Shown here: positions 1-64,000 of the stretch, one piece after another
Layout: each line of letters starts with the position of its first letter
Position numbering within the stretch: the first letter of the stretch is position 1
Assembly (NCBI RefSeq): GCF_001904615.1
Contig: NZ_MRBY01000020.1
Coordinates: forward strand, 846-64,845
Reading direction: 5' to 3'
Origin: [Limnothrix rosea] IAM M-220
GTDB lineage: Bacteria > Cyanobacteriota > Cyanobacteriia > Cyanobacteriales > MRBY01
Length of the DNA stretch: 64,000 nt
The notes under the pieces: model-generated
The model's database searches: none
Told to the model about the DNA's origin: nothing
The model's input: the letters and a program-made list of their open reading frames with translations, nothing else
Made by a program: the position numbers and the translations under genes

Positions 1-127
1 AAATCCACAGGAGTCGTTAATCAACTTTTATCAACAGCATGCCAAGCTGTTAGGCTTAATTAAAACCAAACGAAAAAGGCATCGTCAAATCGATGCCCGA
101 CTAACAGAAATATGGGGGCTGACATGA
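1..127 (+). CDS. 3' end of an unrecognised protein (partial)
   Basis: A reading frame is open from the first bases of the window (codon 1 at base 2) to a TGA at 125-127, giving 41 residues. The tail is basic and helical looking (IKTKRKRHRQIDARLTEIW). The start lies outside the window, so length and family cannot be judged. It is followed by decayed mobile DNA, so it may itself be part of an accessory gene. I do not recognise the family. Confidence 0.4.
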   Translation, partial: NPQESLINFYQQHAKLLGLIKTKRKRHRQIDARLTEIWGLT

Positions 128-540
128 TTGCTCAGATGCTTAAGTTGAAGCCAATGCTCGTAATGTCTCTATTGTCAGGTCGCAGGGCATTTTGATAAAC
201 TCCTCTACTTTACCCCTTTCCTGTCTTTTATTTTGATGCGATTACCCTGATATGCATAACAATTTATGGGATTCTACTAGTACGTTAAATTGATAAAATT
301 TAATATTTCTTTTTTTGTTCCCCTGATTTGTTCGATATGTTTCATTAACAAATCTTATGTATAGTGTTGTTGGGGTGCTTGAAAGGTAGTAAGAAATGAA
401 AAAATGTAGTGTTAAATAAGAAATACTATTGCAAGTAACTGGAGCTGTGACAACTTTCACTTCTCGGCAGGTATTATTGCAGGATTTTTTTTGCGTGTCT
501 AGAAATGAAAGCTGCTAGGGAATGTATTGTCAGATATTTT
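128..540. other. Gene-free AT-rich stretch
   Basis: No convincing coding frame on either strand. The 72-codon minus-strand frame at 242-460 has no recognisable features and low-complexity AT-rich content. The stretch probably contained the lost 5' half of the Uma2 gene whose 3' half survives from 541 on, but I can see no alignable remnant. Confidence 0.5.
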
Positions 541-700
541 TTTGATCTACTCGGACTGGGCAATTGAAATTTTTTCACGAGAGCAAGGCTTGAACCGAGC
601 GAGCAAAATATTTTGTATTGTCTAGAAAATGGTTGTCAATTAGGTTGGCTCATTGATCTGGGAGATCGCCAAATTCTTGCTTTTTAACCAAACAAATAAC

Positions 701-730
701 ACCAAATCCGATAAGTAGAGTCTGCAAATA
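701..730 (+). repeat. IS630 left terminal inverted repeat
   Basis: Thirty bases beginning ACCAAATCCGATAAGTAGAG. The reverse complement of 1497-1526 matches it with five mismatches. Confidence 0.75.
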
Positions 731-759
731 GAATAAAAGGGTAGAGTTTGAGAGAATTC

Positions 760-1486
760 ATGCCGAGACAAGCAAAACTCGCTGAGTATCTAAGTCCAAA
801 AAAACTGAAGGAAAAGTATCTTACAGGAGAAGATCGGGTGGAGAGACGTCGATACCAATTGCTATGGTTATTGAGCCAAAGTTGGACGATTAAAAAAGCC
901 GCTCAAGCAGTAGGCATCAGTTATGACTAGGGTCAAAAAATTGTGCGTGCCTACAATAAAGAAGGAGGCAGGGGAGATACGTCATCGGCGTCGAGAGATT
1001 ATCCCTCCAGGCAAACCGGAACTATTAGACAAAGAACAACAGGCAAAATTAAAACAATGTTTGCAAGCATCACCAGAAGATGGGGGTATCTGGACAGGAC
1101 CGAAGGTAGCTCAATGGATAGCCAGAGAAACAGGCAGAGAGAAAGTCTGGCCCCAAAGAAAAGAGGATGGGATTACCTCAAGAGGGTTAGGCTTCAGCTG
1201 AAAGCGACCGAGGCCAAGCCATGTCAAAGCAGACAAAGAAGCCCAAGCCAGTTTTAAGGGTGACATCCAGCAAAAAGAGGGCGTAGAACTGTTATTTTTA
1301 CCCGCTTATTCTCCAGAACTACCGCTAGCAGAACGATTATGGTCGTTAGTGGATGAGCCCATTGTGAATCAGGCACCTCACTCTTTGGACTGTTTAGAGG
1401 AGATTATTGCCCAACGTTGTTGTGTTTTCGGTGAACAATTTAAAAGGCAGATTCGACAACTCACAAACTATTCTTGGTGGCCATAG
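760..1486 (+). pseudogene. IS630 transposase relic
   Basis: Starts MPRQAKLAEYLSPKKL, the usual opening of cyanobacterial IS630 transposases, and runs through a helix-turn-helix region (WTIKKAAQAVGISYD). A TAG stop follows at 928-930. The homology then continues in another frame (EIIPPGKPELLDKEQQ, GGIWTGPKVAQWIARETG), shifts again after about 1160, and resumes with LFLPAYSPELPLAERLW, which is the end of the DDE domain, finishing at TAG 1484-1486. The part encoding the first catalytic Asp residues is deleted. At least three lesions, so it is not functional. Confidence 0.85.
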
Positions 1487-1496
1487 ACAAGAGTCA

Positions 1497-1526
1497 TATT
1501 TTCTGACTCTACATAACGGTTTTGGT
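1497..1526 (-). repeat. IS630 right terminal inverted repeat
   Basis: Reverse complement begins ACCAAAACCGTTATGTAGAG and pairs with the left end at 701-730. Confidence 0.75.
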
Positions 1527-1712
1527 ATAACCTCAACTTTTTTTATAGGATGATGAGTTGATTTTTTTATCGAACATCACTTTGAAGATTTCTATTGGTG
1601 AGGTTTTTGTTTGGCTCAAAATGTCTTAAACATTTGTGCGTTACGCTGCGCCCACAGATCTTATAGGTTGTTTAAGGGTAACGAAGTAGGAGGGCGATCG
1701 CCTCTTTTTTTA

Positions 1713-3533
1713 TTATGGATTTTGCCCACCAACTACTGTGTATAGTTGCATTGCTTTGTCCCGCCCTCGAATGGCCATATTCCCTAAACTTTTAGTGGTG
1801 TAGTGGTTTTGAATGAGCTGAAATGTTGCTTGGCTCAGTATGATATTAAAAGGATAATCGCCTTTTTTAGAGATGGTTTTATTTAAGGATTCGAGGCGAG
1901 AAGAGGTGTTGACCGTATCGCCCACAACGGAATAACTGAGTCGCTCTTGTCCACCAACTGTTCCCGCCACCACTTTGCCTGTGTGGATACCCACGCCAAT
2001 TTCAATTTGGGGTAATCCTTTGGCTGCAAGGGATTTGTTAAGGGGTTTTAGTTTGTCGTGCATTTCTAGGCTGGCGGCGATCGCCGCGATCGCGTCCCTT
2101 TGAATTTCCGCTTTCGTCTCACGGGCGAAGGGCACACCAAACACCGCCATAATGCCATCGCCAATATACTTATCGACAATGCCACCGTGGTTAATAATGC
2201 ACAAAGTCATTTCGTGGAGATATTCATTGAGCCAGGGTAAAAGTTCCTCTGGGGGAAAATGCTCAGAAATTTTAGTAAAGCCGCGAATGTCACTAAATAA
2301 AACCGTTGCCGTCAGCTCTTGGGGTTCTAGTTGTCCTTGGCTAAAAATTTCCGCTTTGCGCTGCCAAATCACTGCGGCCATCTCCGGCGACACGTGGCGG
2401 GCAAACAAATTCATGAGTTCTTGTTTTTCGTATTGCTCATAAAATTGTAGGGCGATCGCCGCCAGCAAAATGGTTCCTAAAGGGGCAATTTCTGGGAGTA
2501 AAAGCTGAGCATATACCAGACTCAATAAACCGACAGTCCACCAACCCACAAATGCCAAAGTGAGGAACAGTAACCTGCCCCGTAAGTTTAGGGGCGTGAG
2601 AATAAACATCGTTGCTGGAGCGATAAGCAAAAGAGCCACCAATGTCAAAATATGGGGCGATCGCCGCAGAAAAGAATCCGTTAAAAAATTGTCCAACATC
2701 ACCGCATGGAAATACACCGCCGAAGCAGGGGGGGTCAGCTCAAAGGGCGTTTGTAGCGGGTCAAAACCCGTTGCAGTAATGCCAATCAGGACAAGCTTAT
2801 TCGCGAAAATATCTGGATCAAGATTGCCGCTTGCCACATCACTAAAGGAATAGGTCGGAAAATCCGCGCTGGGACGTTTCCAATTGAGTGTGTGGTGTTG
2901 TTCTTTTCCTTGGGCGACTGGCTCTGGTATGTCAAAAAAAATGCGTTCGAGTTCTTCGTCTGGCGCGGAGAGCGTTAAATCGAGAGTGTCTTGGTAAATC
3001 TCCAACATCGCCACACTAAGGGAGGGAAAATCACCAATGTAGGAAATGCCTTTACGGATGATGCTATCCGGATCGGGACGCGCCACAATATGCCCTAATT
3101 TTGCCACTGCCGTAAATTCTGGTAACACCTCAATCGGTTCTAAATCTTTACGAATAGCTTGGGCGATCGCCACATTTCCCCCAAACATCATCTCCTCAGC
3201 GAGGACCGCATCATGCTCCGTCGGCTCACTGAAAATAACATCAAAACCAATGGCAGCCGGCGGCGCAAAGGAAAGCTGAGTCAGGAGGTCTATGTAATAA
3301 CTGCGTTCCCACGGAAAGCGGCCATAGGCTTCAATACTCGCCTCATCAATGGCAATCACCACCACACGCTCATCCCACTGCTTTTCTGGGAAAACTGGCA
3401 AATTCTGGGATCGCATCAGGGTATTATAAGCCGCCCGCTCCAAGGTTTCCCAAGCCCCCACTTGCCACAGCACCGCACAGCCAAGTCCCACCAGACCGCC
3501 GAGCCATGCCCAAGGTTTAACCGGCAAATTCAT
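1713..3533 (-). CDS. CHASE2-domain class III adenylate/guanylate cyclase
   Basis: About 606 aa. A short N-terminal membrane segment is followed by a CHASE2 extracytoplasmic sensor domain (roughly residues 20-310, with the typical VVVIAIDEASIEAYGRFPW opening). Next come three closely spaced membrane helices (about 315-385) and a class III cyclase domain (about 400-590). Catalytic features are visible: a metal-binding Asp in LFSDIRGFT, Lys and Asp in VDKYIGDGIMAVFG, and the transition-state Asn/Arg in VVGDTVNTSSRLES. The Lys and the Asp of VGDTVN favour ATP, so cAMP is the likely product (inference). I chose ATG at 3533; the longer frame starts with GTG at 3572, deep in the upstream gene. It overlaps the FecR-type gene by 17 bases, so the two are probably translationally coupled. 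Confidence 0.9.
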   Translation of the reverse strand: MNLPVKPWAWLGGLVGLGCAVLWQVGAWETLERAAYNTLMRSQNLPVFPEKQWDERVVVIAIDEASIEAYGRFPWERSYYIDLLTQLSFAPPAAIGFDVIFSEPTEHDAVLAEEMMFGGNVAIAQAIRKDLEPIEVLPEFTAVAKLGHIVARPDPDSIIRKGISYIGDFPSLSVAMLEIYQDTLDLTLSAPDEELERIFFDIPEPVAQGKEQHHTLNWKRPSADFPTYSFSDVASGNLDPDIFANKLVLIGITATGFDPLQTPFELTPPASAVYFHAVMLDNFLTDSFLRRSPHILTLVALLLIAPATMFILTPLNLRGRLLFLTLAFVGWWTVGLLSLVYAQLLLPEIAPLGTILLAAIALQFYEQYEKQELMNLFARHVSPEMAAVIWQRKAEIFSQGQLEPQELTATVLFSDIRGFTKISEHFPPEELLPWLNEYLHEMTLCIINHGGIVDKYIGDGIMAVFGVPFARETKAEIQRDAIAAIAASLEMHDKLKPLNKSLAAKGLPQIEIGVGIHTGKVVAGTVGGQERLSYSVVGDTVNTSSRLESLNKTISKKGDYPFNIILSQATFQLIQNHYTTKSLGNMAIRGRDKAMQLYTVVGGQNP

Positions 3534-4416
3534 CGTCTTCACCACGCAGTTTAATTGGGAAACCTGCTTCACGAATGAGGGTATAGGTTGTTTTCGTTGA
3601 GCCTAGGGGCGACAAAATACGGAAGGTCGTTAATCCTCGTGGTAGGCGATCATAGTTCACCTGAAATGTGCCATTTTCAGCCACTTGCACTTGCTCACCA
3701 TCGACCCAAACAAAATTAAAGGGATCGACTTGTCCGGTCATTTCCCACACCCCATTGGCATTAAGGCGGGCACGGGATATCTCCATATCGAGGTTTTCGG
3801 TAAATCGCACGGGTTGTGTCGGTGCTTCCCCTTGCACCACGATGGTGGCATAGCCTGCTTTCACTTCGACGCTTTCACCTGCATCTTGGCCGCTAACTTC
3901 GACCATCCCTTTATCGGTAAGTACATTGGTTTGTCCATTATCAGCTACGGCTACGCCAAACTCTGTGCCTCGCACCCCCGCAATTCCGGCTGGGGTTTTG
4001 ACTTCTAGGCGAGATTGGGGATTGCTAAAGGGTCGAACATTAACGCGTACTTGTCCCTTTGTTACTTCGATGACTGTGACCTTACCGCCATTACTGGTGG
4101 TGTTGAATTCTTTAATTAAAAAACTCGTTTGGGCGGCGACACTGATGCTGCCAATCCCTTCATCAAGGGCTAAAACTGCACTGGAACGCGATCCTGTTGA
4201 TAATCCCTCTCCAACGCGGGTTAGGCGATCGCCATTTTTTGCACGGGTAAAGGAATTCCGAAAGGTGACATTCCCAATAGTCCGGCGTACTTCCATACTG
4301 CGGGAACTGGTTTGGGCGATCGCCGCCCTTGGTAAGGTAAGCGTTGATATTGCTGGAAAGCCAGCCAAACACAAGACACTGAAGAGTATTGTGGGTAGAT
4401 TTCGGGGGAATTTCAT
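3517..4416 (-). CDS. FecR-domain exported protein
   Basis: 299 aa with an N-terminal signal peptide (hydrophobic run LFSVLCLAGFPAISTLTL, probable cleavage after AIA near residue 34). A FecR-like beta domain spans about residues 60-190 (landmarks SRSSAVLALDEGIGSISVAAQ and TPAGIAGVRGTEFGVAV), with a C-terminal beta-rich extension. In cyanobacteria such proteins often sit directly before CHASE2 sensor genes; here the stop lies inside the start region of the CHASE2 cyclase. A periplasmic partner or ligand-binding role for the cyclase is an inference from context. There is no TonB-dependent receptor or FecI-type sigma factor nearby, so iron signalling is not implied. Confidence 0.85.
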   Translation of the reverse strand: MKFPRNLPTILFSVLCLAGFPAISTLTLPRAAIAQTSSRSMEVRRTIGNVTFRNSFTRAKNGDRLTRVGEGLSTGSRSSAVLALDEGIGSISVAAQTSFLIKEFNTTSNGGKVTVIEVTKGQVRVNVRPFSNPQSRLEVKTPAGIAGVRGTEFGVAVADNGQTNVLTDKGMVEVSGQDAGESVEVKAGYATIVVQGEAPTQPVRFTENLDMEISRARLNANGVWEMTGQVDPFNFVWVDGEQVQVAENGTFQVNYDRLPRGLTTFRILSPLGSTKTTYTLIREAGFPIKLRGEDDEFAG

Positions 4417-4533
4417 GAATCCATGGAATTTGGGGACTTAATCAACCCATTCACTACTCCTATAGTAAAACCGATAGATTACGTAAAAATACGCAAAATG
4501 TCTTAAATTTCCCGTGAAAAGTTTAAAGAAATA

Positions 4534-4570
4534 GAAAAATCCCCACAGCCCTTAGCCGTTGAGGATTTTC
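4534..4570 (-). terminator. Probable intrinsic terminator after hemJ
   Basis: On the minus strand AAAATCC pairs with GGATTTT across about 20 bases, followed by a T-rich stretch (TTCTATTTCTTT). It lies between the hemJ stop and the next minus-strand gene, so it separates hemJ from the FecR/cyclase unit. The tract is not a clean T run, hence moderate confidence. Confidence 0.5.
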
Positions 4571-4609
4571 TAAAAAAACCATGTGAAATAAGAGTGCTAG
4601 GCGATCGCC

Positions 4610-5233
4610 CTAGGAGTTGGAAACCAATTCTGTGGCAACTTGAGATTGGGCTTGGCGCAGTTTTTCTTGATCATGGCGGCGTTTCTTGGCGTAGAGCTGA
4701 ATAGCCGCCGCCATAAAGACAATCAGAGCCAAAATTAGACCACCAGTCCAGTTGAGGGGCAAACTATTTTTAAAGACTGCCAACATCACAATGGTGACAA
4801 GGAGCAATGTCGGAGCCTCATTGAGCGCGCGAAATTGCTGGCCAGTCCATTCACATTCGCCAGCTTCCAGCTTTTTCATGATGCGGCCACAGTAGAAGTG
4901 ATACACCAAAAGCAATGCCACAAGGGCTAGTTTGGCATGGAGCCACCAAGATTTTAGTACAGCGGGTTCGGTAGAAATAACGGCGATCGCCATGGCGACT
5001 GTCACATACATCCCCGGCTGGGTAATGATGTTATACAGACGCTTTTCCATCAGTTCATACTGCTTCTTGAGGATGCCCTTAGCCGGTTCCGGCTCCTTTT
5101 CCGCTTCCGCGTGGTAGACAAATAACCGCACTAAATAAAAAAGCCCAGCGAACCAGACCACGACACCGATAATGTGAAAAGCCTTAAACCAAAAATAGGC
5201 TTGGGGGGCGATATCTGACCAAAACTGTGCCAT
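4610..5233 (-). CDS. hemJ: Protoporphyrinogen IX oxidase, HemJ type
   Basis: 207 aa, four or five membrane helices, a typical length for HemJ (UPF0093/CopD-like superfamily). Family landmarks are FWFKAFHIIGVVVWFAGLFYLVRLFVY near the N-terminus (with the conserved haem-binding His), the RLYNIITQPGM segment, WLHAKLALVALLLVYH, and RALNEAPTLLL. HemJ converts protoporphyrinogen IX to protoporphyrin IX, the last step before haem and chlorophyll branch; it is the usual form in cyanobacteria lacking HemG/HemY. It acts in the cytoplasmic or thylakoid membrane. The C-terminus is charged and cytoplasmic-looking. The next minus-strand gene upstream ends about 100 bases away. Confidence 0.9.
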   Translation of the reverse strand: MAQFWSDIAPQAYFWFKAFHIIGVVVWFAGLFYLVRLFVYHAEAEKEPEPAKGILKKQYELMEKRLYNIITQPGMYVTVAMAIAVISTEPAVLKSWWLHAKLALVALLLVYHFYCGRIMKKLEAGECEWTGQQFRALNEAPTLLLVTIVMLAVFKNSLPLNWTGGLILALIVFMAAAIQLYAKKRRHDQEKLRQAQSQVATELVSNS

Positions 5234-5329
5234 AGCAAGTCTTTAATCTCTTTCAATAAAATTTTTTATAGTTCTAGCCAGTGTAAAAGGGTGGGGGGAG
5301 CGATCGCCAGAATTTCGTCGAAGTTGCAA

Positions 5330-6040
5330 CTAAATGTTAAATTTCGCGTTACTACCCGACCAAATATTTGAGCCCATTTCCCCAAAAACAATCCCAGCAT
5401 CATCCAATGCAGACATCGTTTGGCCATTGATGGCCACCGCCCAATTTTGCCAATGTTCCTCACCGATACAGCCTGCTTGGAATAAAACATGGTCAGGATG
5501 ATGGTCACTCCAGCCCAATAAAATAGCATGGGTATAATCGACTACGGCACTGGGAGATAGGGTAAAAGTCTCCTTTGTTTCACTATCCCAAATCACGCCA
5601 TAGTCACTAACATCAGAACTCCCTAAAAATCCCTCAAACTGTCGTGCGAGCAATTTTTTGCCATCGGCTGACCACGACACCGGCATAATCAGCGAAATGA
5701 TTCCCGGTGCATCAACAATGTCTTCCTGTTGGAAAGGATGGGGAGCAAGGGGCGATCGCGCGATCACCGTATTCAGCACACCCGTTTGGAGATTTTCAAT
5801 AAATAAAGTACTGGTCACCCGACCCTCGTACATAGCAGCTTTGAGATCAAGGCGCACCCGACAGTAGGCGGCAAATAACCTATGGGGATCATATAGAGAG
5901 GGGCTACGGTAAAGCTCTTTTCCGGGATGTTTACCCCTGCTGACAGCCCCTTGGGTATCAAGGATCCATTGCCACGGCAGCGGAAAAGGACTATTGAGCG
6001 GATCGCGAACAAGGTCAGGCGAAGAAGCAGAAATGGACAT
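5330..6040 (-). CDS. Conserved hypothetical protein, beta-rich
   Basis: 236 aa, soluble, no signal peptide. Segments such as STLFIENLQTGVLN, PVSWSADGKKLLARQ and YGVIWDSETKETFTL look like WD40/TolB-type beta-strand repeats, which suggests part of a propeller; this is my reading of the pattern, not an identified family. ATG start at 6040, divergent from the OmpA-like gene at 6201, leaving about 160 bases for two promoters. The gene is followed at about 100 bases by hemJ on the same strand. I do not recognise a specific function. Confidence 0.65.
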   Translation of the reverse strand: MSISASSPDLVRDPLNSPFPLPWQWILDTQGAVSRGKHPGKELYRSPSLYDPHRLFAAYCRVRLDLKAAMYEGRVTSTLFIENLQTGVLNTVIARSPLAPHPFQQEDIVDAPGIISLIMPVSWSADGKKLLARQFEGFLGSSDVSDYGVIWDSETKETFTLSPSAVVDYTHAILLGWSDHHPDHVLFQAGCIGEEHWQNWAVAINGQTMSALDDAGIVFGEMGSNIWSGSNAKFNI

Positions 6041-6200
6041 GGTACAAAGTCAGCAGAAATTATGTGCAGAACTGTCTCGGTAAGATGCAAAAACTCGCAA
6101 AGAGAATTGTGGGGGAATTTCCCGTGGGCATTACAATGGCGATAACTTATTAATTCCCCGATGTTTCGTTGCCCGTTACATTTAGTACTTTTGTAATACT

Positions 6201-7004
6201 GTGAGTTCATCTTCGTCCCAACCCCAAGCTCAGTCAACGGTTCGCCGTCCTTCCGTAACAAAATGGATCATCGTCTTTATATTGCGTATTGTTGTGCTGT
6301 CAGGTTTTGCCGCCGGGGCGATCGCCCTAGGGTTGTTGGCAGGACATTTAACGCCGACGAATAATCCCCAAAAACCACTTTTCTTGAGGCTATTTCAGGG
6401 TTCCGCCAGTTTTACGGATCTTGCTGAACCAGAACTTAATCAAACAGTGGCAACCCTTGGGGAAGAGGAGCGGGCGGCAATTGAAGAAGAGATCGCGGGT
6501 ATTCAAGCGCAATTGCAGGTTTTGACGACCCGTACCCAGAAGCTGGAAGCAGAGCTAGAAATCGGTACACAGAATGGTAATCTTGCCAGTCGTCTAGGGA
6601 ATTTAACGGAATTACTCGCCGCCGACCCAGAGGACTTTTCTGCCACCGAAGCCACCGCAACGACTCCTAGTAATGATCTAAAAATCACCTTACCCAGCAA
6701 TGTTTTGTTTAACGATAGTGGTCAACTGTCCACCGAAGCTGAAGAAATCCTTGGGGCGATCGCCATCGATTTACAACAAACCCGACTAAACACCATTAAA
6801 ATTGCGGGTCATAGTTTCCCGGAAAATGCCGAGCAAGCCGAAGCTCTCTCTTTCCAGCAAGCACAAGCAGTAAAGGTTTTTCTAGACGCTCAAATTGATG
6901 GTAATTATCGCTGGTTAGTGGTGGGTTATGGCGACAGCCAACCCCTCGCTGCCGATGATCAAAATGCAAATCAACGGATTGAGATTACCACTCAAGCAGA
7001 TTAA
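6201..7004 (+). CDS. OmpA/MotB C-terminal-domain membrane protein
   Basis: 267 aa, GTG start (SSSSSQPQAQSTV). A single membrane helix at about residues 22-47 follows a short basic cytoplasmic tail. A coiled-coil-prone segment (about 85-135, EEERAAIEEEIAGIQAQLQ) precedes an OmpA-like domain (about 160-265) with beta strand VLFNDSGQLSTEAEEIL, helix AEALSFQQAQAVKVFL, and ANQRIEI near the end in place of the usual NRRVEI. Such domains bind peptidoglycan, so the protein probably links inner membrane and cell wall. The canonical LS-x-x-RA motif reads LSFQQA, so binding strength is uncertain. It stands alone on the plus strand. Confidence 0.8.
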   Translation: MSSSSSQPQAQSTVRRPSVTKWIIVFILRIVVLSGFAAGAIALGLLAGHLTPTNNPQKPLFLRLFQGSASFTDLAEPELNQTVATLGEEERAAIEEEIAGIQAQLQVLTTRTQKLEAELEIGTQNGNLASRLGNLTELLAADPEDFSATEATATTPSNDLKITLPSNVLFNDSGQLSTEAEEILGAIAIDLQQTRLNTIKIAGHSFPENAEQAEALSFQQAQAVKVFLDAQIDGNYRWLVVGYGDSQPLAADDQNANQRIEITTQAD

Positions 7005-7320
7005 GGTTAGCGAGAAAGTTAGTCACTGTCAGAATTTAAGTGTTTCTACAAGGGTGAAGAACGGGCAAGTCTTGATCGCTTGTTACTCAGATGTCCGCAT
7101 TTCTATTAGAGGCTCGATGAACCAGCCTAATTGGCAAGCAACCATTTTCTAAACAGGACAAAATATTACCTGTTACTCGGAGTGATGGGGCGATCGCCAA
7201 AACTACAGCGCAACTGTTAGAAAGGCATAAGCAATCTGAGCATCTTCGGTAACAGCATTAATCTGATTACATAACTTCAGTTGCAAACGGCTATATTTTC
7301 CTTTGAACATAATTTTAACA
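7005..7320. other. Intergenic, no feature seen
   Basis: Holds one HIP1 palindrome near 7190 and no supportable coding frame. It marks the border between HIP1-bearing chromosome and the HIP1-free restriction-modification pair. Confidence 0.5.
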
Positions 7321-8289
7321 CTAGATTTTGATTGTTTGACTAGTGAATGGAGCAAGATCAAACAGAGTCTGAGAATATTTTTGGTAATCTCCCAAGCCTA
7401 TATATTCCAAGATTGCTGATGCAACAAACTGTGCTAAGTTCACAGGAACAGCATTACCGATCATTTGCTCTAAGCTCGTTTTTGTTCCTTCAAATTGAAA
7501 TTGTTTGGGAAAAGTTTGAATATAAGAGCGTTCAATAGTTGTTAAGGGACGAATCTGATCAAGTTTTGCATTAGCAGGATCGCCATGGTGTTTGGAGTAA
7601 CCTTTGGGGACAGGTCGGTTGACACCTCGAACTGTAGGACTAGGCTCATTTATAGAAAAAATACCTCGTCTGCTGTAGTTCCTTGGGTGACGATAGTAGT
7701 ATTCAAGCTGTAAAGAATCACCTAAATATTCTTTGACTGTCATGGGTTTCTTAGATCGCTTACTTTCCAGAATTGGATTTAATTGAGAGTGTTTTCCATT
7801 TAACTCTCCAATTAAAAAAAATCGTTTTCTAGCTTGAGGAACTCCATAATATGAAGCATCTAAAACTATTTGAGAAAGCCCATAGTTTGCTTCTATTAGT
7901 TCTCGTATAATGTCATTTAAAATACGACTTTTTTTGATACGCGCAACATTTTCCATCACAAACCATTTGGGTCTATAAGCTAGAAGGATATTACTGAAAT
8001 GATAGGTTAAATCTGCTCTTCCTAATGACTCATCTCGCTTACCAGCAGAAGAAAAATCCTGACACGGAGGACCACCAATAATCATATCTGGAGAATATTG
8101 ACTAATTATTTCTAGGCAGCCTATTTCATCACGAAGATCATGTAGATAACATGGGTGCTGAAAATTCTTTTTATAAATATCAACTGCTTTGTCCCAGTGA
8201 TCAACTGCGGCAACTATATCTATGCCTGCTTGTTGAAAGCCAAGGCTCATGCCACCGCAACCGCAAAATAAGTCAACACATTGCATCAT
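7321..8289 (-). CDS. Type II DNA (cytosine-5) methyltransferase
   Basis: 322 aa with the ordered motifs of C5-methyltransferases: I (VDLFCGCGGMSLGF), IV with catalytic Cys76 (GGPPCQDFS), VI (MENVARI), VIII (PQARKRFFLIG), a target-recognition stretch, and X (GNAVPVNLA). It should methylate the 5-carbon of cytosine in the site cut by the partner enzyme. It lies 3 bases downstream of the endonuclease gene; two tandem ATG codons (8289 and 8286) are possible starts. No HIP1 site occurs in the gene and the composition is more AT-rich than the flanks, which suggests transfer. The partner's family predicts specificity near GRCGYC; that is inference. Confidence 0.93.
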   Translation of the reverse strand: MMQCVDLFCGCGGMSLGFQQAGIDIVAAVDHWDKAVDIYKKNFQHPCYLHDLRDEIGCLEIISQYSPDMIIGGPPCQDFSSAGKRDESLGRADLTYHFSNILLAYRPKWFVMENVARIKKSRILNDIIRELIEANYGLSQIVLDASYYGVPQARKRFFLIGELNGKHSQLNPILESKRSKKPMTVKEYLGDSLQLEYYYRHPRNYSRRGIFSINEPSPTVRGVNRPVPKGYSKHHGDPANAKLDQIRPLTTIERSYIQTFPKQFQFEGTKTSLEQMIGNAVPVNLAQFVASAILEYIGLGDYQKYSQTLFDLAPFTSQTIKI

Positions 8290-8292
8290 CTA

Positions 8293-9348
8293 CTAAAAAA
8301 GCTCTGGTGAATTAACAATGATTGCATCAAATCGTCTTTCAGGACTCAGAAAATGTTGTCCTCCTCCTAGAATAATCTCTTTGATTTGATCTTTTTTGAT
8401 TATTGGTTTTTCGAGTCTGGTACATGACATGAATTTATTTGTTATCTTTCCAGAGGAAGCAAATGCTTTATCGTTCTTAGTATTGTACGAAAGCTTATCG
8501 ATAATTTCTTCGGGATCAAAGCGTTGACTTTCTGCAATATCCAATAGCATTTTATAAAGCCAAACTGCCGTTCTCGTCTGGCGAGTAATGCGAGTCGCCT
8601 TTGAGTTTGGATCCGCTATTTGACTTATAAAATATGCAAACCCAGCATCACTCCAAAAGAAAACATCTAAACAGTGCTCTGCAAGTCGTGGAGACTTTCC
8701 CAATGTTTTCCAAATAGGTTGGAGTAAAAACGGTGATTGCTGAGGCTCAAGCTCTTGTGTGAGATTCGCTAATCTGTCAATTATTCGAGATATGTAAGTC
8801 AATATTTGCGTAGCATCACTCCAATCTTGAATCTGTTGAATGGGTTTGACTAAGTTCCTTAAGTTCTCTTGAGTCAAAGCAGAAGCAATACTACATGCAA
8901 GATAAACAATAGTATCCGGTCTTATTACAATCTCTGAACCGTATTTTTTTTCTGATAGATCACAAGTAGTATTATCTGGAAGCGCAGTAAGCTTTATTTC
9001 GATTCCGGCTAAGCATTCTCCTGTACTTTTTCGCTGGATTACAAGATCTGTTCTGGCTAAAGAACCAATCACATATTTTTGAAAGGGAGTAAAAGTCGAC
9101 TCAAATGCAAAATAAGTATCTTCGTCTAGTGGATTATTTTGGAATGCCGTTTCTACATCTATTGTTTCACAAACAAGTGCTTTATTACTGATTTTGAGAT
9201 AATTAGCGTGTTGGTGATTTGAGTATAAAAAACAGCAGAGAGCCGCTGGAAAAGATGAGTTAAATTGATTTTTGCCCCATGCATTTTTAGAGGTAAAGTC
9301 TCGATTTGAATTATCTAGCCCAAAGAGACGCGGTTTCTGCTGTTCCAT
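8293..9348 (-). CDS. HindVP-family type II restriction endonuclease
   Basis: 351 aa. The N-terminus (FGLDNSNRDFTSKNAWGKN, then QFNSSFPAAL) matches what I recall of the HindVP family, whose named members (HindVP, HgiDI, AcyI isoschizomers) cut GRCGYC. A PD-(D/E)XK-like centre is visible: Asp101 in ARTDLVIQ followed by Glu117 and Lys119 in GIEIK. The gene precedes its methyltransferase on the same strand with a 3-base gap, an order that would need the methyltransferase to be made early or a separate control. No C-protein gene is seen. Confidence in 'restriction endonuclease' is high from context; the exact family assignment is from memory. Confidence 0.8.
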   Translation of the reverse strand: MEQQKPRLFGLDNSNRDFTSKNAWGKNQFNSSFPAALCCFLYSNHQHANYLKISNKALVCETIDVETAFQNNPLDEDTYFAFESTFTPFQKYVIGSLARTDLVIQRKSTGECLAGIEIKLTALPDNTTCDLSEKKYGSEIVIRPDTIVYLACSIASALTQENLRNLVKPIQQIQDWSDATQILTYISRIIDRLANLTQELEPQQSPFLLQPIWKTLGKSPRLAEHCLDVFFWSDAGFAYFISQIADPNSKATRITRQTRTAVWLYKMLLDIAESQRFDPEEIIDKLSYNTKNDKAFASSGKITNKFMSCTRLEKPIIKKDQIKEIILGGGQHFLSPERRFDAIIVNSPELF

Positions 9349-9406
9349 ATTGTGTTTGTGTAATTCAATCTGAATCGAGAAAAAACTTTCCGATTTGCGA
9401 AACGTT

Positions 9407-11092
9407 TTAAAACAGATCGATATCGGTTACAGCGCCTTTGCTGCTGGTAGAAACAATCTTTGCATATTTACCGAGGACACCACGTTTGTAACGGGGTTCA
9501 GGGGCTTTCCACTCAGCACGACGTTTTGCTAGTTCTTCATCAGAAACGTTGATTTGCAACAAAAGCTGATTGGCATCGATGGTGATGCTGTCGCCTTCTT
9601 GGACAAGGGCAATATTGCCGCCGACATAGGCTTCCGGTGCTACGTGACCAACCACGAGACCATAGGTTCCGCCAGAAAAACGACCGTCAGTAATTAGACC
9701 AACAGAATCTCCTAGACCTGCACCGATAATGGCGGAGGTGGGCGCAAGCATTTCGCGCATACCGGGGCCACCTTTGGGGCCTTCATAGCGGACAATTACA
9801 ACGTCACCTGCTTGGATTTTGCCGTCAAGGATCGCATCGAGACATTCTTCTTCAGACTCGAAAACTTTGGCGGGGCCGGTGATGACAGGCTTTTTCACGC
9901 CGCTAATTTTTGCGACGGAACCTTCTTGGGCAAGGTTACCTTTGAGGATGGCGAGGTGACCCACCTGATAAAGGGGATTGTCGAATTTGCGGATCACATC
10001 TTGATCGGCGGGTGGTTCGCTGGGGATGTCGGCAAGGTTTTCGGCAATGGTTTTTCCGGTAATGGTCATGCAGTCGCCATGTAATAAGCCTTGATCTAAG
10101 AGCATTTTCATCACTTGGGGAATGCCACCTGCTTTGTGGAGATCGGTGGCGACATATTTGCCGGAGGGTTTGAGGTCACAGAACACGGGTACGCGCTGAC
10201 GGATTTCTTCGAAGTCGTCAAGGGTGAGGGGCACACCAATCGTATTGGCGATCGCCAACAGGTGCAGCACAGAATTTGTTGAACCACCGACCGCCATGAT
10301 CACCGTGATCGCATTTTCAAATGCCTTGCGGGTGAGGATATCCTTCGGCAAAATCTGATGTTTGATCGCATTCACTAATGCCTTTGCAGAATCCTCTGCA
10401 CTTACTGCTTTCTCTTCATCTTCCGCTGCCATGGTGGAAGAGTAGGGCAGACTCATACCCATCGCCTCAAATGCTGAAGACATGGTATTTGCCGTAAACA
10501 TACCGCCACAGGAACCTGCGCCGGGACAAGCATTTTTCTCGATCGCCATTAATTTCTCTTCGGTGATCTTGCCTGCACTAAACTGACCCACCGCTTCAAA
10601 AGAACTAACCACCGTTAGATCTTCGCCGTCGAGGTGACCCGGTTTAATTGTGCCGCCATAGACAAAAATTGCGGGAATATTCATGCGGGCGATCGCCAAA
10701 ACAGCCCCCGGCATATTCTTGTCACAACCACCAATGGCAAGGACTGCATCCATACTTTGGCCATTACAAGCCGTCTCGATAGAATCCGCGATCACATCAC
10801 GGGAAACCAAGGAATATTTCATCCCCTCAGTCCCCATGGAGATGCCATCACTAATAGTGATCGTGCCAAACATTTGCGGCATTGCCCCCGCCTCCCGGAG
10901 CGCAGTCTCAGCCCGCAACGCCAGAGTATTTATCCCCATATTGCAAGGCGTAATCGTGCTGTACCCATTCGCCAGCCCCACAATCGGTTTTTTAAAATCA
11001 TCATCCCCAAAGCCCACAGCACGGAGCAGGGCTCGGTTTGGACTCCGTTGATGACCTTCAGTAACAACCCAACTACGACGATTTTCTCTCAT
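9407..11092 (-). CDS. ilvD: Dihydroxy-acid dehydratase
   Basis: 561 aa, full family length. Catalyses dehydration of 2,3-dihydroxy-isovalerate and 2,3-dihydroxy-3-methylvalerate in valine, isoleucine and leucine synthesis. Family signatures are present: [11 protein letters not shown] with one cluster Cys, [17 protein letters not shown] with two more, [15 protein letters not shown], and near the C-terminus [17 protein letters not shown] and [11 protein letters not shown] with the catalytic Ser region. ATG at 11092. A single gene, not in an operon with other branched-chain genes. Its codon use and HIP1 sites match the host chromosome, in contrast to the adjacent restriction-modification pair. 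Confidence 0.97.
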
Positions 11093-11192
11093 AACAAAAC
11101 AGAATAAATATGTACAGTTACATCAGAATAACGTTTATATTGTCTGTCGTTTTCGAGCTTTTGGGTAGTTTCGCACCGAATCAAAAGGCACA

Positions 11193-12551
11193 CTACACAG
11201 CCTTCGTAAAGGAATAATACTGACCCTCATTCACCGCCAAAGTTAAAATTACCTGTACCGTTTCGAGCAGACCCGTTAGCCATTCACATTCCGCCTTGGA
11301 TTTGTGGTGATAGTGCTGCATTAACTCATTGAGGGAGATCACTAGTTGTCCGTAGCTACGGGGTGAGACAAGGACTAGCTTGAGCAAAATAATGCCTAGG
11401 GACAGAAATTCCCGCTGGATCATTAGCAAGGTAAAAGGATGGGTCGGATCGGCAAAACTTTCAGGGTTGAGCAGATAGCGAATAATTTCATCGCAGGTTT
11501 TCGTGATCAGGTGATGGCCCACGGTCACACTATTTTTTTCAGGGTGGAGCTCTGCTAAATGCTGTTCTAGTTTTTGTGGTAACCATTTCAACCGGCGATC
11601 GCCACCAATGGAGATCAGCAAATATTTAACGAGTGCCTGTTTAAAATCACCATAAATATCATGCTCATGGAGAGCCAAAAAATCCTCAGCCATTTGCGGA
11701 TAGCCCTGATTGCGTTTCACCACAACCTTTTGGATTAGCTTCAAAGTCGCGGGATGGATGAATGTCGGATTGCGCACTTTTTCCTCATTCGGAGCCGCAT
11801 CGCACCCCTTAGCCAAAAACATGACAAGCTGAAACTTATAACGACTCTTCAGAAACTGATAAAGCCACTGACAAGCCTGGCGCTGTTCGATAGAAACTTC
11901 AGCATCAAAGGTTTGGGCGAGGAGCGTTAAAGTAACATAGCGGTCGTGCCAAGTTTTCTTTTGCAGTTTTACAGCCGGAGAAAATAACGCTAAGACTTTG
12001 TACTGACGACTATCCATGTAGCTTTCAACCCAATCCCGAAACTTACGGGTCGATAATGCCGCATTGGAAGCAAGGGGCGATCGCCCTTGAAATAGTCCCA
12101 TCAGCTTTTCAACATACTTTATTTTTTTCTGTAGAAAACAAGTATTAACAATTAAAAACGCACAGCGGTTTAACAGATAAATAAAATCAGCCGTACAGTT
12201 ATAAACCAACAACTGATAAATTGCATGATTTAGCTGGGCAGGAATACCACTCGGATCATGATTAATAAAGAAAATATCAAACTGCTCAAGTAGAGAAGAT
12301 ATCGAAGCCGTCCTACTCAGCTCCACAAAAAAGTTGAGGATTTCTTCACTTGCTTCAATAATTTCATCAGGCCGTTCATTTTGCTCAATAGCAGCGGCTT
12401 GACCCTCAAATGTTGCCTTAGGGTAGCCAATTTGCATTTCTGTAAACTGCTGAGGAGATGTTTGCTCCGGGCGACGGTGCCAAGCTAAAACCTTGTCTGA
12501 GGAAGTGTTTGGCAATTGGACTTTGCGTTTACGGAAACTAGGAGCAAACAT
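11193..12551 (-). CDS. Uncharacterised alpha-helical protein
   Basis: 452 aa from ATG 12551, preceded by AAGGAAAAA about 5 bases upstream; a longer open frame to 12656 runs through poorly coding sequence. No signal peptide or clear membrane segment. The predicted fold is almost entirely helical, with hydrophobic helices such as FDIFFINHD, LIYLLNRCAF-like segments and FLSLGIILLKLVLV. Sits 100 bases downstream (same strand) of nothing obvious and directly follows the ilvD promoter region. I do not recognise the family; cyanobacteria carry many such conserved unknowns. Confidence 0.65.
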   Translation of the reverse strand: MFAPSFRKRKVQLPNTSSDKVLAWHRRPEQTSPQQFTEMQIGYPKATFEGQAAAIEQNERPDEIIEASEEILNFFVELSRTASISSLLEQFDIFFINHDPSGIPAQLNHAIYQLLVYNCTADFIYLLNRCAFLIVNTCFLQKKIKYVEKLMGLFQGRSPLASNAALSTRKFRDWVESYMDSRQYKVLALFSPAVKLQKKTWHDRYVTLTLLAQTFDAEVSIEQRQACQWLYQFLKSRYKFQLVMFLAKGCDAAPNEEKVRNPTFIHPATLKLIQKVVVKRNQGYPQMAEDFLALHEHDIYGDFKQALVKYLLISIGGDRRLKWLPQKLEQHLAELHPEKNSVTVGHHLITKTCDEIIRYLLNPESFADPTHPFTLLMIQREFLSLGIILLKLVLVSPRSYGQLVISLNELMQHYHHKSKAECEWLTGLLETVQVILTLAVNEGQYYSFTKAV

Positions 12552-12861
12552 AATTTGTTTTTCCTTGAATATTATTAATGCAGATGCTTTCTGCATCCTT
12601 TTTACATTGCTTTTCAAAGGAAAAAAAGGGGGGGCAGGGATATTCACTAAAATCACGTAGAAAAAAAATTTCCACTAGGAAAACCATCAGAGATTACACA
12701 CAAAGTCTTCATAAAACTGGCAAAAAAAGCCTTTTCTTTACCAATTCCTCAAAAAGAAAGGTAACAAAAAAAATCTCTCACACAGACCGTGTAGGAGACG
12801 CGATTGTCTAGTTTTTAAGTTGTTGGGAAGCAGGGCGATCGGCGATCGCCCCAAGGAAAAA
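12552..12861. other. Intergenic between the unknown 452-aa gene and hspA
   Basis: Contains A/G-rich homopolymer runs (near 12610-12640 and 12660-12670) and a tandem HIP1-like palindrome at about 12835-12850. No coding frame or clear terminator is seen. It presumably carries the promoter of the minus-strand 452-aa gene. Confidence 0.5.
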
Positions 12862-13359
12862 TTAGCCGTTTACGTCAGCATTTCCTTCGTCACTGACTGG
12901 TGCCGGAGCTTGTGTTTCCTGCTTACCACCAAGGTTCAACTTCACAACTTTCTTAGAGGTTGGAACAACCTTCGGTAAAGTCAAAGTGAGGACACCATCG
13001 GCAAAATCAGCAGAGACATTTTCATGGTCAATGGCTACAGGCAAAACGATGGAACGATCAAATTTACCATAGCGGAACTCGGAGTGATAAACACCTTTGT
13101 CGTGGTCTTCTTTTTGGTAGTTGTATTCACCGCTAATGCGAATACTTTCACGGGTTAGGCTGATGTCAATATCATCCTTGGCAATGCCGGGTAAAGCCGC
13201 TTTCAAGGTGAGTTCGGTATCGCCATCGAGGAGCTCTACAGAAGGACGCCAAGCAGCTTTTTCATCACTTTGCCAGCCTGCGAGTTCATCGAGAATACGA
13301 TTCATTTGGGTTTGTACAGTCTCGAGTTCAGAGAAAGGAGAAAAGCGTACGATAGACAT
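12862..13359 (-). CDS. hspA: Small heat-shock protein (Hsp20/alpha-crystallin)
   Basis: 165 aa. An N-terminal MSIVRFSPFSELETVQTQMNR segment is followed by an alpha-crystallin domain (about residues 38-140) with PGIAKDDIDISLTRESIRISGE and the closing GVLTLTLPKV. The C-terminal tail is longer than usual and lacks an obvious IXI motif. The protein should be an ATP-independent holdase; in Synechocystis the homologue also protects thylakoid membranes. ATG at 13359 has a strong Shine-Dalgarno sequence (GGAGG, 6 bases upstream). It stands alone and is transcribed away from the DMT transporter gene. Confidence 0.92.
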   Translation of the reverse strand: MSIVRFSPFSELETVQTQMNRILDELAGWQSDEKAAWRPSVELLDGDTELTLKAALPGIAKDDIDISLTRESIRISGEYNYQKEDHDKGVYHSEFRYGKFDRSIVLPVAIDHENVSADFADGVLTLTLPKVVPTSKKVVKLNLGGKQETQAPAPVSDEGNADVNG

Positions 13360-13385
13360 ATATTGACCTCCAGAGAGAATCTGTT
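13360..13385 (-). promoter_or_regulatory. hspA leader: possible short RNA hairpin over the ribosome site
   Basis: The minus-strand leader reads GATTCTCTCTGGAGGTCAAT just before the ATG. TCTC can pair with GGAG/GGAGG over a four-base loop, giving a tiny hairpin that hides the Shine-Dalgarno sequence. Synechocystis hsp17 is known to use a very short RNA thermometer of this sort. Only three or four pairs can form here, so this is a hypothesis. Confidence 0.25.
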
Positions 13386-13690
13386 TTGTTCACGTTTTCA
13401 TTATGCCAATTAGTTATTAGATAAAGTAGTGAAATAACCTCACATTTGTTGTTGGGTTTTCCACGGAAATTTGATTGTTTTTTAAATTTATGTTGAAAGC
13501 CGATCTGATATTACGGTTTTCCGAATAATTGGCTTATAAAAATTTCTAACTAAATAAAAGAAAAGGAGCTTTTATACTTTTTTGAAAAACTGTTTCTTCG
13601 GTTGTTTATGGGGTTGGGGCGATCGCCTCCCCCAGACTAGGGACGAATAAATATGCCACAATCTGATCTGGCAAAGTCGTCAAGGTCATT
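13386..13690. other. Divergent intergenic region hspA / DMT transporter
   Basis: About 300 bases, AT-rich, with one HIP1 site at 13619-13628. It must hold the hspA promoter (minus) and the transporter promoter (plus). No CIRCE-type inverted repeat (TTAGCACTC-N9-GAGTGCTAA) is present. Confidence 0.5.
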
Positions 13691-14563
13691 ATGGTTGGGG
13701 AAATTTCTGCCCTCATTGCAGCAGGTATCTGGTCAGCTTCCGCGATCATTTATGACAAAATTCTTGTCACAGTAAAAATTTCAGGGACGTTAGTTAGTTT
13801 TTACCGTGGACTAGTAAGCCTGCCTTTTTTTGCTGTTAGCTTACTCATTTTCGACCCCCATCTGCCCCAGCTGAGTAGTCTCCATTGGTTTTATTTGGTG
13901 ATTAGCGCCATTTTGGGCATTACCATCGGCGACACCGCTTATTTTCTGTCGTTACAAGATGTCGGTGTGCGCAAAGCATTATTGCTGCAAACATTAACGC
14001 CGCTATTTGGGGCATTTTTTGCATGGGTGTTTCTCAAGGAAAGTCTTACTGTCTATGGGCTAATTGGCATTGCTCTGACCTTACTCGGCGTGGTGTGGGT
14101 GATCACTGAAAGGACAACGGCGGGGCGATCGCCTCATTTATTGCGAGGAAGTTTGTGGGGGATTTTATCCTGCGCAGCCCAAGGATTAGGGGCGATGTTT
14201 ATTCGAGATGTGCTGGAAAATAGCGACTTGAATTCCCTGTGGAGCAGCTCCCTACGGATGGTTTTGGGCACGGTCATTCTCGCCTTCTGGCTCGGCTACA
14301 AAGGTAATTTCACCCTCTCGGCTTTATCTTTTCCCCAGTGGCAAGCGATAACCGGGGCAGCCTTTGGCGGCTCTTTTGTTGGGCTGTGGCTCCATCAGAC
14401 GGCCTTTCAATTTGCGCCGGTCGGTATTGCGGCGACGCTACTTAGTACTTCACCTTTGTTTGCCGTGGGTATCAGTGTTTATCTACGCGAAAAAGTCACT
14501 TGGCGATCCCTCGGTGGTGTGGTGATTGCATTAGTGGGGATTGGTTTATTGCTCATCAGATAG
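13691..14563 (+). CDS. EamA/DMT-superfamily transporter
   Basis: 290 aa, about ten membrane helices in two EamA halves (roughly residues 2-135 and 150-288). Landmarks are the opening SALIAAGIWSASAIIYDK, the end-of-half-one motif TLTPLFGAFFAWVFLKE followed by LIGIALTLLGVVWV, and in half two LLSTSPLFAVGISVYLREK followed by GGVVIALVGIGLLL. The family exports or imports small metabolites and amino acids; the substrate cannot be deduced. Its 3' end overlaps the convergent minus-strand gene by 18 bases. Confidence 0.88.
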   Translation: MVGEISALIAAGIWSASAIIYDKILVTVKISGTLVSFYRGLVSLPFFAVSLLIFDPHLPQLSSLHWFYLVISAILGITIGDTAYFLSLQDVGVRKALLLQTLTPLFGAFFAWVFLKESLTVYGLIGIALTLLGVVWVITERTTAGRSPHLLRGSLWGILSCAAQGLGAMFIRDVLENSDLNSLWSSSLRMVLGTVILAFWLGYKGNFTLSALSFPQWQAITGAAFGGSFVGLWLHQTAFQFAPVGIAATLLSTSPLFAVGISVYLREKVTWRSLGGVVIALVGIGLLLIR

Positions 14564-15142
14564 GAGCATGGCGAGAAACACCCGACGTATTAACCTTATA
14601 TTCACTTGTTTGAAAATTTGTTGCTGTTCCGCAACTAATGACGACTTGGTCGTTGGGATGGCAGCAAAGCGATACAGTAATTTTTCGCGCCAAGACAAAT
14701 TGACGTTGTAGGTAATTTCAGGCAACAGAAAATTAGGGTTAAAACGAGGATCTTGAGCACAGTCCATCAAAAATTTAGAATAGGCATCCAGATCAAACGG
14801 AACATCCGACGTTTCTAAAATCACCCTCGATAAGCCACGTTTTTCTTGGGTTAGCCCCTGGGGCAATTGCTCTCCCGGCTCCCAAGTTAAACCTAATGCG
14901 GTGTAACCTCCGATCGCCGGTAATTTTTCTGGAAATAGGCGCGGCAAAACCACCCAAATCCAGAAAGGTACACCCGTGGTTCCCGCTCTGAAAGTTGTTG
15001 CATTTTGATAATAAGCCGCTGAAACTGGGCGACTGTAGTCACGCAAACTTCCTAAAAATGACAACGAGAGTATCAACACAATTGCTATTAGCGTCGCGGC
15101 GATCGCCACCTGCCATGATTTTTTAAACTTGATGCTGTTCAT
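14546..15142 (-). CDS. Membrane-anchored haem-less paralogue of the neighbouring cytochrome's N-terminal domain
   Basis: 198 aa. A membrane helix (about residues 11-31, QVAIAATLIAIVLILSLSFLG) anchors a periplasmic domain. Its sequence parallels the upstream cytochrome point by point: FRAGTTGVPFWIWVVLPRLFPEKLP against FRYGTIGG..GIPYWLWKALPVVFEDRLP, then FDLDAYSKFLMDCAQDPRFN against VNLQGYIQFLTAIAPDERFS, and LSWREKLLYRFAAIPTTK against LNPLEKLVYKFFVIPQAR. The stretch that holds CATCH in the cytochrome is missing, and there is no CXXCH anywhere. Starts 3 bases after the cytochrome's stop, so the two form an operon. Function unknown; perhaps an accessory or regulatory subunit. Confidence 0.75.
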   Translation of the reverse strand: MNSIKFKKSWQVAIAATLIAIVLILSLSFLGSLRDYSRPVSAAYYQNATTFRAGTTGVPFWIWVVLPRLFPEKLPAIGGYTALGLTWEPGEQLPQGLTQEKRGLSRVILETSDVPFDLDAYSKFLMDCAQDPRFNPNFLLPEITYNVNLSWREKLLYRFAAIPTTKSSLVAEQQQIFKQVNIRLIRRVFLAMLLSDEQ

Positions 15143-15145
15143 GGG

Positions 15146-16672
15146 TTAAAGGGTTTTGAGATATTCAATAAGAGCCGTTTTATCAGAGTCGCTGAGGGCT
15201 GTGCCGTAGAGATGACCGCCATTGCCGTTGCCTCCTAAGCTGGTGTCGTACTGAAAAAACTGTTTGCTATTTTCCCCAGCCACCGTGGTGACAAAGCCCA
15301 TATTTTCTTGGTCATACACGTCATAGCCCCGGTAAAAGGTGGTGGGACGTTCTGCGGGGGGATTCAGCAAGTCGCGCATGGTTGGCACAGAGCCATTGTG
15401 GAGATAGGGCGATCGCAACCAAATGCCATCTAGGGGGGCGCTGGCATAGCCATTAGTTTTGCGGTAATTTTTGAAACGTTTATCCTCACCGCGATAGGTG
15501 ATGTCGCTAAACAATAAATATTGGTTAGAGGTCAGGTCATAGGTATAGGAATCCAGTCTGCCACGGTCTGTTTGAATGTCACCAATCGGTATAACCGTTT
15601 CTAAATTGAGCTTATCGGGACGATTGAGAATGTCATGGCAACTGGCACAATTCGCTTCAAAAATTGGTTTCCCTTGCGCCACTAAATCTTGATTGATTGC
15701 ATAGGGATATTGGGGAGCTGGTAAATCATTAAGCCACTGTTGCAGTCGATAGAGTGAGTCAAAATTCAAATTCCCCGGAGCAACTAATGCTAAAGCTGCC
15801 GTGCGATTCCGTTCATCAGGATTGTTATTATTGCCATCCCAATGGAGGTACATACCAGCGCGAGGCCCTTGGTTCCAAATGCTGGGATAGTCAGCGATGC
15901 CATTGAGTTGTTCTGGCGGCAGCAACTCCACCGGAAAACCAAAACGACGAGTTTTGTAAGAAGTAAAAGTATCAACACGCCCCGGCCCATACTGCGACTG
16001 ACGATCCATAAATGCCAGATCAAGGCGCTCCCGCAGCAGTTGTTCACGGGCTTGGGGAATTACAAAAAATTTGTAGACGAGTTTTTCGAGGGGATTTAGA
16101 TTCGCCCCCATCTCGGCAATGTAGGGCATGATATGTTTTGCCGAAAATCTTTCGTCAGGGGCGATCGCCGTCAAAAATTGAATATAGCCCTGTAAATTAA
16201 CGTTATGTCCCGGCATGGTAGAGATCAAGGTGACGGGAGCAGTCGGCGTTTCCCGCAATTTACCGACATGGCAAGTGGCGCAATTTTGAGTGACGACATC
16301 AAGACCAAGGGCGGGCAAAATTTGACGGGACGATTTCGCAAAACCGATGGGTAAATCGTGGTCAGGCTCCTGCATAAATCCAAAGGCTGTCATCCCTTCG
16401 CCGGGCAGATGATCTGGAGGTAGCCGATCTTCAAAAACGACGGGCAAAGCTTTCCATAGCCAGTAGGGAATACCATCTGTACTTTCGCCGCCAATAGTGC
16501 CGTAACGGAAATGTTCGTCAATATCAGCATAGTAGGCAGGTCGACTCGTTAGGAAAGGCCAGAGTAACCACAAGACTAAGGCGAGTAATACCGCAATAAT
16601 AGCTAGCAAAATTCGTTTTTTAGCCGCACGATGGGGAGGGCGATCGCCTAATTTTTGAGGGTCATTTATCAC
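15146..16672 (-). CDS. Membrane-anchored di-haem c-type cytochrome
   Basis: About 508 aa from GTG 16672, chosen because GGAGG lies 10 bases upstream; the open frame extends to a TTG at 16711. One N-terminal membrane helix (about residues 22-42) anchors a periplasmic protein. Two haem-binding CXXCH motifs are present: NCATCHVGK in the first half and NCASCHDI in the second. The second half (PYAINQDLVAQGKPIFEAN, then GIWLRSPYLHNGSVPTMRDLL) resembles the cytochrome c peroxidase/RoxA-like fold, where the HNGS segment is typical. Substrate unknown; a role in periplasmic electron transfer or oxygenation is inference. Followed at 3 bases by its haem-less relative. Confidence 0.85.
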   Translation of the reverse strand: MINDPQKLGDRPPHRAAKKRILLAIIAVLLALVLWLLWPFLTSRPAYYADIDEHFRYGTIGGESTDGIPYWLWKALPVVFEDRLPPDHLPGEGMTAFGFMQEPDHDLPIGFAKSSRQILPALGLDVVTQNCATCHVGKLRETPTAPVTLISTMPGHNVNLQGYIQFLTAIAPDERFSAKHIMPYIAEMGANLNPLEKLVYKFFVIPQAREQLLRERLDLAFMDRQSQYGPGRVDTFTSYKTRRFGFPVELLPPEQLNGIADYPSIWNQGPRAGMYLHWDGNNNNPDERNRTAALALVAPGNLNFDSLYRLQQWLNDLPAPQYPYAINQDLVAQGKPIFEANCASCHDILNRPDKLNLETVIPIGDIQTDRGRLDSYTYDLTSNQYLLFSDITYRGEDKRFKNYRKTNGYASAPLDGIWLRSPYLHNGSVPTMRDLLNPPAERPTTFYRGYDVYDQENMGFVTTVAGENSKQFFQYDTSLGGNGNGGHLYGTALSDSDKTALIEYLKTL

Positions 16673-16963
16673 CTTGAGAAATCCTCCACGATTTGGCAAA
16701 ACCAAGATCAAGCAGCCTTTCCCAAAATCTAACCAAGGAAATTTTAACCGTCAATTTTGACACCGTAATCTGTCAGATCTTGCAATAAATCCCCACATTA
16801 CTTGAACTGTTTTAGTGCAAAATCCCAGCCAACAAAAACTGTTTAAATAGCCAAAGGATCACGCCCGAACATTTAACTAGTTGCAAATATCCATGACATA
16901 AATCCTCGAGGGTCGGCGATCGCCCTATGGTAGAGACAGGGTCAGTCCACCCCTCGGATGTAA

Positions 16964-18193
16964 ATGATTAATTCTGCCGTTCAGTCCCTGAAGCAATACC
17001 TGCAATTCCGTTTCCAGAAAGCGACAACCGTGATTGAAGCCAGTGACGGACTCGTTGAGCTGCCGGATCTGCTCAAAACCCAAATTGCCCAGAAACTAGA
17101 GGCTTTACCCAGCCCGCAGCCCTACCAAGCCACTGTCCAGACAGAAATTAGCGCCGCCATCGAAGCCTGGCAGCAAAACCTTGATGCGCCCAACAGCTTA
17201 GTTTTCCTCGGCAGTCCCGTCGAACCCATCGGCACAATTTTGAACGATAGTTTACGGCAATGGGTTGATCCACCCGCATCGATCATTACGCCCCTACCCT
17301 GTTTGACGCGGCCACTAGACCCTTGGCAACTGAAATATCAAGTGGAAAATGCCCTGCGCCCCTATGCTCAAATCGATCCGCCGGACTCTAGGGATCCAGA
17401 CCAGCAACCCGACCCAGATGCCCTAGACAATCGAAAAACCTTGATTTTAGTGCCTTGCTTGGAGCAATGTTTTTTGCGGTGTATCGGCGGTTGGGAAAGC
17501 ATTGAGTATCTACGGGATGTCGCCATTCGCCATCGCAATTGTTTTTGGGTGATGGGCTGCAACCATTGGGCTTGGGACTTTTTAGATTTTGTCTGTCAAG
17601 TGAGTGCCTATTTTAGCGAAGTAAAACCCCTCCCAGAACTTGATGGTGACATGTTAAAAGAGTGGCTCGATCCCCTCGTTAAAACCATTGTGGCGACACC
17701 ACCGGAGGAGGATAATCATCAATCTCAACATCAGGAAGGTGGCGATCGCCCCGAATATTGGGATACATTAGCCCGCAAATCCCTTGGGGTCAGTAGTATT
17801 GCCAAAAGCCTATGGTTACGAAGCTTACGACTCGAAACAGATATTCTTGAAGCCACAGAAGACCTCCGGGAATTAGAGCTTTTAGGGGAACACGACGATC
17901 AAAAAGAACCCATTGCCCTCCATGAAGTGCGCCCCTCGCTACCGATTTTTCCGCCACTGAGTGGTGATGATCGTTATTTAATGCATTCGCTGTTGATTCA
18001 CGGTCAAATGACCCGAAGCCACCTTGCCTTTAGTTTGGGGCAAGAGGAAGGACAAATTCAGTCGGAAATTCAAGCATTACTGAGGCAAGGTTTGATCGAA
18101 CGGGCTAATGGTGGCTTAACCGTCGAGGCAACCCATTACTCAAAGTTAAAAACTGAACTGAACAATAATAATTTCTTTGTGGGGGACGACTAG
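16964..18193 (+). CDS. Degenerate AAA-like protein with C-terminal winged helix, paired with MscS
   Basis: 409 aa, soluble. The middle resembles an AAA+ ATPase: LVFLGSPVEPIGT occupies the Walker A position but lacks the GK(T/S) lysine, TLILVPCLEQCFL sits where Walker B should be but has no Asp-Asp, and FWVMGCNHWAWDFL looks like sensor I. The last 70 residues (DRYLMHSLLIHGQMTRSHLA, IQALLRQGLIERANGG) look like a winged helix. So nucleotide hydrolysis is unlikely; a protein- or DNA-binding scaffold is possible (inference). The stop is 1 base from the ATG of the MscS gene, giving a tight two-gene unit. I do not recognise a named family. Confidence 0.65.
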   Translation: MINSAVQSLKQYLQFRFQKATTVIEASDGLVELPDLLKTQIAQKLEALPSPQPYQATVQTEISAAIEAWQQNLDAPNSLVFLGSPVEPIGTILNDSLRQWVDPPASIITPLPCLTRPLDPWQLKYQVENALRPYAQIDPPDSRDPDQQPDPDALDNRKTLILVPCLEQCFLRCIGGWESIEYLRDVAIRHRNCFWVMGCNHWAWDFLDFVCQVSAYFSEVKPLPELDGDMLKEWLDPLVKTIVATPPEEDNHQSQHQEGGDRPEYWDTLARKSLGVSSIAKSLWLRSLRLETDILEATEDLRELELLGEHDDQKEPIALHEVRPSLPIFPPLSGDDRYLMHSLLIHGQMTRSHLAFSLGQEEGQIQSEIQALLRQGLIERANGGLTVEATHYSKLKTELNNNNFFVGDD

Positions 18194-18194
18194 G

Positions 18195-19106
18195 ATGAAA
18201 ACGCTATTTTTCCTCGCCCAGCTCAAAATTCAAACGGTTTTATTTTTCGCCCAAACAGGGGAGTCGGGAGAGTCGCAGGAGCTATCGGATAAACTCCTCA
18301 CGGAGATCACGGCTAATAAGGTTTTACAAGCAGTGATGACTGTGGCGATCGCCTATGGTAGTTTCTGGTTGATTCAAGCGACCACCGATTGGATTTCTGA
18401 ACGGGTGCCCCGCCGTTTTCGGTTAGCCATTAAACAAGCTTTGCCATTTTGGAAAGCACTCATTCTCCTGATCAGTCTGTCCTACCTGCTTAATCTTTTT
18501 CTTAATTTATCTGAAGGTAATCTTTTCGCCCTCACCGGCACCATTGCCGTCGCCCTTGGTTTCGCCTTTAAAGATTATGCCAGCTCCGTAATTGCCGGTC
18601 TCATTGCCCTATTTGAAGCCCCCTACAGGATGGGCGATCGCATCCAAATCGCAGACCATTACGGCGAAGTCGTGGGCTATGGCTTGCGGGGTATCCAGAT
18701 TCAAACCCCCGACGACAATGTGGTCACAGTGCCCCACAACAAAACTTGGACAGAGGCAATTTCCAATGCCAATACCGGACATCTCGAAGCCCAAGTTGCC
18801 ACCAGTTTTTACTTTGCGCACCATGCCGATGCCGAAAAGATCATTTCGATTCTCTACCAAGCCGCCTACAGCAGCAAATACACTCAGCTTAAATTGCCCA
18901 TTGTTGTCGTTATGGAAGAGCAATATTGGGGGACACAATTTAAACTCCGCTGTTATCCCATGGATGCCCGCGACGAATTTATCTACAAAACAGACTTGAT
19001 TCGTCGTGCCAAGCAAGCCTTTGCACGCCATGATTTACCCTACCCAGAATTTGCGCGAATGGCAGACTCCGAAGGCGGCATCGGCAGCGGACAACTTCCC
19101 AATTAG
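18195..19106 (+). CDS. mscS: MscS-family mechanosensitive channel
   Basis: About 303 aa from ATG 18195 (one base after the previous stop, Shine-Dalgarno-like GGGGGA upstream); a longer GTG-initiated frame begins at 18177. Three membrane regions lead into the conserved pore and beta domain: LTGTIAVALGFAFKDYASS, VIAGLIALFEAPYRMGDRI, and later GEVVGYGLRGIQIQTPDDN and VVTVPHNK. The family releases solutes or ions under membrane tension; small MscS proteins in cyanobacteria may also be gated by other signals. The preceding gene is probably cotranscribed. Confidence 0.92.
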   Translation: MKTLFFLAQLKIQTVLFFAQTGESGESQELSDKLLTEITANKVLQAVMTVAIAYGSFWLIQATTDWISERVPRRFRLAIKQALPFWKALILLISLSYLLNLFLNLSEGNLFALTGTIAVALGFAFKDYASSVIAGLIALFEAPYRMGDRIQIADHYGEVVGYGLRGIQIQTPDDNVVTVPHNKTWTEAISNANTGHLEAQVATSFYFAHHADAEKIISILYQAAYSSKYTQLKLPIVVVMEEQYWGTQFKLRCYPMDARDEFIYKTDLIRRAKQAFARHDLPYPEFARMADSEGGIGSGQLPN

Positions 19107-19726
19107 GGTTTGATCGTATTTTTGAGAATATCGAGTAAACTCAAACCGCCATTAAAGAAGACATAAATCACAGAAACCATTAGCACTGCAATCACAATGG
19201 AAAGCACCATCCCGGCGGCGCTGATTAACCCATCGTCTTCCTGCAACCCAAACGCCGTCAAAAATACGCTAATGGCAGGTAATGTATTCGTGCCGGGAAT
19301 CGGAATGCTCATCGACATCGCCATCAAACAAATCGTACAACCCATCAAAACCCTTCCCCCTTGGCTTTGGCAGACCATCGGTAAACGGGGGTGGGCGATC
19401 GCCTCGACCTTCTGGAGCCACGGCAAGCCCTTCTTTAAAATGCCTTGAATTTTTTTCGTTGAAATCGTTTTGCGTTGCCAAGATGCCGGCAGCCAGAGCT
19501 TCCTACGCCCCAAAATTAGCTGTCCCGCAATCAAAAAAATCATAATCCCAAAGGGAGTCGAATAGCCCGGTGCAGGCACAGGCAGCGCCGAGGGAAACGC
19601 AAGGAGTAATAACACAATGCCAAATACTTTTTCTTCAGCGAGGGCAATCACTTGGGCAAGGCTCACCGTTTCACCGCGATCTTCTTCAAAAAAATAGCGA
19701 TTCAGTTCCTTTGATAAGCGAGCCAT
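19103..19726 (-). CDS. ExoD-family membrane protein
   Basis: About 207 aa from ATG 19726 (GGAAAAATGT just upstream); the longer frame begins with TTG at 19738. Sequence matches the ExoD family: GETVSLAQVIALAEEKVFGI, LLLAFPSALPVPAPGYSTP, ILGRRKLWLP, and a C-terminal run of hydrophobic helices. ExoD was named in Rhizobium for exopolysaccharide synthesis; its biochemical role is not known. Converges on the MscS gene with a 4-base overlap of 3' ends. Confidence 0.85.
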   Translation of the reverse strand: MARLSKELNRYFFEEDRGETVSLAQVIALAEEKVFGIVLLLLAFPSALPVPAPGYSTPFGIMIFLIAGQLILGRRKLWLPASWQRKTISTKKIQGILKKGLPWLQKVEAIAHPRLPMVCQSQGGRVLMGCTICLMAMSMSIPIPGTNTLPAISVFLTAFGLQEDDGLISAAGMVLSIVIAVLMVSVIYVFFNGGLSLLDILKNTIKP

Positions 19727-20181
19727 ACATTTTTCCAAAACAGGCGATCAGCTAACGAGAATAGCTTATTTTCTACCTATCCTAAATAATTTCCCCGACC
19801 ATTACCGCCAAAAATGCCCACCAAACCATGAGAAAACAAAAGTAACGCCCATAAATCTATAGGCTTAATTTGAGATGCCACATTCGTTATTTCTTTAATA
19901 AGATCACCCATCTTACCGCGGGCAAATTGTCCCGACAAATAACTTTGCACCATATTTTCGAGGCATTTCAGAGCGCCAGAATGACTATTCTCAGCAACTT
20001 TTTTTTATCAAGTATTTAAGTTCACCCATATTGTCTGAAAACACCTTCAAACAACACCCTTAGGTATAAATTGAGATAAAAGATTCACCCCCTCAATATT
20101 GTCCTAGCCTTGACAGATTTCAGGATTGGAATTTCCGGATAATCTTGCCGATTCTCAGAACAGTGGTAAGGAATCTTTAGG
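19727..20181. other. Long intergenic region before the kinase gene
   Basis: About 455 bases, no supportable gene on either strand. It should carry the divergent promoters of the ExoD gene (minus) and the kinase gene (plus). The sequence TAGGTATAAATT near 20062 is AT-rich and promoter-like, but no pair of boxes is compelling. Confidence 0.4.
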
Positions 20182-22635
20182 GTGGTGAATGTGAGCAATC
20201 TATTAGAGAAAAACTCCAGTTCCAATACATTAATTATCGGCAGTATTATTCAAGGGCGTTATCAAGTTCTGAGCAAGCTCAAGGGTGGCGCATTGTCGCG
20301 GACTTATCTCGTGCAGGATTTGTCCCAGCCCAATGAACCGAAATGCGTTCTGAAACATTACCCCTACAACAAAGAGATTCCCCGTCTGTACAAGACCAAT
20401 ATGCGTCTGTTTCTCAAGGAAGCGAAGCATTTACAGGTGCTCAGCGTTCATCCCCAGATTCCCCGCCTTGTGGATTATTTTGGCATTACGGATCAGGGCT
20501 GGTATTTAGTGCAAGATCTCGTTGAAGGCAAACTTGTCAACAATATTTTGCCCATGAGCGAGTACAGCGATAATTGCTGGAGTGTGTATGAGGTTGCTCG
20601 CTTTATCCACGACATTTGTGAGACGTTGCAGTTTATCCACAGCCAAAAGATTATTCACTGTGACCTAAAGCCGAACAACATTATTAGCCGTGCCACGGAT
20701 GGTCGCCTCGTGGTTATTGATTTTGGTTCAGCGCAGTATATTCCGGGCTTCCAGAGCAATGAAGATACCTCCATCACGTCGCTACGGACAAAAATTACTG
20801 TTAGTCCGTCGGGCTATTTAGCGCCAGAACAGATGAATGGTCAGCCGCAACCTTGTAGTGATTTTTATGCATTGGGCGTTATGGCGATTCAGGCATGGAC
20901 TGGTCTTGACCCTGCTCGCATCAAAAAAGATAGTCACACGGGGGAGTTTGTTTGGGATCAGTATGTCAAGATTGAACACCCTGAGGCTTGTCGCCGCCTA
21001 GTGGAAATCGTTACACGGATGGTGAAACCGGATATTGGCGATCGCTTCCGCCATGCGAGGGATCTTATTGGCGAGCTGGATGCTTTTATCCATACCTTTG
21101 ATGAAGAACAAGATGATGTCCCCCTCGATTACGGCAAAATTTCCTTTGATGATTCCACGTTATTTAAGAAGCCAGAAGAACTACCGGAGGATCTCCAAGG
21201 GCCTATTGAAGCTCAAAAACGACCCAAACCCCAATCTCTAGAGGAGACTATTTTGCCACCAGCCATGGCTAAGGATACCTACATCCAAAAGGACGATGAG
21301 GATTTTTATAAGCAAACCTTTATTCAGGGTGAAGATGAATCTCTTGATTTTGATGACTCTTTCGCTGCAGAACTGGAGCATAGCGATGACATTGTTCAAG
21401 AGGCTGAAAGTACGTCAGAACTTAGCGCCAATGATTTACCGCTCAAACTCAAGCGACCGAAGTCTGGCCCGAAGAAGTTGCCTGTATTTGCCTTGATTAG
21501 TATCAGCATCGTTATTGTGAATGGTCTATTGATTGCCTTTGGCTTGCAACATCTCATTAAAAATATGGCGACGGGGGATGTACCCGAGCCGGGTGATGAT
21601 TTTCAGCGGGCGCAGGATGCCTATGCCCAAGGGGATCTACCTGAGGCGATCGCCATCGCGAAGGCCATTCCCCAACAAAGCCCGGCCTACCAACAAGCCC
21701 AAGAAAATTTAGCCCAGTGGCAAGGGGAACTTCAGCAAGGTCAAGGTGAAACAGCAGCAGAAACCACACCGACAGAAACATCAGAACCAGAAGCTATAGC
21801 AGTAGCCACCACAGAAATAGAATCTCCAGCTGTTGCAGAAGCACCGAAACCCACACCTGCCCAAAACGAATTCCAACGGGCACAGAATGTTTATGCCCAA
21901 GGCAATTTACCGGAAGCCATTAATATTGCCAAAGCGATTCCCCAAGGTGCACCAGATTACCAAGATGCCCAGACAAATCTTGTGAACTGGGAAGGGGAAC
22001 TTCAAGCGCAAACAGCAAAAATCGAGGGGATTCAGGCAGCTCACGAGGCGCAAAACTGGCAAGACGTAGTCGCCAAGGGCAAAGAACTCAAAGATCCAGC
22101 CCTCAAGGAACAAGTTAGCCCACTGATCGAGGCCGCACAATTTGAAATTGATGTGGCAGCCTACACCAGAGTGCAAAAGGCCTTCGATTTAGCGACAAAC
22201 TATAAGTTCAATGAGGCTCTAGCAACCTTAGCCGAAGCCCCGCCTAATAGTAAGTTTGCCAATGTCATTACAGACAAGCTCGCGGAATATGAAGGCAAAA
22301 AAGCCATTCGTAATCATTTTTATCTCCAGCAGGCGGTTAATCATGCGGAAGCGCGGGAGTTTAGCGAAGCGGTGGTTTTCCTTGAGCAGATTTCTGATGA
22401 CTCCAAGCACCATGAGCTAGCGGAGGTCAAAATTGTTGAATACAGTGAAAAGCAAAAAATCAAAGAAGCCTATGAACGGTGGTCTGCAGCTCAAGCAAAG
22501 CAGCAAAACAATGATGCCAGCAGCAATAAGGTTGAGTTTACAGAAGGTTCACCTTCGGCAATGCGTCGGCAATTGCAGTCCTCTGAAATGGTGAGTCAAG
22601 TTAATCCGGGTATGGTGTTACAGCACATTACCTAG
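20182..22635 (+). CDS. Membrane Ser/Thr protein kinase with periplasmic tandem repeats
   Basis: 817 aa, GTG start (in-frame GTG codons also at 20185 and 20191). A Hanks-type kinase domain covers about residues 27-300: glycine-rich loop variant LKGGALSRTYLV, Lys58 in CVLKHY, catalytic IIHCDLKPNNI with Asp161, and DFGSAQ with Asp180. The HCD in place of HRD occurs in several cyanobacterial kinases and suggests loss of activation-loop control (inference). An acidic linker follows, then one membrane helix (about 433-455). Outside it, two near-identical units (FQRAQDAYAQGDLPEAIAIA and FQRAQNVYAQGNLPEAINIA) and further TPR-like helices run to the end. Probably senses an envelope signal. Confidence 0.9.
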   Translation: MVNVSNLLEKNSSSNTLIIGSIIQGRYQVLSKLKGGALSRTYLVQDLSQPNEPKCVLKHYPYNKEIPRLYKTNMRLFLKEAKHLQVLSVHPQIPRLVDYFGITDQGWYLVQDLVEGKLVNNILPMSEYSDNCWSVYEVARFIHDICETLQFIHSQKIIHCDLKPNNIISRATDGRLVVIDFGSAQYIPGFQSNEDTSITSLRTKITVSPSGYLAPEQMNGQPQPCSDFYALGVMAIQAWTGLDPARIKKDSHTGEFVWDQYVKIEHPEACRRLVEIVTRMVKPDIGDRFRHARDLIGELDAFIHTFDEEQDDVPLDYGKISFDDSTLFKKPEELPEDLQGPIEAQKRPKPQSLEETILPPAMAKDTYIQKDDEDFYKQTFIQGEDESLDFDDSFAAELEHSDDIVQEAESTSELSANDLPLKLKRPKSGPKKLPVFALISISIVIVNGLLIAFGLQHLIKNMATGDVPEPGDDFQRAQDAYAQGDLPEAIAIAKAIPQQSPAYQQAQENLAQWQGELQQGQGETAAETTPTETSEPEAIAVATTEIESPAVAEAPKPTPAQNEFQRAQNVYAQGNLPEAINIAKAIPQGAPDYQDAQTNLVNWEGELQAQTAKIEGIQAAHEAQNWQDVVAKGKELKDPALKEQVSPLIEAAQFEIDVAAYTRVQKAFDLATNYKFNEALATLAEAPPNSKFANVITDKLAEYEGKKAIRNHFYLQQAVNHAEAREFSEAVVFLEQISDDSKHHELAEVKIVEYSEKQKIKEAYERWSAAQAKQQNNDASSNKVEFTEGSPSAMRRQLQSSEMVSQVNPGMVLQHIT

Positions 22636-22882
22636 GAGGATTGATCTAAATGTTGTGGGTTCGCTGGATGTTGCAAGGGTAAAAGGGCGATCGCCTCAGT
22701 TCACAAATTTTGGTTAGAACAATGCCAATATTGTCGTATTGGTCTCCGCGTCACCCAGTCTCCCTCTCACCGCGTCTTCTTAGTGACCCTTAATTTTTCG
22801 TTGAATTTATGTACAGGGACCATCGCCTTTATCTGAGGCACGTTAACCTTAAGGTAGAGCGTTACAGATGGGGAGTGGGGTA

Positions 22883-23089
22883 ATGGACAATGATAATAAA
22901 TTCATTTTTTTGGTGGTGGGATTACCCATGGCGGGTTTGCTTTATGGCGGTCTCATTGTTTTATTAATGGTGACCCAACCGGGCTTTCGGGCACATCCTC
23001 TGGGGTTTGGCTTTTTGTTTTTCTTGATTCCTTTTATAATCGCTGCAACGACATGGGTTCGCGCTTCGGCAAAGGCCTATCGCAATTGA
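22883..23089 (+). CDS. Small two-helix membrane protein
   Basis: 68 aa from ATG 22883 (GGGGAG upstream supports this over ATG 22868). Two hydrophobic helices (FIFLVVGLPMAGLLYGGLI and FGFLFFLIPFIIAATTW) with a short basic C-terminus. It ends 15 bases before the next gene, so it is probably cotranscribed with the guanylyltransferase. Family not recognised. Confidence 0.6.
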   Translation: MDNDNKFIFLVVGLPMAGLLYGGLIVLLMVTQPGFRAHPLGFGFLFFLIPFIIAATTWVRASAKAYRN

Positions 23090-23104
23090 GGCAGGTAGAC
23101 AGCA

Positions 23105-24133
23105 ATGGGTTTTATTCCGGTAATTTTGGCGGGTGGTAAGGGTGAACGATTTTGGCCTCTTAGTCGCCGCGATCGCCCGAAACAGTTTTTGAGTTTAGAT
23201 GGGTCTGGGATAAGCCTCCTGCAAGCGACGGCGAAGCGTTTATTACCGGATGGGCAATGGGACAATCTCTGGATTGTGACGGCGGCAATGATTGCGGATC
23301 AAGTGCAAGAACAACTGCCCAATTTGCCCAGTAAAAATATTTTGGTGGAACCGGATCGGCGGGATACGGCGGCGGCGATCGCCTGGACTTGTGTGGAGCT
23401 CGCCAAGCATTATGACGAAAATACAGTTGTTGCTTTTTTCCCAGCAGATCACTGGATCGGTGATGAACCGAAGTTTCTGGCGACGTTAAATCAAGCGGCG
23501 GATTTTGTGGCAACACGGCAGGCGATCGCCACCATTGGTATTACCCCCGATAATCCGGCGACGGGCTATGGCTATATTGAACAGGGGGGCGCAGCGACGG
23601 ACGATATTTTTAAAGTGGCGCAGTTCCGCGAAAAGCCGGATGTGGAGACTGCAAAATCTTTTCTCGCCACAGGCAAATTTAGTTGGAATAGCGGTATTTT
23701 CCTGTTTTCCATCGGCACAGCGATTAAAGAATTGGCGATGCATGCTCCCGAAATTCTCGAACCGCTCCAAGCAAAAGGCACGGCAGCCTACGCCGAACTG
23801 CCAAAAATTAGTGTCGATTTCGCGTTGATGGAAAAAACAAAAAACGCTTATGTGCTGCCAGCTGAATTTGGTTGGGATGATTTGGGAGATTGGAAATCCC
23901 TTGAAAGATTATTACCGCCGGACGAATCTCAAAATGTCCATGTGGGCAACTACCAAGCCTTTGATACTGATGGCTCAATTGTTTACAGCGAAAACGAAAA
24001 TGAAACCATTGTTACCCTCGGTGTATCTGATGTGGTAGTCGTGCGGCAGGGCGATGTCACGATTGTGATGGATAAAAATCGTAGCCAAGATATTAAGAAG
24101 ATTTTGGGACGGCTGCCGGAAGGATTGCTTTGA
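23105..24133 (+). CDS. manC: Mannose-1-phosphate guanylyltransferase
   Basis: 342 aa, the short single-domain type without a C-terminal isomerase domain. Makes GDP-mannose from GTP and mannose 1-phosphate for polysaccharides and glycoconjugates. The nucleotidyltransferase signature is at the N-terminus (LAGGKGERFWPLSRRDRPKQ), followed by VEPDRRDTAAAIAW, FFPADHW, TGYGYIEQG, FSWNSGIFLF and GWDDLGDWKSL, all typical of the family. ATG at 23105. The next gene starts 60 bases on after a short tandem repeat. Confidence 0.93.
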   Translation: MGFIPVILAGGKGERFWPLSRRDRPKQFLSLDGSGISLLQATAKRLLPDGQWDNLWIVTAAMIADQVQEQLPNLPSKNILVEPDRRDTAAAIAWTCVELAKHYDENTVVAFFPADHWIGDEPKFLATLNQAADFVATRQAIATIGITPDNPATGYGYIEQGGAATDDIFKVAQFREKPDVETAKSFLATGKFSWNSGIFLFSIGTAIKELAMHAPEILEPLQAKGTAAYAELPKISVDFALMEKTKNAYVLPAEFGWDDLGDWKSLERLLPPDESQNVHVGNYQAFDTDGSIVYSENENETIVTLGVSDVVVVRQGDVTIVMDKNRSQDIKKILGRLPEGLL

Positions 24134-24134
24134 A

Positions 24135-24176
24135 CAGGTATCAGTGAACAGTTATCAGGTATCAGTGAACAGTTAT
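24135..24176 (+). repeat. Two exact 21-base tandem copies
   Basis: The unit begins CAGGTATCAGTGAACAGTTA and occurs exactly twice in a row, with a partial third (TCAGGG) after it. Sequences of this CAGTTATCAG type are widespread as dispersed short repeats in cyanobacterial intergenic DNA. It lies between manC and the lipoate ligase-like gene. Confidence 0.85.
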
Positions 24177-24192
24177 CAGGGAAGGGAAGGGT

Positions 24193-24924
24193 GTGAGTCA
24201 TAGTTGGCGGTATATTCCTCTGATGGAGGCTGATGGGAAGACTCAGATGGCGATCGATGAGTGGCTTTTGGAGCAACATCTCGCTGGAAAGATGCCGTCG
24301 GTTTTGCGGTTTTATACTTGGCAACCGGTGGCGATTTCCCTCGGTCGTCATCAACGCAAGTATCCGCAAGCATGGCATGGTTTGACTTATCAAGGTGAAA
24401 AGATTGATATTGTCCGTCGTCCGAGCGGTGGTCGAGCGGTGCTGCACCAAGGGGATTTGACCTACGCGGTTATTACGTCTGGATTGAAGGGCGATCGCTG
24501 CCAAATTTATAAAAGGCTATGTAGTTTTCTGATCGCGGGTTTCCGTGAATTGGGAATTGAATTAAGTTACGGCAAATCCCAACGCAACTATACTCGCCAC
24601 GACAGTTGTTTTCGCACCCATACCAGCGCCGATCTTGTGACGGAAAATGGCTATAAATTAATCGGTTCTGCTCAACTGCGCCGCAAACATGCCATCTTGC
24701 AGCATGGTTCGATTCGTCTCAATCCCGATCTAGCTTTCTACAAATCTGTTTTTTCCGAGACAAATGATGCCTCTATTGCGCCCCTAGTCCCATCCCATGC
24801 CCATCTCATCCCATATTTTCTGAGTAATGGTCAAAATCTCTGGGGAAATGACTTATCAGAACTCCCTTTACAACCTCAAGAACGACAATCCATTCTTTTC
24901 TCTACTTCACTTCCAAGACCATAA
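24193..24924 (+). CDS. Lipoate/biotin protein ligase family protein
   Basis: 243 aa, GTG start at 24193 with an AAGGGAAGG Shine-Dalgarno sequence. Belongs to the LplA/BPL fold: MAIDEWLLEQH, the central VRRPSGGRAVLHQGDLTYAV motif (the RR-x-(S/T)GG-x-x-V-x-H core), and KLIGSAQLRRKHAILQHGS. It probably attaches or transfers lipoate or octanoate to the lipoyl domains of 2-oxo acid dehydrogenases and glycine cleavage H protein. Whether it acts as ligase or octanoyltransferase cannot be told. Confidence 0.85.
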   Translation: MSHSWRYIPLMEADGKTQMAIDEWLLEQHLAGKMPSVLRFYTWQPVAISLGRHQRKYPQAWHGLTYQGEKIDIVRRPSGGRAVLHQGDLTYAVITSGLKGDRCQIYKRLCSFLIAGFRELGIELSYGKSQRNYTRHDSCFRTHTSADLVTENGYKLIGSAQLRRKHAILQHGSIRLNPDLAFYKSVFSETNDASIAPLVPSHAHLIPYFLSNGQNLWGNDLSELPLQPQERQSILFSTSLPRP

Positions 24925-25339
24925 GAGATGGTGTTGTGCCTCATTAAAACTTTTGGCAAATTTGAGATGGCAATAATTAGTGAATTCGTATTTTTCATAA
25001 AGTTAATTTTATCCATAAAACAAAAGTAATATTTTTCTTTTTTATCATCTAAATATGATTTTTTCTGGCATTTGAAAATCATAATTTTCACTGAATTATT
25101 GCAGTGTGTTTCTTTTCCCTAAAAATTTTTCTTAGGGCTTTTAGAGTAGTTTGCAAACAATTATTCGTACTTAACCAAGGTCGTTTTATTAAGGGGCTTT
25201 CTAGGGTTTTCACAGATATTTGAAAACTGATTGTCAGCAAATAGTGCATAACCCTTACGCATCAAAACGATATGTACTACGAAGGCGATCGCCTTTTTGA
25301 CATGTACTACGTACGCCTAAATTTTTGGAGACTTCTACC
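24925..25339. other. AT-rich upstream region of the giant RTX gene
   Basis: About 415 bases. The first half is very AT-rich. Near the 3' end two direct copies of ATGTACTACG (25272-25281 and 25302-25311) flank the palindrome AAGGCGATCGCCTT, 28 bases before the RTX start codon. This arrangement could be a leader hairpin or operator; no promoter boxes are obvious. Confidence 0.45.
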
Positions 25340-28300
25340 ATGTCCGGAACCACTGCTTCTACCAATCCACAACCCCAAAATGCTCTACCCAAGCTCCTGC
25401 AAGAGGTTTTGGCTGATGTTCAGTTTCAGCTCAGTACATTTGCGACTCGCGAGGATTTTCTCGGTGTGATTCAGCAGTCTTTTGGGGAAGAGTATGACCC
25501 AACGGCTCTGGAGCAAATCAGGCAAAGCTGGCAATCTGGGACTTTCGAGCTTCCCCCTGTGGAAATCCTTCCCAGCGCAACACTCCAAGGGGCAAATGGT
25601 GCTTATGCTGCGGCAAATAATACTATCTATTTTTCTCAGGAATTTCTTGAGGCTAATCGTGAAAATGTGGGGGCGATCGCCGCAGTCTGGCTAGAAGAAA
25701 TTGGTCACTCTGTCGATGCTCAAATCAATGAAACAGATACTCTCGGAGATGAAGGGGCTATCTTTTCTCATTTAGTGCAAAATCTAGATCTGGAATCAAC
25801 ACAATTAATGAGTATTAAAGAGGAAAGTGACTTTAATACTATTCATGGGCAGATCACTGTAGAACAAAACTCCGACAGTTCTAACTTGCCTCCTATTAGT
25901 TTTAATGCTCTGGAAGTACTCGAAAAAAGAATTGATCTTACTGGCAGAACAGATGTGTATTTCTCCAATGGAATTTTTACATCTGGAACATCGTTTGAAG
26001 ATGCAAGAAAAGATATTGGATTACACTTTAGTCTAATTCATGAAGACCAATCAATCGCTATCGATGACAAATATAAATCACTGATTTTAGGTGCAGGGAA
26101 TCATAACAATTCAGTTATAGACTTTTTTAGTAAAGGTTTTTTAGACGGAACGGCTGACCTTCTATCTGGAATTATTAATGCTTTAGTAAAGTCTAGTCCC
26201 ATAGGCATTACTTTTGATGTAGTCAATAATCTTTTAAATGGTGATATAGATAGTTTTTTGAACGATATATATTTAAAATTTGATTTGACTGAAACTTTTG
26301 CTCAACATTTTGCAGATGGTGCTTGGCCTAGCCTCCATGAGAGTGAACCTATTAAAAATGATCTAGAGTCTTGGTTTAGTGATAATGATAAAAATTCAAC
26401 CATTCTTTTTGGTCACTCTCAAGGAAATTTTTTCTTAGAAGATGCTTTACAACTCATTGATTTTGTTCCAGAAAAGATTAAGATTATTGCCGCAGGTTCT
26501 CCTACGCCATATTCAAATAGTTCAAGTTATGAGCTTGAGAATGTCAAAAATAATGGTGACCCAATTACATACTTTCAAGATGGTCGTAATAAAAGTGAAC
26601 TTGTCGATCTTTTGACTACTAATATCGGTTTTCTTTCACCTGCTATTTGGGCACTTGGACTTGCCGACAACTTGGCAAGAGCTATTGTAAACTTTGAAGA
26701 AAGAAACTTTCCGAAGATATACACATTTGATGCTGGTATAGCAGCAATACTAAATAGATTGACGACAGGCTTCGATGCCCACGATCTATTAAAGACTTAT
26801 CTCAAAGTAGATCCCTATAAATCTCAAATAAATATCGCTTTTGATAACTATATTTCTGAATTACAACCTAAAGGTTTTTATTTTGAAAATGGTATTGAGA
26901 GTATTCAAGGTGGAAAAGATCATATTGGAGATAATGACAAAGATAATTGGATTAAAGGCACAAATGGAAATGATGAAAAAATTGATGGTAAAGCTGGTAA
27001 CGATGCCTTATTTGGTGAAGATGGAAATGATACTTTAATTGGAGGAGAAGGCTATGATTTCATAGATGGAGGGGAAGGCATTGAGGATAGAGCAGATTAT
27101 TCAAGTAGTGAGCAAGGCATTGAAGTTCAGTTTGGGCAATTTGAAGGCAACCACATCTACAGAGTTCAGGATGGTTTTGGCTATCAAGGATTAACCGACT
27201 CTGAAGGTGGTGATTTTAAGTATCAGGATATGGTTGGTGCTGTTGAAATCATTATTGGCTCTAATAAAAATGATGAGATGCACGGAGGCAACTATTCTGA
27301 CATTTTCTATGGTCTTGATGGGACTGATCAATTGTATGGGAATGGAGGTGATGACGAATTATATGGAGGAATGAAACTAGATATAATCCTCGGTGGTGCT
27401 GGCAGTGATTATATTGAAGGCAATGAGGGTATTGACTTTCTTTATGGCGAATCAAATAATCAAACAATTCCAGACTTTGGTGGCGATACGATCCTAGGTG
27501 GTGGTGGTGGTGATTTTATATTCGGCAACGCTGGAGATGATTTTCTGTACGGTGAATCCAATATTCAGACACTTCCCGACTTTGGTGATGACAAAATTTT
27601 TGGTGGTGAAGGACAAGATTACATTGAAGGCAATGAAGGTAACGATATACTACATGGAAACTCTGATGTAGATACCATCAGAGGTGGTTCCGGTGAGGAT
27701 GAAATTTTTGGTGGCACAGAAGGAGATTTCCTCTATGGTGAGTCAGGGGTAGACACCATCAAAGGTGGTTCTGGAGGAGATTACATTGAAGGTGGCACAG
27801 AAGGAGATTTCCTCTATGGTGAATCAGGGATAGACACCATCAAAGGTGGTTCTGGTTGGGATTACATTGAAGGTGGTTCGGAGGGAGATTTCCTCTACGG
27901 CGAATCCGGATGGGATGAAATTCGCGGTGGCGATGGTAATGACCATATCTATGGTGGCGACGGCGGAGATACGATTTATGCCCAAGCTGGAAATGATTAC
28001 GTAGAAGGTGGCACTTACGGTGACTACATCGAAGGTGGTTCTGGCAATGACAAGATTTATGGTCAGTCCGGCAATGATGAAATCCGAGGGCAATGGGGAG
28101 AGGATGAACTCTATGGTGGCACTGGAGAAGACACCATTTGGGGAGGTACTGAAGATGACTACATTGAAGGTAATGAAAATACTGATTATCTCTATGGCGA
28201 GTCCGGTGATGACGAAGTTTACGGCAATCAAGGCGCAGACTACATCGAAGGCAATGACGGTAACGATCGCCTCTTCGGTAACACTGGTGAAGATAAAATT

Positions 28301-31300
28301 TTAGGTGGCTCTGGCGACGACTACATTGAAGGCAATGAAGATAATGATGCTCTCTATGGCGAATCTGGTAATGACCTAATCCTCGGTGGCACAGGCAATG
28401 ATTACATCGAGGGTAATGACGGCGGCGATCGCCTCTTTGGTGAATCCGGTGATGACTACTTTATCGGTGGCACAGGCAACGACCTAATCAATGGCGGTGA
28501 AGACGTTGACTTAGTGGATTACCAACGTTCGACTTCCGGTGCAATCGTCAATATCGACGAAAGCCAAGCCTATGTCCACGTTCGTCCATTCCGCTACAAC
28601 CAAGAAGTTAACGAGGACAACCCCGAATCCTACTACACCGATCTAGAACCCGATTTCTTTATCTCTGCCGGTACAGCACTCGACGGTGTGGGCGGCACAG
28701 ATACCCTCCAGAACCTCGAAGACATTATCGGCACAAACTACGACGATGTTCTCATTGGCAACGATTCCGATAACCATATCCAAGCCCTAGACGGCAATGA
28801 TCTCGTTATTGGTAATGCAGGCGATGACAACCTTGATGGCGGTCAAGGAATCGATACCTTGAGCTACCGCCGTGATGCTGATGGCGTAACTGTTAATCTC
28901 GAAACAGGTACAGCAACCGACGGTTGGGGCGGACAAGACCAAATTCAAAACTTTATCCATGTTGTTGGTTCCGAACATGACGACAACCTCATTGGCGATC
29001 GCCAAGACAACATTGTCACAGGGGGTGAAGGCGATGACCGTATCGATGGCGGTTTAGGCAATGATGCCCTCTACGGCGAACGCGGTGAAGATTTCATCAT
29101 CGGCAACCGTGGGGAAGACCGGATTTTCGGCAACCAAGGGGAAGACACCATTTGGGGAGACCTCGAAGGACGCGCCGACATTGGTGAAAATGACGTGATT
29201 CGCGGTGGCGATGGCGACGACGAAATCCATGCTGGTGGCGGCGATGACATTGTCTTTGGTGACAGTGGTTACGGTGATGACCGTATTTGGGGTGATGACG
29301 GTAACGATGAACTCTATGGCGGTGTCGGTAACGATGAAATTAGCGGCGGCAATGGCAACGACTACATCGAAGGTAACGATGGTGAAGATGTCATTAATGG
29401 CGATGCTGGTGAAGATGAAATCTATGGCAACGCAGGCAATGATGAAATCTATGGCGACGACGGCAACGACGTAATTTCCGGGAATGAAGGCCAAGACTAC
29501 ATTGAGGGGAACCTTGGTGATGACACTATTTCCGGTGGTGACGACAATGACGAAATCTTCGGTAACGAAGGTCAGGATCTGATCTTCGGTGACGCTGGCG
29601 ATGACACCATTGAAGGTAACGACGCAGCCGATGAAATCTATGGTGGCACTGGCAATGACGACATTTCTGGTGGTGACGATAACGATCTCATTTTCGGTAA
29701 CGCTGGCGATGATCTAATCCATGGTGACGATGGTGACGACCGTATTGCGGGCAACGAAGATAACGACACCATCTACGGCGATCGCGGTGATGATCAGATC
29801 ACTGGTGATAGCGGCGAAGATTACATCGAAGGAAACGACGGCAATGACGTAATTTCTGGTGGTGATGATGCCGATGTCATTCAAGGTAATAACGGCGAAG
29901 ATTTCATCACGGGTGACGCTGGCAATGACGAGATTTCTGGTGGTAACGATGCCGACGAAATTTACGGCAACGACGGCGATGATGTGATTCGGGGCGATCG
30001 CGGTGAAGACTACATTGAGGGCAACCTCGGTGATGACAATATCTCCGGCGGCAACGACAATGACACCATTTTCGGTAACGAAGGTGATGACTTTATCCAC
30101 GGCGATCGCGGTGATGACAATATTTCCGGTGGTGCTGATGACGATACGATCTACGGCGACGACGGTAATGATTTGATCAATGGCGATGCTGGCAATGACC
30201 TGATTTTTGGTAATCGGGGTCAAGACTTGATCTATGGTGACGCAGGCGATGACACTATTTCTGGCAATGAATCCAACGATGAAATCTACGGTGGTGACGG
30301 CAATGACACCATTACTGGCGACGAAGGTAGAGATTACATTGAAGGCAACCTCGGTGATGACACCATCTCTGGCGGTGACGCTAACGATACTCTCTTTGGT
30401 AACGAAGGAGATGACCTCATTCGTGGCGACGCTGGTAACGATTTAATTGCTGGTAATGAAGACAATGACACCATTTACGGTGGTTTAGGTCGAGACAATA
30501 TCACTGGTGATGCTGGTAACGACTACATCGAAGGCAATGAGGATAACGACATCATTTCCGGTGGCGATGGTGATGACACTCTCTTCGGTAACGAGGGCGA
30601 AGATCTAATCACAGGGGACGCTGGTGATGACACCATTTCCGGTGGTGCTGACGATGACAAGCTCTACGGTAACGACGGTAACGATGAGATCCAAGGCGAT
30701 GCTGGCGAAGATTACATCGAAGGTAACGAAGGCGATGACACCATTTCTGGCGGTGATGATGCTGACGTTCTTTTAGGCAACGCAGGCGCAGACATTATTT
30801 CTGGCGATCGCGGCAATGATGATATCTCCGGTGGCACTGGTGATGATGCTCTCTACGGTGGTGACGATGATGACTTAGTTCACGGTGATGAAGGCGATGA
30901 CTTTATCAGTGGTGGCGACGGTCAAGATCTGCTGTTCGGTGACGAAGGTAATGACACCATTGAAGGGGATGACGGTGCTGACGAAATGTATGGCAGTGTT
31001 GGCGACGACATCCTCAATGGCGGCGATGGCGATGACTTTATCGTCGGTGAAGCTGGGGCTGATGCTCTCGATGGTGGTCGTGGTGAAGATACTGCGTCTT
31101 ACTTCAACTCTGATGCTGGCGTTGCTGTTAGCCTGTTGCAAGGAAAGGGTTGGGCTGGTCATGCCGATGGTGACACTTTAACGAACATCGAAAACCTTGA
31201 AGGATCTGAATACGATGATTTCCTTGAGGGCGATCGCCGCGACAACAAGATTTGGGGTCTAGATGGCGACGACGAAATCTACGGCGGCAAAGGCGACGAC

Positions 31301-33271
31301 ATCCTTGATGGTGGCGATGGCGATGACTGGCTTGTTGGCGAGGAAGGAGCCGATATCATTATCGGTGGCGAAGGCGAGGACACTGTTTCCTACTACAACT
31401 CTGGTTCCCGCGTGGCAATCAGCCTCAAACAAGGTAAAGGTTGGGCTGGTGATGCTCGGCGTGACACTGTCGAAACGGTCGAGAACTTAGCCGGTTCTGA
31501 ATATGACGACTATCTTGAAGGCGATCGCCTCTCCAATAAAATTTGGGGCTTAGAAGGTCGCGACACCATTAAAGGCGATGGCGGCGATGATTTCCTCTAC
31601 GGCAACGAAGGGGGCGATCGCCTCTTTGGTGGACGGGGAGATGATTACCTCGAAGGCAACGAAGGCAACGATTTGCTCAAGGGCGAAAAGGGTCACGACG
31701 AATTGCTTGGCGGCGAAGGCAACGATCAACTTTACGGCGACCAAGGTAATGATTTCCTTGATGGCAGTACTGGCAATGACTTCCTCGACGGCGGCAAAGG
31801 TCACGATGAACTGCTCGGTGGCGACGGCAATGATCAACTCTATGGTCAAAACGGTCACGATTTCCTCGATGCAGGCGACGGTGATGACTATCTCGACGGC
31901 GGCAAAGGTCACGACGAATTACTCGGCGGTGCTGGCGATGACCAACTTTACGGTCAGCAAGGAGAAGATCTCATCGATGCTGGTGCGGGTAATGACTACG
32001 TCGAGGGCGGCTCCCAAGATGACATCATTACTGGCGGCGACGGCAACGATCGCCTCTATGGTCAAAACGGTGATGACGATCTGTTCGGCGATGCTGGTGA
32101 TGATTTGCTCAAAGGTGGCCGTAACGAAGATCTTCTTGTCGGTGATGAGGGTAACGATCGCCTCTACGGTGAACATGGTCACGACATCCTCGAAGGCGGC
32201 GATGGCATTGATCTTCTCGATGGCGGCTCCCACGATGATTACCTCTACGGCGGTAACGACGGCGATCGCCTCTATGGTCAAAATGGTGAAGACTTCCTCG
32301 ATGGTGGTCGTGGCAACGATACCCTAGACGGCGGTTCCGGCGATGACCAACTTTTCGGCGAACAAGGTCTCGACATCCTTGATGGTGGTTCCGGCGACGA
32401 CCAACTCTATGGCGGTTTCGATAACGACCAACTCTTTGGCAACCTCGGTAACGATTACCTCGAAGGCGGCTCCGGCGACGACCAACTCTATGGCAACCAA
32501 GGTAACGACTCTCTCTACGGCGGTAATGGCAACGACCACCTCGATGGCGGCGCAAACAACGACTACCTAGAAGGCGGTTCCGGCAACGATGAACTCCTCG
32601 GAGGTAGCGGTAACGACTTCCTCTATGGCAACGATGGCACAGACAACCTCAAGGGAGGCAGCGGTAACGATAACCTTAAAGGCGGAGATGATGGCGATCG
32701 CCTCTACGGAGAAGAAGGCAACGACCTACTTTACGGAGAAGATGGCCATGACATCCTCAAAGGCGGCGAAGGCGATAACTACCTAGAAGGCGGCGACGGT
32801 AACGACCAGCTCATCACTGGTTCCGGCGAAGACTACCTTGTGGGCGACGCTGGCAACGATTACCTTTTCGCAGGTGACGGTGACGATTTACTGCTCGGTG
32901 GCGATGGTAATGACCTCATTGTGGGCAGCTACGGACGCGACCTCCTCACGGGCGGCGACGGTGACGACACCTTCTTCTTTGGTAACTACGCAGAGGGACT
33001 AGATGTGATTACTGACTTTGGCAATGGCAACGATCAAATTCAAATTTCCCTGCGGGGCTTCGATCAAACCCTGACCATTGGCACCCTAGACGCGGAACAT
33101 TTTGTCCTTGGCTCTAGCGCCACCACCAGTGACCACCGCTTTATTTACGAACAAACCACAGGGGCACTCTCCTTTGACATTGACGGTGTCGGCGGCATGG
33201 CTCAAACCCAGTTTGCAACGCTTGCCAACAATGCTGATCTAAGTAACAACGACATTTTCGTGATGGTTTAA
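25340..33271 (+). CDS. Giant RTX protein with lipase-like domain, type I secreted
   Basis: About 2643 aa from ATG 25340 (GGAG 9 bases upstream; a TTG at 25325 is less likely). Residues 1-150 match a module common at the start of cyanobacterial RTX proteins, with LEEIGHSVDAQIN (Glu119, His123) recalling a degenerate zinc-protease helix. Residues about 170-510 look like an alpha/beta hydrolase: nucleophile elbow GHSQG with Ser360, then NNGDPITYF and GFDAHDLL as possible Asp and His. From about 520 to 2540 run dense GGxGxDxLx-type calcium-binding nonapeptides, broken by beta spacers (DTLSYRRDADGVTVNL, DTASYFNSDAGVAVSL, DTVSYYNSGSRVAISL). The C-terminus (VITDFGNGNDQIQI ending DIFVMV) is a typical uncleaved type I secretion signal. 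No transporter genes are nearby. The 5' third is AT-rich and free of HIP1. Confidence 0.92.
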   Translation: MSGTTASTNPQPQNALPKLLQEVLADVQFQLSTFATREDFLGVIQQSFGEEYDPTALEQIRQSWQSGTFELPPVEILPSATLQGANGAYAAANNTIYFSQEFLEANRENVGAIAAVWLEEIGHSVDAQINETDTLGDEGAIFSHLVQNLDLESTQLMSIKEESDFNTIHGQITVEQNSDSSNLPPISFNALEVLEKRIDLTGRTDVYFSNGIFTSGTSFEDARKDIGLHFSLIHEDQSIAIDDKYKSLILGAGNHNNSVIDFFSKGFLDGTADLLSGIINALVKSSPIGITFDVVNNLLNGDIDSFLNDIYLKFDLTETFAQHFADGAWPSLHESEPIKNDLESWFSDNDKNSTILFGHSQGNFFLEDALQLIDFVPEKIKIIAAGSPTPYSNSSSYELENVKNNGDPITYFQDGRNKSELVDLLTTNIGFLSPAIWALGLADNLARAIVNFEERNFPKIYTFDAGIAAILNRLTTGFDAHDLLKTYLKVDPYKSQINIAFDNYISELQPKGFYFENGIESIQGGKDHIGDNDKDNWIKGTNGNDEKIDGKAGNDALFGEDGNDTLIGGEGYDFIDGGEGIEDRADYSSSEQGIEVQFGQFEGNHIYRVQDGFGYQGLTDSEGGDFKYQDMVGAVEIIIGSNKNDEMHGGNYSDIFYGLDGTDQLYGNGGDDELYGGMKLDIILGGAGSDYIEGNEGIDFLYGESNNQTIPDFGGDTILGGGGGDFIFGNAGDDFLYGESNIQTLPDFGDDKIFGGEGQDYIEGNEGNDILHGNSDVDTIRGGSGEDEIFGGTEGDFLYGESGVDTIKGGSGGDYIEGGTEGDFLYGESGIDTIKGGSGWDYIEGGSEGDFLYGESGWDEIRGGDGNDHIYGGDGGDTIYAQAGNDYVEGGTYGDYIEGGSGNDKIYGQSGNDEIRGQWGEDELYGGTGEDTIWGGTEDDYIEGNENTDYLYGESGDDEVYGNQGADYIEGNDGNDRLFGNTGEDKILGGSGDDYIEGNEDNDALYGESGNDLILGGTGNDYIEGNDGGDRLFGESGDDYFIGGTGNDLINGGEDVDLVDYQRSTSGAIVNIDESQAYVHVRPFRYNQEVNEDNPESYYTDLEPDFFISAGTALDGVGGTDTLQNLEDIIGTNYDDVLIGNDSDNHIQALDGNDLVIGNAGDDNLDGGQGIDTLSYRRDADGVTVNLETGTATDGWGGQDQIQNFIHVVGSEHDDNLIGDRQDNIVTGGEGDDRIDGGLGNDALYGERGEDFIIGNRGEDRIFGNQGEDTIWGDLEGRADIGENDVIRGGDGDDEIHAGGGDDIVFGDSGYGDDRIWGDDGNDELYGGVGNDEISGGNGNDYIEGNDGEDVINGDAGEDEIYGNAGNDEIYGDDGNDVISGNEGQDYIEGNLGDDTISGGDDNDEIFGNEGQDLIFGDAGDDTIEGNDAADEIYGGTGNDDISGGDDNDLIFGNAGDDLIHGDDGDDRIAGNEDNDTIYGDRGDDQITGDSGEDYIEGNDGNDVISGGDDADVIQGNNGEDFITGDAGNDEISGGNDADEIYGNDGDDVIRGDRGEDYIEGNLGDDNISGGNDNDTIFGNEGDDFIHGDRGDDNISGGADDDTIYGDDGNDLINGDAGNDLIFGNRGQDLIYGDAGDDTISGNESNDEIYGGDGNDTITGDEGRDYIEGNLGDDTISGGDANDTLFGNEGDDLIRGDAGNDLIAGNEDNDTIYGGLGRDNITGDAGNDYIEGNEDNDIISGGDGDDTLFGNEGEDLITGDAGDDTISGGADDDKLYGNDGNDEIQGDAGEDYIEGNEGDDTISGGDDADVLLGNAGADIISGDRGNDDISGGTGDDALYGGDDDDLVHGDEGDDFISGGDGQDLLFGDEGNDTIEGDDGADEMYGSVGDDILNGGDGDDFIVGEAGADALDGGRGEDTASYFNSDAGVAVSLLQGKGWAGHADGDTLTNIENLEGSEYDDFLEGDRRDNKIWGLDGDDEIYGGKGDDILDGGDGDDWLVGEEGADIIIGGEGEDTVSYYNSGSRVAISLKQGKGWAGDARRDTVETVENLAGSEYDDYLEGDRLSNKIWGLEGRDTIKGDGGDDFLYGNEGGDRLFGGRGDDYLEGNEGNDLLKGEKGHDELLGGEGNDQLYGDQGNDFLDGSTGNDFLDGGKGHDELLGGDGNDQLYGQNGHDFLDAGDGDDYLDGGKGHDELLGGAGDDQLYGQQGEDLIDAGAGNDYVEGGSQDDIITGGDGNDRLYGQNGDDDLFGDAGDDLLKGGRNEDLLVGDEGNDRLYGEHGHDILEGGDGIDLLDGGSHDDYLYGGNDGDRLYGQNGEDFLDGGRGNDTLDGGSGDDQLFGEQGLDILDGGSGDDQLYGGFDNDQLFGNLGNDYLEGGSGDDQLYGNQGNDSLYGGNGNDHLDGGANNDYLEGGSGNDELLGGSGNDFLYGNDGTDNLKGGSGNDNLKGGDDGDRLYGEEGNDLLYGEDGHDILKGGEGDNYLEGGDGNDQLITGSGEDYLVGDAGNDYLFAGDGDDLLLGGDGNDLIVGSYGRDLLTGGDGDDTFFFGNYAEGLDVITDFGNGNDQIQISLRGFDQTLTIGTLDAEHFVLGSSATTSDHRFIYEQTTGALSFDIDGVGGMAQTQFATLANNADLSNNDIFVMV

Positions 33272-33327
33272 ATCTTTACCACCGAGAACTTACATCACAA
33301 TGACGGTTTGATTTTTACCTAATAATG

Positions 33328-33362
33328 AGGCTTTCCACAATTAAAATGGAGAGCCTTTTTTG
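33328..33362 (+). terminator. Intrinsic terminator of the RTX gene
   Basis: AGGCTTTCCA (33328-33337) pairs with TGGAGAGCCT (33347-33356), one G-T pair, loop of nine bases, followed by six T. It lies 57 bases after the stop codon. Confidence 0.85.
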
Positions 33363-33392
33363 TAGCCTAAACTGGGGCGATCGCCAACAACA

Positions 33393-33432
33393 GAGACGTG
33401 GAGACACGGAGACACGGAGACACGGAGACATG
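33393..33432 (+). repeat. Five tandem copies of an octamer
   Basis: GAGACACG repeated three times exactly, flanked by GAGACGTG and GAGACATG. The reverse complement motif (CTCCGTGTC) recurs as a tandem pair at 62640-62671, so the two belong to one dispersed low-complexity family. Confidence 0.85.
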
Positions 33433-33618
33433 AAAAGACAATCTGACTGAAATAGTTAAACAGCTGACTTTCGTAATCAATAACAAAATCTCCCCGTCCC
33501 CACTCACCCCGTCCCCCGCTCACCCCTTCACCGCCAACTTCACACATTTATACAAAACCGAGAACCGATACCTTCATCTCCGCTAGAATGCCGAAACATC
33601 TTTTTCGGGCAACGCGCT

Positions 33619-34326
33619 ATGACCTATTCCATTCCGACAGGCAACCAATCCGCATTGCAGTGGTTTGAAATATCTGAGGCGGTCTCGAAACGATTTGATC
33701 AAGAATTTCAAAATAAAAAATCCGATCTTCCAGACGAAGTACAAGCTTTACCCATTTTTCTCGATTGGCAATCAGGAAAACTACAAAACCGCGTCACTTC
33801 ACCATTTTGGGAGTTAGTTAAACCCAAGAAAAATCAGCGCTGCTTAGATATCGGTTGTGGCATTAGTTTTTTAATTTATCCGTGGCGCGACTGGAATGCC
33901 TATTTCTATGGCCACGATATTAGTAAAATTAGCACGGAAATTATTCAGTCCCGTGCCCCACAGCTCAACTCCAAGCTCTTTAAAAATATTTCTAATAAGC
34001 CAGCCCATCGCCTCGAAGAATACGAAAAAGAGTTCTTTGATGTGGCGATCGCCACCGGATTTAGCTGTTATTACCCCATCGACTACTGGGAAGCAGTACT
34101 AGACCAAGTAAAACGAATCTTAAAACCCGGCAGCTTTTTCGTTTTTGATGTCATTAATCCCGATGCAGATATCGCCGAAGATTGGTCAATTATCGAAACC
34201 TACCTCGGTACCGAAGTCTTCCTTGAAGACCTCAGCAGTTGGCAAGCCCTCATCAAAAAATCCGGCGCAAAAATTGTGAAACAATCCGAAGGAGAACTAT
34301 TTCAGATGTTTAAAATTCGTTGGTAA
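33619..34326 (+). CDS. SAM-dependent methyltransferase
   Basis: 235 aa. Class I methyltransferase fold: motif I CLDIGCGISFLIYPW, the acidic end of strand 2 in YGHDISKI, motif IV region FFDVAIATGFSCYYP, and VKRILKPGSFFVFDVINPD as motif VI. The substrate is unknown; the Methyltransf_11/25 type acts on many small molecules. A single gene in a plus-strand run; ATG at 33619. Confidence 0.85.
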   Translation: MTYSIPTGNQSALQWFEISEAVSKRFDQEFQNKKSDLPDEVQALPIFLDWQSGKLQNRVTSPFWELVKPKKNQRCLDIGCGISFLIYPWRDWNAYFYGHDISKISTEIIQSRAPQLNSKLFKNISNKPAHRLEEYEKEFFDVAIATGFSCYYPIDYWEAVLDQVKRILKPGSFFVFDVINPDADIAEDWSIIETYLGTEVFLEDLSSWQALIKKSGAKIVKQSEGELFQMFKIRW

Positions 34327-34603
34327 GCGGCACAATGAAATCGGGAAAATCCTCAAGTACCACACGATTGCGCTGAATACCTCGATAGTTTTTTCCTATT
34401 TATCTTGGTTTGAAACGATTAGCAAAACTAACTATTTACCCTAGGCTAGTGACCTAAAGGAAATCAAAATTTATGGCAATTAGTAACTCTAGTAGATTAT
34501 TAAGTGTTAAAATCGACCTGAAAATATGACGCTCAATTCACCTAATTATCAGTAGAATTTAGTTAGCACATAACCAGCTGAGTATGTAGAGCCAAGACCA
34601 TTT

Positions 34604-35005
34604 GTGATTACCCTGACACTGTTACACCCCTTACAATCCATCCCTGTGCAAAATTGGACATTTGGAACCGAATCCGTTGTACGGGTGGGTCGCTCTACAG
34701 ATAATGATGTTGTTCTGTATAGTGCTGTTGTGTCCCGCCACCATGTAGAGCTAAGGCAGGACGGTGACCAGTGGAAAGTTGTCAATCTCGGCACTAATGG
34801 GACTTACATTGACGGCAAACGCGTTGATGAATGTGATGCAAAAGATGGCTTAATTATTCGCTTAGCCAGCTCTGGGCCAAAGATACAAATTCGGCTTGAA
34901 GGGGAAGACAATGAAAATAGCTCTGTGGGGACAACCTCTAAACGTTCTTCGAAGATGAATGCCAACGATAAGTCTAAAGATACGCTGGTTAATCAAGATA
35001 CCTAA
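34604..35005 (+). CDS. FHA-domain protein
   Basis: 133 aa, probable GTG start. A single FHA domain spans about residues 20-95: VRVGRSTDNDVVL, then VSRHHVELRQDGDQW and LGTNGTYIDGKRV, with the Arg, Ser, His and Asn residues that bind phosphothreonine. The C-terminal 35 residues are Ser/Lys/Asp rich and disordered. Probably reads marks made by Ser/Thr kinases such as the one at 20182; the link is inference. It stands alone. Confidence 0.88.
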   Translation: MITLTLLHPLQSIPVQNWTFGTESVVRVGRSTDNDVVLYSAVVSRHHVELRQDGDQWKVVNLGTNGTYIDGKRVDECDAKDGLIIRLASSGPKIQIRLEGEDNENSSVGTTSKRSSKMNANDKSKDTLVNQDT

Positions 35006-35051
35006 GAATTCATGGGCCAATTTATTTATATCTAAGCAAGGCTTTTCTATC

Positions 35052-35115
35052 AGTATTTAGTTTTTAAATATTTAGTTGTTAGATATTTAATTTTTCAAAT
35101 ATTTGGTCTTTAGCA
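35052..35115. repeat. AT-rich degenerate repeats
   Basis: TATTTAGTTTTTAAA, TATTTAGTTGTTAGA, TATTTAATTTTTCAAA and TATTTGGTCTTTAG follow each other, four diverged copies of a 15-16 base unit between two convergent genes. Possibly slippage-derived. Confidence 0.55.
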
Positions 35116-35159
35116 AAGCGACAGCCTTTTTTGTGGCTATGGCATTAAAGTCAGTGGAG

Positions 35160-35432
35160 TTAGGTTGACTGTGCGACTAAAAGCCAGCCATAACAAACTA
35201 AGGCGATCGCCGAAATGCCAACTAAGCTTTCCTTTTGGGTAACAAGCCAATTTTGAAGAACATCTGCGGTAAAGCGCAAAGAACGTCGCCGCTCTTCACC
35301 CAGTTCTGCCATTAATCTCTTAACTTCAGCATTCACTTCCTGAATTGAAATTTCATTATTCTGATAGCGCGCTTCCAAATCGTCAAGCTTACGCCAATAC
35401 TCTTGAGTTGCCTGAAAAAGGTTGGGAAACAT
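35160..35432 (-). CDS. Small tail-anchored protein
   Basis: 90 aa. A charged helical, coiled-coil-like body (residues 1-60, ATQEYWRKLDDLEARYQNN, RLMAELGEERRRSLRF) precedes a C-terminal membrane helix (about 70-88, LVGISAIALVCYGWLLVA). ATG at 35432. Minus strand, 118 bases downstream of the HLIP gene, whose terminator lies between. Family not recognised, but the compact design is typical of conserved cyanobacterial membrane proteins. Confidence 0.65.
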   Translation of the reverse strand: MFPNLFQATQEYWRKLDDLEARYQNNEISIQEVNAEVKRLMAELGEERRRSLRFTADVLQNWLVTQKESLVGISAIALVCYGWLLVAQST

Positions 35433-35465
35433 AGATTACCCTAAAAATAAACATTTAGTCTGCCA

Positions 35466-35527
35466 AAAAAGTAATATGGCTGGCGCTACAAACCCAGTAG
35501 ATCTAGAGCACCAGCCACATTCGCATT
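35466..35527 (-). terminator. Intrinsic terminator of the HLIP gene
   Basis: On the minus strand TGGCTGGTGCT (35527-35517) pairs with AGCGCCAGCCA (35487-35477), one G-T pair, over a 29-base loop, followed by TATTACTTTTTT. Confidence 0.75.
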
Positions 35528-35550
35528 ATCTAACTATTGAAATCGTCAGA

Positions 35551-35694
35551 TTACATTAAACCGATCTGAGAGAGAATGCCTTGTCCGGTCAAAAGTTCAG
35601 TCGCTAGACCGATTACAAATCCAAGCATTGCAAGGCGACCATTCCAAGTCTCTGCAAAGTTAGAAAAACCAAACTTAGTATCTTGAGTATCCAT
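35551..35694 (-). CDS. High-light-inducible protein (HLIP/SCP), one-helix CAB-like
   Basis: 47 aa from ATG 35694 (AAGGA about 11 bases upstream); the longer frame to 35742 is non-homologous. It carries the chlorophyll-binding signature ETWNGRLAMLGF inside its single membrane helix, followed by VIGLATELLTG. HLIPs bind chlorophyll and carotenoid and protect photosystem II assembly under stress in the thylakoid membrane. Monocistronic, with its own terminator; strong light induction is known for the family but no light-responsive element is identified here. Confidence 0.93.
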   Translation of the reverse strand: MDTQDTKFGFSNFAETWNGRLAMLGFVIGLATELLTGQGILSQIGLM

Positions 35695-35942
35695 AATGTT
35701 GTAAATCCTTATGTGAGCAACAAGTGAATCTCTATGACCCACTGAATACAGTATAACGAATTGTAAATAGATATTGCTGTAACGCTTGCTACATGCTTTA
35801 TGTGATCTGCCTCACATGTTAGGTAGGGAGAAATTAGCTGGTTTCAAGTTTTGACAAGGCTTTTAGTAAATATGTAGGGAATCATATTAGGTTGGTATCG
35901 GCTCTGGTGCAGGGTTGGCGATCGCCGTACAATGCCTTCTTC

Positions 35943-36179
35943 TTAACGTAATGTAACGTGTAATTGCAGATTGCTCATGCCCCAAACATCAAAAAATTTG
36001 CGTGATAATTCCAAGCTTGCCTCAGTCATATCACCGTCGGGGCTTACCAAACCACCTTCTAAATAGCGACCGCGATCCGTCACCAAATCCAAGCGCAGCT
36101 GATCGGCTTCAACGGCGGTTAGGACTAATTTTCCTCGCGCTAGGGTCTGTCCGGCACGACTGATAATGGCACAGCGCAT
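35943..36179 (-). CDS. Small conserved hypothetical protein
   Basis: 78 aa from ATG 36179 (GAGGAG about 10 bases upstream); the frame upstream to 36296 has no coding character. Soluble, with two parts: beta-strand-like MRCAIISRAGQTLARGKLVLTA would be too long to quote in full, so note only the opening MRCAIISRAG and the C-terminal FFDVWGMSNLQLHV. No motif recognised. Confidence 0.6.
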   Translation of the reverse strand: MRCAIISRAGQTLARGKLVLTAVEADQLRLDLVTDRGRYLEGGLVSPDGDMTEASLELSRKFFDVWGMSNLQLHVTLR

Positions 36180-36494
36180 TGATGTGTTCTCCTCGAGATT
36201 GGTCAAAAGGCTTGTTGAGTATACCCCAAGCCCTGTTCTCCAAAACCTTTTTGTGGGGTGGCTAATGGCGGCGATCGCCCGGCAACGAACAAGCAAAAAT
36301 CTATTGTTTTCGATTCGAGTAAATCCTTAGGGATATGTCCTGCAAGCTAATCGATCCACCAAGACACTGGCATCTAATTTCAACCCGTAGATTTTGGGGC
36401 GGGGTAGTTATCTCTACCTTTTCACCAATGTCGCCCTGGAGGGATCTTGCTAGGATAAGTAGCAATTCACAGATTTAAGATTTCCATTGTCACC
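36180..36494. other. Divergent intergenic region upstream of msrB
   Basis: About 315 bases with one HIP1 palindrome (near 36271). No gene or clear promoter boxes seen; must contain start signals for the 78-aa gene (minus) and msrB (plus). Confidence 0.45.
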
Positions 36495-36896
36495 ATGACA
36501 GAAAAAGTTGTTAAAACCGATGCCGAATGGCAAGAGCAATTATCGCCAGAAGCCTACAAAGTAACCCGTAAACATGGCACAGAAAGGGCTTTTACAGGGG
36601 AGTACCACGACTATAAGGGTGAAGGAACCTATAACTGTGTCTGCTGCGGTAATCCTTTATTTACGTCCGAGACTAAGTTTAACTCTGGCACTGGTTGGCC
36701 GAGCTATTGGCAGCCTATTGATGAGAAAAATATCACCGAAAAGTCTGACTTTAGTTTTTTTATGAAGCGCACCGAAGTCCTTTGTTCGAAATGTGATGCC
36801 CATCTTGGTCACGTGTTTAATGATGGGCCGCCACCGACTGGCCAGCGTTATTGCATTAATTCTGTTGCTCTAGATTTTAAGCCGAAATCTGAGTAG
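36495..36896 (+). CDS. msrB: Peptide-methionine (R)-S-oxide reductase
   Basis: 133 aa. Reduces methionine-R-sulfoxide in proteins, a repair enzyme for oxidative stress. Zinc ligands Cys48, Cys51, Cys97 and Cys100 (CVCCG and [10 protein letters not shown]) and catalytic Cys120 in RYCINSVAL are all in place, as is [11 protein letters not shown]. No signal peptide, so cytoplasmic. ATG at 36495. Confidence 0.96.
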
Positions 36897-37034
36897 GGTT
36901 TTACAAACTTTCAATTTATATTTTGAAATTAGAGTAGAGGTGATCTTTTCGAGATCGGCATTGCGGTGCGCCTCTACTTTTTTTGTGGCAAAATGATGAA
37001 CCTTAAACGATATTTGCAATCTGTGCAATTTTCT

Positions 37035-38093
37035 ATGCAACCCCATCTTGCGCTAACTCTCGGTGACCCGGCGGGCATTGGTTCTGAGGTTTTATTAAAA
37101 GCCCTCGCAGATTTAGACATTCGGCAACTGTGTTCCATCACCATTGTGGGTAATCGTCGTCTTTTAGAGCAGGCTTACGCAGCGTTACGGTTAAAAACGA
37201 CAGAGCCTTTAGCAGATCCAGGGAATTTAGAGGTGTTTGACCCGATGGGGGATCTTGATGAAACAATTTATTGGGGTCAAGGTTCGGCATTTACGGGGGA
37301 TTTGGGGTTTCGATATCTTAATGGGGCTATCTACGCGACTTTAGAGGGCAAATTTTCTGGCATTGTTACTGCACCGATTGCGAAGAATTTTTGGCATGAG
37401 GCGGGTCATCATTACCCTGGTCAGACGGAAGTATTGGCGCAAAAAACGAATAGTGATCGTTATGGGATGGCGTTTATCGGGCGATCGCCCTACACCGGTT
37501 GGACATTGCGCAGCTTGCTGGCAACGACCCATATTCCCCTTGCGGATGTGCCGCAAACTTTGACTCCAGAGCTAATGGATCTGAAATTGGGTTTGCTATT
37601 AGAATCCCTCGATAATGATTTTGGGATAAAAAATCCACGGGTGGCGATCGCCGGACTAAATCCCCACAGCGGCGAAAATGGTCAGCTCGGCAGAGAAGAA
37701 AAAGATTGGCTCAACGACTGGCTCGATGCCGCTCGACTCAAATATCCCCAAGCCACGCTCACGGGACTGCATCCCCCCGACACCATGTGGGTGAAAACGG
37801 GTAAAGCTTGGTACGGCAAACCTAATTTTGAAGCTGGGGCTGATGGTTATCTGGCGCTTTATCATGACCAAGGTCTCATTCCGGTGAAGTTGATGGCGTT
37901 CGATTATGCGATTAATACCACGGTTGGTTTGCCTTTTATTCGCACTTCGCCGGATCATGGCACAGCTTTTGATATCGCTGGACAAGGGATTGCCAATCCC
38001 ACCAGTATGAAAGAAGCTATTCGTTTAGCGGCTCACATTAGCCAATGTCGTTTAGAAGATTCGGCCAGTAGCAAACCTCAAGTAATCTGTTAA
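37035..38093 (+). CDS. pdxA: 4-hydroxythreonine-4-phosphate dehydrogenase
   Basis: 352 aa if started at ATG 37035 ([16 protein letters not shown]), which puts the conserved opening at residue 1 as in relatives. The open frame extends back to GTG 36966, with ATG codons at 36993 and 36996, so the start is uncertain. PdxA oxidises 4-phosphohydroxy-L-threonine in the DXP-dependent pathway to pyridoxal 5'-phosphate. Family landmarks: [59 protein letters not shown] and [12 protein letters not shown], which holds metal-binding His. Stands alone. Confidence 0.95.
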
Positions 38094-38395
38094 GCAGTAA
38101 AAAATCTTTAAAATATTGTCTTTTCAGTTGAGTTCGGCATATTCGATCCCCCTAAATCTCTTTACTAAAGCTCCGGCTTATCAAGGGGGACTTACGTTTT
38201 TGAGTCGTTTCATCGTTTTTTGAAATGACTATGGCACTTTTTTGGTCAAAGAATTTAGTCATGATCCCCGCAAAACTTAGGACAGGGGGATGAAATGGCA
38301 GAGATGAAAGCATAGACTTACTCTGGGGTGGCGATCGCCTTGGCTAAGGGTGCATTTGCCCCCAAGACTCAACTTAACTTAAACAGTGTATTTCA
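38094..38395. other. Intergenic between pdxA and the lactate permease
   Basis: About 300 bases. Contains a dispersed-type inverted repeat (38148-38189) and a HIP1 site near 38330. No gene seen. Confidence 0.45.
38148..38189. repeat. CCCCCT / AGGGGG inverted repeat
   Basis: CCCCCT at 38148-38153 and AAGGGGG at 38183-38189 bracket about 29 bases (with AAATCTC beside the left arm). The ATCCCCCTAAAT...AAGGGGGACTT arrangement is a common dispersed element in cyanobacterial genomes. It could act as a weak terminator for pdxA. Confidence 0.5.
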
Positions 38396-40105
38396 ATGGA
38401 ACTTGCAGTGTATTGTTTGCTTGCTTTAGCGCCGATTGTGACGGTATTTTTATTGCTCGTCATTGCGAGACGCTCGGCAAAACAGGCGATGCCCATCGCC
38501 TACCTCGTCACGGCGGCGATCGCCCTCTTGATCTGGCAAGTCCCTTTCACTGTTGTCATGGCTTCGACGCTTCAGGGGTTAGTGATGGCGGCAGAGATTC
38601 TCTACATTATTTTTGGGGCGATTTTACTGCTAAATATCCTGCGGGCATCCGGGGCGATCGCCACCATTCGGCGCGGCTTACTGGCGATTTCTCCCGATAG
38701 ACGCATTCAAGCAATCATTATCGTGTGGTTATTTGGCAGCTTTCTAGAAGGGGCATCGGGTTTTGGTACACCCGCCGCTGTCTGTAGCCCTTTATTAGTG
38801 GCCTTAGGTTTTCCGGCGTTAGCTGCCGTCACCATTGCCCTTATTGCCAACAGTACCGCCGTTGTGTTTGGAGCTGTCGGTATTCCAGTTTCCTTGGGGA
38901 TTAATACGGGTCTAGAAGGGGTGGCGATCGTGACAAACCACATTGCTGAACAGGGTTTTACCTATGCTGAATATTTTAAATTTATCGTCATGCGGGTCGG
39001 AGTTTTAAATAGTATTATTGGCACTCTTATTCCCCTGTTTATGGTCTGCACTTTAACCCGCTACTATGGTGAGCGCAAATCTTGGCGGGAAGGATTGGCG
39101 GTGGGCTGGTTCGCCCTCTTTGCCGGCTTCGCGTTTACGATTCCTTCCACTTTGACGGCAATTTTTTTAGGGGCAGAATTTCCTTCCTTAATTGGGGGCT
39201 TAGTGGGTTTAGCCATCGTTATCCCCGCAGCCCAAAAACATTTTTTAATCCCCAAACAAGTTTGGGATTTCCCCCCGGCAGACACTTGGTCAGAGGGCTG
39301 GTCTGGCAGTTTAACTGCAGATATTAATAATGATGTGCGGTCAGATCTTAGCTTAATGAAGGCCTGGACTCCCTATGTTTTAGTCGGCTTATTTTTGATG
39401 TTCTCTAGACTGCCTTTTTTGCCGTTTCAAGCATTTCTTAAAGCGCCCAAGCTCAATCTTCCCAGTCTATTCGGCACGGCGATCGCCATTAACTCTCAAC
39501 CCCTCTATCTGCCGGGCACAATATTTGTTTTCGTGGCAATGTTGACGTATTTTCTCCACCGTATGCAGCGCAAGGCAACGCTCAAAGCAACGAGTGATGC
39601 GGTGTCGACTTTAGCTGGAACAGCCCTCGTTTTGGCGGCGGCTGTACCGATGGCAAGGGTCTTTATCAACTCTGGTTTTAATGAAGCTGATCTTGCGAGT
39701 ATGCCTGTCACCTTGGCGGATGGTGTGGCGAGTTTAGCGGGTTCTAGTTACCCATTTTTTGCGCCGATCATTGGGGCGATGGGTTCATTTATTGCGGGGA
39801 GTGCCACCGTCAGCAATATGATGTTTTCTCTGTTTCAATTTGGGGTCGCGACAAAAATTGGGGCTTCGGCTGTGGTCGTAACGGCATTACAGGCGATCGG
39901 GGCGGCGGCGGGGAATATGATTTGCGTGTCTAATGTGGTGGCTGCTTCGGCGACGGTGGGCTTAAACGGTTGTGAGGGGTTGATCATTCGTCGGGTTTTA
40001 TTGCCCCTGACTTATTATCTTGTGGTGGCGGGTATTTTAGGGGCGATCGCCGCTGTACCCAGTGCGCTGGTTACTTCGGTAGCCAAGGGAATCATCATCA
40101 ATTGA
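38396..40105 (+). CDS. L-lactate permease family transporter
   Basis: 569 aa, about 13-14 membrane helices, the normal length for LctP/GlcA. Diagnostic sequence is [20 protein letters not shown] and [18 protein letters not shown] in the first half; [20 protein letters not shown] and [17 protein letters not shown] in the second. The family imports L-lactate, D-lactate and glycolate with protons. Glycolate is a photorespiratory product, so glycolate transport is a plausible role in a phototroph (inference). No lactate or glycolate dehydrogenase gene adjoins it. ATG at 38396. Confidence 0.92.
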
Positions 40106-40177
40106 AGCTCCCTTTTCCTACGGCATCTCCCTGAGCCAAGGCGACAAAATTGGGCGTTTTTAATGATGGGCGATCGC

Positions 40178-42568
40178 CTAGAGGATATCTTTTTTCTTCT
40201 GAATCCAAAACGTCACCGCTAAATAGAACGCACTATGCAACAGGAGCATTCCCCAATTCAGCCCAAGATTTTCCCAAGTGGGGTCATAAGTTGCCTCCGC
40301 CCAATCAAAGGGCAAATCAGGAATTGTGCCATCGGGTAACGCCTGCATTTCTGGGAGTAAGGCATTGACATTCACTAAAGTGCCGTAGGCCCCCACCGAC
40401 CAACGACTCAACATGAGCCACGACGCGATTTTCCCTAGACCCGCTTCCATGCTAAACAACACCCCTGAAAAAATAATCTGGGGTAACAACAGTAGCGGCA
40501 AAGCACTATTGGCTTGGGAGCTATTTTTCACACTGGCAGAAATCATCAAACCCATACTATTACAAGTAAAGAGGGTCAAAAATGTGGTGATTGTCACGCC
40601 GACTGACCAAGGCACAAGTTCTGGGTCTGGGGAAGAAAAACAGATCAAAATAACGATACTCATTAACAAAGATTGGGCGATCGCCACCCCACTGAGAATC
40701 AAAATTTTTGAGCCGAGATACGCAAACAAACCCAAATTTACGAGCCGTTCCCTGAGATAAATTGCCGACTCTTTCACAATTTCCTGTAGCGAACTTGAAA
40801 AACCCACCCACAGAGCAGTACAAGTAAACACAAACAAAACCCGTAGTGCCAATGGCGCAAGATTGGTCACATCAGGATCTGGTACAAGGGGATCTTGATC
40901 CTTTAGCGCGAGATAAATTAACAAAATCGCAATGGGTGCAGTGAACAGCGACAGCCCCAAATTCACCTTATCCCCCACGATGAGATGAAAATAACGGCTA
41001 CTGAGAATGGGCAATTGCTGGAAAAAAGAACGTCGCGCCTTTTGTGGGGGTTGGTTATCCGTTTTTATGCTGCTGCCACTCAAACGGTTTTTCACATACC
41101 GCTGACAATAGGGAGACGCATGGAAATTATGGGCTTCCGTTTCGACAGCTCGCTGGGATTCTAGTTTGATATAAATATCGGCAAAATCCCCCGACCGAAT
41201 ATCAAAGAAATTCATCGCTTCGTCGGGGGGGCCAAAATAACAAAGATTACCGCCGCGCCCCAAAAAGACAATGCGATCACAGAGGGTAATATTGCTGGTG
41301 GCATGGGTCACAAGGATAATAGTGCGTCCCTGATTAGCCAGTTTTCGCAATAGTTGCATCATCTTTTTGTCGAGACCCGGATCGAGCCCAGAGGTGGGTT
41401 CATCGAGGAAAAAGAGTTTCGGATCGGCTAACAATTCCACGCCAATGCTGACCCGTTTTAGTTGCCCACCACTGAGATTACGCACAAAAGTATCTTTTCG
41501 GTCAATCATCTCGATTTGTTCGAGGGTTCGATTGACGACATCGTTGATATTGATATCCGGCGGCAAGCGTAATTTAGCAGCGTAAATTAAGACATCCTTC
41601 ACTCGCAAATCCCGGTGGACAATGTCCTGTTGCGGCACATAACCGATCTGAGTGCGGTAAATATTGAAATTTTTCCGCAGGTCTTCCCCATTGAGAGAAA
41701 CGATCCCTTCTGTGGTGGGATCAATACCCAAAAGGGTTCGCATTAACGTTGATTTTCCCGCGCCACTGCCCCCGACTAAGGCGACAAACTGACCGGGTTC
41801 GATGGGCAATGAAATATCATTGAGAATGGTGATCGAGCGATTATTTTTCCCTTTAACAACTCGCTGAATGTGATTGGCATCGAGGCGAATATTTTGTCCT
41901 TGGTCGGCCACGAGGAGCTGCTGACCTCGCAAAACTAAGGTGTAGGGGCCAATGCGAATGGTTGCATTAGGAGCTAGGGTTGTGGCGTTCTGAACTTTTT
42001 GACCATTTACAAAAACGCCATTGGTACTTTTATCTTCGAGGATAAATTTACTGGGGGAAAGCTGAGTGACAATGGCATGGGTTCGGGATACCGTTGGCGC
42101 GTCGAGAATTAAATCTGCATGGTCATCGCGCCCAATGGTAATTTTTTGATTTTGAATGAGAACAGAGCGTTTTTCGGGAGGGTTGGCGTAGCTTGGATCG
42201 TGAGGTGAGCAAAACTCTAGGGTGACCCAGTTTTCTGGGTTTTGCCCGATATGATATTCTACGCCGCACTGCAGGCGATCGCCGCCATCGGGAGAAATAG
42301 TGATGTTATTGACCGATAGACGATTGGTGCTGGGATTCACGCCGTCGCCGTCATAGATGAAATATTGCGAGCCTTGTTTTTTTATCGTCGCCTGACACCG
42401 CCCGACAACGAGCCAATCCTGTGGCACAACCAAGTCAGCTTGCTGGGGATCACGCCCAATAATATGAATATCTTTGCGGAGATCTAGGGTGAGCTGTTCC
42501 CCCTGATATTCCAGTTGCAAATAGGGTGTACCGCTGAAAATAGTTTGGCTACGGGGTTGAGGTGCCAT
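40178..42568 (-). CDS. FHA-FHA-ABC half-transporter (ABCG-like)
   Basis: 796 aa. Two N-terminal FHA domains (about 22-100; and 135-215 with IGRDDHADLIL, VSRTHAIVTQL and DKSTNGVFVNG). Next an ABC ATPase (about 230-460): Walker A GGSGAGKST at 266-274, signature LSGGQLKR, Walker B LFFLDEPTSGLD. Then an ABC2-type membrane domain of six helices (about 540-790). It probably forms a homodimer exporter whose activity is tuned by phosphothreonine binding to the FHA domains; substrate unknown. The second FHA has the canonical binding residues, the first (IIGRDPQQADLVVP) is less conserved. Convergent with the lactate permease gene, 72 bases apart. Confidence 0.93.
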   Translation of the reverse strand: MAPQPRSQTIFSGTPYLQLEYQGEQLTLDLRKDIHIIGRDPQQADLVVPQDWLVVGRCQATIKKQGSQYFIYDGDGVNPSTNRLSVNNITISPDGGDRLQCGVEYHIGQNPENWVTLEFCSPHDPSYANPPEKRSVLIQNQKITIGRDDHADLILDAPTVSRTHAIVTQLSPSKFILEDKSTNGVFVNGQKVQNATTLAPNATIRIGPYTLVLRGQQLLVADQGQNIRLDANHIQRVVKGKNNRSITILNDISLPIEPGQFVALVGGSGAGKSTLMRTLLGIDPTTEGIVSLNGEDLRKNFNIYRTQIGYVPQQDIVHRDLRVKDVLIYAAKLRLPPDININDVVNRTLEQIEMIDRKDTFVRNLSGGQLKRVSIGVELLADPKLFFLDEPTSGLDPGLDKKMMQLLRKLANQGRTIILVTHATSNITLCDRIVFLGRGGNLCYFGPPDEAMNFFDIRSGDFADIYIKLESQRAVETEAHNFHASPYCQRYVKNRLSGSSIKTDNQPPQKARRSFFQQLPILSSRYFHLIVGDKVNLGLSLFTAPIAILLIYLALKDQDPLVPDPDVTNLAPLALRVLFVFTCTALWVGFSSSLQEIVKESAIYLRERLVNLGLFAYLGSKILILSGVAIAQSLLMSIVILICFSSPDPELVPWSVGVTITTFLTLFTCNSMGLMISASVKNSSQANSALPLLLLPQIIFSGVLFSMEAGLGKIASWLMLSRWSVGAYGTLVNVNALLPEMQALPDGTIPDLPFDWAEATYDPTWENLGLNWGMLLLHSAFYLAVTFWIQKKKDIL

Positions 42569-42710
42569 GCTTGACGTTTAACTTTTAGGTCTCTTGCAAT
42601 CATAGGATAAAAGTCTTGGTACATAGAGAGATTGGCGGCGATCGCCCCACCGCCCAAAGAAAAAGTATTAGACTACGAAGCTGCTAATAAATTTTTGATT
42701 ATTTGACTGC

Positions 42711-43508
42711 ATGAGTGAAAAAAACGAGGCAACCTACAGCGCGGCAAATATCATCAATTACTACGCCCAACTAGAACTGCTACAGCCCGCCGAACAAACA
42801 ATCCTTGACCAACTCCGCCATCAGTTACCCACTATAAAAATGTTGGATATTGGCATTGGTGGTGGTCGCACAACGAAACATTTTGCCCCCTTGGTCGAGT
42901 CCTACACAGGCATTGACTATTCCCATGGCATGATTGAAGCTTGCCAAAAACGCTTTCAAAATCAGTCTGATGTGATGACTTTGCAAGTGGGAGACGCGAG
43001 AAATATGGCAGAGTTTGCCGATAATTCTTTCGACTTTATTTTATTTAGCTTTAATGGCATTGACTATGTCTCCCATGGCGATCGCCTTGATATTTTGCAA
43101 GAAATAAATCGCATCGGTAAAACAGGCTGCTATGTCCTTTTTTCCAGCCATAACTTACAGGCAATGGCAAAAGAATTTGACTGGAAAAACAAGCTTAGTT
43201 TCAACCCTATTCATACCTATGTCAATCTGATCATGTTGGTCATTTTGATACTATTCAACCTATCCATCACATACCAGCAACTCACCATAGCAAATCACTT
43301 AATCATTAAAGACGAATCCCACAATTTTAAATTAAAAACCTATTATATTCGTGCAGAAGCACAGACAAAACAACTAGAAAAAAACTTCTCAAACATTGAA
43401 ATTTACTCATGGAAAACAGGTCTAAAAATTTCCAACCCAGCAGAACTATCAGCTCATCCAGATTTATGGCTTTATTACTTTTGCCAAGTTACAGAAAACC
43501 ATTTTTAA
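42711..43508 (+). CDS. SAM-dependent methyltransferase
   Basis: 265 aa. Motif I MLDIGIGGGRTTKHFAPL, then YTGIDYSHGMIEACQKRF, DARNMAEFADNSFDFILF as the motif II-IV region, and IGKTGCYVLFSSHNL. The C-terminal third has a hydrophobic stretch (VNLIMLVILILFNLSITYQ, about residues 165-185) that may be a membrane-associated helix, unusual for the fold. AT-rich toward the 3' end. Substrate unknown. Divergent from the ABC transporter gene. Confidence 0.82.
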   Translation: MSEKNEATYSAANIINYYAQLELLQPAEQTILDQLRHQLPTIKMLDIGIGGGRTTKHFAPLVESYTGIDYSHGMIEACQKRFQNQSDVMTLQVGDARNMAEFADNSFDFILFSFNGIDYVSHGDRLDILQEINRIGKTGCYVLFSSHNLQAMAKEFDWKNKLSFNPIHTYVNLIMLVILILFNLSITYQQLTIANHLIIKDESHNFKLKTYYIRAEAQTKQLEKNFSNIEIYSWKTGLKISNPAELSAHPDLWLYYFCQVTENHF

Positions 43509-43589
43509 AATCACCCTACCTAGAAAGTTAGTTAGATCACCCTTGCCATATTTCCAAATAAATTTATAGCCCAGACAATATTACGAGCA

Positions 43590-45263
43590 TTAGTTACTTT
43601 GGTACAAACGATAACCGTTATTTTCATAGGCGATCGGCAAATCTAGATTATGCTTACGATAATCAAAAAAGTATTGAGCCTGATATTTTTCCATCAAATT
43701 TTTGACTTGAACCGTTGTTAGTTTTTGATAATCTTGATGTAACTCTTCCTCCATCTCAAAACCTGTTTTTTGCCACACATAATCTTTCGGATAGCCAGAC
43801 AAATCATTTAACCTTTCATACCATTCAAAAATTTGAATCTCTGTCGGTGGAACCAATTTAAACTTAGCAATCGTTGCTCGGTTAGTCAGCCAGTTAAAAC
43901 CAATATAGTGACTTGGCGAAGAAATTATAATAGCTTCTTTTGCCGTATTATTTTTAATCCAAGTAAACACATCTTGACTTTCTAAATTATTTTGCTCAAT
44001 ACCAATGGGAAAATCTAATAAATTAATTGCTTGCTTTGTAAAGCTTGTCAGAGTGAGTGAATGAACCAAAGCTAAAGTCACTAAACATAGAGAAAAACCG
44101 TATTTTTTAAACCCTTGAATGTAACGAGAAGTTTTGATATATTTCTGAATAAGATACACAGCAATTAATAATGAATTTAAGGCAAGCATCAAGCTCCCAA
44201 AACGAAATGGATAGTACTGGAGCAATGCCCCCTCTGAGTCGAAAAAGACAGCGACAAAACCACCAAATAATGGGATAAGACTAAATACAGTCAACTCAAG
44301 TAATAATAAGCGACTCTTTATACCAGTCCCATTATTAGGATATTTCTGTACAGAAAAAACGAATTCTTCCTTTGTCTTATGCCAGCACCATCCAAAAATA
44401 CCAAGGTAAATTATAATTATTAAAAATCGAATTTTCTGCCAAGTAAATGGAGCTAAATGGTGTGAATTTCGGAGAAACGTATAGATATAAGTAGCCTGAA
44501 GCATACTTTCCGGCGCTGTGACAGTTTTACTTAAACTATGAAATAAAGTTACAGTTGCAAAAATACTCGTTAATAAATAAATAAAAGTTCCGAGACAAAT
44601 TGTTGACAAATATTTTTTGATAAACTCCTGTCGGAACAATCCTTTTTTATAAGCACTCCAAGCAAGCCACGGGAGAAAAGTTAATGTGGCGTAGCCGCCC
44701 ACTAAAATATGTAGAGAAGTTGCTATCCCTAAGCTAGCAATCATCCAAATATATCGCTGTTTCATAGCTAACCAAATAGCAATCAACACTATTCCATAGG
44801 CAAATCCCTTTGTTTCTAAACTGCCGACCATCCATTCTCCGGCGATCGCCATTCCCTGATGCGAGTAAAGAAATAATGTAATTGCAGTAAATAGACTTAA
44901 AAGATGAAGCTTAATTTGTCGGGCAATTAAGACTAACCCAAAAGAAATAAGGCTGTAATAAATAATCCTGCCAAGGATAGATGTCGCTAAAAAACCAAGA
45001 TAGGCAATACTATGTCCAAACACAAGCTGAAAGAGCGCTTGGTACTTCTGGGGCTGACTAAGATACCAGTCATTGGGTAGCCAATCAGGAAACATGAATT
45101 GTTTAGCTAACATTAATTTACCCACTTCATTTTCAGCCATATTCCCGGTTAGTAAATGACTAAAAATTAGTAATGCAAATATAATCAAAAATTCTTTCAA
45201 AAAAGAAGAGCTATTCTGCTTTTCCTCTTTTTCAAATGTCGAAGTCACAGTGTCAAAAAGCAT
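43590..45263 (-). CDS. Large polytopic membrane protein (DUF6798-like)
   Basis: 557 aa with about ten to twelve membrane helices (for example FLIIFALLIFSHLLTG, FGLVLIARQIKLHLLSLF and SLCLVTLALVHSLTLTSF). The topology, with a soluble C-terminal part (NNTAKEAIIISSPSHYIGF, YQAQYFFDYRKHNL), resembles GT-C-type glycosyltransferases and the DUF6798 proteins of cyanobacteria. The family name is recalled, not checked. AT-rich relative to the surroundings but with one HIP1 site near 44841. Convergent with the methyltransferase gene, 81 bases apart. Confidence 0.7.
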   Translation of the reverse strand: MLFDTVTSTFEKEEKQNSSSFLKEFLIIFALLIFSHLLTGNMAENEVGKLMLAKQFMFPDWLPNDWYLSQPQKYQALFQLVFGHSIAYLGFLATSILGRIIYYSLISFGLVLIARQIKLHLLSLFTAITLFLYSHQGMAIAGEWMVGSLETKGFAYGIVLIAIWLAMKQRYIWMIASLGIATSLHILVGGYATLTFLPWLAWSAYKKGLFRQEFIKKYLSTICLGTFIYLLTSIFATVTLFHSLSKTVTAPESMLQATYIYTFLRNSHHLAPFTWQKIRFLIIIIYLGIFGWCWHKTKEEFVFSVQKYPNNGTGIKSRLLLLELTVFSLIPLFGGFVAVFFDSEGALLQYYPFRFGSLMLALNSLLIAVYLIQKYIKTSRYIQGFKKYGFSLCLVTLALVHSLTLTSFTKQAINLLDFPIGIEQNNLESQDVFTWIKNNTAKEAIIISSPSHYIGFNWLTNRATIAKFKLVPPTEIQIFEWYERLNDLSGYPKDYVWQKTGFEMEEELHQDYQKLTTVQVKNLMEKYQAQYFFDYRKHNLDLPIAYENNGYRLYQSN

Positions 45264-45487
45264 ATATATCTCTAGTGAGAAAACATATAAATATAATTTA
45301 CATGCAAAGATTGTAACAATCTTTTTTCGTTATTTAGCAGTCTATTTTAAGGAAATCAATCCTATAAAAAGGCTTCCTTAGTTGACAAAAGGTTAGCTTG
45401 TTTTGTTCCTAGGCATTAACGGCTAAATAGTCCTATTGTTAACAACAATATCTTTCGACAAGATGAATCTGGTCATCCTTCCCTTGT

Positions 45488-46062
45488 CTACCAAAGCAGA
45501 TCTAGCTCACAAGTAAAATTAAGCATTAGTTTGCCACCGTCTAAAATTTTGGGTCTAGAAGGAATTCTGGGTGATTGATTGAGTTAATAGATTGTTACTT
45601 CTTGGGACTGGGGATTGATTAATTAGCCGAGTTTTGCAGCGTTATTGATATACTCTTTTATTTTTATTTGGAGTGTTTTAATTAAGTCACTTTCAGATCA
45701 AATTTCTACGACAAAATCAGGGCAAATTTGAGCAAATCTTTTTCTTACTTCTGCACTCGGTTTGTTCCAGCGTAATAAGTTTATCTAGGCTGTATTAGGA
45801 GATTTTAGAGTACTATTCGGGAGTTTAAAAAAGTCGAATAACTAAAGATTTTTCCTGATTTGTTCTGACGATTCCAATTCATTAAATCTGTGATGATATT
45901 TGCTTCGCACTCATCACTTTCTGCGCCGACTGGAGGCATAATAATTAATTCTCCTTGGGCTGTATGTTCAAATTGAACATCGGGGTTATTGTGGCAATTT
46001 TTTTCAAATTGTTCGTCATCGATAGTTAGGTTTGAAGAAAAGTCGAGCGTGAAGGTCATCAT
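45488..46062 (-). pseudogene. Uma2-family gene relic
   Basis: Begins intact on the minus strand (MMTFTLDFSSNLTIDDEQF, then GELIIMPPVGAESDECEANI) to a frameshift near 45807. Homology continues in the next frame: KSPNTA, stop, INLLRWNKPSAEVRKRFAQ, ICPDFVVEI, stop, SESDLIKTLQIKIKEYINN, AAKLG, stop, LINPQSQEVTIY, ending LDLLW and TAG at 45490-45488. In intact Uma2 proteins these positions read SPDAAW, PDFVVEL.SESD and AKLGWLI, so the stops replace Trp and Leu-like codons. At least four lesions. Confidence 0.85.
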
Positions 46063-46108
46063 GGCGATCGCCTATCAGAGAACTTGACTATATTTTATCT
46101 TGCAATTC

Positions 46109-46246
46109 TTATGAGACTCGGGACAGGCGATCGCCGAGTTGCGCTTGGGTGATTTCAGCGAGTTCAATTTCTGGAGGGGTGGATTTTGCTTGGCAGCCCC
46201 AGACAGAAACAGCGGCCAATAGTACAAAAAAATAGCGTTTTAGCAT
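46109..46246 (-). CDS. Small putative lipoprotein (45 aa)
   Basis: A short frame with a lipoprotein signal peptide: MLKRYFFVLLAAVSVWGCQ, giving a lipobox-like VWGC with the acylated Cys at residue 18. The mature part is only 28 residues (CQAKSTPPEIELAEITQAQL and a short tail containing a HIP1-encoded GDR). ATG at 46246, TAA at 46109. No strong Shine-Dalgarno sequence. It could be real or the surviving 5' end of a longer gene. Confidence 0.45.
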   Translation of the reverse strand: MLKRYFFVLLAAVSVWGCQAKSTPPEIELAEITQAQLGDRLSRVS

Positions 46247-46391
46247 ATTGGTTTTCTATGAATATGTCTTTGGACAGGGGGCGATCGCCTCTAGGATCTT
46301 AGCCACAATTTGAATGTAGCCCCAATTTCACGATTGGGATTTTCAGTTTTGCCTCTTAAAATAAGTAGTACCTACAGAAAAAGCAGGTCAC

Positions 46392-46955
46392 ATGGTACAA
46401 GCACTGACGAAGCCATTAACTCTAGCGGCATTTTTGGAACAGCCCGAAACCAAACCCGCTAGCGAATATATCAACGGATCGATTATCCAGAAACCTATGC
46501 CCCAAGGAAAACATAGTTTGCTCCAACGGGAATTGAGTTTGATGTTGACCCTTGCTTTTCATGCGACTAAAACAGCCCAAGCTTTTCCAGAACTGCGCTG
46601 TACTTTTGGCGATCGCTCTACTGTTCCAGATATTGCCGTGTTTAAAACTGAGCGTATTCCACGGGATGAAAATGGTGACATTGCCAATGCCTTTGAGTTG
46701 CATCCAGATTGGACAATTGAAATCCTTTCTCCCCAACAAAGCCCTTCAAGAGTGATGCGGAATATTTTGCATTGCTTAGATTCTGGAACTGAACTAGGCT
46801 GGCTCATTGATCCCGCTGAAGCTTGTATTTTTGTCTATTCAGCCGATAAATCCATTGCCGTTTTTGACCAAGCTGAACAAGTTTTACCCGTACCGTCCTT
46901 TGCTGAAAATGTGGAGCTGACCGTCGGTGAAATCTTCGGTTGGCTAAAAGGGTAG
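46392..46955 (+). CDS. Uma2-family endonuclease-like protein
   Basis: 187 aa, intact. Uma2 (DUF820) proteins have a PD-(D/E)XK nuclease-like fold and are greatly amplified in cyanobacteria; the physiological role is unclear. Visible features: SEYINGSIIQKPMPQGKHS (Glu near residue 24), VPDIAVFKTERIP with the active-site-like Asp, and WTIEILSPQQS with Glu followed by the characteristic LSP. C-terminus LTVGEIFGWLKG. Of the same subfamily as the relic at 541-1629. Confidence 0.88.
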   Translation: MVQALTKPLTLAAFLEQPETKPASEYINGSIIQKPMPQGKHSLLQRELSLMLTLAFHATKTAQAFPELRCTFGDRSTVPDIAVFKTERIPRDENGDIANAFELHPDWTIEILSPQQSPSRVMRNILHCLDSGTELGWLIDPAEACIFVYSADKSIAVFDQAEQVLPVPSFAENVELTVGEIFGWLKG

Positions 46956-46963
46956 TCAAGAAT

Positions 46964-46997
46964 AAAAAATCCCTCACAATACATGGATTGCAAGGGA
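46964..46997 (-). terminator. Intrinsic terminator of acs (possibly bidirectional)
   Basis: TCCCTCACAAT (46970-46980) pairs with ATTGCAAGGGA (46987-46997), two G-T pairs, loop of six. On the minus strand it is followed by ATTTTTTATT, on the plus side by a weaker AAAATTT. Lies 29 bases after the acs stop and 15 after the Uma2 stop. Confidence 0.85.
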
Positions 46998-47025
46998 CTA
47001 AAATTTGAAAACTATTTAATTGGGT

Positions 47026-48990
47026 TTAACCGCGAAGTTTTTCGAGGACTGTGCGATCTTCGAGGGTGGAAGTATCCCCGGCAATCTCTTGACCCGCGGC
47101 AAGGTTACGCAACAAACGACGCATGATTTTACCGGAGCGAGTCTTTGGCATCACATCGGTAAAGCGGATTTCTCCGGGTCGGGCGATCGCCCCAATTTCT
47201 TTCACCACGTGGGCTTTTAACTCAGCTTCTAGCTCATCACTAGCGGGTTGACTACCTTCGAGGGTGACAAATGCAAACACCTCTTCGCCTTTTAGATCAT
47301 GGGGTTTGCCGACCACTGCCGCTTCCGCCACAGCTGGGTGGGACACAAGCGCTGATTCAATTTCCATTGTGCCGAGACGGTGACCGGAGACATTCATCAC
47401 ATCATCCACACGACCCATTACCCAGAAATAACCATCCTCATCACGCCGCGCCCCATCACCCGCAAAGTAGAGATATTTGCCATCGATGGGTGCAATATGT
47501 TCCCAATAGGTACTGCGGAACCGTTCGGGATTGCCGTAAACCGTGCGCATCATACCCGGCCAAGGCTGTTTCACGACGAGGTAACCGCCTTCATTATCAC
47601 CAGCGGGATTGCCATCTAGATCAACAATGTCTGCAACGATGCCGGGGAAAGGCAGGGTTGCGGAACCGGGTTTAGTAGGCGTTGCGCCGGGGAGAGGAGT
47701 CAACATTACGCCGCCTGTTTCGGTTTGCCACCAAGTATCCACAATGGGACAGCGATCGCCACCGATGACGCGGTTGTACCACATCCAAGCTTCGGGGTTA
47801 ATGGGCTCACCGACTGTGCCGAGCAAGCGCAACGAACTCATGTCATATTTATTCGGAATCTCCTCGCCCATCTTGATAAAGGCACGGATGGCAGTGGGTG
47901 CAGTGTAGAAAATCGTTACGCCATATTTTTCGATCACTTCCCAAAAACAGCCGGGGTTCGACGCACGGGGCGCACCTTCGTACATCACTGCCGTTGCGCC
48001 ATTGGAGAGGGGGCCATAGGTAATGTAACTATGTCCGGTAATCCAGCCGACATCTGCGCCGCACCAGTACACATCGTCATCTTTGAGGTCAAAAATCCAC
48101 TTGCAGGTCATGTGGGTGTAGAGGTTATAGCCGCCCGTCGTGTGAACTACGCCCTTGGGTTTTCCAGTTGTGCCGCTGGTGTAAAGAATGAAGAGCATAT
48201 CTTCTGCATCCATCGGTTCGGCGGGGCAATTTGCAGATACTTCTTTCTGCATTTCGTGCCACCAATGGTCACGGCCTTCGACCATTTCCACATCGCCTTT
48301 GGTGCGTTGGACGACTAAAACATTTTCCACACTGGGGGCAAAATCATCGGCGATCGCCGCATCGACTTGGGGCTTGAGGGGAACCACTTTATCCTTACGG
48401 AAACCACCATCAGCAGTAATCACCAACTTTGCTTCCGCATCTTCGAGACGACTGCGGAGAGCTTCGGCGCTAAATCCCCCAAAAATTACCGTATGGGGCG
48501 CACCAATTCTGGCACAGGCGAGCAAAGCAATCACCGCTTCGGGAATCATCGGCATGTAAATACCGACGCGATCGCCCTTTTGCACACCCAGTTTTTTCAT
48601 GGCATTGGCGAACTGACAAACCTCCCGGTGGAGTTGCGCGTAAGTCAGCGTCCGAGAATCACCCGGTTCCCCTTCCCAGATAAGAGCAGCTTTATTTTTG
48701 CGCCAAGTTTTCAGATGGCGATCGAGGCAATTATGGGAAATATTAATTTTGCCGCCGGAGAACCATTTTGCAAAAGGAGGCTGCCAATCGAGAACGGTAT
48801 CCCATTTCTCGAACCATTCCAGTTCCTGCTCTGCCAGTTCACCCCAAAATTTCTCCGGGTCATTTTTCGCAAAATCGTAGAGTTCTTGGTATTGCTCAAG
48901 GCTTTTGATATGCGCCTGTTCGGAAAATTCAGCAGGGGGCGCAAAGGTACGATTTTCGTGGAGGATCGATTCAATTGTTGGATCAGACAT
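47026..48990 (-). CDS. acs: Acetyl-CoA synthetase
   Basis: 654 aa, full length. Activates acetate to acetyl-AMP and then acetyl-CoA. P-loop-like motif [19 protein letters not shown], the WWQTETGG motif, [16 protein letters not shown] hinge region, and the C-terminal [12 protein letters not shown] holding the catalytic Lys that is inactivated by acetylation in homologues. ATG at 48990. Single gene with its own terminator. Confidence 0.97.
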
Positions 48991-49165
48991 ATCAACTTGT
49001 TATGACAAAATTTATGCCTACCTATTTTCCCTCAAGGTTAAGCCGACAAAGATTGCAATTCGTTAAGGATGGGGGAACAGGGGGCGATTCTAAACTCAGT
49101 CTTTCTATAAACTATGCACGACATTGCCACCCAATTCAACACAGGAGTAGTAATCATGAAACACC

Positions 49166-49414
49166 CTAGTGAGTCAAAAAGGCTTGAATCTCTGCTTTGC
49201 ACATTTCACGGGGATGCTTACCATTCTGATAAAGCAGATAACGTCGAATCCAGTCCAAATAACTCTGCTCAGTACGGTAGGAATGATACTTGAGACGAAT
49301 GAATTCGCGCACCACATCTAACAACTTATGCGATGGGATGATATCAGGCAAAATTTTAAAATCTTTGATATTGCCTTTTAAAGAGATGTTATGCGGATTT
49401 TTTTTGCACAACAC
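49166..49414 (-). pseudogene. Integron-type integrase, N-terminal relic
   Basis: 82 residues. The region LLDVVREFIRLKYHSYRTEQ followed by SYLDWIRRYLLYQNGKHPRE and EIQAFLTH corresponds to the N-terminal SAM-like DNA-binding domain of IntI-type tyrosine recombinases (the RLRHYSYRTEQAY and HPREMG patterns). The frame ends at TAG right after FLTH; the whole catalytic domain with the Arg, His and Tyr residues is absent, and the DNA after the stop shows no continuation. N-terminal residues 1-25 look non-homologous. It lies on the border of the accessory island. Confidence 0.8.
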
Positions 49415-49627
49415 TCTATATTTAGCTGTTTATGCAAGAATATTCTATGTGTAAAATAACAGAGAAGGCATTATATAGAAATCATCTGCATGATACGTAG
49501 TTGTGCCGCCTGAGTTATTGGTGAGGGCGTAGTGAAAGGTTGCCAGTTATGGCTTGAAATCCCTGGCATCTTTACAATCACGGGTACGATATTAGAGGTA
49601 ATACTAGGTCAAGTCTGAAATCTCAGT

Positions 49628-52540
49628 ATGCTGGAATGGGTTGCAGCCACAACGGGAATAGAACTAGGTAAGCTCGTACTAGAGCAGATTCTCGATTTGA
49701 GTAAACCTGTTTTGGAGGGGTATGTCCGAGATTTTTTCAAGGATTGCCTGAGTAGCGGAGTTAGCCGACTCAGTGCGACAGCACTGAAAACACCGATGGC
49801 GGAAGCAGTTGGCTACTTCATTAAGCGATTTATTAAGGAGCTTCAGATTAACGATGTTTACGAAACCAGTATTCAGCATCATTACAAAGCAGTAATCAAG
49901 AAGTTTGTGCAGGATAAGTCGGTCCGCCCCATTCTCGGAAAAGCCTTTGAAAAAGATTGTAAACAAATTGATTATGGGCAGTTAGAGCAAATTTGGGCAC
50001 AACAGTATCAAGTCTCTGGATGGCAATTTCCCTCAAAGGAGTTTGATTGGCGGGGAGTCTGCAAGGAATACGTATATGAGGTCAAGGGCATTGTTAAAGC
50101 GAATCCAGAGTTGCGATCGCTGCTTGAAACCGATCTATTAGAAGACATTGCCCGCAATACTGCCCAACTCTCGCCCGGCTTTGATGTTAAGACTTATCGA
50201 GCCAGTTTGCAGTCCAGTTATGGTTATCTGAAACTGTACACCCTCGACAGCACCGATCGCGTTGATGCCATTAAACTCTGGGCAATGTTTATTGAGCAAA
50301 CGGTGCGAGAAGCCTTACCCCCAATGCGCTATGACCTGCCTTTAGACTTGAAACGGCAACTGCAAGCTGAAGGGCAGCTCGAAGTAGATTTATCGCCCGA
50401 AGCCTTAAAGCATTATCGCCATGAGTATTTTCAGCAACCCGCACGAAAGGTTTTAGAAGTGGTAGCAGACTCTCATCGGGCAGTGATTTTAGGAGATCCA
50501 GGATCGGGTAAGTCGAGTCTATTGCAATATCTGGCACTGGAATGGGTCGATGGTAACACTGAGAGACTGCCGTTATTGATTGAGTTGCGAGAATTCGCCA
50601 TCAATCCATCTGTTAATTTCCTCGAATTTCTGCATCGAGGTCAGGGTGTGGACTGGCAATTTGACCAGCAGCAACTCCATCAGCATCTACTAGAGTCTTC
50701 AACGCTGGTTATGTTCGATGGGCTGGATGAGGTATTTGATCGCCCGACTCAATCCACTGTCATTGATGACATCATTCGCTTTTCGCAGCAATATCCCAAA
50801 GCTCAGGTGATAGTCACATCTCGCATTATTGGATATAACCCTGATCGCCTCCAGAATAGCAGTTTTCGACACTTCACCATTCAATCCCTCGATACCGACG
50901 AGATTCACGAGTTTATTGAGCGCTGGTATGACCTATCGATGGGTCGTGATCCTGATAAAGTGCGATTGAAACAGCGATTGAAGGATGCGATTGCTAATTC
51001 CAAGGCGATCGCCAACCTGGCAGATAATCCCCTGCTGCTGACAATGATGGTAATTTTGAATCGACGGCAGGAGTTACCGCGTGATCGCGCCGACCTCTAC
51101 GATCAGGCTTCTCGCGTGTTGCTCTACCACTGGGATGTGGATCATAAGCGATTGCAGATCCCGATGGATTCGATTGGGCGACGGGAGAAACAAGAGATGT
51201 TGCGCCTGATTGCTTACGAAATGCAGGCAGGAAAAAAAGGGCTGAAGGGGAATTTGATTAGTGCTGATCAACTCACCCGCATTTTGACTGAGTATCTACG
51301 CGATCAGGGCTTCAGCGAACCTCGCGAAAAAGCCAGTCGGTTGATTCAACAACTCCGAGAACGCAATTTCATCCTCTGCTATCGCGGAGCCGACACCTAT
51401 GGCTTCATGCATCGCACCTTTTTAGAATATTTCTGTGCCATTGAAATCGTCCATCGCTTCGAAAAACAACGCACCCTCACCTTTGAGGAATTACGCGATA
51501 AGGTGTTTGGACAACGCTGGCAAGATGAAACTTGGCATGAGGTGCTGAGATTGATTTGTGGGGCGATCGATCCAAAATTTTCAGCGCAAATAATCCAGTT
51601 TCTAATGGAGGTAGAAATAGATAGAACCCAGTTTCTAGATGATCCAAATATGTATCGACCCCCTGATAATTATCTCAAGCGTGAAGCTATAGGTAACCTT
51701 ACGCTTGCATCTCAGTGTCTTATGGAGATTAAAAATCGCAAGCAGGTAGTTGAGATTTCGGAAAAGCTATTAATGAAGTTCCAAGATGAAGTTGACAATC
51801 AGTTACCCTATCCTTTTGGAGCAGACGTTGCAAGGGTAATTGCAGATAATCTCACTTCTACTTGGCAGGGAAATATACAACTAACCGAATGGTTGAAAAA
51901 TGGTGTTGAAAGTGATAAAGATTGGCATTGGTTTGTAAGACGCGCAGTTTTTGCTATTGCCTGCAATTCTGGTAAAGATTCTAATACTTTAAATTGGCTT
52001 AAAAAGTTAGTACAGGAAGGTCATTCGGATTGGGGTGTGTGTGAATCAGCAGTAAATGCAGTCGCTCAATTCTGGAAAGAAAATAGCGATACATTACCTT
52101 GGCTTAAAGATTTAGTTCAGCACCATAAACTATGGGCAATTCGCAGAGGAGCTATGGAATGTTTGGTACGATACTGGAAAAATGATCCTGATGCTTTGCC
52201 AATTGTTGTAAAAATTGCTCAATCTGATGAAAATTGGGCAACTCGTCACTCTGCAGTAGAAACATTGTCTCAGTATTGGGGATGCAGCTCAGATTTATCT
52301 GATATTTTTAGTGAGATTGCAGTCAATGATCCTGGTGGTGAAAAAGGCTATCTAGAAGGAGATCCGCGTTGTGCTGCATTAGAAGCTCTCATAACTCACT
52401 ATCCTACCTATCCCAAAACGATCAAGCTGCTGCGCGATCACGCCATTAATGATCCTGATGAGCAACTGCGAGAATGGGCACAGGAACAGTTAAAAATACA
52501 TGATGCAAAAATAAAAATGGAGGCAAATTCTGATGGCTGA
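49628..52540 (+). CDS. NACHT-domain STAND NTPase with helical repeats
   Basis: 970 aa. Residues 1-230 form a helical N-terminal domain (opening MLEWVAATTGIELGKLVLEQ) like the NACHT-associated helical domains of bacterial NLR-like proteins. NACHT domain about 280-480: Walker A GDPGSGKSS at 289-297, Walker B LVMFDGLDEV with Asp364, Asp367 and Glu368, sensor QVIVTSRIIGY, and later NPLLLTMMV and HRTFLEYFCA, typical winged-helix landmarks. The C-terminal 330 residues carry HEAT-like repeats (WAIRRGAMECLVRYW, WATRHSAVETLSQYW). Related bacterial NACHT proteins protect against phage, but the gene could also be regulatory. It overlaps the next gene by 8 bases. Confidence 0.88.
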   Translation: MLEWVAATTGIELGKLVLEQILDLSKPVLEGYVRDFFKDCLSSGVSRLSATALKTPMAEAVGYFIKRFIKELQINDVYETSIQHHYKAVIKKFVQDKSVRPILGKAFEKDCKQIDYGQLEQIWAQQYQVSGWQFPSKEFDWRGVCKEYVYEVKGIVKANPELRSLLETDLLEDIARNTAQLSPGFDVKTYRASLQSSYGYLKLYTLDSTDRVDAIKLWAMFIEQTVREALPPMRYDLPLDLKRQLQAEGQLEVDLSPEALKHYRHEYFQQPARKVLEVVADSHRAVILGDPGSGKSSLLQYLALEWVDGNTERLPLLIELREFAINPSVNFLEFLHRGQGVDWQFDQQQLHQHLLESSTLVMFDGLDEVFDRPTQSTVIDDIIRFSQQYPKAQVIVTSRIIGYNPDRLQNSSFRHFTIQSLDTDEIHEFIERWYDLSMGRDPDKVRLKQRLKDAIANSKAIANLADNPLLLTMMVILNRRQELPRDRADLYDQASRVLLYHWDVDHKRLQIPMDSIGRREKQEMLRLIAYEMQAGKKGLKGNLISADQLTRILTEYLRDQGFSEPREKASRLIQQLRERNFILCYRGADTYGFMHRTFLEYFCAIEIVHRFEKQRTLTFEELRDKVFGQRWQDETWHEVLRLICGAIDPKFSAQIIQFLMEVEIDRTQFLDDPNMYRPPDNYLKREAIGNLTLASQCLMEIKNRKQVVEISEKLLMKFQDEVDNQLPYPFGADVARVIADNLTSTWQGNIQLTEWLKNGVESDKDWHWFVRRAVFAIACNSGKDSNTLNWLKKLVQEGHSDWGVCESAVNAVAQFWKENSDTLPWLKDLVQHHKLWAIRRGAMECLVRYWKNDPDALPIVVKIAQSDENWATRHSAVETLSQYWGCSSDLSDIFSEIAVNDPGGEKGYLEGDPRCAALEALITHYPTYPKTIKLLRDHAINDPDEQLREWAQEQLKIHDAKIKMEANSDG

Positions 52541-52772
52541 GGATACTGTGAAAGTAGATATTTCATTTCAATCACTTTTAGGAGCAATTTCATCACTAGG
52601 AATTGCTGAAAAGCATCGGCTTTGGGCGCTTCTGGAAGCTGAGTTATTCCCTGATGATGAAGATTCTCCGGAGGATATCGCTGAAATTCAAGCTGCCCGT
52701 GCTGACTACGAAGCAGGGGATTATATGACCTTTGATGAATACAAGGCGCACCGAGCAGAGCGATCAGCATGA
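52533..52772 (+). CDS. Antitoxin-like protein of a RelE pair
   Basis: 79 aa, acidic, no cofactor motif. The layout (short N-terminal strand VKVDISFQSLLGAIS, helices, then IAEIQAARADYEAGDYMTFD EYKAH-type tail) fits many antitoxins that precede RelE/ParE toxins. ATG at 52533 lies within the last codons of the NACHT gene; its own stop overlaps the toxin start by 4 bases. Role inferred from position. Confidence 0.75.
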   Translation: MAEDTVKVDISFQSLLGAISSLGIAEKHRLWALLEAELFPDDEDSPEDIAEIQAARADYEAGDYMTFDEYKAHRAERSA

Positions 52773-53029
52773 CCTATACCATCATCACACCGAAAGCTGT
52801 GCGAAAACAGCTGGATGTCTTGCCTGATGACGTTTACAATCGCATCGCTAAGAAGATTGACCAACTTGCCGAAGCTCCACGTCCTGATGGAGTGGTCAAG
52901 ATGAAAGGGTCTGATAATCAGTACCGTATTCGTATCGGTGACTATCGCGTTCGCTACGAAATCGATGATAAAGAATTGATTATTCTCCTCCTGCAATGCA
53001 AGCACCGAAAAGATGTTTATAAAAAGTGA
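52769..53029 (+). CDS. RelE/ParE-superfamily toxin
   Basis: 86 aa. Typical RelE fold signature: MTYTIITPKAVRKQLDVLP, then IAKKIDQLAEAPRPDG, VKMKGSDNQYRIRIGDYRVRY and a final strand ELIILLLQCKHRKDVYKK. RelE-type toxins cleave mRNA on the ribosome; the basic residues (Lys, Arg, His in the last 40 residues) are present. ATGA overlap with the antitoxin gene. Confidence 0.9.
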   Translation: MTYTIITPKAVRKQLDVLPDDVYNRIAKKIDQLAEAPRPDGVVKMKGSDNQYRIRIGDYRVRYEIDDKELIILLLQCKHRKDVYKK

Positions 53030-53265
53030 TAGTTCCTAGTTCTTGTCCCGTTGGAACATTTCGCAACCGTCGTTTGCACAACAGCCTTCTTGCAGCGGAT
53101 AGGTATAAATCCTCGGTGCTGAGTTCAAGGTTACTTGCCGCCGCTGAAGGGGAGCATTAGAATTTCGTACGGCGATCGCCGCTATAGTTACAAGTATTCT
53201 GGCATACTTGTTTTGCTTGAGTTACAAGATAGCATTAGAAAGAAGCCTAGCCCTGAGATTTAGCG

Positions 53266-53541
53266 ATGGATAGAAGCACCATAGAGCGGCAACAGATTCT
53301 GGAATCAGTCAGTGCTCTTCCCGAAGAGGATTTGATGGAACTTGCCAGTTTTCTTGACTACCTTCGCTACAAATCAGCCCAGAGCAGAGAAACAAAAAAT
53401 CAATCTGCTAATTTTTTAGTGGCAGTTGCAGGTTTAGGTAATTCTAATCAGCCAGATGTTTCAGAGCGGGATGAAGAGATTCTCCGCAATGAAGTTGATC
53501 CTGTGTATGGGTGGAGTTCCAAACCAAGCAATTCTGTATGA
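53266..53541 (+). CDS. VapB-like antitoxin (DUF2281-like)
   Basis: 91 aa. Begins MDRSTIERQQILESVSALPE and LMELASFLDYLRYKS, the helix pattern of the DUF2281/antitoxin family found before PIN-domain toxins. The C-terminal half is disordered. Its TGA overlaps the ATG of the PIN gene (ATGA). About 236 bases after the RelE gene. Confidence 0.78.
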   Translation: MDRSTIERQQILESVSALPEEDLMELASFLDYLRYKSAQSRETKNQSANFLVAVAGLGNSNQPDVSERDEEILRNEVDPVYGWSSKPSNSV

Positions 53542-53951
53542 CCGCAATACTCGATACCAGTTTTCTCTATGCCCTAACAGATCAGAGCGATCGCAACCAT
53601 CAACGGGTCTTGACTATTGCTCAAAGCGTAGATGAACGGTTAGTGCTGCCAGTAGTAGTTTTGCCCGAAGTTTGCTATCTGATTGCCTCAAGATTGGGGC
53701 ATCAAGCAATGCGTCGTTTTGTCTCCAACATGACACCTGATGCGGTTCAAGTTGAGCCTGTAATCCCAGAAGATTTAGCGCGAGCCCATGAGATTTTGGA
53801 ACAGTATGCCGATAATCAGCTTGATTTTACAGATGCGGCGATTGTTGCCATAGCTGAAAGACTTAATATCGCTCGTGTTTACACCCTTGACCGCCGAGAT
53901 TTCTCGATTATTCGTCCCAATCACTGCAATTACTTTGAGTTATTTCCGTGA
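53538..53951 (+). CDS. vapC: VapC-like PIN-domain toxin
   Basis: 137 aa from ATG 53538 (longer frame from 53511 overlaps the antitoxin). PIN-domain acids are visible: Asp6 in AILDTSFLYAL, Glu in VVLPEVCYLIAS, Asp in LDFTDAAIVAIAE and Asp in YTLDRRDFSII. These coordinate Mg2+ for RNA cleavage. Forms a toxin-antitoxin pair with the preceding gene. Confidence 0.9.
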   Translation: MTAILDTSFLYALTDQSDRNHQRVLTIAQSVDERLVLPVVVLPEVCYLIASRLGHQAMRRFVSNMTPDAVQVEPVIPEDLARAHEILEQYADNQLDFTDAAIVAIAERLNIARVYTLDRRDFSIIRPNHCNYFELFP

Positions 53952-54115
53952 ACTGCCAGCTAAGGCTGCAAGTGTAGAGTTCGAGTTCATCTGCTGTCAC
54001 TACATTTCATCGTGAGAAATTTGGATGGCGATCGCCACCCTCGCTAATTTTCTCAAAACTCCTACTATGCTGGAAACATATGTTGGATTTAGTCGGCTAA
54101 ACAGAGGCAAAATTC

Positions 54116-54360
54116 ATGGAATGGCAAGACATTTGTGATGACAAATTACTACAAGATTTGTCTTATAAAGTTGAGCTGAATCAATGGGGACAAATCGTTA
54201 TGAGTCCCCGTAAAATCAATATTTTGAGGCAGGGGCACAGGAAGTCTGGATTTGCGATCGCCTCGGCAACCTCACTTTTTTCAATAAAGAGAAACAACTA
54301 GAAACTTCTGAAATTGTGCCTGATTTTCCCTTACAAATTAAGCGTAGAAATCAGAAATAA
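54116..54360 (+). pseudogene. Uma2-family gene relic with internal deletion
   Basis: The 5' part encodes MEWQDICDDKLLQDLSYKVE and LNQWGQIVMSPRKIN, the usual start of a Uma2 subfamily. After an internal deletion the homology resumes in another frame at about 54226: FEAGAQEVWICDRLGNLTFF, KQLETSEIVPDFPLQI, ending TAA 54358-54360. The central nuclease core (about 90 codons) is missing. Confidence 0.82.
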
Positions 54361-54386
54361 ATGGGTGGCGATCGCCCCTATCTTTC

Positions 54387-55265
54387 CTAACTAGAACAAC
54401 GATATCGGACACCGCCAGTATCTAAATTTGTCAACGTGGAAAGATCCGACGATAACTGAAAATTATCCGTTTCAGTCCAAGTTGATCCCTCCCCAGAATA
54501 TTCAGCCGTGACCGTCAAGCCCGCCGTACCTGTCACCATAATTTTTGAAACAGTTCCCGTAGATGCATAAAATTGCAATTGACTCGGTTTAATGACTAGC
54601 CGACCGTCGCTTGATAATGAACCACAGCCATCTAAATTCGCATTCCATTCACCCTGAAACTGAGAGGGAATCTCGCTGCGGCCCTCTTGGATGATGGGAT
54701 TGCTCACCGTAATGTTGCCGTCACTGGGGGGTGCAACTTCAGCCGAGGTGTAAGGATAAATACTCCAATCGCCAAATTGCAGGTCAGAACCCCCATAGGT
54801 GGTGATAGAAAGCCCTTTTTGTTTCTCTAAATTTACCAATTCAAAACGACACTGTCCCATGCCAGTGCCAGCACAAGCCGAAACTTCGATAAACCCGGAA
54901 TCATAGGCCTCTCGCTCAACGCCAAAAGCCCCTGGTTCCGGTACTTCTGCAGGAGTCCAGCCTGCTTTTAAAAGCTGCGCACGCACAACCGCATATGGTG
55001 TCCCTTGCTCAAAACTTTTCAGTAACGTTTCGGTATTCGTTGCTGATGTCTGTTGGGTTGGGACATTGTTTGTTTTGGGAGTGGATATTTCAGTATTTGT
55101 TTCTGTTTCTGTGACTACTGTTTCTTCTGATGGGTTATTCGGAGTTTCAGTGGCAGAGTCTGGTGGGGCTTCACTGGCAGTGCAACTTGTGATTAGTAGC
55201 ACTAATCCTAAAGCCGCAAGAGGCTTGTGGTGATGACGATATTTTTTAAGAAAGGAATTGAGCAT
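54387..55265 (-). CDS. Putative lipoprotein of unknown function
   Basis: 292 aa. Signal peptide with lipobox (LVLLITSC, acylated Cys28), then a Thr/Glu/Pro-rich linker (about 30-80), then a domain with PYAVVRAQLLKAGWTP and several Cys (VSACAGTGMGQCRF), and a C-terminal domain (FQGEWNANLDGCGSLSSDGR, ending GVRYRCSS). The PYAVVRAQLLKAGW segment resembles small outer-surface domains seen in cyanobacterial lipoproteins, but I cannot name a family. The cysteines could form disulphides in the periplasm. Confidence 0.65.
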   Translation of the reverse strand: MLNSFLKKYRHHHKPLAALGLVLLITSCTASEAPPDSATETPNNPSEETVVTETETNTEISTPKTNNVPTQQTSATNTETLLKSFEQGTPYAVVRAQLLKAGWTPAEVPEPGAFGVEREAYDSGFIEVSACAGTGMGQCRFELVNLEKQKGLSITTYGGSDLQFGDWSIYPYTSAEVAPPSDGNITVSNPIIQEGRSEIPSQFQGEWNANLDGCGSLSSDGRLVIKPSQLQFYASTGTVSKIMVTGTAGLTVTAEYSGEGSTWTETDNFQLSSDLSTLTNLDTGGVRYRCSS

Positions 55266-55348
55266 GGGTAAATGTTCGAATCTGGAATGGGAATTGTAGA
55301 TACAGGATTTTGATGGTGATCATAGAGCAATAGGCGATCGCCTCACTG

Positions 55349-55897
55349 CTATCCCAAAATATCTTTTACAGAAATCTCAATCTCAGGAAAAGCGAGCGGA
55401 GTAATGGTTTCCAAATCTTTCAAAATCAGAGTTTGCAAGTAATTTGACCCATCCGATTCTCGATAAACTTCTAACTGCTGATCTTGAATGTTCGCAATCC
55501 AAACTTCTGGAATTTGGTTTTCCGCATAAAGAGTAAGTTTAGCCGTTTGATCATATCGTAAGGTACTATCCGAAACCTCGATAATTAGCATTGCATCCGC
55601 CGCAACAGGCAACCGTGAACCATAAAAAGTATCCTCTGGTTTTAGAAGAATGATGTCTGGCTCTGGCTCCGATACATCTCCCAATAAAATCGGATCTTGA
55701 ACACTAACAACGGCAGGAAAATTATTGCAACAAAAAGCATTTAAACGTTTGACTGCTGCTGCGTGTTTAAAACCGACAGGGGACATCTCGATAATTTCTC
55801 CACGGATTAATTCAAAGTTTTTATCAGGCGGCAAAATACCTGTTTCACCCATGCGGTGATAGTCTTCGACGGAGAATTTATAGGTAGCCAGTTGCAT
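55349..55897 (-). CDS. Uma2-family endonuclease-like protein
   Basis: About 182 aa from ATG 55897 (an alternative GTG lies at 55918). Uma2 landmarks: FSVEDYHRMGETGILPPDKN, FELIRGEIIEMSPVGFKHAA, EPEPDIILLKP with the active-site-like Asp, and MLIIEVSDSTLRYD with Glu, then LYAENQIPEVWIANI. Intact. Next to a decayed Uma2 relic at 56018 on the other strand. Confidence 0.87.
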   Translation of the reverse strand: MQLATYKFSVEDYHRMGETGILPPDKNFELIRGEIIEMSPVGFKHAAAVKRLNAFCCNNFPAVVSVQDPILLGDVSEPEPDIILLKPEDTFYGSRLPVAADAMLIIEVSDSTLRYDQTAKLTLYAENQIPEVWIANIQDQQLEVYRESDGSNYLQTLILKDLETITPLAFPEIEISVKDILG

Positions 55898-56017
55898 CGC
55901 ATTATTTACCTGAGTCACTCTGCTATCTATTTTATGGGGAATTTCTTGGGGGCGATCGCCGCTTTCGTCTCAAAAAATTGCCTGTCACCCTAGACATAAT
56001 CTTTTTACTTGAAACCG

Positions 56018-56358
56018 ATGACTGCTTTTACGCTTGATTTTAGTGATGTGTCTTGGATTCCCCTCGAAACATGGGACAGCTTAACGCCAGAATAACGACA
56101 AGGATTTCTGCCGCTGTGCCTTGATTTTGTGATTGAGCTGTTGTCGCCATCAGATTCTTGGAAATTGGGTATGGCAAAATGGCAGAATATCAAGCGAATG
56201 GTTGTCGATTGGGTTGATTATTAGATATAGAAAATAAACGGGTGGGCATCTATCGCGGCGATCGCCCTGTAGAGATTTTAGCAGCGCTAAATAAATTGTC
56301 CGGTGAAGATATTTTAGTTGGATTTGAGCTAGATACTCGCTTCCTCTGGGACTCTTAA
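56018..56358 (+). pseudogene. Uma2-family gene relic with internal deletion
   Basis: Starts MTAFTLDFSDVSWIPLETWD; the first ten residues are the normal Uma2 start, the rest belong to the middle (WIPLETW), so about 80-90 codons are lost. A TAA then follows TPE, and reading continues RQGFLPLCLDFVIELLSPSD. After a frameshift near 56170: KMAEYQANGCRLG, stop, LLDIENKRVGIYRGDRPVEI, then LSGEDILVGFELDTRFLW and TAA at 56356-56358. Two in-frame stops and one frameshift. Confidence 0.85.
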
Positions 56359-56492
56359 AAATATCTAAAAATAGAGGAAAAGAAAACAGAGACTCAGCAG
56401 AAATTCTTTGCTTTTTGTGACTAAATAAACTCCAAATTCCAAGTTCTAAAGTGGGGTCATTAGGATAGAAACGGACATGGATTTTGGTGGTT

Positions 56493-59400
56493 ATGAATAT
56501 CCGCTCTGCAACGTTTCTTTCTCTCGCTACAACGGTATTTTGCGCAGGGCTCAATGCCCCCTTACCAGCGAAATCGGCTGCGATTGTTGGCATCCCGACA
56601 CAACCGAAGCTTGAAACGGCCTTAATTTCCTCTCCCATGCCGCTCATTGCCCAGGCAGAAACTGCGACTCTATCTGCCGCAGCAGAAGCGCTGATTACAG
56701 AAGCTGTGGTTGCTTTTCAAACGGAAACTGAAGAGGGCTATAAATTGGCGATCGCCAACCTTGAAGTCGTCATTCCGGAAGTGGTCGCCAATGATTTTCC
56801 TGACGATATTGCCGTACTGTATCTGCTGTTGGGGCGTTCCTACGATCTATTGGGGCAAAACCAGACAGCTCTGGACTATTACGAAAGATCATTACCCTTT
56901 TATCGCGCTGCCGGAGATTTATTAGGGGAAGCCCGCGTTCTGAATAATATTGGCTTAGTGCTCAATGCCTTCGGTCAAAACCGTGAAGCCTTGGACTATT
57001 ACGAGCAATCTTTGCCTCTCTCGAAGCAGGTGGGTGACCTCGCTATGCAGGCGACAACCCTAAGCAATATGGGTTTGACCCATGACAACCTCAGTGAACG
57101 GGAAAAAGCCCTTGAGTTCTATCTCGCAGCGGTGGCGATCGCCGAAGAATTAGGTGATCAATCTATTCGGGGAACACTGCTCAACAATATTGGTTATGCC
57201 TATGATGCCCTAGGGGAAAAAGAAAAAGCCCTAGCTTTTTACGATGAAGCGCTGCCCTTACTGCGAGCTGTCAATAACCGCCGGATGGAAGCCACAGTCC
57301 TCAGTAATAAAGGGTTGGTCTATGGCTCCTTCGGCGATAAATTACAAGCCCTTGATTTCTATGGGCAGTCGTTGGCAATTATCCAAACCATTGGCGATCC
57401 GACCATGGAAGCGACAGTGCTCAATAATATCGGGTTAGCCTACGATGCCCTCGGTGAAAAACAACAAGCCCTCGATGCCTATCAAACATCTTTGCCCCTA
57501 TCGGAAGCGGGTGGAGCAAGAAAAATGGTGGGCACAACCCTTGGCAATATTGGCTTAGTTTATTATTCCCTCGGCGAATATGAGCAAGCTTTGGAATTTT
57601 ACGAACAGTCTCTTGGGTTCTCTCGTGAGGTGGGCGATCGCCAAATGGAAGCCACAACCCTCAATAATTTGGGGTTAACCTATCAAGTCCTCGGAGAACA
57701 ACAACTCAATGAAGATTTTTTAATTCAGTCAATAACCTTCTATCGCGAATCCCTCGACCTCTCCATAGCCGTGGGCGATCGCCGGATGACTGCAACGACC
57801 TTGAATAATTTGGGATTAATTTATGCATTATTGGATAGCCCAGAAGAAACCCTAGAAGTGTTTAATACTGCCTTACCGATTATTCGGGCGGTGGGCGATC
57901 GCCGCATGGAAGCGACTACTCTCGCCAATATCGGCTTAATTTATGGCGAAACGGGGGAATATGAGCAGGCGCTAAATTTTTATAATCAAGCCCTACCCCT
58001 TGCCCAAGCTGTTGGAGATCGCAGTGCAGAAGCTTTAACCCTCGTCAATATCGCAACGGTGGAGTACGAACAAGGCCAGCCAGAAAATGCCCTCGCCACC
58101 ATGGAAGCGGCGATCGCCATCGTCGAGGATTTGCGCACAAAAATTATCAGTCCAGAGTTGCGCCAGAGCTACTTTGCCACCGTGCAAACCTATTATCAGT
58201 TTTACATCAAATTATTAATGGAGCTGGATCAGCAAAATCCGGGTCAAGGCTATGCCCAACTCGCCTTTGCCGCTAGCGAAAAATCCCGCGCCCGTACTCT
58301 CCTCGAACTCCTCACCGAAGCGAATACAGACATTAGAACCGGCATTGATCCCACTTTACTAGAACAGGAAAAAACACTCCTCGCCCAACTCAGCGCAACG
58401 GAAGCCGAGCGCATTGAAATTTACGGTACAAACCAAAGTACAGATGCTGAAAAGATCGAAATCGATCAAACCCTATCGACTTTAGTGACAGAATACGAAG
58501 CGCTACAGGATCGTATCCGCCGCCTTAGCCCCAATTACGCCAACCTAAAATATCCCCAAACCCTTGATGTCGAGGCCTTACAAACTCAAATCCTTGATGA
58601 GGATACTATTTTGCTGCAATATGCCCTCGGCAAGGAAAAAAGCTATCTCTGGGCAGTCACAAAAACAGACTTCACAAGCTACGAATTACCAGCTCGCCAT
58701 GTGCTAGACCCGCTGATTGACGAAGCCCGTCAACAGATTACCGATGCCCGCGAAGGTCTCCCACCACCACGCCAACGCCAGCGGGAACAAGTACGCCAAG
58801 CTGCTCTACTGGCTTTAAGTCAGGAAATTCTTGCCCCCGCCATAGCTCAGTTACAGGACAAGCGAATTCTCGTCGTTGCTGACGGAAATTTACACTATTT
58901 GCCCTTCAGCGCCCTCAGCAGTACTCCAGAATATGCCCCCCTCGGCGATCGCCACGAAATCATTAATTTACCTTCCGCTTCCACCCTCGCTATTTTGCGG
59001 CAAAAGACAATTCCTTCGATCAAAGCAGATTCATCTCTCGCTATTCTTGCAGATCCCGTTTTCAACCATGCGGATTGTCGCCTTGGTAGTGCCAATACTA
59101 ATTGTGTTAATCCGCCCCAACCCCAAAAGAATTTAGATCTAGATCTAACCGATGGTGATCCTCTTGAGTTGTTGGCTCTAAAGCGCTCTGCCAGTACTTT
59201 TTCCCAGGTGAATTGGGATCGTCTCCCCGGCACTCGCACTGAAGCCCAAGGGATTTTGGCGCTGCTACCCGACGATGTTGATACATTTCAGGCTTTTGAT
59301 TTTGATGCCAGTCGCGATGTTTTAACGGGCGATCGCCTCCAAGATTACGATCTCATTCACATTGCCACCCACGGTTTTCTCAATGCCAACGAACCGGAAT

Positions 59401-59795
59401 TATCGGGTTTAGTTTTGTCGTTGTTTGATGAAAATCAACAGCTCCAAAATGGTTTTTTACGCCTTAACGATGTATTTAACCTCAAGCTCAATGCCAATCT
59501 TTTGGTGCTCAGTGCCTGCGAAACAGGTCTGGGAGAAAATGTGCAGGGGGAAGGATTAGTCGGCCTCAGTCGAGGTTTTATGTATGCCGGAGTGCCAAGA
59601 ATCGTGATGAGTTTATGGCAAGTCAGTGACGAGGCAACGGCTGAATTTATGACCCGTTTTTACCAGAATTTACTCGAAGACCAAATGACAGCGGCGATCG
59701 CCCTCCAAGAAACCCAACGGGAAATGCGTGAAGAAACCCGCTGGACACATCCTTACTATTGGTCAGCGTTTATCTTGCAAGGAGAATGGCAATAA
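56493..59795 (+). CDS. Exported TPR-CHAT protein (caspase-like)
   Basis: About 1100 aa from ATG 56493; TTG 56484 and GTG 56487 also open the frame. An N-terminal signal peptide (ATFLSLATTVFCAGLNAPLP) is followed by about ten tetratricopeptide repeats (residues 60-540, repeating NNIGLxYdaLGEkeqALdFYeqSLpl with GDRxMEATTL). A linker leads to a CHAT domain (about 690-1098), a caspase-like fold, with catalytic His960 in IHIATHGFLNANEPE and Cys1009 in LVLSACETGLGEN. TPR-CHAT proteins act as proteases in several defence and stress systems, but the predicted export argues for an envelope role here. No obvious partner gene adjoins it. Confidence 0.88.
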   Translation: MNIRSATFLSLATTVFCAGLNAPLPAKSAAIVGIPTQPKLETALISSPMPLIAQAETATLSAAAEALITEAVVAFQTETEEGYKLAIANLEVVIPEVVANDFPDDIAVLYLLLGRSYDLLGQNQTALDYYERSLPFYRAAGDLLGEARVLNNIGLVLNAFGQNREALDYYEQSLPLSKQVGDLAMQATTLSNMGLTHDNLSEREKALEFYLAAVAIAEELGDQSIRGTLLNNIGYAYDALGEKEKALAFYDEALPLLRAVNNRRMEATVLSNKGLVYGSFGDKLQALDFYGQSLAIIQTIGDPTMEATVLNNIGLAYDALGEKQQALDAYQTSLPLSEAGGARKMVGTTLGNIGLVYYSLGEYEQALEFYEQSLGFSREVGDRQMEATTLNNLGLTYQVLGEQQLNEDFLIQSITFYRESLDLSIAVGDRRMTATTLNNLGLIYALLDSPEETLEVFNTALPIIRAVGDRRMEATTLANIGLIYGETGEYEQALNFYNQALPLAQAVGDRSAEALTLVNIATVEYEQGQPENALATMEAAIAIVEDLRTKIISPELRQSYFATVQTYYQFYIKLLMELDQQNPGQGYAQLAFAASEKSRARTLLELLTEANTDIRTGIDPTLLEQEKTLLAQLSATEAERIEIYGTNQSTDAEKIEIDQTLSTLVTEYEALQDRIRRLSPNYANLKYPQTLDVEALQTQILDEDTILLQYALGKEKSYLWAVTKTDFTSYELPARHVLDPLIDEARQQITDAREGLPPPRQRQREQVRQAALLALSQEILAPAIAQLQDKRILVVADGNLHYLPFSALSSTPEYAPLGDRHEIINLPSASTLAILRQKTIPSIKADSSLAILADPVFNHADCRLGSANTNCVNPPQPQKNLDLDLTDGDPLELLALKRSASTFSQVNWDRLPGTRTEAQGILALLPDDVDTFQAFDFDASRDVLTGDRLQDYDLIHIATHGFLNANEPELSGLVLSLFDENQQLQNGFLRLNDVFNLKLNANLLVLSACETGLGENVQGEGLVGLSRGFMYAGVPRIVMSLWQVSDEATAEFMTRFYQNLLEDQMTAAIALQETQREMREETRWTHPYYWSAFILQGEWQ

Positions 59796-59810
59796 AAATC
59801 GGCGATCGCG

Positions 59811-60936
59811 CTAATTTGTGCTGTCACCTAATTGCGTTTCCTGACGTAGATAAGCTTCGATAAACCCATCAAGATCGCCATCCATCACACCGCTCACATC
59901 GGTTGTCTCTTCATTAGTGCGTAAATCTTTCACCATTTGGTAGGGATGAAACACATAATTACGAATTTGATTCCCCCATGCTGCTTCGACCATATCGCCA
60001 CGAATTTCAGCGATTTCTTGGGTACGCTGTTCTTGGGCAATAATGAGCAATTTCGCCTTGAGCAAAGCCATTGCCTTTTCTTTATTCTGTAATTGGGAGC
60101 GCTCTTGGGTACAGCGCACAGCCACTCCGGTTGGGATGTGCACAATCCGAACAGCCGTCTCAACTTTATTGACGTTTTGACCGCCTTTACCGCCAGCCCG
60201 TGAGGTTGTAATTTCGAGATCCTTATCAGGAATATCCACTTTTACGGCATCATCACCGAGGGCCGGCATCACCTCAACCCCCGCAAAACTCGTTTGTCGT
60301 TTGCCATTGGCGTTAAACGGTGAAATTCTCACCAGACGGTGGGTTCCTTTTTCGCTCTTAAGATAACCAAAGGCGTATTTTCCTTCAAATTCTAGGGTCG
60401 CTGATTTTAAGCCCGCTTCATCGCCCTCGGATAATTCCGCTAACTTTACTTTGTAGCCCTGCTTTTCGCCCCAGCGGGTATACATGCGTAGCAACATTTC
60501 CGCCCAATCCTGAGCATCTGTACCGCCAGCCCCCGCATTAATCGTTAGCACTGCACCATTGGCATCGTATTCGCCGGCTAGCATCTGTTGCAGCTCCCAA
60601 CGGTCTAGTTCTTTTTGTAGTGCCTCTAAACTTTCAACGGCTTCCGTTAACAACGCCGGATCCTCATCAAGTTCTAAAAGTTCGGCGATCGCCTCAGCAT
60701 CCTCAAACTGGGACTGCCATTGATGATATTGCTCCACACCGGATTTGAGATCATTCAGCTCCTGCATGGTTGCCTGAGCCTGTTCCGCATTATCCCAAAA
60801 CTCCGATTGCGCCGCGACCTGCTCTAGATCAAAGATTTTGGCATTTAAAGTCTTTAAGTCAAAGATACTCCTGAGTTTTACCCAGGCGTATCTTAACCAA
60901 TTCGAGAGACCGCTTTAAATCTGCCAACTCAATCAT
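59811..60936 (-). CDS. prfB: Peptide chain release factor 2, made by +1 programmed frameshifting
   Basis: Translation starts at ATG 60936 (GAGGA upstream), reads 25 codons ([25 protein letters not shown]) to an in-frame UGA at 60861-60859, then shifts +1 and continues at GAC 60860-60858 for 349 codons to 59811. The total of about 374 residues matches RF2. It carries the SPF tripeptide (RISPFNANG) that reads UGA/UAA, and the GGQ motif ([13 protein letters not shown]) that hydrolyses peptidyl-tRNA. Reading only the long uninterrupted frame would miss about 55 N-terminal residues and hide the regulatory stop. Confidence 0.95.
60858..60873 (-). promoter_or_regulatory. RF2 programmed +1 frameshift signal
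   Basis: On the minus strand CAGGAGTATCTTTGAC: a Shine-Dalgarno-like AGGAG, three bases, then CTT TGA C. The slippery CUU codon, the UGA stop followed by C, and the spacing equal the classic E. coli prfB site (AGGGGGTATCTTTGAC). Low RF2 leaves UGA unread and allows the shift, an autoregulatory loop known for this family. Confidence 0.95.
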
Positions 60937-61290
60937 CAAAATTCCTCATCAAAAAGAGAATAAAAAAACAATCTTACTAATTATAGTAGAGTGGCTCAGT
61001 TCCTAGATATATAAGCCTTTGAGGTGATGGCTGAAGATTATAAAATCGATCAGCTAGAATAGGAGCACCCATGCAAACGAAAAGTTGTCAAGGCGACCTT
61101 GAAATGATAGAGTCTGCTGGATAACTGCTCTTATCACTGTCTGATAAAAAGTAGGCTGATGGCTTTCTGAGTTAAATTCTGTTTTTTTGCAGATATTTGC
61201 CGCGACACCTTTATATCTAAACAATATTTCGGCGATCGCTCCAAAAAGTTTTATTAACCCACTCGCGAATCGACAAGCACTTAAAACAAC
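60937..61290. other. Divergent intergenic region, prfB / PRC-barrel gene
   Basis: About 350 bases holding the promoters of prfB (minus) and the PRC-barrel gene (plus), one HIP1 site near 61230, a hairpin TTATCA...TGATAA near 61130, and a possible 17-codon frame (61071-61124). GACCTTGAAATGAT inside that frame recurs at 63973-63986. Confidence 0.45.
61071..61124 (+). other. Possible 17-aa small ORF
   Basis: AGGAG lies 5 bases before ATG 61071; the frame encodes MQTKSCQGDLEMIESAG and stops at TAA 61122. The Shine-Dalgarno sequence is good but so short a frame can arise by chance, and nothing else supports translation. Confidence 0.2.
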
Positions 61291-62244
61291 ATGACCATTG
61301 ATTCCATCCGTTTACGTAACGAATTCATCAACACCCAAGTCATCACCCGTAACAACGGCACACGTCTAGGGGTCGTTAAAGATGTATTAGTGGACATTGA
61401 CCGTCGTGAAGTCGTCTCCCTCGGTCTACGGGACAGTATGTTTTCTGTGTCGGGAATGCCAAAATATATGTATCTCGACACAATTATTAGAACCGGCGAT
61501 GTGGTTTTAGTCGAAGATGAAGATGTGCTGGCAGATGTTGACGTTGAAGCCTACAGCCCCCTCATTAACAGCGAAGTCATTACCGAAGCAGGGGAACCCC
61601 TCGGAAGAGTGCGAGACTTTCAGTTTGATTTAGAAAGTGGCACAGTTTCATCTTTGATCATTGCCTCCCTTGGGTTACCCCAAATCCCTGAGCAGGTAAT
61701 TAGCACCTACGAACTACCCATTGAAGAGGTAATTAGCAGTGGCCCCAACCGCTTGATCGTATTTGAAGGGGCAGAAGAGCGCCTGAGTCAAATTACCGTT
61801 GGTTTCCTTGAAAGATTAGGGATTGGCCGCCCGCCCTGGGAAAGAGAGGAAGAGGATCTGTATTATGCTCCAACTGCTCGTCCTGAAAATCAATTAGGTA
61901 CTGGCGTTCCCCTCCAACAACCCGTTGCCAGACCCCCCGTTGAAGCCCGCCAACCCATTGATAATTGGGATGAAGATGAGTGGCAAGAAGAGCCCATCGC
62001 TCCCCCGCCACCTCGTCGCCAAAAAGCTCAAGCAATGAGCTACGACGACTATGAAGAGGATAATTGGGGTGGTGATTCTGGTGGCTACGAAGATTATAAT
62101 GAGTCTCCCAGAAGCTACACTGAGCAAGATGTGGATGGTGATGTTTGGGATGACGATGTGAAGGAAGAACCCTACACTCCTCCGGTCGTTAATATGCCTG
62201 AGCAAACGAAAGAGTATGAATATAAAGAGGAAACAAATTACTAA
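61291..62244 (+). CDS. Double PRC-barrel protein with acidic disordered tail
   Basis: 317 aa. Two PRC-barrel domains: about residues 5-75 (LRNEFINTQVITRNNGTRLG, then VVKDVLVDIDRREVVSLGL) and 88-170 (NSEVITEAGEPLGRVRDFQF). The last 110 residues are rich in Asp, Glu, Tyr, Pro and Gly (YDDYEEDNWGGDSGG), predicted disordered. PRC-barrels occur in photosynthetic reaction-centre H subunits, ribosome maturation factor RimM and stress proteins; which role applies here is unknown. Own terminator at 62291. Confidence 0.85.
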   Translation: MTIDSIRLRNEFINTQVITRNNGTRLGVVKDVLVDIDRREVVSLGLRDSMFSVSGMPKYMYLDTIIRTGDVVLVEDEDVLADVDVEAYSPLINSEVITEAGEPLGRVRDFQFDLESGTVSSLIIASLGLPQIPEQVISTYELPIEEVISSGPNRLIVFEGAEERLSQITVGFLERLGIGRPPWEREEEDLYYAPTARPENQLGTGVPLQQPVARPPVEARQPIDNWDEDEWQEEPIAPPPPRRQKAQAMSYDDYEEDNWGGDSGGYEDYNESPRSYTEQDVDGDVWDDDVKEEPYTPPVVNMPEQTKEYEYKEETNY

Positions 62245-62290
62245 AGTTCGTTTTTTCTTGGTCTAAACAACCAATTAATATCAAGTTTTT

Positions 62291-62338
62291 CCGTAGTTTA
62301 TAGAGCGATATGCTTGACAGACTACGGGATTTTTTTTG
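62291..62338 (+). terminator. Intrinsic terminator of the PRC-barrel gene
   Basis: CCGTAGT (62291-62297) pairs with ACTACGG (62321-62327); the loop is long (about 23 bases) and followed by ATTTTTTTTG. Confidence 0.75.
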
Positions 62339-62639
62339 CAAATGCTGCGGTGACATGTCTAGTCGTCGTCGGCAAGATTAGTCGGGGTTTGAACTTCTCC
62401 ATGACCTTCTCTATGGGATGATTTCACTCCTATTGATTCGCTTTTACTTTTCCTTAGGTTGAAGTTAATGAATCTGTTAAACCCCTGCGAAAATCAATTG
62501 AATTTGTGATTAGTCTTTTAACGTGAGTTTTGCTTAAGCATGCTCGGAAGTACGACGCGGTGAATGGGAGAGCGAGAGATCGGGAGATGTTTCTATGCAA
62601 ACAATCCTACTAGCTTTCAAAAAATGCAAATTTTCGTTG

Positions 62640-62671
62640 CTTCTCCGTGTCTTTCCTTCTCCGTGTCTTTT
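62640..62671 (+). repeat. Tandem pair, CTTCTCCGTGTCTTTC
   Basis: Two 16-base copies in a row, the second ending TTTT instead of TTTC. The reverse complement contains GACACGGAG, the same core as the octamer array at 33393-33432. Confidence 0.75.
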
Positions 62672-62702
62672 TTTCTCTAGAGAATTTTGGCTACATGTTT
62701 AT

Positions 62703-63857
62703 TCATAACTGACGTTCTTTTAATGCTTCATGAATATCGCCCAACAGCATTGGCTGACTCGCTCCGGTGACTTTGGGCAAATTACCGGGAAACTGATGAA
62801 CATATCGCCAATAAGCTAACACTGCAAAGGCGATCGCCTCTTTCGCATCATGGTCAACACCTGCATCATCGGTAAGGCCCACGGGAATATTTTCGGCTAA
62901 AACTTGGAGGCGATCGCGGAGATAACTATTACGCGCCCCGCCACCACAGAGCAGAATCTCATCGGGCATTTGCGGCAGAAATAAGCGGTAATTTTCAAGG
63001 ACAGTTTGCGCCGTAAATTCTGTTAAACTGGCGAGCCAATCTGCTTCAGATAGACTTTTTGTTTGAGCTTGTTGCCAACATTTTTCGAGGAAGTCTACCC
63101 CAAAATATTCCCGCCCAGTAGATTTTGGCGGTAGTTGCGCAATAAACGGATCCGTTAGCCACTGTGCCACTAGCTCTAGATTCGGTATTCCTTGGGATGC
63201 CCAAATGCCATCTTGGTCATAGGCTTGTTTGCCATCGGTTAATTTCTGAATTGCGAGATCCAGTAATATGTTGCCGGGGCCTGTATCCCAGCCAATCACA
63301 TAGTTTTCCCAATCGGGCTGACTTTTGGGTGGTAAATATGTGACATTACCAATGCCGCCAAGATTTTGGACACAGCGGTGTTTGGTGGGATGAGCCAAAA
63401 GATATGCATCCACTTTTGGGACTAATGGTGCGCCTTGTCCCCCTGCGGTGATATCTGCCCGCCGGAAATTACTGACGGTCGGTAATCCTGTCAGTTGGGC
63501 GATCGCCTCCCCTCTGCCAAGCTGCCAGCTAAAACCGAGATTATGCTTTGGGGGACGATGGAAAATCGTTTGACCGTGGGAGCCAATCAGTTCTGCTTTG
63601 CCAAATTGTTCCTGAATTTTGTGAGCTGCCTCTGCGAATGCCGCTGCAACTTGGTCATCTAGGGCGGCTAATTGTTCGACTGTAATTGCTTTACCCGCGC
63701 AAATTTCTAATAATTCCTGTCGTAATTCCGGTGGATAGGTATAGGTATGGAAGCCAACTAATTGAAGTTGGGGATTTTCGGCGTTACCGTTCAGCTTGAC
63801 GAGCGCTGCATCAATACCGTCCATTGAAGTTCCACTCATTAAACCAATGACTTTCAT
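62703..63857 (-). CDS. anmK: Anhydro-N-acetylmuramic acid kinase
   Basis: 384 aa. Recycles cell-wall 1,6-anhydroMurNAc to MurNAc-6-phosphate. N-terminal GLMSGTSMDGIDAALVKLNG, LIGSHGQTIFHRPP, VSNFRRADITAGGQGAPLVP, QNLGGIGNVTYLPP, and WDTGPGNILLDLAIQKLT are all family signatures. ATG at 63857. The last gene of the window; its upstream 140 bases contain no further gene. Confidence 0.96.
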   Translation of the reverse strand: MKVIGLMSGTSMDGIDAALVKLNGNAENPQLQLVGFHTYTYPPELRQELLEICAGKAITVEQLAALDDQVAAAFAEAAHKIQEQFGKAELIGSHGQTIFHRPPKHNLGFSWQLGRGEAIAQLTGLPTVSNFRRADITAGGQGAPLVPKVDAYLLAHPTKHRCVQNLGGIGNVTYLPPKSQPDWENYVIGWDTGPGNILLDLAIQKLTDGKQAYDQDGIWASQGIPNLELVAQWLTDPFIAQLPPKSTGREYFGVDFLEKCWQQAQTKSLSEADWLASLTEFTAQTVLENYRLFLPQMPDEILLCGGGARNSYLRDRLQVLAENIPVGLTDDAGVDHDAKEAIAFAVLAYWRYVHQFPGNLPKVTGASQPMLLGDIHEALKERQL

Positions 63858-64000
63858 AATCGGCGATCGCCCTCCACGGGATAGCTGTGAACCTTATTGA
63901 TATGTATTTGAGAAATTAGTGCTTCAGTTTAACTCTTTCTATTTTAAAAAACGGCAATGACCAATCGAGATTGACCTTGAAATGATGAAAGTATGCACTT

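What the first reader, a model, noticed from the sequence alone, without database searches (positions are those of the whole stretch)
14546..16672. Haem-less paralogue paired with its di-haem cytochrome
The 198-aa protein repeats the N-terminal domain of the adjacent cytochrome almost landmark for landmark (GIPYWLW/GVPFWIW, then DRLP/EKLP, DERF/DPRF, LEKLVYKF/WREKLLYRF), but the segment carrying CXXCH is gone. The two are separated by 3 bases. A tandem duplication followed by loss of the haem site suggests a non-catalytic subunit that may form a heterodimer. I know of no description of such a pair.
Basis: partly seen in the sequence, partly recalled or inferred. Interest (0 to 1): 0.65.

Follow-up and report, generated by a model that had tools for sequence, protein, structure and literature searches.

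The report
Haem-stripped stub of paired cytochrome
Next to a normal two-haem enzyme sits a shortened, haem-free version of what in most other bacteria is a second full two-haem enzyme of an ancient gene pair; similar shortened versions occur in other lineages, so one half of this pair seems able to shed its chemistry.

Summary
In detail: the 198-aa protein (14546-15142, -) is homologous to the N-terminal domain of the adjacent di-haem cytochrome (BLASTP E = 5e-17) and has no CXXCH. The history differs from the one proposed. It is not a fresh copy of its neighbour. It is the orthologue of "B", the second member of an ancient tandem pair A-B of RoxA-like cytochromes found in Cyanobacteria, Acidobacteriota and Pseudomonadota. 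B is normally about 480-510 aa with two haem sites. Here B lost its C-terminal half, where the segment abuts the neighbouring EamA gene, plus an in-frame stretch carrying the first haem site. A Prochloraceae genome holds another haem-free short B, probably an independent loss. One-haem short Bs occur in Nostoc sp. FACHB-152, a second cyanobacterium and Acidobacteriota-type genomes; some cyanobacteria have A with no adjacent B. Conserved neighbours (flavin oxidoreductase, lipoxygenase, patatin) point to lipid oxidation. The nearest studied pair is Pseudomonas aeruginosa oleate-diol synthase PA2077/PA2078, in which PA2078's haem sites were reported dispensable. I favour a membrane-anchored, non-catalytic remnant kept as partner of A (about 0.5) over simple decay (about 0.35). 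No complex could be modelled.

The parts
14546..15142 (-). short haem-free B ('stub'), 198 aa: N-terminal transmembrane helix plus N-domain of the B cytochrome; C-terminal half absent
15035..15124 (-). predicted membrane-anchor helix of the stub (residues 7-36)
   Evidence: AlphaFold model, mean pLDDT 83
14821..14822 (-). point (after residue 107) where about 22 residues carrying the first CXXCH are missing relative to full B; the model shows the flanking strands joined as a hairpin (97-102/104-109)
14546..14563 (-). last codons and stop of the stub, antisense to the 3' end of the EamA gene: stop codon supplied by the neighbour
15146..16672 (-). A: RoxA-like di-haem cytochrome, 508 aa from ATG (TTG at 16711 gives 521 aa), membrane anchor at N terminus
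   Evidence: PF21419, NF040606; RoxA 4b2n by sequence and fold
16268..16282 (-). A, first CXXCH (CATCH, residues 131-135), equivalent of the haem site missing from the stub
15635..15649 (-). A, second CXXCH (CASCH, residues 342-346)
14563..16878 (.). segment absent from the syntenic place in a same-genus genome (G390), where the matching sequences are about 36 bp apart: acquired here or lost there

Best explanation
The pair is a reduced form of an ancient two-gene cytochrome unit, A-B. A is intact and is the probable enzyme: a membrane-anchored, RoxA-like di-haem oxygenase or peroxidase, likely acting on lipids. B, normally a second di-haem enzyme, is cut down to its membrane helix and N-domain and has lost the haem that is the oxygen site in RoxA. 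Shown: orthology to B, truncation at the EamA boundary, in-frame removal of the haem segment, parallel reduced Bs elsewhere. Supported but not proven: the stub is still under selection.
For: Orthology: the stub lies in the B clade (100/99). Ancient pairing: of 74 B loci, 72 hold A, almost always A then B on one strand. Selection on the stub: outside the haem segments 30 of 35 nearly invariant positions are kept but only 23/57 and 13/41 of the more variable ones, similar to functional full-length relatives of like divergence; in the haem segments only 2 of 10 are kept (P = 3e-4 against uniform decay under a simple model). An intact 198-codon frame is unlikely after neutral divergence of this size (simulated P about 0-0.02 at 55-70% retained identity). 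All length changes are in frame. Parallel cases: haem-free short B in Prochloraceae MO_167.B51, inside an operon-like cluster; one-haem short B in Nostoc sp. FACHB-152 and G054, dN/dS about 0.33 against 0.09 for A; one-haem short B in seven Acidobacteriota-type loci. A is intact: 137 of 149 positions conserved in at least 95% of other A proteins are kept. The stub is predicted well folded (pLDDT 83).
Against: No complex was or could be modelled. The stub's branch is very long (1.4-1.7 against a median of about 0.15). No second genome with this same stub was found, so selection cannot be timed to after the haem loss. The truncation coincides with the edge of the inserted segment, as an accident would. 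The Prochloraceae stub does not pass the same conservation test (P = 0.46). Several cyanobacteria have A with no adjacent B, so B is dispensable there.
Confidence: 0.5

Rival explanations
1. Decaying remnant: B was broken when the segment joined the EamA gene, later lost its haem segment, and is on its way out; A works alone, as in lineages with no adjacent B. Any protein made has no role.
For: Truncation lies at the junction and the stop codon is borrowed from antisense EamA; very long branch; A occurs without adjacent B in six genomes; the usual neighbours are not beside the pair, and the flavin oxidoreductase was not found in this genome.
Against: Intact frame, in-frame indels only, selective retention of conserved non-haem positions; similar stubs elsewhere, one pair of them under purifying selection.
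Confidence: 0.35
2. The stub still catalyses a haem-independent step, as reported for PA2078 of P. aeruginosa, where mutation of either haem histidine left hydroperoxide-to-diol conversion unchanged.
For: PA2078 H130Q and H365Q kept activity while PA2077 needed both haems (PMC4496055); lipoxygenase lies next to many A-B pairs and a lipoxygenase gene exists in this genome.
Against: The stub also lacks the whole C-terminal half; orthology with PA2078 was not tested; no catalytic set is evident in what remains.
Confidence: 0.08
3. Sequencing or assembly error hides a normal B.
For: Draft genome of 92 contigs.
Against: The gap is in frame, no CXXCH in other frames, no other fragment of B found in the genome, the 3' end runs straight into an intact EamA gene.
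Confidence: 0.02

Closest known systems
Pseudomonas aeruginosa oleate-diol synthase pair PA2077/PA2078 (FadCcp subfamily; PMC4496055)
   Same: Tandem pair of RoxA-like di-haem proteins in one operon; one partner needs its haems, the other was reported not to; exported or membrane-related; lipid oxidation.
   Different: Both P. aeruginosa proteins keep both CXXCH motifs and full length (about 67-69 kDa); gene order is PA2078 then PA2077; whether the duplication is the same one is untested; substrate here unknown.
Rubber oxygenases RoxA/RoxB (PF21419; PDB 4b2n; PMC6797691)
   Same: A matches by sequence and fold, with two CXXCH, the PYLHNGSVP motif and the C-terminal GGH region.
   Different: A scores far below the RoxA/RoxB/RoxC family cut-offs and is shorter, with a membrane anchor; no paired stub is known to me for RoxA.
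NCBIfam NF040606, di-heme-cytochrome C peroxidase
   Same: A scores 199.5 against a cut-off of 150.
   Different: The stub scores nothing; the name is an annotation, not a tested activity.
One-haem short B proteins of Acidobacteriota-type genomes, Nostoc sp. FACHB-152 and G054 (found here)
   Same: Same N-domain, same place after A, no C-terminal haem domain.
   Different: They keep the first CXXCH and the YGS-type loop before the PYW motif.

Membership tests
RoxA-like di-haem cytochrome (PF21419 / NF040606), protein A | family profile over curated cut-off | tested here: met
   PF21419 57.4 bits (cut-off 26.7), NF040606 199.5 (cut-off 150):
RoxA-like di-haem cytochrome (PF21419 / NF040606), protein A | two CXXCH and PYLHNGSVP motif | tested here: met
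RoxA-like di-haem cytochrome (PF21419 / NF040606), protein A | RoxA fold | tested here: met
   Foldseek 4b2n E 7.5e-8, the only significant hit, though the model is of modest quality (pLDDT 67.5):
RoxA-like di-haem cytochrome, short protein | two CXXCH haem sites and RoxA-like C-terminal domain | tested here: not met
   no CXXCH; no Pfam or NCBIfam match at E 1
B clade of the A-B pair | phylogenetic placement with full-length B, position directly after A | tested here: met
   100/99 support separating A and B; adjacent, same strand
Rubber oxygenase RoxA/RoxB/RoxC | NCBIfam cut-offs (900-1000 bits), protein A | tested here: not met
   best 78 bits
FadCcp oleate-diol synthase (PA2077/PA2078) | tandem di-haem pair, both with two CXXCH | tested here: not met
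   pair present, but the second member has no CXXCH
FadCcp oleate-diol synthase (PA2077/PA2078) | shared duplication or orthology with PA2077 and PA2078 | not tested
   sequences not reached through the tools; a class-wide search gave no pair recognisable by the published motifs
FadCcp oleate-diol synthase (PA2077/PA2078) | fatty-acid dioxygenase and hydroperoxide-diol activities | not testable with these tools
   needs enzyme assay

The most novel reading that the evidence does not exclude
The B partner of this widespread cytochrome pair has repeatedly been turned into a haem-free or one-haem membrane stub that is kept as a scaffold or regulatory subunit of A: repeated evolution of a pseudo-cytochrome subunit from an active di-haem enzyme.
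Probability: 0.4. Interest if true: 0.6.

Novelty: new variant of a known kind. Interest (0 to 1): 0.45.

Why it matters
The A-B pair, with its flavin oxidoreductase, small membrane protein, lipoxygenase and patatin neighbours, looks like a widespread bacterial lipid-oxidation cluster; I found no description of its chemistry outside Pseudomonas. The graded series in B (two haems, one haem, none, no adjacent B) is a natural mutagenesis experiment. It bears on the reported but unexplained finding that one partner of the Pseudomonas pair works without its haems.

Tried and rejected
Fresh duplication of A as origin: rejected by the tree and by better matches to full-length B. Frameshift hiding the haem site: rejected. 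A shared haem-free ancestor for the window and Prochloraceae stubs: the B tree cannot decide (p = 0.596), but their A partners are not sisters (p = 0.0001), so independent loss is favoured if A and B travel together. Stepwise truncation then haem loss in a Nostoc/Prochloraceae line: compatible, not shown. Fold search with the stub gave no significant PDB match; this says nothing about a new fold. The first scan of named genomes with the stub alone found nothing. PA2077/PA2078 could not be fetched to place them in the tree. A literature search for haem-less paralogues of cytochrome c peroxidases found nothing.

Full report
What is there. On the minus strand the window holds a 508-aa cytochrome (A, 15146-16672 from its ATG) with two CXXCH motifs, followed after 3 bases by a 198-aa protein (14546-15142) with none. 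BLASTP aligns the short protein to the N-terminal domain of A with E = 5e-17. A is a RoxA-like di-haem cytochrome (PF21419 57.4 bits; NF040606 199.5 bits). RoxA (4b2n) is its best match among solved structures by sequence (E 6e-11) and the only significant one by predicted structure. The short protein matches no Pfam or NCBIfam model.

Where the short protein comes from. In relatives, A is followed on the same strand by a second complete di-haem cytochrome, B, of about 480-510 aa. Of 74 B loci in named genomes, 72 hold A, almost always upstream on the same strand, either adjacent or with one small gene between; they span Cyanobacteria, Acidobacteriota and Pseudomonadota, and rhizobial plasmids show the same order. 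In a tree of the N-domains the short protein sits in the B clade (100/99), not beside its neighbour. It is therefore a reduced orthologue of B.

What was lost. Compared with full B, the stub lacks the whole C-terminal half with the second haem and the RoxA-like motif. It also lacks an in-frame stretch of about 22 residues with the first CXXCH. A conserved KYGSIG-type loop, kept in the haem-bearing A and B proteins aligned here, is eroded in both haem-free stubs. The model of the stub is good (pLDDT 83): an N-terminal membrane helix and the helices of the N-domain, with strands around the missing haem segment joined as a hairpin. In RoxA the N-terminal haem is the oxygen-binding active site (PMC6797691), so the stub should be unable to do that chemistry.

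How it was lost. In a genome of the same genus (G390) the genes on either side are syntenic, but the sequences matching EamA and the upstream flank of the 409-aa gene are only about 36 bp apart and the A-stub segment is absent. The shared sequence ends at the EamA stop region (about 14556-14563), where the stub also ends; its last codons and stop are antisense to EamA. The truncation therefore lies at the edge of the inserted (or, in G390, deleted) segment. No other piece of B was found in the genome. The removal of the haem segment is a separate, in-frame event.

Is it unique? No. Prochloraceae MO_167.B51 has a haem-free short B directly after A, between a flavin oxidoreductase-A unit and a GMC oxidoreductase. 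Nostoc sp. FACHB-152 and genome G054 have a short B with one haem; dN/dS between them is about 0.33 (A: 0.09), so that form is under purifying selection, more relaxed than A. Seven Acidobacteriota-type loci (one filed as Rhodanobacteraceae, one as an unclassified bacterium) have a short one-haem B beside a long A fusion. Six cyanobacterial genomes have flavin oxidoreductase-A-membrane protein with no B beside them. The A partners of the two haem-free stubs are not sisters (AU p = 0.0001), which favours independent haem loss if A and B are inherited together; the B tree itself cannot decide (p = 0.596).

Is the stub kept by selection? For: outside the haem segments it keeps 30 of 35 nearly invariant positions while diverging at the variable ones, as functional relatives do; neutral simulations make an intact frame unlikely at this divergence; indels are in frame. 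Against: a very long branch, no second copy of the same stub for a direct test, and the possibility that much of the divergence preceded the haem loss. The Prochloraceae stub does not pass the same test. I put retained function at about 0.5 and decay at about 0.35.

What the pair may do. Neighbours of A-B in relatives are an NADH:flavin oxidoreductase (52 of 74 loci), a small membrane protein (45), lipoxygenase (22), and in some patatin or a GMC oxidoreductase. This suggests oxidation of membrane-derived lipids (inference). In the window the pair stands alone; a lipoxygenase gene exists elsewhere in the genome and the flavin oxidoreductase was not found (that search had no positive control).

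Comparison with the known. The closest studied pair is P. aeruginosa PA2077/PA2078, RoxA-like di-haem enzymes making oleate-derived oxylipins (PMC4496055, PMC5155153, PMC6377657). There both haem histidines of PA2077 are needed, while PA2078 kept activity when either was mutated. The window shows what such a dispensable partner could become. Whether PA2077/PA2078 descend from the same duplication was not tested.

Verdict. New variant of a known kind, moderate interest.

Noticed in passing
L096, L092, L128, L153, L196, L197: Conserved cluster flavin oxidoreductase (PF00724) - A - small membrane protein - B - lipoxygenase / patatin / GMC oxidoreductase in Cyanobacteria and on rhizobial plasmids: looks like a lipid-oxidation pathway for which I found no description.
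   Followed up: partly
L125:506-3844, L139:843-3818, L142:787-3813, L151:926-3808: In Acidobacteriota-type genomes A is the C-terminal part of a roughly 960-1150 aa ORF that begins with a membrane region and a domain without a Pfam match, beside a short one-haem B or a 393-417 aa B that keeps both haems.
   Followed up: partly
L059:3166-5178: A membrane domain like the small cluster protein is fused in one ORF to a single A/B-type di-haem cytochrome (G398).
   Followed up: no
L228-L233: Six cyanobacterial genomes hold flavin oxidoreductase-A-membrane protein without B; in four of them the membrane protein ORF is about twice as long (284-289 aa).
   Followed up: partly
window 14546-14563: The stub and the EamA gene converge and overlap by 18 bases, so each carries the other's antisense at its 3' end.
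   Followed up: yes
window 20182-22635: 817-aa protein kinase-like ORF with a repeated tail region; not part of the finding.
   Followed up: no

What the first reader, a model, noticed from the sequence alone, without database searches (positions are those of the whole stretch)
49628..53029. NACHT NTPase fused by overlap to a RelE-type toxin-antitoxin pair
The NACHT STAND gene ends 8 bases inside the antitoxin gene, which in turn overlaps the RelE toxin by ATGA. Three cistrons with coupled translation suggest one functional unit, in which the NLR-like sensor could control or trigger the toxin, or the toxin-antitoxin pair could guard the locus against loss. Bacterial NACHT proteins are known phage defence genes, but I do not recall one organised with a RelE pair. 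The HEAT-like C-terminus is a plausible sensor.
Basis: partly seen in the sequence, partly recalled or inferred. Interest (0 to 1): 0.75.

Follow-up and report, generated by a model that had tools for sequence, protein, structure and literature searches.

The report
Immune-receptor gene with swappable toxin–antitoxin cassettes
A cyanobacterial gene resembling the immune receptors of animals and plants (a NACHT/NLR-type protein) ends directly in a toxin–antitoxin pair, and comparing about a hundred relatives shows that this spot behind the gene is a recurrent docking place for interchangeable toxin–antitoxin pairs, often stacked in arrays separated by copies of the receptor gene's own tail end; this arrangement does not appear to have been described before.

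Summary
NACHT gene 49628-52540, antitoxin 52533-52772 (8-nt overlap) and RelE/ParE toxin 52769-53029 (ATGA overlap) are intact and co-oriented. The pairing is not a one-off. Among 31 close NACHT relatives (at least 48% identical), 23 have a toxin–antitoxin (TA) gene within 500 bp downstream on the same strand, against 3 of 198 other large genes. RelE is only one of at least seven TA types found there (several RelE/ParE, VapBC, HicAB, HigBA, a PIN-like pair, DUF2283- and MNT-linked pairs), and TA type changes at least 24 times on the NACHT tree. The receptor has a conserved engine (residues 1-650), a hypervariable HEAT sensor (~20% identity even where engines are 99% identical) and a conserved last repeat ('cap'). 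Fragments of the cap-coding DNA recur behind each TA cassette in 15 of 31 relatives, giving arrays NACHT-cap|TA|cap'|TA|cap''. TA cassettes thus appear to be exchanged by recombination at the gene's 3' tip, as in polymorphic-toxin loci. The window copy has one cap, one RelE pair, an attC-like site, VapBC and an integron-integrase remnant, on a ~5-kb island missing from a congener. TAs most likely act as addictive cassettes that anchor the locus; a NACHT-triggered effector role is possible but unproven.

The parts
49166..49414 (-). 82-aa N-terminal remnant of an integron integrase (IntI), divergent from the NACHT gene
   Evidence: PF13495 E 7e-13; TIGR02249 integrase_gron positions 1-52/315, E 1e-10; only copy in the genome
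49628..52540 (+). NACHT (STAND/NLR-type) NTPase gene, 970 aa
   Evidence: profile hits NLRC4 and NOD2 structures; AlphaFold model matches NLRP folds
49700..50248 (+). NNH2 N-terminal helical domain (aa 25-207)
   Evidence: PF22734 E 4e-56
50480..50929 (+). NACHT domain (aa 285-434); Walker A GDPGSGKS 50492-50515, Walker B LVMFDGLDE about 50705-50731
   Evidence: PF05729; motif residues invariant or nearly so in 39 homologues
51605..52327 (+). hypervariable HEAT-repeat region (aa ~660-900), inferred sensor
   Evidence: ~20-30% identity between homologues whose first 640 aa are 88-99% identical; PF13646; helical solenoid, pLDDT ~90
52361..52504 (+). conserved C-terminal 'cap' coding sequence (..LLRDHAINDPDEQLREWAQEQL), the segment repeated behind TA cassettes in relatives
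   Evidence: profile hit in own genome; its last 50 nt are 84-92% identical between loci with different sensors and different TAs
52533..52772 (+). antitoxin, 79 aa, no Pfam family
   Evidence: partner gene of RelE in relatives
52769..53029 (+). RelE/ParE-superfamily toxin, 86 aa
   Evidence: PF05016 43 bits; aligns with E. coli RelE (4v7k) and P. horikoshii 1wmi
53073..53166 (+). attC-like hairpin site directly behind the toxin
   Evidence: covariance model R1, 97 bits (the window copy is in the training set); same element behind TAs in L007, L012, L005; single copy in own genome
53266..53541 (+). VapB-like (DUF2281-type) antitoxin of a second TA pair
   Evidence: weak PF10047 / NF050009 hits, below cut-offs; overlaps the PIN gene
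53511..53951 (+). VapC-like PIN toxin of a second TA pair
   Evidence: PF01850 E 2e-15
49068..54030 (.). island (IntI remnant + NACHT + RelE pair + attC-like site + VapBC) absent from a same-genus genome, where ~0.78 kb of other DNA lies between the same flanks
   Evidence: G005 aligns at window 47025-49067 (84%) and from 54031 (88%)

Best explanation
An NLR-like NACHT immune-receptor gene whose 3' tip serves as a recombination platform for exchangeable toxin-antitoxin cassettes. Shown here: (1) the gene has a conserved NNH2-NACHT engine, a hypervariable HEAT sensor and a conserved last repeat (cap); (2) directly behind the cap, on the same strand, relatives carry non-homologous TA pairs that change far more often than the engine; (3) about half of the close relatives carry further copies of the cap-coding 3' end, each starting 0-16 nt behind a TA stop codon in nearly all cases, i.e. 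arrays of cassettes [~100-nt copy of the NACHT 3' end + 30-60 nt + TA]. Each newcomer restores the NACHT end and pushes the old end plus old TA downstream; recombination between cap copies switches or deletes TAs. The TA acts mainly as an addiction module: loss of the locus, or its transcriptional collapse during infection, frees the toxin. It thus stabilises a costly, fast-evolving defence gene and itself as a selfish cassette. In the window the resident cassette is a RelE pair that carries an attC-like site and so probably came from an integron.
For: TA next to NACHT: 23/31 close relatives and 17/73 other NNH2 genes versus 3/198 control genes (P 8e-22 and 3e-8). Unbiased Pfam counts: downstream ORFs give ParE 8, RelE 4, PIN 3 (+1 PIN_3), HigB 2, HicA 1, AF2212 3; no such toxin family appears among the upstream families listed. 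Seedless test: 4 of 20 close antitoxin homologues in 390 genomes lie behind an NNH2 gene versus 0.004 expected (P 5e-12), and four more lie behind a cap. At least 24 TA-type changes on the engine tree. Cap repeats: 15/31 relatives, none on the minus strand, one upstream (after removing false hits), versus 2/206 control genes (14/31 by the same simple BLAST). Arrays read gene by gene. Identity jumps at the cap: pairs with the same TA mostly stay 71-92% identical into the TA genes, pairs with different TA fall to ~30% right after a cap whose last 50 nt are 84-92% identical. The window and G134 (NACHT region only 24% identical) share cap, tail and TA. ~5-kb island, empty site in a congener.
Against: No functional data: neither toxicity, neutralisation, defence nor recombination has been tested. 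The window itself has only one cap and no array. Eight of 31 close relatives have no recognised TA within 500 bp, and others have only remnants, so the addiction is at least leaky. Operon transcription is inferred from overlaps only; an internal TA promoter was not excluded (one search finds no more promoter-like sites than chance). Most genomes are drafts or MAGs, although arrays also occur in isolates (Nodosilinea nodulosa PCC 7104, Nodosilinea sp. P-1105, Stenomitos frigidus ULC18). The TA profile set was seeded from downstream genes, a bias that the Pfam and antitoxin tests avoid. The quick tree has open forks and some long branches.
Confidence: 0.55

Rival explanations
1. The TA pair is the effector arm of the receptor: on sensing infection the NACHT oligomer (or the translation or energy collapse it causes) removes the labile antitoxin and frees the toxin, giving abortive infection; swapping TAs diversifies effectors in the same way as the HEAT region diversifies sensing.
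For: Tight same-strand coupling with overlaps; hypervariable sensor plus variable downstream toxin resembles receptor/effector diversification; NNH2 has no recognised enzymatic effector domain; toxins in first position are often intact (RelE, VapC, HicA, HigB).
Against: The TA families are structurally unrelated and come in both gene orders, so no common protein interface is likely; intact NACHT genes persist with only antitoxin remnants or no TA (L013, L015, L019, L014, L017, L076, L168); TA type assorts independently of engine and sensor.
Confidence: 0.22
2. Neutral hot spot: the 3' end of the NACHT gene is simply a tolerated landing site in a defence island rich in TA modules, with cap repeats as by-products of recombination and no functional bond.
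For: Decayed TAs and remnants are frequent; TA genes are common in these genomes (5 ParE, 20 PIN in the own genome); RAYT-like transposase genes also sit in some arrays.
Against: Strong specificity for TA genes, strand and distance; exact junctions, with cap copies starting 0-16 nt behind TA stop codons in nearly all cases; other large genes in the same loci do not show it.
Confidence: 0.18
3. Integron origin: NACHT-TA is a gene cassette of a decayed chromosomal integron, and the TA is just the usual array-stabilising cassette of integrons.
For: IntI remnant directly upstream and divergent; attC-like site behind the RelE pair, also behind TAs in L005, L007, L012 and G134; TA pairs are a known component of chromosomal integron cassette arrays (PMC4537255, PMC11551772).
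Against: No attC lies between NACHT and TA, where the exchange happens; IntI similarity was found in no other NACHT locus; the attC model finds sites in only 6 of 80 searched sources (window, L004, L005, L007, L010, L012), so it cannot explain the cap arrays.
Confidence: 0.1

Closest known systems
Bacterial NACHT/NLR-related defence proteins (bNACHT; STAND NTPases)
   Same: Central NACHT NTPase, N-terminal helical domain, C-terminal solenoid sensor; profile and fold match NLRC4, NOD2 and NLRP proteins. bNACHT phage defence is established for other clades (PMC12169576).
   Different: NNH2 clade of cyanobacteria; misses the curated cut-offs of the named antiphage NACHT families by far (EruA 47.7 of 1000 bits, DS8 33 of 790). 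The TA cassette behind the gene and the cap arrays are not mentioned in the papers found.
Polymorphic toxin (CDI/Rhs) loci with displaced 3' cassettes
   Different: Here the gene is an immune receptor, not a secreted toxin; what is exchanged is a complete TA pair plus the last codons of the gene; downstream copies carry only the cap (~60-110 nt), not a toxin domain of the gene.
CreTA guards of CRISPR-Cas
   Same: A toxin-antitoxin module tied to a defence locus and protecting it from loss (PMC9458426, PMC10097628).
   Different: CreTA is an RNA toxin repressed by the CRISPR effector itself; here ordinary type II protein TAs of many families, with no sign that NACHT represses the toxin.
Chromosomal integron TA cassettes
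   Same: TA pairs as stabilising cassettes; IntI remnant and attC-like site in the window.
   Different: The repeats of the arrays are NACHT 3'-end copies, not attC; there is no complete integron.

Membership tests
NNH2-type bacterial NACHT (NLR-related) protein | NNH2 domain followed by a NACHT NTPase with Walker A and B motifs | tested here: met
   (PF22734 190 bits, PF05729 50 bits); GDPGSGKS and LVMFDGLDE, conserved in 39 homologues
NNH2-type bacterial NACHT (NLR-related) protein | C-terminal repeat sensor | tested here: met
   HEAT_2, solenoid model, hypervariability; that it senses anything is inferred
Named antiphage NACHT families (EruA, DS8, PADLOC models) | score above the curated cut-off | tested here: not met
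   47.7/1000 and 33/790 bits; only weak PDC-S60 and mad8 partial hits
Named antiphage NACHT families (EruA, DS8, PADLOC models) | protects against phage | not testable with these tools
   needs an experiment
RelE/ParE toxin superfamily | ParE_toxin/RelE domain above cut-off | tested here: met
   PF05016 43.4 bits, cut-off 23
RelE (ribosome-dependent mRNA interferase) | RelE_StbE curated model | tested here: not met
   TIGR02385 20.3 bits, below 27.9
RelE (ribosome-dependent mRNA interferase) | conserved basic residues and C-terminal Tyr of the RelE active site | tested here: inconclusive
   alignment to E. coli RelE (4v7k) keeps basic positions in YRIRIGDYR and HRKDVY; activity untested
Chromosomal integron | complete intI gene | tested here: not met
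   82-aa fragment only, no other copy in the genome
Chromosomal integron | attC sites (hairpin bounded by RYYYAAC / GTTRRRY) | tested here: inconclusive
   hairpin family with such boxes in 12 aligned copies, but the window copy has degenerate boxes and no array
Polymorphic-toxin-like 3'-tip cassette exchange | displaced copies of the gene's 3' end followed by further cassettes | tested here: met
   15 of 31 close relatives; not in the window copy, which has a single cap
Polymorphic-toxin-like 3'-tip cassette exchange | secreted or contact-delivered toxin | tested here: not met
   the domains found are NTPase and HEAT repeats; no secretion domain
CreTA-type guard of a defence system | toxin repressed by the defence machinery itself | not tested
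   needs an experiment; the toxins here are proteins with their own antitoxins

The most novel reading that the evidence does not exclude
A three-module shuffling immune locus: one conserved NLR-type engine recombines with exchangeable HEAT sensors on one side of a fixed ~50-100-nt cap sequence and with exchangeable TA cassettes on the other. The 3' coding end of the receptor acts as the repeat of a TA cassette array, a gene-capture device built on an immune receptor gene and not on a dedicated recombinase platform.
Probability: 0.7. Interest if true: 0.88.

Novelty: new variant of a known kind. Interest (0 to 1): 0.8.

Why it matters
It gives a concrete, recurrent genomic link between NLR-like immune receptors and toxin–antitoxin systems, and a natural experiment in modular evolution: engines up to 99% identical with sensors ~20% identical and unrelated TAs behind them. 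If the TAs anchor the receptor gene, this is a general answer to how costly defence genes are retained. If they are effectors, it is a plug-in effector port for bacterial NLRs. Either way the cap repeats make recombination and cassette turnover directly measurable in cultured cyanobacteria.

Tried and rejected
A shared 3' flank behind different TAs was first read as locus homology; it proved to be an attC-like element present in 122 of 390 genomes. The 19-nt inverted repeat 49650/53035 looks like chance (my estimate ~0.1 expected). Rfam: nothing. tRNA: none. Promoter and terminator scan: no excess. Plasmids: only distant NACHT relatives (<60%), so no plasmid home found. Some 'displaced caps' (L024, L027 at 7803, L063, L069, L072, L129 and similar) were judged to be the true caps of frameshifted NACHT genes and were excluded. 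The TA profiles built from downstream seeds are biased, so Pfam counts of all ORFs on both sides and an antitoxin-only genome search were added. I considered a diversity-generating retroelement for the HEAT region: replacement by ~20%-identical repeats does not look like site-wise mutagenesis; I did not search for a reverse transcriptase.
Full report
OBSERVATION. The large gene encodes NNH2 + NACHT + HEAT. A profile of 39 homologues matches NLRC4 and NOD2 among solved structures, and the AlphaFold model (mean pLDDT 77, solenoid ~90) finds NLRP proteins as its best NLR folds, with low whole-chain TM-scores. The small genes are an unclassified antitoxin and a ParE/RelE-superfamily toxin.

IS THE PAIRING MORE THAN CHANCE? 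79 homologous loci came from one genome scan. An independent sample came from a Pfam NNH2 search of 390 cyanobacterial genomes (104 genomes with a match), from which about 96 regions were read. After removing near-duplicates, 110 NACHT genes remain. Close relatives (at least 47-48% identity; 31 with enough downstream DNA) have a TA gene within 500 bp downstream on the same strand in 23 cases; other NNH2 genes in 17 of 73; other genes of at least 300 aa in the same loci in 3 of 198. Because those TA profiles were seeded from downstream genes, two unbiased tests were added. (i) Pfam scans of all same-strand ORFs downstream (95) and upstream (72) of the close relatives: roughly 18-19 toxin-family hits downstream (some ORFs may match more than one family); none of those toxin families among the upstream families shown, where only single antitoxin-type hits occur (7 of 32 upstream families are not displayed). 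(ii) The window antitoxin searched in 390 genomes: 4 of its 20 closest homologues sit behind an NNH2 gene, 0.004 expected; four more sit directly behind the conserved NACHT cap.

NOT ONE TA BUT MANY. Immediately behind the NACHT stop lie: the window's antitoxin+RelE (also L009; in a later position in L007, L033, L146), another RelE pair (L010, L170), AF2212+VapC (L004, L025, L177; the antitoxin also in L011; in L027 further down the array), a PIN-like pair (L005, L006, L012, L031, L034), HigBA (L021, L175), HicAB (L020 and many Nostocales), RelE with other antitoxins (L007, L008, L018, L023), a DUF2283-linked pair (L276) and an MNT-type gene (L040). On a tree of the first 640 residues, TA type changes at least 24 times among TA-bearing tips. 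The window's nearest neighbour by engine (92% identical) carries the PIN-like pair, not RelE. That tree is a quick one with open forks, and the TA labels were assigned by hand, so the number is approximate; but pairs over 90% identical with unrelated TAs are visible directly.

THREE MODULES. Residues 1-650 are about 80-98% identical among the nearest homologues, residues 660-900 about 10-35%, and residues 905-955 again roughly 45-73%. L012 and L006 share 99% of the engine and 21% of the sensor. Sensors assort independently: L004/L005 share a sensor (64%) with different TAs; L012/L015 (55%) and L007/L013 (50%) likewise. DNA comparison across the junction shows the breakpoint. For pairs with the same TA, identity rises at the cap and mostly stays high through the TA genes; for pairs with different TAs it collapses right behind the cap, whose last 50 nt are 84-92% identical. 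The window and G134 have very different NACHT regions (24%) but share cap, tail and TA.

CAP REPEATS AND ARRAYS. A profile of the cap found extra copies downstream at regular spacing. DNA profiles show the repeats are fragments of the NACHT 3' coding end, same strand, in nearly all cases starting 0-16 nt behind a TA stop codon and ending at the same position of the cap. Example L276 (G318 contig 149): cap | 89-aa gene + DUF2283 | cap | DUF2281 + ParE | cap | antitoxin + ParE | cap | HigA-like | cap. L277: cap | HigBA | cap | VapBC | cap. L026, L031 and L146 have four or more copies. 15 of 31 close relatives carry such copies. With one simple BLAST criterion the rate is 14/31 against 2/206 for other large genes. 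[quoted passage not shown]

THE WINDOW COPY. It has one cap, one RelE cassette, an attC-like hairpin 44 nt behind the toxin, a VapBC pair, and, upstream and divergent, an 82-aa remnant of an integron integrase. In same-genus genome G005 the flanks (window up to 49067 and from 54031) enclose 0.78 kb of other DNA instead of this ~5-kb island. The attC-like element follows the same antitoxin-RelE pair in L007 and G134 as well, so this cassette may have come from an integron. The attC model was trained on these copies, so its scores on them are not independent evidence.

HOW IT PROBABLY WORKS. Shown: sensor hypervariability, TA exchange, cap repeats, strand and distance bias. Inferred: cassettes integrate and switch by recombination in the cap; the TA acts mainly as an addiction module that keeps the locus (and itself). 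Against an obligatory effector role: unrelated TA families in both gene orders, and intact NACHT genes with decayed or missing TAs. Functional coupling is not excluded. My probabilities: genetic organisation as described ~0.9; addiction as main role ~0.5; effector ~0.22; neutral hot spot ~0.18.

NOVELTY. Searches of 5.4 million open papers found no report of NACHT genes with TA cassettes or of such arrays; subscription papers are not covered. Each component is known; the combination is, as far as I could test, new.

Noticed in passing
window 49166-49414 (-) and 53073-53166 (+): Integron-integrase remnant and attC-like site bracketing the NACHT-RelE operon, each single-copy in the genome; the attC-like element family occurs in 122 of 390 cyanobacterial genomes.
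   Followed up: partly
window 53266-53951: Second TA pair (VapB-like/VapC PIN) directly behind the attC-like site, with no cap repeat before it.
   Followed up: partly
L230 (G134), L231-L233: The same cap-tail-antitoxin-RelE unit sits behind a different NACHT engine (24% identical) or where no full NACHT gene was found, so the cassette also occurs away from this NACHT family.
   Followed up: partly
G270:C3, G353:C1, G162:C86, G217:C1: Cap sequence at the end of 680-940-aa proteins at places without an NNH2 hit; other receptor types may use the same cap.
   Followed up: no
L022, L023, L026: RAYT-like (Y1_Tnp) transposase genes inside or beside the TA arrays.
   Followed up: no
L214 ~10900-11550 (G005): An unrelated membrane-like ORF of roughly 200 aa (read by eye) occupies the equivalent site between acs and the right flank in a same-genus genome.
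   Followed up: no
L040:5038-5418: MntA-type nucleotidyltransferase antitoxin (type VII TA) 7 nt behind a distant NNH2 NACHT gene.
   Followed up: no
window 49650-49668 / 53035-53053: 19-nt inverted repeat, 17 of 19 complementary, near the NACHT start and just behind the toxin; probably chance.
   Followed up: no
window 56484-59795: Large ORF with tetratricopeptide-like repeats and a C-terminal region resembling CHAT peptidases (read by eye, not scanned).
   Followed up: no
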